Origin: Candidatus Hydrogenedentes bacterium CG07_land_8_20_14_0_80_42_17
Lineage (GTDB): Bacteria > UBA8481
Direction: 5' to 3'
Length of the DNA: 6,739 nt
NCBI GenBank assembly: GCA_002780065.1
Contig: PEWQ01000039.1
Location: 1 to 6,739 of the forward strand
Shown here: piece after piece, positions 1 through 6,739 of the stretch
How the letters are laid out: the number at the start of each line of letters is the position of its first letter
Numbering within the stretch: the first letter of the stretch is position 1
Notes under the pieces: generated by a model
The model's database searches: none
Told to the model about the DNA's origin: nothing
Seen by the model: only the letters and a program-made list of their open reading frames with translations
Made by a program: the position numbers and the translations under genes

Positions 1-41
1 CAATGGACGCCACGCGTCAATGGACGCCTCGCCTGTGCAAG
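1..41. repeat. 17-bp tandem repeat array, copy A (truncated by window edge)
   Basis: Two units of the 17-bp repeat GCGTCAATGGACGCCTC are visible: a partial one from position 1 and a full one from position 14. The period is exactly 17 bp. In the full unit, GCGTC (14-18) and GACGC (23-27) can pair around the loop AATG. The array ends in GCC-T-GTGCAAG (31-41), nearly the same tail that closes the second array near 2354-2363. The spacer between the hairpin arms of neighbouring units is CAC here and CTC elsewhere. The array runs off the left edge, so its copy number is unknown. Confidence 0.85.
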
Positions 42-89
42 CGACCTTTTGCCAATATGTATTTTTCACAGCTCCGTTGAATTGGGTAT

Positions 90-113
90 TTAATTCCGCA
101 AATTAGGAAATAA
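90..113. promoter_or_regulatory. 24-bp dyad, candidate activator site for the sigma-54 promoter
   Basis: The arms read TTA-N-TTCC and GGAA-N-TAA around an 8-bp centre. Seven of eight positions in each arm are complementary (only the A93/A110 pair fails), and the central AATT is also self-complementary. The dyad centre lies about 95 bp upstream of the start site predicted from the -24/-12 element. That is where enhancer-binding proteins of the NtrC family usually bind. The symmetry and position are seen in the sequence; the protein that binds is inferred. In such AT-rich DNA a chance dyad is possible. Confidence 0.4.
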
Positions 114-170
114 TCTCGCAACTTACAAAAAAATAATCCTCTAACTCTTTTTATTTCAATATTTTATCTA

Positions 171-186
171 TGGCACAAGCTTTGCT
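171..186 (+). promoter_or_regulatory. Sigma-54 (RpoN) -24/-12 promoter
   Basis: TGGCAC-N5-TTGCT matches the established sigma-54 consensus TGGCAC-N5-TTGCW at every fixed position, and the GG and GC elements are exactly 12 bp apart. The predicted transcription start is around 196-198. This leaves a leader of about 34 nt that contains the ribosome binding site AAGGAGG (218-224) of the pilin gene. Sigma-54 control is well known for pilin genes such as pilA. No convincing sigma-70 promoter was found in the same gap. Transcription would need an ATP-dependent enhancer-binding protein, which is not encoded in this window. Confidence 0.8.
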
Positions 187-230
187 TTATTAGAATTGAC
201 GAAGCCCGAAAGGGAATAAGGAGGTTTGCC

Positions 231-989
231 ATGTATAATTTGGTTAGACCGTTTAGAGCAAGAAGAAGTAGTGGCGTTAGTACGGTAGAATACGGGATAA
301 TGATTTCGTTATTGTCCGCAACTTTATGGGCGGTTTTTGCAACTTGGAAGATTTGGGGCTGGGGCGACAGCGATGATTTAGAGAGGCATCTTGGAGAGGG
401 CCAGGCCGAACTTGCTCAATTGATCGATGATACAGCCGCACCTGAAGCTGTTCCTGATCCTACGTGGACTAACGACAATGGGACATTTACAGTTGCTAAT
501 CCGACTGCGACGACTCGAGTCAGTGTCAGATACATGGGCGCAAATGCCGGACTTGCATCTGTTTCAAGTCTTTGGATGCGGATAAGGCATTCCGACGGAA
601 GCGTCGAAGACATTCAGTTGACTGAGAATAATACTGGCGCCGCTAGAGATTTAGTTTCTGACAAAGTATTGGCTGATGGCGATGACATTTCGTTTATGCT
701 TAGAGTCAAACCAAAGCCATGGAGCACTTCTTATTACAATTTCCAGAACTCAAGAGGCAGGCTTACCGGCACCGGCACTAGCGCATATTATGATGTTCCG
801 ACCTCGAATTCAACTCCGCCGGACAATGTGACTACCGTAACGAATTATGCGGCAGGCTCACCAGGAAATTATTTCGGAGTTGATGAATACCATATCGGAT
901 ATGAGGACTTGGCTCTCGATTATAGCGGTTGCGACAGAGACTACAACGATGCGGAATTCAGAGTTGCTTTGACAACTACAGAAGAGTAG
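231..989 (+). CDS. Flp-type (type IVb) prepilin with large DUF4114-like C-terminal domain
   Basis: This is probably an exported, processed pilin or pilin-like surface protein of 252 aa. A short basic leader (RARR at 9-12) ends at Gly15. It is followed by VSTVEYG, so Glu and Tyr are at +5 and +6 after the predicted cleavage, the diagnostic Flp/TadV-processed pattern. A hydrophobic helix covers about residues 22-43. Flp pilins are usually only 50-80 aa, but here about 200 extra residues follow. They look beta-rich, with Thr/Asn/Asp-rich stretches, and end in GYEDL (223-227) and DRDYND (235-240). That is the acidic signature I associate with DUF4114/LruC-type, probably Ca-binding, domains. The start is set by AAGGAGG six bases upstream of the ATG. 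The TPR gene follows after 9 bp in the same operon, and a sigma-54 promoter precedes the gene. The only cysteine is C234. It could be a minor or tip pilin, or an adhesin on a pilin stalk. The prepilin call is firm, the C-terminal domain call moderate. Confidence 0.78.
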   Translation: MYNLVRPFRARRSSGVSTVEYGIMISLLSATLWAVFATWKIWGWGDSDDLERHLGEGQAELAQLIDDTAAPEAVPDPTWTNDNGTFTVANPTATTRVSVRYMGANAGLASVSSLWMRIRHSDGSVEDIQLTENNTGAARDLVSDKVLADGDDISFMLRVKPKPWSTSYYNFQNSRGRLTGTGTSAYYDVPTSNSTPPDNVTTVTNYAAGSPGNYFGVDEYHIGYEDLALDYSGCDRDYNDAEFRVALTTTEE

Positions 990-998
990 AGGCAAAGA

Positions 999-1784
999 AT
1001 GGATAATATAGAGTCAGAAAAAAAAGTGGAAGAAACAGCATTGGAAATTGAAAAGAAAAGCTTATTCGAAGTAGTCATGCGTGGCATAAGACATTACGCA
1101 TGGCTCCTCATTTTATGTTTGATCGTGACGATTGTTATTGGAGGAGCTATTGGGTTTCGTTGGTGGAAGAATAGAGACGAGGAAGCTGTTGTCAGCTATT
1201 GGATAGATGAGGCCAATCATTCTGTGGCAAGGGGCAATTTTGAAGAGGCAAGAATAAGTCTTGAATGGATCAGAAAATTTCATTCTCAAACTTGGCAGAT
1301 GGACAGAGTTCTTTTCGATTTAGGAAGATTGTACATGGATTATTTTGGCAATCTGGATGGAGCACGATTTTATTTTACGAATCAGATGCAGAATCATTGG
1401 TTCAGCCTCTTGACGATTGACTCGTGGAAAAAATTAAAGGAAATAGATTTCTTGAGTGATCGAGGAACAAAATACGAGAAGAAGGTTTGGAAAGAGTTTG
1501 CTTTTGACAGAAGAATAGCACGTGCGGGGCAAAGAGAAAAAGCTTTGATTAAAATGAAGGATTTGGTGGATTCTTATCCTCAGAGTAATGTTGCTCCTAA
1601 TATACTTTTTACAATGGGAGAGATTTCTTTGAAGGATCGGGGTTTGAGATCCGATGCCAGAAAGTATTACGGAATGCTGAAGGCAAGATTTCCGCACAGC
1701 CCGCTTGTTGAGAAGATTCCGCCTTCTGAACTATTAGAACAGCCTGATAAACCTCTCGAATTTCGAGATGGCAAGAGGTCATAG
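999..1784 (+). CDS. Membrane-anchored TPR-repeat protein
   Basis: This 261-aa protein has a charged cytoplasmic N-terminus (1-30), one hydrophobic transmembrane segment (about 34-54), and a soluble domain with TPR-like helix pairs. The clearest pairs are around 75-95 (ARGNFEEA), 103-130 and 172-235, where SYPQS and RFPHSP resemble the turns of TPR_6-type repeats in BamD/YbgF-like proteins. The topology suggests a single-pass inner-membrane protein with a periplasmic TPR scaffold for protein contacts. The ATG has AGAGG six bases upstream, overlapping the pilin stop codon, and the genes are only 9 bp apart. Co-transcription from the sigma-54 promoter is therefore expected. The context suggests a role in export, assembly or anchoring of the neighbouring pilin, but this is inference. 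No named family was recognised and no catalytic motif is visible. Confidence 0.72.
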   Translation: MDNIESEKKVEETALEIEKKSLFEVVMRGIRHYAWLLILCLIVTIVIGGAIGFRWWKNRDEEAVVSYWIDEANHSVARGNFEEARISLEWIRKFHSQTWQMDRVLFDLGRLYMDYFGNLDGARFYFTNQMQNHWFSLLTIDSWKKLKEIDFLSDRGTKYEKKVWKEFAFDRRIARAGQREKALIKMKDLVDSYPQSNVAPNILFTMGEISLKDRGLRSDARKYYGMLKARFPHSPLVEKIPPSELLEQPDKPLEFRDGKRS

Positions 1785-1830
1785 AATTTAATCGCGACAA
1801 AATTAGCCTGTGCACAAATAAAAATATTTC

Positions 1831-1858
1831 TTGCATATTAAAAAAAAAAGTGTAGATT
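1831..1858 (+). promoter_or_regulatory. Possible sigma-70 promoter of the lipoprotein gene
   Basis: TTGCAT (1831-1836) and TAGATT (1853-1858) are 16 bp apart and separated by an A-tract. Each is a partial match to the -35 or -10 consensus. The transcript would have a leader of roughly 45 nt. The gap 1785-1908 shows no terminator hairpin after the TPR gene, so read-through from the upstream operon is also possible. Confidence 0.35.
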
Positions 1859-1894
1859 GCTTCACAATGTTCTCCGAAACATTAGGGGAACCTT

Positions 1895-1904
1895 GGAGGT
1901 GATT
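1895..1904 (+). promoter_or_regulatory. Extended Shine-Dalgarno that fixes the GTG start
   Basis: GGAGGTGATT is complementary over its first eight bases to the canonical 3' end of 16S rRNA (TCACCTCC). It lies a few bases before the GTG at 1909. This supports the rare start codon and suggests efficient translation of the small lipoprotein. Confidence 0.75.
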
Positions 1905-1908
1905 TTTT

Positions 1909-2145
1909 GTGAAGGCATTACGTCAGATGGGACTGGTTATGGTCTGCGGATTGGCCCTTGCGTTCGTCGCATGCGGTTCTTCTCAGCAGCCAGCTCCTCC
2001 GGCAGAAGAGGCACCGGCAGTGGAAACTACGGCACCGGCTCCTGTGGAAGAGGTAGCACCGGCTCCTGAGGCAGGTACCGAGACTTCAGCTGCACCAGCA
2101 GCAGAAGCACCGGCTACTGCGCCAGCTTCGACTCCTGCAAAGTGA
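1909..2145 (+). CDS. Small Pro/Ala-rich lipoprotein
   Basis: The product is 78 aa, translated from GTG. The N-terminus has a typical lipoprotein signal: K2 and R5, a hydrophobic core (about 8-20), then FVA-C with Cys22 as the predicted lipidated residue. Phe at -3 is slightly atypical. The mature part, about 57 residues, is almost entirely Ala, Pro, Glu and Thr, with repeated APA/PAP motifs. At DNA level GCACCGGC recurs four times (2011, 2032, 2056 and 2107). It has no folded-domain signature. Such extended, rigid segments can act as spacers through the periplasm or cell wall, but no specific function can be assigned. It has its own candidate promoter, an unusually good ribosome binding site and a strong terminator 55 bp after the stop, so it may be an abundant single-gene transcript. 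It is GC-richer than its neighbours, mostly through Ala/Pro codons. Confidence 0.75.
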   Translation: MKALRQMGLVMVCGLALAFVACGSSQQPAPPAEEAPAVETTAPAPVEEVAPAPEAGTETSAAPAAEAPATAPASTPAK

Positions 2146-2200
2146 GATTGAAGCCGTAATTTCAAGCAACGCATATTAGCGAAGCAAGAAAAAACGAACA

Positions 2201-2236
2201 AAAATGCCGCTTTTGCGAAAGTGAAAGCGGCATTTT
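2201..2236 (+). terminator. Rho-independent terminator after the lipoprotein gene
   Basis: Arms of 13 nt (2201-2213 and 2224-2236) pair perfectly. The GC-rich core is TGCCGC/GCGGCA, flanked by A and T runs, with a 10-nt loop, and a T-rich tail follows. The symmetric A/T flanks mean it could also stop transcription arriving from the tsaD side. Confidence 0.9.
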
Positions 2237-2262
2237 ATTTATATTTGAGAAAGGGCACATGC

Positions 2263-2348
2263 GCCTCGCGTCAATGGACGCCTCGCGTCAATGGACGCCT
2301 CGCGTCAATGGACGCCTCGCGTCAATGGACGTCTCGCGTCAATGGACG
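2263..2348. repeat. 17-bp tandem hairpin repeat array, copy B (five units)
   Basis: Five TCAATGGACG cores start at 2271, 2288, 2305, 2322 and 2339, exactly 17 bp apart. Each unit contains GCGTC-AATG-GACGC, a 5-bp stem with a 4-base loop, followed by a CTC spacer. The fourth unit has GACGT in the right arm, still pairable as G-U in RNA. The last unit has GACGA and loses one pair. There are no unique spacers between units, so this is a minisatellite rather than a CRISPR array. It lies between the lipoprotein terminator and the 3' end of the convergent tsaD, and ends with the tail GCCGTGCAAG (2354-2363). The same unit occurs at the left edge of the window in the same orientation. Confidence 0.93.
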
Positions 2349-2376
2349 ATCGCGCCGTGCAAGTAATTCATTCCAA

Positions 2377-2401
2377 CGGTAGCCGCAGGCTTTAGCCTGC
2401 G
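2377..2401. repeat. REP-like palindrome
   Basis: GCAGGC-TTTA-GCCTGC (2385-2400) is a perfect 6-bp inverted repeat preceded by GGTAGCC. From memory, this core resembles short palindromic intergenic repeats seen scattered in many environmental bacterial genomes. It lies just past the tsaD stop codon. On the tsaD strand it could fold as a 3' hairpin, but no T-run follows, so it is not a classic intrinsic terminator. Confidence 0.6.
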
Positions 2402-2414
2402 TTTAAATATTGGG

Positions 2415-3425
2415 TTAAACTATTCTGTTCAGCTCTAAAATATTCCATGATGCTTCTGCATTCCATGAATAGCCTTCGTCTTCTCTATGACGCATTACAG
2501 CCGCGGAACCGATCATTGCGGCGTTATCGGTGCAATATTTTTTGTCGGGTATGTGAATATCTATCTTTTTATTATTAGCAAGCTCCTTCATCTTTTCTCT
2601 TAATTTGCGGTTTGCTGCAACTCCTCCGACTACTGCTAATTTTTTACTGCCGGTTTTGTTTAAAGCACTTAATGTTTTTTCTATCAAATTGTCGACAACA
2701 GCTTCTTCAAATGAAGCTGCTAGAATCGAAGAAAGTTCTTTCGATAATTCTGGTTCTTTTGCAATTCGATTTCTTAATGCCGTCTTCAATCCTGAGAAAG
2801 AAAAGTCGTCGGAATGCCGCATAATTTGACCTGATAAAATTTCAGTTTTACCTCCAGCATCTTCAGCGGCCCGCGCGAGAGCCGGTCCGCCGGGATAACC
2901 AAGTTTAAGCATTCGCGCCGCTTTGTCGAAAGCCTCTCCCGCGGCATCGTCGAGTGTTCTAGCAAGCCTTATTATTTTTCCGTCCTCTTCGATATTAAGC
3001 AGTTCGGTATGGCCTCCGGAAACTACAAGAGTCAGAAACGGAGCATTCCAATCCGGCCGCTCCAGAAATATTGCCGCTATATGCCCTTCGATGTGATGGA
3101 TAGGATACAAAGGAATTTTTTTAGAATAAGCGAAACCTTTTGCAAAAGAGACTCCGACTAAAAGACTGCCTATAAGTCCAGGCCCTTTTGTTACAGCAAC
3201 GGATTTTATTTCGGCTCCGGACTCTTCGATGACTTCTTTTACTAATTGAGGAAGAACTTCGAGGTGACGTCTTGAAGCTATTTCAGGAACTACTCCGCCG
3301 AATTTTGAGTGCTCATCGACCTGCGAAAAAATCCGAAGCGAAAGAATTTTATTATTTATATCCAGCACTGCAGTGGAAGTTTCGTCGCAGGAGGTTTCTA
3401 TAGCTAGAACAGGTAGAGGAATCAC
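2415..3425 (-). CDS. tsaD: tRNA N6-adenosine threonylcarbamoyltransferase TsaD
   Basis: TsaD transfers the threonylcarbamoyl group from TC-AMP to A37 of tRNAs that read ANN codons (t6A), in the cytoplasm, together with TsaB and TsaE in bacteria. The protein is 336 aa, the normal family length, and collinear with E. coli TsaD. It has the N-terminal ETSCDET motif, the metal-binding HIEGH pair (H111, H115), VSGGHTEL (134-142), DDAAGEAFDKAA (159-170), SFSGLKTALRNRI (209-221), VVGGVAANRKLR (265-276) and the metal ligand D300 in CTDNAA. All key residues are present. The start is GTG, with ETSCDET at the expected distance; no strong Shine-Dalgarno is visible. The gene lies 13 bp after the ctp stop codon, so it is probably translated from the ctp transcript. 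The other t6A genes are not in the window. Confidence 0.97.
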   Translation of the reverse strand: MIPLPVLAIETSCDETSTAVLDINNKILSLRIFSQVDEHSKFGGVVPEIASRRHLEVLPQLVKEVIEESGAEIKSVAVTKGPGLIGSLLVGVSFAKGFAYSKKIPLYPIHHIEGHIAAIFLERPDWNAPFLTLVVSGGHTELLNIEEDGKIIRLARTLDDAAGEAFDKAARMLKLGYPGGPALARAAEDAGGKTEILSGQIMRHSDDFSFSGLKTALRNRIAKEPELSKELSSILAASFEEAVVDNLIEKTLSALNKTGSKKLAVVGGVAANRKLREKMKELANNKKIDIHIPDKKYCTDNAAMIGSAAVMRHREDEGYSWNAEASWNILELNRIV

Positions 3426-3438
3426 AGCATCGAAAGAA

Positions 3439-4860
3439 TTATTTTCTCGTTGACTCGTGAGCGTCTAACCTCAGAGCCGCTTTCAATAAGTCAATAGCTT
3501 TTGTGAGTTGAGGATCGAGATGCGGAATAAGGTAAATAATATTGTCGTTTCTTCGTTCGAGTTCAGCGACCAGCCGCTTTTCAAGAGTCTCTTTTGACAG
3601 AGCTATTCCCGCGGATTTTACCAAAGAAGCAAGCTTATCGAGATCATCCTGAGTGTAGCTCGTTTTACCTCGAACAAAATCGCGAAGAACATCGGTTTCA
3701 TTGAGTTCTTTGAGTCCTTTGAGATCCGTATCGGAAAATATTGGAATATCGACAAACATACCTGAGTCCGGCTGAAGTCCGATTCCATGTATCGACCGGC
3801 CGCTCGGAGTAAAATAACGCGCGGTGGTGAGAGCGATTTTAGAACCGTCAGGAAGATTCTCGACTGTTTGAACAGAACCTTTGCCGTAGGTTTTAGTTCC
3901 GACTATTATTCCGCGTTTATGGTCTTGAATGCATCCTGCAACTATTTCTGAGGCTGAAGCCGAGTAGCTGTTAACAAGAACCACGAGCGGAAGCCGATTG
4001 ATTTTTATTAATGGATTTGCTTTATAAACTGCGCTTTGCCTTGTATCTCTTGCCATGGTTGAAACTATCGTTCCTGAATCTATGAAACGGTTCGAAACTG
4101 CTATTGCCCCGGAAAGCACACCGCCCGGATCATTTCTCAGATCGAGAATGAGCCCTTTGACGTGAGCGTTACTTATTGCTTCGAGAGCTTCATCGAGCTC
4201 TTCAGCGGTTCGCTCGGAGAATTGAGCGATTCTAATGTAGCCAAGATTTTCTATTGTAGAATATCGAACTGTTTGAACCTTGATTATTTCACGAATCAAT
4301 TTAATTTCGATGGGCTCGGAATAGCCGTAACGTTCGACTGAAATTGCAACAGCGGAGCCAGGCTGTCCTCTCAAAATTGAAACTGCGTCATCGAGCGACA
4401 TTGTGTCCGTCGCTACTCCGTTTATTTTTGCGATAATATCGCCGGCTTCAACTCCACCACGCCACGCCGGAGTTCCTTCTACAGGAGCAATTACCGTCAG
4501 TCTTTCATTTTCTATTCCGATGTGAATCCCGATTCCTCCGAACTCTCCATCTGTTTGAGTCAGAAGCTCACGGGCATCTTTTGGCGGCATATAATGCGTG
4601 TGAGGATCGCCGAGACTTTTTAACATTCCTTCGATAGCGCCTGCGATTAGCGTGTTAGGATCGATTTTTGTTGTATCTGCATATTCGGATTGAACTATGC
4701 GATATGCCTCTGTGAATATATGTAATTCTTTAAGAACTTTGTCGAGTTTTTCAGTCTCCGCTGAATAATAAGTGTGATCAGAAAATTGAAAAACGAGAAG
4801 GAACGAAATTATAACTGTCGAAAATATAAAGCCGAAATTTTTATAAGGATATTTTTTCAT
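3439..4860 (-). CDS. S41 family C-terminal processing protease (Ctp/Tsp-like)
   Basis: This envelope serine protease, which cleaves substrates near their C-termini, is 473 aa. It has an uncleaved signal or membrane anchor (about 9-27) and an N-terminal helical region with the family motif LGDPHTHYM (83-91). A PDZ domain follows (about 105-180, with GIGIHIG and GVEAGDIIAKING). The S41 core has LDLRNDPGG (239-247), the catalytic serine S302 in SASASEI and the catalytic lysine K327 in YGKGSVQ. The 25-residue spacing between them matches characterised Tsp/CtpA enzymes, and Q331 matches the supporting glutamine. The C-terminal 90 residues are helical and charged. It is the first gene of a two-gene operon with tsaD. 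The ATG lacks an obvious Shine-Dalgarno (an ATTCTTCTTT stretch precedes it), so translation may be modest. ctpA or ctpB naming is not justified. Confidence 0.95.
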   Translation of the reverse strand: MKKYPYKNFGFIFSTVIISFLLVFQFSDHTYYSAETEKLDKVLKELHIFTEAYRIVQSEYADTTKIDPNTLIAGAIEGMLKSLGDPHTHYMPPKDARELLTQTDGEFGGIGIHIGIENERLTVIAPVEGTPAWRGGVEAGDIIAKINGVATDTMSLDDAVSILRGQPGSAVAISVERYGYSEPIEIKLIREIIKVQTVRYSTIENLGYIRIAQFSERTAEELDEALEAISNAHVKGLILDLRNDPGGVLSGAIAVSNRFIDSGTIVSTMARDTRQSAVYKANPLIKINRLPLVVLVNSYSASASEIVAGCIQDHKRGIIVGTKTYGKGSVQTVENLPDGSKIALTTARYFTPSGRSIHGIGLQPDSGMFVDIPIFSDTDLKGLKELNETDVLRDFVRGKTSYTQDDLDKLASLVKSAGIALSKETLEKRLVAELERRNDNIIYLIPHLDPQLTKAIDLLKAALRLDAHESTRK

Positions 4861-4982
4861 AAAGAAGAATATAGCATTAATCGTGCCGGAATCACAGCAA
4901 AATAATTATAGAATCAAAATAACATTGATATAGTATTAAAAATTGTGAAGAAGAGATTTAATTTTTACGAGGAAATTAACTT
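4861..4982. promoter_or_regulatory. Divergent AT-rich promoter region between ctp and the glycosyltransferase gene
   Basis: The two operons are divergently transcribed from this 122-bp gap, so it should hold both promoters. On the minus strand an exact TATAAT lies at 4910-4905, about 45 bp before the ctp start, without a good -35 partner. On the plus strand TTGATA (4925-4930) is a possible -35 but has no convincing -10 at normal spacing. GAGGA (4969-4973), nine bases before the GTG at 4983, is a good ribosome binding site. No operator-like dyad was seen. Confidence 0.4.
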
Positions 4983-5951
4983 GTGACTGCAAAAGCAAAT
5001 ACGGTAATTCTCATTCCGATATACAATGATTGGCAAAGCGCCTCGCTTTTGACTTCTAAGATTGAAGTTGAATTGTTAAAGAGCAAATTATCTGCAGATA
5101 TACTTTTTGTTAATGATGATTCATCGGACGAGCCTGTAATTAATTTCGGAGAAGAATTAAATGCAATAAGATGTATTGAAATTCTCAATCTCCGCAGGAA
5201 TTTGGGGCACCAGAGGGCAATTGCGATAGGTTTGACATGGGCTAATGTTAATCATCATGGAGACAACGTTGTAGTTATGGATGGAGACGGCGAAGACAGA
5301 GCTGAAGACATTCCAAAGCTTATGTCAGCTCTAGATGCAAACGGCGGGAAAAAGATTGTTTTTGCGGAGCGCACTCGAAGAACTGAATCTTTATTCTTCA
5401 AATTTTTCTACCAAGTCTATTGCTTTCTTCATTTTACTCTGGCCGGTATCAGAGTCAGAGTTGGAAATTTTAGCGCGATTCCGGCGGCGCATCTCGAACG
5501 GCTTGCAGTTGTTTCGGAACTTTGGAATCATTATGCCGCAGCGGTATTCAAGGCGAAAATTCCATACGAAATGATTCCGCTTGCTAGAGGAAACCGTTTG
5601 GCCGGAAAATCGCGTATGAATTTTTCTTCACTGGTGATTCACGGATTAAGCGCTATTTCCGTGTTTGGCGATGTTGTAGGAATACGATTACTCGGCTCTG
5701 CGGCTCTGTTTGGAATTATTTTTTTCAGCATTTTATTGGCGACTATTACTAAAATAACAGGACAACTTATGCCGTTTTGGATGCCGCTATTATTCGGTTT
5801 GATAGCAATTTTGTTTTTTAACCTATTACTGCTTTGCATCATCTTTGTCTTTATGATTTTGACCGCGCGTCAGTCCGCAACGTTTATTCCAATGCGCGAT
5901 TATTCTTATTATATTCGTTCGTGTGAAAATGTTTTTGGCGAACGGAAATAA
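4983..5951 (+). CDS. Family 2 membrane glycosyltransferase (GtrB/DPM1-like)
   Basis: This is likely a polyprenyl-phosphate glycosyltransferase that moves a sugar from a nucleotide donor to a lipid carrier at the inner membrane. The 322 aa fall into a GT-A catalytic domain (1-225) and two C-terminal transmembrane helices (about 233-256 and 266-294), the usual layout and length for GtrB-type enzymes. Visible motifs are ILIPIYND (9-16), FVNDDSSD (42-49), LRRNLGHQRAIAIGL (70-84), MDGDGED (99-105) in the position of the usual MDADLQDPPE metal-binding motif, and GKSRMNF (208-214) with GLSAI. The second aspartate is kept, but the following QDPP is replaced by EDRAED, so it is a divergent member. The start is GTG with GAGGA nine bases upstream. 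It overlaps the methyltransferase gene by one base. The sugar and lipid substrates cannot be read from the sequence. Confidence 0.88.
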   Translation: MTAKANTVILIPIYNDWQSASLLTSKIEVELLKSKLSADILFVNDDSSDEPVINFGEELNAIRCIEILNLRRNLGHQRAIAIGLTWANVNHHGDNVVVMDGDGEDRAEDIPKLMSALDANGGKKIVFAERTRRTESLFFKFFYQVYCFLHFTLAGIRVRVGNFSAIPAAHLERLAVVSELWNHYAAAVFKAKIPYEMIPLARGNRLAGKSRMNFSSLVIHGLSAISVFGDVVGIRLLGSAALFGIIFFSILLATITKITGQLMPFWMPLLFGLIAILFFNLLLLCIIFVFMILTARQSATFIPMRDYSYYIRSCENVFGERK

Positions 5952-6643
5952 TGTACGAATATCCCGGCGGAGAGCTCGAACTTTTTTCAAAGGCGGTTCG
6001 ATGGAAAAAATATCTTTCTGAATTGATAGGACAGTATATTCGAGGAGATGTGCTCGAAGTAGGAGCTGGGATCGGATCAACAACTCTTGCATTTATGAAA
6101 GATGAAGTCGAGCGTTGGGTTTGCCTCGAACCTGACATTTCGAATATTAAAATTCTTAATAATACTCTGAATGAAATTGACAAAATTGAAGTGAGGGCAG
6201 GAACAATAAAAGATATTGATTCATCGAAACGCTTTGACGTAATTCTGTATATTGATGTTCTTGAACACATAGAAGATGACAAATCTGAAATCAAGCTCGC
6301 CGCAAATCTTCTTTCGAAGGAGGGCAGACTTGTCGTTTTAGCTCCGGCTTTTCAATTCTTGTTTTCAGAATGGGACCGCGCCTTGGGGCATTATCGGAGA
6401 TATAACGCAGAGATGCTAAAATCTCTAACACCTCATAATTTAGTTTTTGAAAAATGCAGATATATTGATTCGATAGGCTTTTTAGCATCTTTGATTAATC
6501 GGATAATATTGAAGCAGAAAAATATTTCTAATTCTCAAATTGAATTATGGGATCGAATAATGGTTCCGCTATCGAGGATCACAGATATTTTATTTCATCA
6601 GTATTTTGGAAAATCTGTTCTTGCTGTTTGGAAAGCCGAGTGA
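5951..6643 (+). CDS. Class I SAM-dependent methyltransferase
   Basis: The 230-aa protein has the Rossmann-type SAM-binding core: motif I VLEVGAGIGSTT (34-45), an acidic residue after strand 2 (E60 in CLEPD), DVLEHIEDD (102-110) as motif IV, and LVVLAPA (127-133). The following LGHYRRY (145-151) is characteristic of the Methyltransf_11/23-type enzymes often encoded beside glycosyltransferases in surface-polysaccharide loci. The ATG shares one base with the glycosyltransferase stop (TAATG), so translation is probably coupled and the two act in one pathway. The protein has no signal peptide and no clear membrane helix, so it should be cytoplasmic. A sugar, lipid-carrier or polyprenyl-linked intermediate is a plausible methyl acceptor, but this is inference. 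Confidence 0.87.
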   Translation: MYEYPGGELELFSKAVRWKKYLSELIGQYIRGDVLEVGAGIGSTTLAFMKDEVERWVCLEPDISNIKILNNTLNEIDKIEVRAGTIKDIDSSKRFDVILYIDVLEHIEDDKSEIKLAANLLSKEGRLVVLAPAFQFLFSEWDRALGHYRRYNAEMLKSLTPHNLVFEKCRYIDSIGFLASLINRIILKQKNISNSQIELWDRIMVPLSRITDILFHQYFGKSVLAVWKAE

Positions 6644-6682
6644 TTTTTTCAACTGGAGTCATGCAAGTTGATATGGAACAAA

Positions 6683-6736
6683 ACCACTGAGACAAGGAAA
6701 AAAAGATAAAATAAAAAAACTCAGTGTCTTGGTATC
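6683..6736. repeat. Degenerate inverted repeat with A-rich centre
   Basis: CACTGAG (6685-6691) and CTCAGTG (6720-6726) form a perfect 7-bp inverted repeat around a 28-base A-rich centre. The flanks extend the relationship imperfectly: the left arm reads ACCACTGAGACA, while the reverse complement of the right arm reads ACCA-AGACACTGAG, as if each arm had lost bases from a common longer sequence. From memory it resembles the ACCAC-GAGACAC-GAG palindromes found between genes in many environmental bacteria. It lies 40 bp after the methyltransferase stop and may act as a 3' structure; it could continue beyond the window edge. Confidence 0.5.
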
Positions 6737-6739
6737 TGC

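Follow-up and report, generated by a model that had tools for sequence, protein, structure and literature searches.

Pilus proteins with an additional functional domain

Type IV pilins that carry an additional module are common, and more than 1,200 such proteins in 264 architectures have been described (PMC8179133). Among them, PilB and PilC of Streptococcus sanguinis present a functional binding module on a pilin N-terminus (PMC8179133). For the Tad system, the minor pilin CpaL of Caulobacter is fused to a vWA domain and has been proposed to be located at the tip (PMC12607857). The tips of the Myxococcus Tad pili are exchangeable minor-pilin complexes, and it was recently proposed that Tad pili are specialised through minor pilins exposing variable tip domains (PMC12075869). 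The domain DUF4114 is known from the Myxococcus pilus proteins PilY1.1 and PilY1.2, and in PilY1.1 the exchange D498A, which affects the putative Ca2+ site, causes a loss of the EPS-dependent colony-level motility, while pili are still formed (PMC9109919). Binding of Ca2+ and of glycans can be derived from relatives (PMC9109919, PMC11934332). In the literature searched, which left most subscription papers outside its scope, PilY1 was the only link between DUF4114 and pilins, and no Flp or Tad pilin carrying DUF4114 was found.

The window analysed here, a stretch of 6,739 nucleotides from Candidatus Hydrogenedentes bacterium CG07_land_8_20_14_0_80_42_17 (contig PEWQ01000039.1), contains at positions 231-989 of the forward strand a modular prepilin gene, which encodes a leader and a helix of the Flp class followed by a DUF4114 head. 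CpaL of Caulobacter crescentus is comparable with respect to the Tad system, the N-terminal prepilin module, the C-terminal adhesion-type domain with a metal site and the proposed tip position. However, its head is a vWA domain and not DUF4114, its helix and head are separated by a pilin-like beta module, and CpaL is much larger (residue numbers reach 626 or more). PilY1.1 of Myxococcus xanthus is comparable as a DUF4114 with a Ca2+-type acidic motif that is displayed on a pilus (PMC9109919, PMC13190605), whereas it is not a pilin and its DUF4114 is joined to a beta-propeller, which acts together with type IVa minor pilins. No family of beta-propellers, which PilY1 carries at its C-terminus, was matched in the 252-aa protein. 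PilB and PilC of S. sanguinis differ in their IPR012902-type signal, their pilin globular module and their vWA or lectin heads, and they do not belong to a Tad system. The Kil Tip complexes and the TadE/F/G minor pilins share the character of Tad minor pilins with variable, tip-exposed domains (PMC12075869), but the signal of the TadE type is EF, while the protein described here comprises the Flp-type EYG and is encoded away from the TadE/TadE/TadG-like cluster of its host. Taking these systems together with the sequence, we consider it probable, and most economical, that the protein is a modular Tad minor pilin which displays DUF4114 as an adhesin at the tip or close to it, perhaps as a Ca2+-dependent carbohydrate binder.

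Organisation of the gene and its surroundings

The open reading frame starts with ATG and covers exactly the positions 231-989 (252 aa). A Shine-Dalgarno sequence, AAGGAGG, can be read directly at 218-224 (forward strand, as for all features of the window given here), with the start codon 6 nt further. The predicted prepilin leader (residues 1-15, 231-275) contains four Arg and would be cut after Gly15. It is followed by a predicted assembly or transmembrane helix (residues 16-42, 276-356), which begins with VSTVEYG and was assigned from a model and from the motif alignment with Flp pilins of the same genome. A second helix (residues 47-68, 369-434) was predicted by the single-sequence model with low to moderate confidence, and an Ala/Pro-rich linker comes after it. 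The remaining part is a predicted all-beta head (residues ~78-250, 462-980), for which the strands appear in two low-confidence models and in the alignment with full DUF4114 domains (L047 and others).

A gene for a TPR protein of 261 aa, comprising one N-terminal membrane helix and subsequent TPR repeats (TPR_6 above the Pfam cut-off), is located at 999-1784. It begins 9 nt past the stop of the prepilin gene, and an SD-like AGAGG is present at 988-992. Based on this spacing and the SD-like sequence, both genes likely share one message. The membrane-anchored TPR protein is a possible assembly partner of the prepilin. In G001, the sole genome of the same order in our set, the ordinary Flp pilins of the host have close relatives, while neither the prepilin nor the TPR protein was matched. 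This observation fits a lineage-specific two-gene unit, judged on a sample of one same-order genome.

Further downstream, at 1909-2145, a small predicted lipoprotein of 78 aa is encoded, which is rich in Ala, Pro and Glu and contains a lipobox-like VACGS; its one match to a lipoprotein family lies below the threshold, and the gene is possibly, but not necessarily, part of the prepilin operon. The gene group is closed by an intrinsic terminator hairpin at 2201-2236 with a stem of 16 pairs and -23 kcal/mol (z -6.1; none of 200 shuffles was equally stable). Genes of the tad locus do not adjoin the prepilin gene. On both sides of the gene group, at 15-26 and 2262-2348 of the window, copies of a 17-bp tandem repeat were observed, CGCCTCGCGTCAATGGA, with the core CGTC-AATG-GACG. 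The repeat also occurs elsewhere in the host genome, namely on L014 and L015 near 16 kb and in about 35 other places, several of the matches being close to contig ends. A 27-base probe of the repeat gave 50 matches in the genome compared to 0 for the reversed control.

The head is a DUF4114 domain

Residues 148-247 (672-971) showed a score of 31.7 bits (E 3.1e-7) with PF13448, the Pfam family of DUF4114, for which the gathering cut-off is 27 bits, and the head alone reached 33.0 bits. A second profile, built from 31 other DUF4114 domains without the protein itself, resulted in 23.9 bits (E 1.6e-6), while no more than 10.7 bits were reached among 500 shuffled versions of the head and no more than 5.6 bits among 438 ORF frames, taken from seven contigs of the same genome. 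The acidic stretch GYEDL...DRDYND, which the earlier note had taken as the pattern of DUF4114, occupies residues 223-240, and in an alignment with three diverse members of the family E225, D226, L227, D235, R236, D237, N239 and D240 were invariant. Since the prepilin motif can be read directly and DUF4114 is supported by Pfam, by the second profile and by the acidic motif, both halves of the protein are regarded as real. Accordingly, the identification of the head as DUF4114 and the fusion with a prepilin in one ORF, both suggested in the earlier note, are supported at the level of sequence. Following the work on PilY1 (PMC9109919), the part EDL...DRDYND (residues 225-240, 903-950) can be regarded as a putative Ca2+ site, and by analogy the head is perhaps a Ca2+-dependent sugar binder.

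All structure models were made without a deep alignment and are of low confidence (mean pLDDT below 50); the helix-helix-beta order and the all-beta head are in keeping with the proposed architecture, but do not constitute proof. The single-sequence AlphaFold model of the full length showed a mean pLDDT of 47.6 and a pTM of 0.39, with a helix at residues 18-42 (pLDDT about 65-70). For the head, a two-sequence AlphaFold model was all-beta with a mean pLDDT of 49.8 and a pTM of 0.52. With a low-confidence model as query, Foldseek resulted in generic C2-type or other beta-sandwiches with a best E of 0.0097, and VIA-align in C2-like or generic beta-sandwiches from the PDB with a best Z of 7.6, which is not significant; neither result is regarded as informative. 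Lectins of the BclA/LecB type were not among the matches of these fold searches, and a sequence search of the PDB yielded no believable match.

No homologue combining the prepilin signal with DUF4114 was found in a protein search of 97 other genomes or in the plasmids and viral contigs searched. DUF4114 itself was matched in 20 of 386 diverse genomes and in 21 of the 68 genomes of the phylum set. From these loci, which were retrieved in part, about 30 frames could be read; none of them showed a prepilin signal, and they encode lipoproteins, Sec-secreted proteins (many with PEP-CTERM) or segments of proteins of very great length. One frame flagged for the prepilin pattern (L034) was rejected as a chance match within a lipoprotein. 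A scan of the genome collection with a four-sequence DUF4114 alignment resulted in a single match, a PEP-CTERM protein from Verrucomicrobiia with 38% identity across residues 178-252.

The N-terminus carries a Flp-class prepilin signal

The N-terminus reads MYNLVRPFRARRSS-G|VSTVEYGIMISLLSATLWAVFATW, and residues 1-14 (MYNLVRPFRARRSS) are basic. The predicted cleavage after Gly15 is based on the type IVb prepilin pattern G|x4-E-Y; relative to this position, E20 is +5 and Y21 is +6, exactly the processing pattern described in the earlier note. The basic leader, G|x4-E-Y and the hydrophobic helix of a type IVb/Flp-class signal are all present. In the whole 2.39 Mb assembly, the DNA pattern for G-x4-E-Y-G occurs at six sites, compared to one for the reversed-pattern control. 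Only three of the six sites combine a position close to a frame start with a hydrophobic helix behind the motif, and these belong to the protein described here and to two ordinary Flp pilins on the contigs C144 and C55.

Although the protein shares G|x4-E-Y-G and the hydrophobic helix with the family Flp_Fap (PF04964; Pfam cut-off 32.2), neither residues 1-50 nor residues 1-74 matched PF04964 when E values as high as 10 were allowed, and the protein was absent from the matches of a search of the whole host genome with this family. Therefore it cannot be counted among the standard Flp pilins; by score its N-terminus does not belong to PF04964, and in this point the earlier note is not supported as worded. 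The helix contains W, T and S residues, which is unusual for Flp. With about 240 mature residues (237 after Gly15 compared to 41-77 in the sampled Flp pilins) and a C-terminal beta head, the protein also lacks the short mature form of Flp_Fap, so that its unusual length is borne out. As far as can be read from the sequence, it is a larger protein carrying a Flp-class signal, for which the formal family label is not earned. Matches to an N-terminus of the TadE (PF07811) or Tad (PF13400) families were not found. With a profile of 31 Flp N-termini the protein showed a weak score of 13.5 bits, while the best of 1000 shuffles reached 5.6 bits, and it ranked directly below the two real pilins. Since this very motif had served to select the 31 training sequences, one of which was taken by chance from a DUF4114 protein, this result is supportive rather than independent. 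Small profiles of the TadE type and of the type IVa type did not list the protein.

The missing PF04964 match and the position away from the tad genes would also agree with a membrane-anchored DUF4114 protein of the surface or the periplasm, which is not polymerised and whose N-terminus serves only as a signal anchor or derives from a prepilin signal by degeneration. Such a protein might cooperate with the membrane-anchored product of the downstream TPR gene, and the apparent co-transcription with this inner-membrane protein points in the same direction, as do the ordinary Sec or lipoprotein signals on all other DUF4114 frames that could be read from their start. However, the exact G-x4-E-Y-G after a basic leader occurs otherwise only on the true Flp pilins of the genome, and the Flp profile places the protein next after these and above all shuffles. 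An unpolymerised membrane protein is thus considered rather unlikely, and a modular Tad minor pilin remains preferred.

Matches to Flp_Fap were found in 70 of the 386 genomes and were nearly all short frames. Sixteen of these places were retrieved, mostly those with the longest frames, and no clear other long Flp was observed among the matches inspected. The long-frame matches could be attributed to short Flp pilins with an upstream open frame or to other proteins. Apart from these, an actinobacterial-looking frame of 315 aa (L074, 794-1738) comprises the Flp-like signal GQTAVEYLG and, in frame after it, a second hydrophobic segment resembling TadG, possibly a fused or overlapping pair of pilins.

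The signal of the Flp type, rather than the TadE type, and the strong Shine-Dalgarno sequence would be in line with a shaft subunit, of which many copies co-polymerise with the ordinary Flp pilins to give a filament studded with DUF4114 heads. The Ala/Pro linker could keep the head clear of the shaft, and for modular pilins a location within the filament body has not been excluded (PMC8179133). On the other hand, a location at tips is assumed for the bulky modular pilins described so far, the shaft is already provided for by the two ordinary Flp genes, and a long Flp was not clearly seen elsewhere in the inspected matches from the 386 genomes. A shaft subunit is therefore regarded as very unlikely compared to a minor pilin at or near the tip. 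A far-reaching variant, in which a Flp-class pilin with a complete Ca2+-dependent lectin-type DUF4114 head would be a self-contained sugar-binding Tad subunit, possibly studding the whole filament, is considered improbable as well.

Pilus machinery of the host genome

A pilus subunit of the Tad type depends on the presence of Tad machinery and a prepilin peptidase, and both are found in the host assembly, as the earlier note had asked for. The tad locus on contig C88 (L011) encodes CpaB/RcpC (93.7 bits with a cut-off of 71), a secretin, a TadZ-like protein (CpaE, of the response-regulator/ParA type), a TadA-type ATPase, TadB and TadC. CpaB additionally showed a sub-threshold repeat of the TSP3 type. 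With 1114 aa the secretin (L011, 5831-9175) is unusually long; a sub-threshold match of the BamE type and repeated 'GMT' segments ahead of the secretin domain were observed. Upstream of CpaB, a single-helix protein of 262 aa is encoded (L011, 3965-4753), which matched no family and whose N-terminus resembles TadG by eye.

Away from the tad locus, contig C131 (L065, 4432-7527) contains a cluster of TadE/TadE/TadG-like minor pilins, in which the two TadE-like genes score below the cut-off and the TadG-like gene above it (PF13400). The first two of these proteins contain calcium-type repeats DxDxDG. The cluster is a candidate for a Tad tip complex.

One prepilin peptidase of the A24 family, bifunctional and of the PilD type, was found on contig C116, and a TadV-type peptidase was not found in the assembly. 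Since the assembly is 86.9% complete, such absences are weak evidence. The genome furthermore encodes two longer proteins of the GspF/PilC type and type IVa prepilins (GFTLIEL type). Together with the PilD type of the sole peptidase found, these could point to a minor pilin of a type IVa pilus or a type II secretion system instead of the Tad pilus. Nevertheless, Tyr at +6 and EYG are features of the Flp class, and the protein was not listed by the type IVa profile, so that an assignment to these systems is regarded as highly improbable.

Proposed function

As a modular Tad minor pilin, the protein would enter the inner membrane, where the A24 prepilin peptidase would remove the leader up to Gly15, and TadA/TadB/TadC would assemble it via its N-terminal helix. 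The two ordinary Flp pilins are the likely shaft subunits. Since a standard Flp shaft would not accommodate a head of this bulk, the assembled subunit probably sits at or near the tip of the pilus, where the DUF4114 beta domain would be shown outside the cell as an adhesin. Its ligand would most likely be a carbohydrate, either extracellular polysaccharide or a cell-surface glycan, bound with Ca2+ at EDL...DRDYND. A role as an adhesin or as a Ca-dependent tip is plausible by analogy to the described relatives (PMC9109919, PMC11934332, PMC12607857).

In favour of a modular Tad minor pilin with this head are the score for DUF4114, the profile of 31 domains, the EYG signal, the tad genes, the cluster on C131 and the A24 peptidase. 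Against it stand the missing match to PF04964, the position of the gene away from the tad genes, the lack of a two-part homologue in the searches, the absence from the same-order genome, the pLDDT below 50 and the TadV-type peptidase that was not found. Altogether, the architecture of the protein is a modular one with two recognisable parts, while its function is a well-grounded inference.

With regard to novelty, a functional head on a pilin is known from modular type IV pilins and from CpaL, so that this feature is not new as such, whereas DUF4114 on a Tad-type prepilin was absent from the searched literature. The parts are thus already known, and their pairing, as recognised from sequence, was found neither in the sampled genomes nor in the literature searched. 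If true, the DUF4114 adhesion domain would be graftable directly onto a Tad-type prepilin, beyond its occurrence in the non-pilin PilY1. Furthermore, the protein would be a small, expressible candidate for asking whether a pilus DUF4114 is a Ca2+-dependent glycan-binding head.
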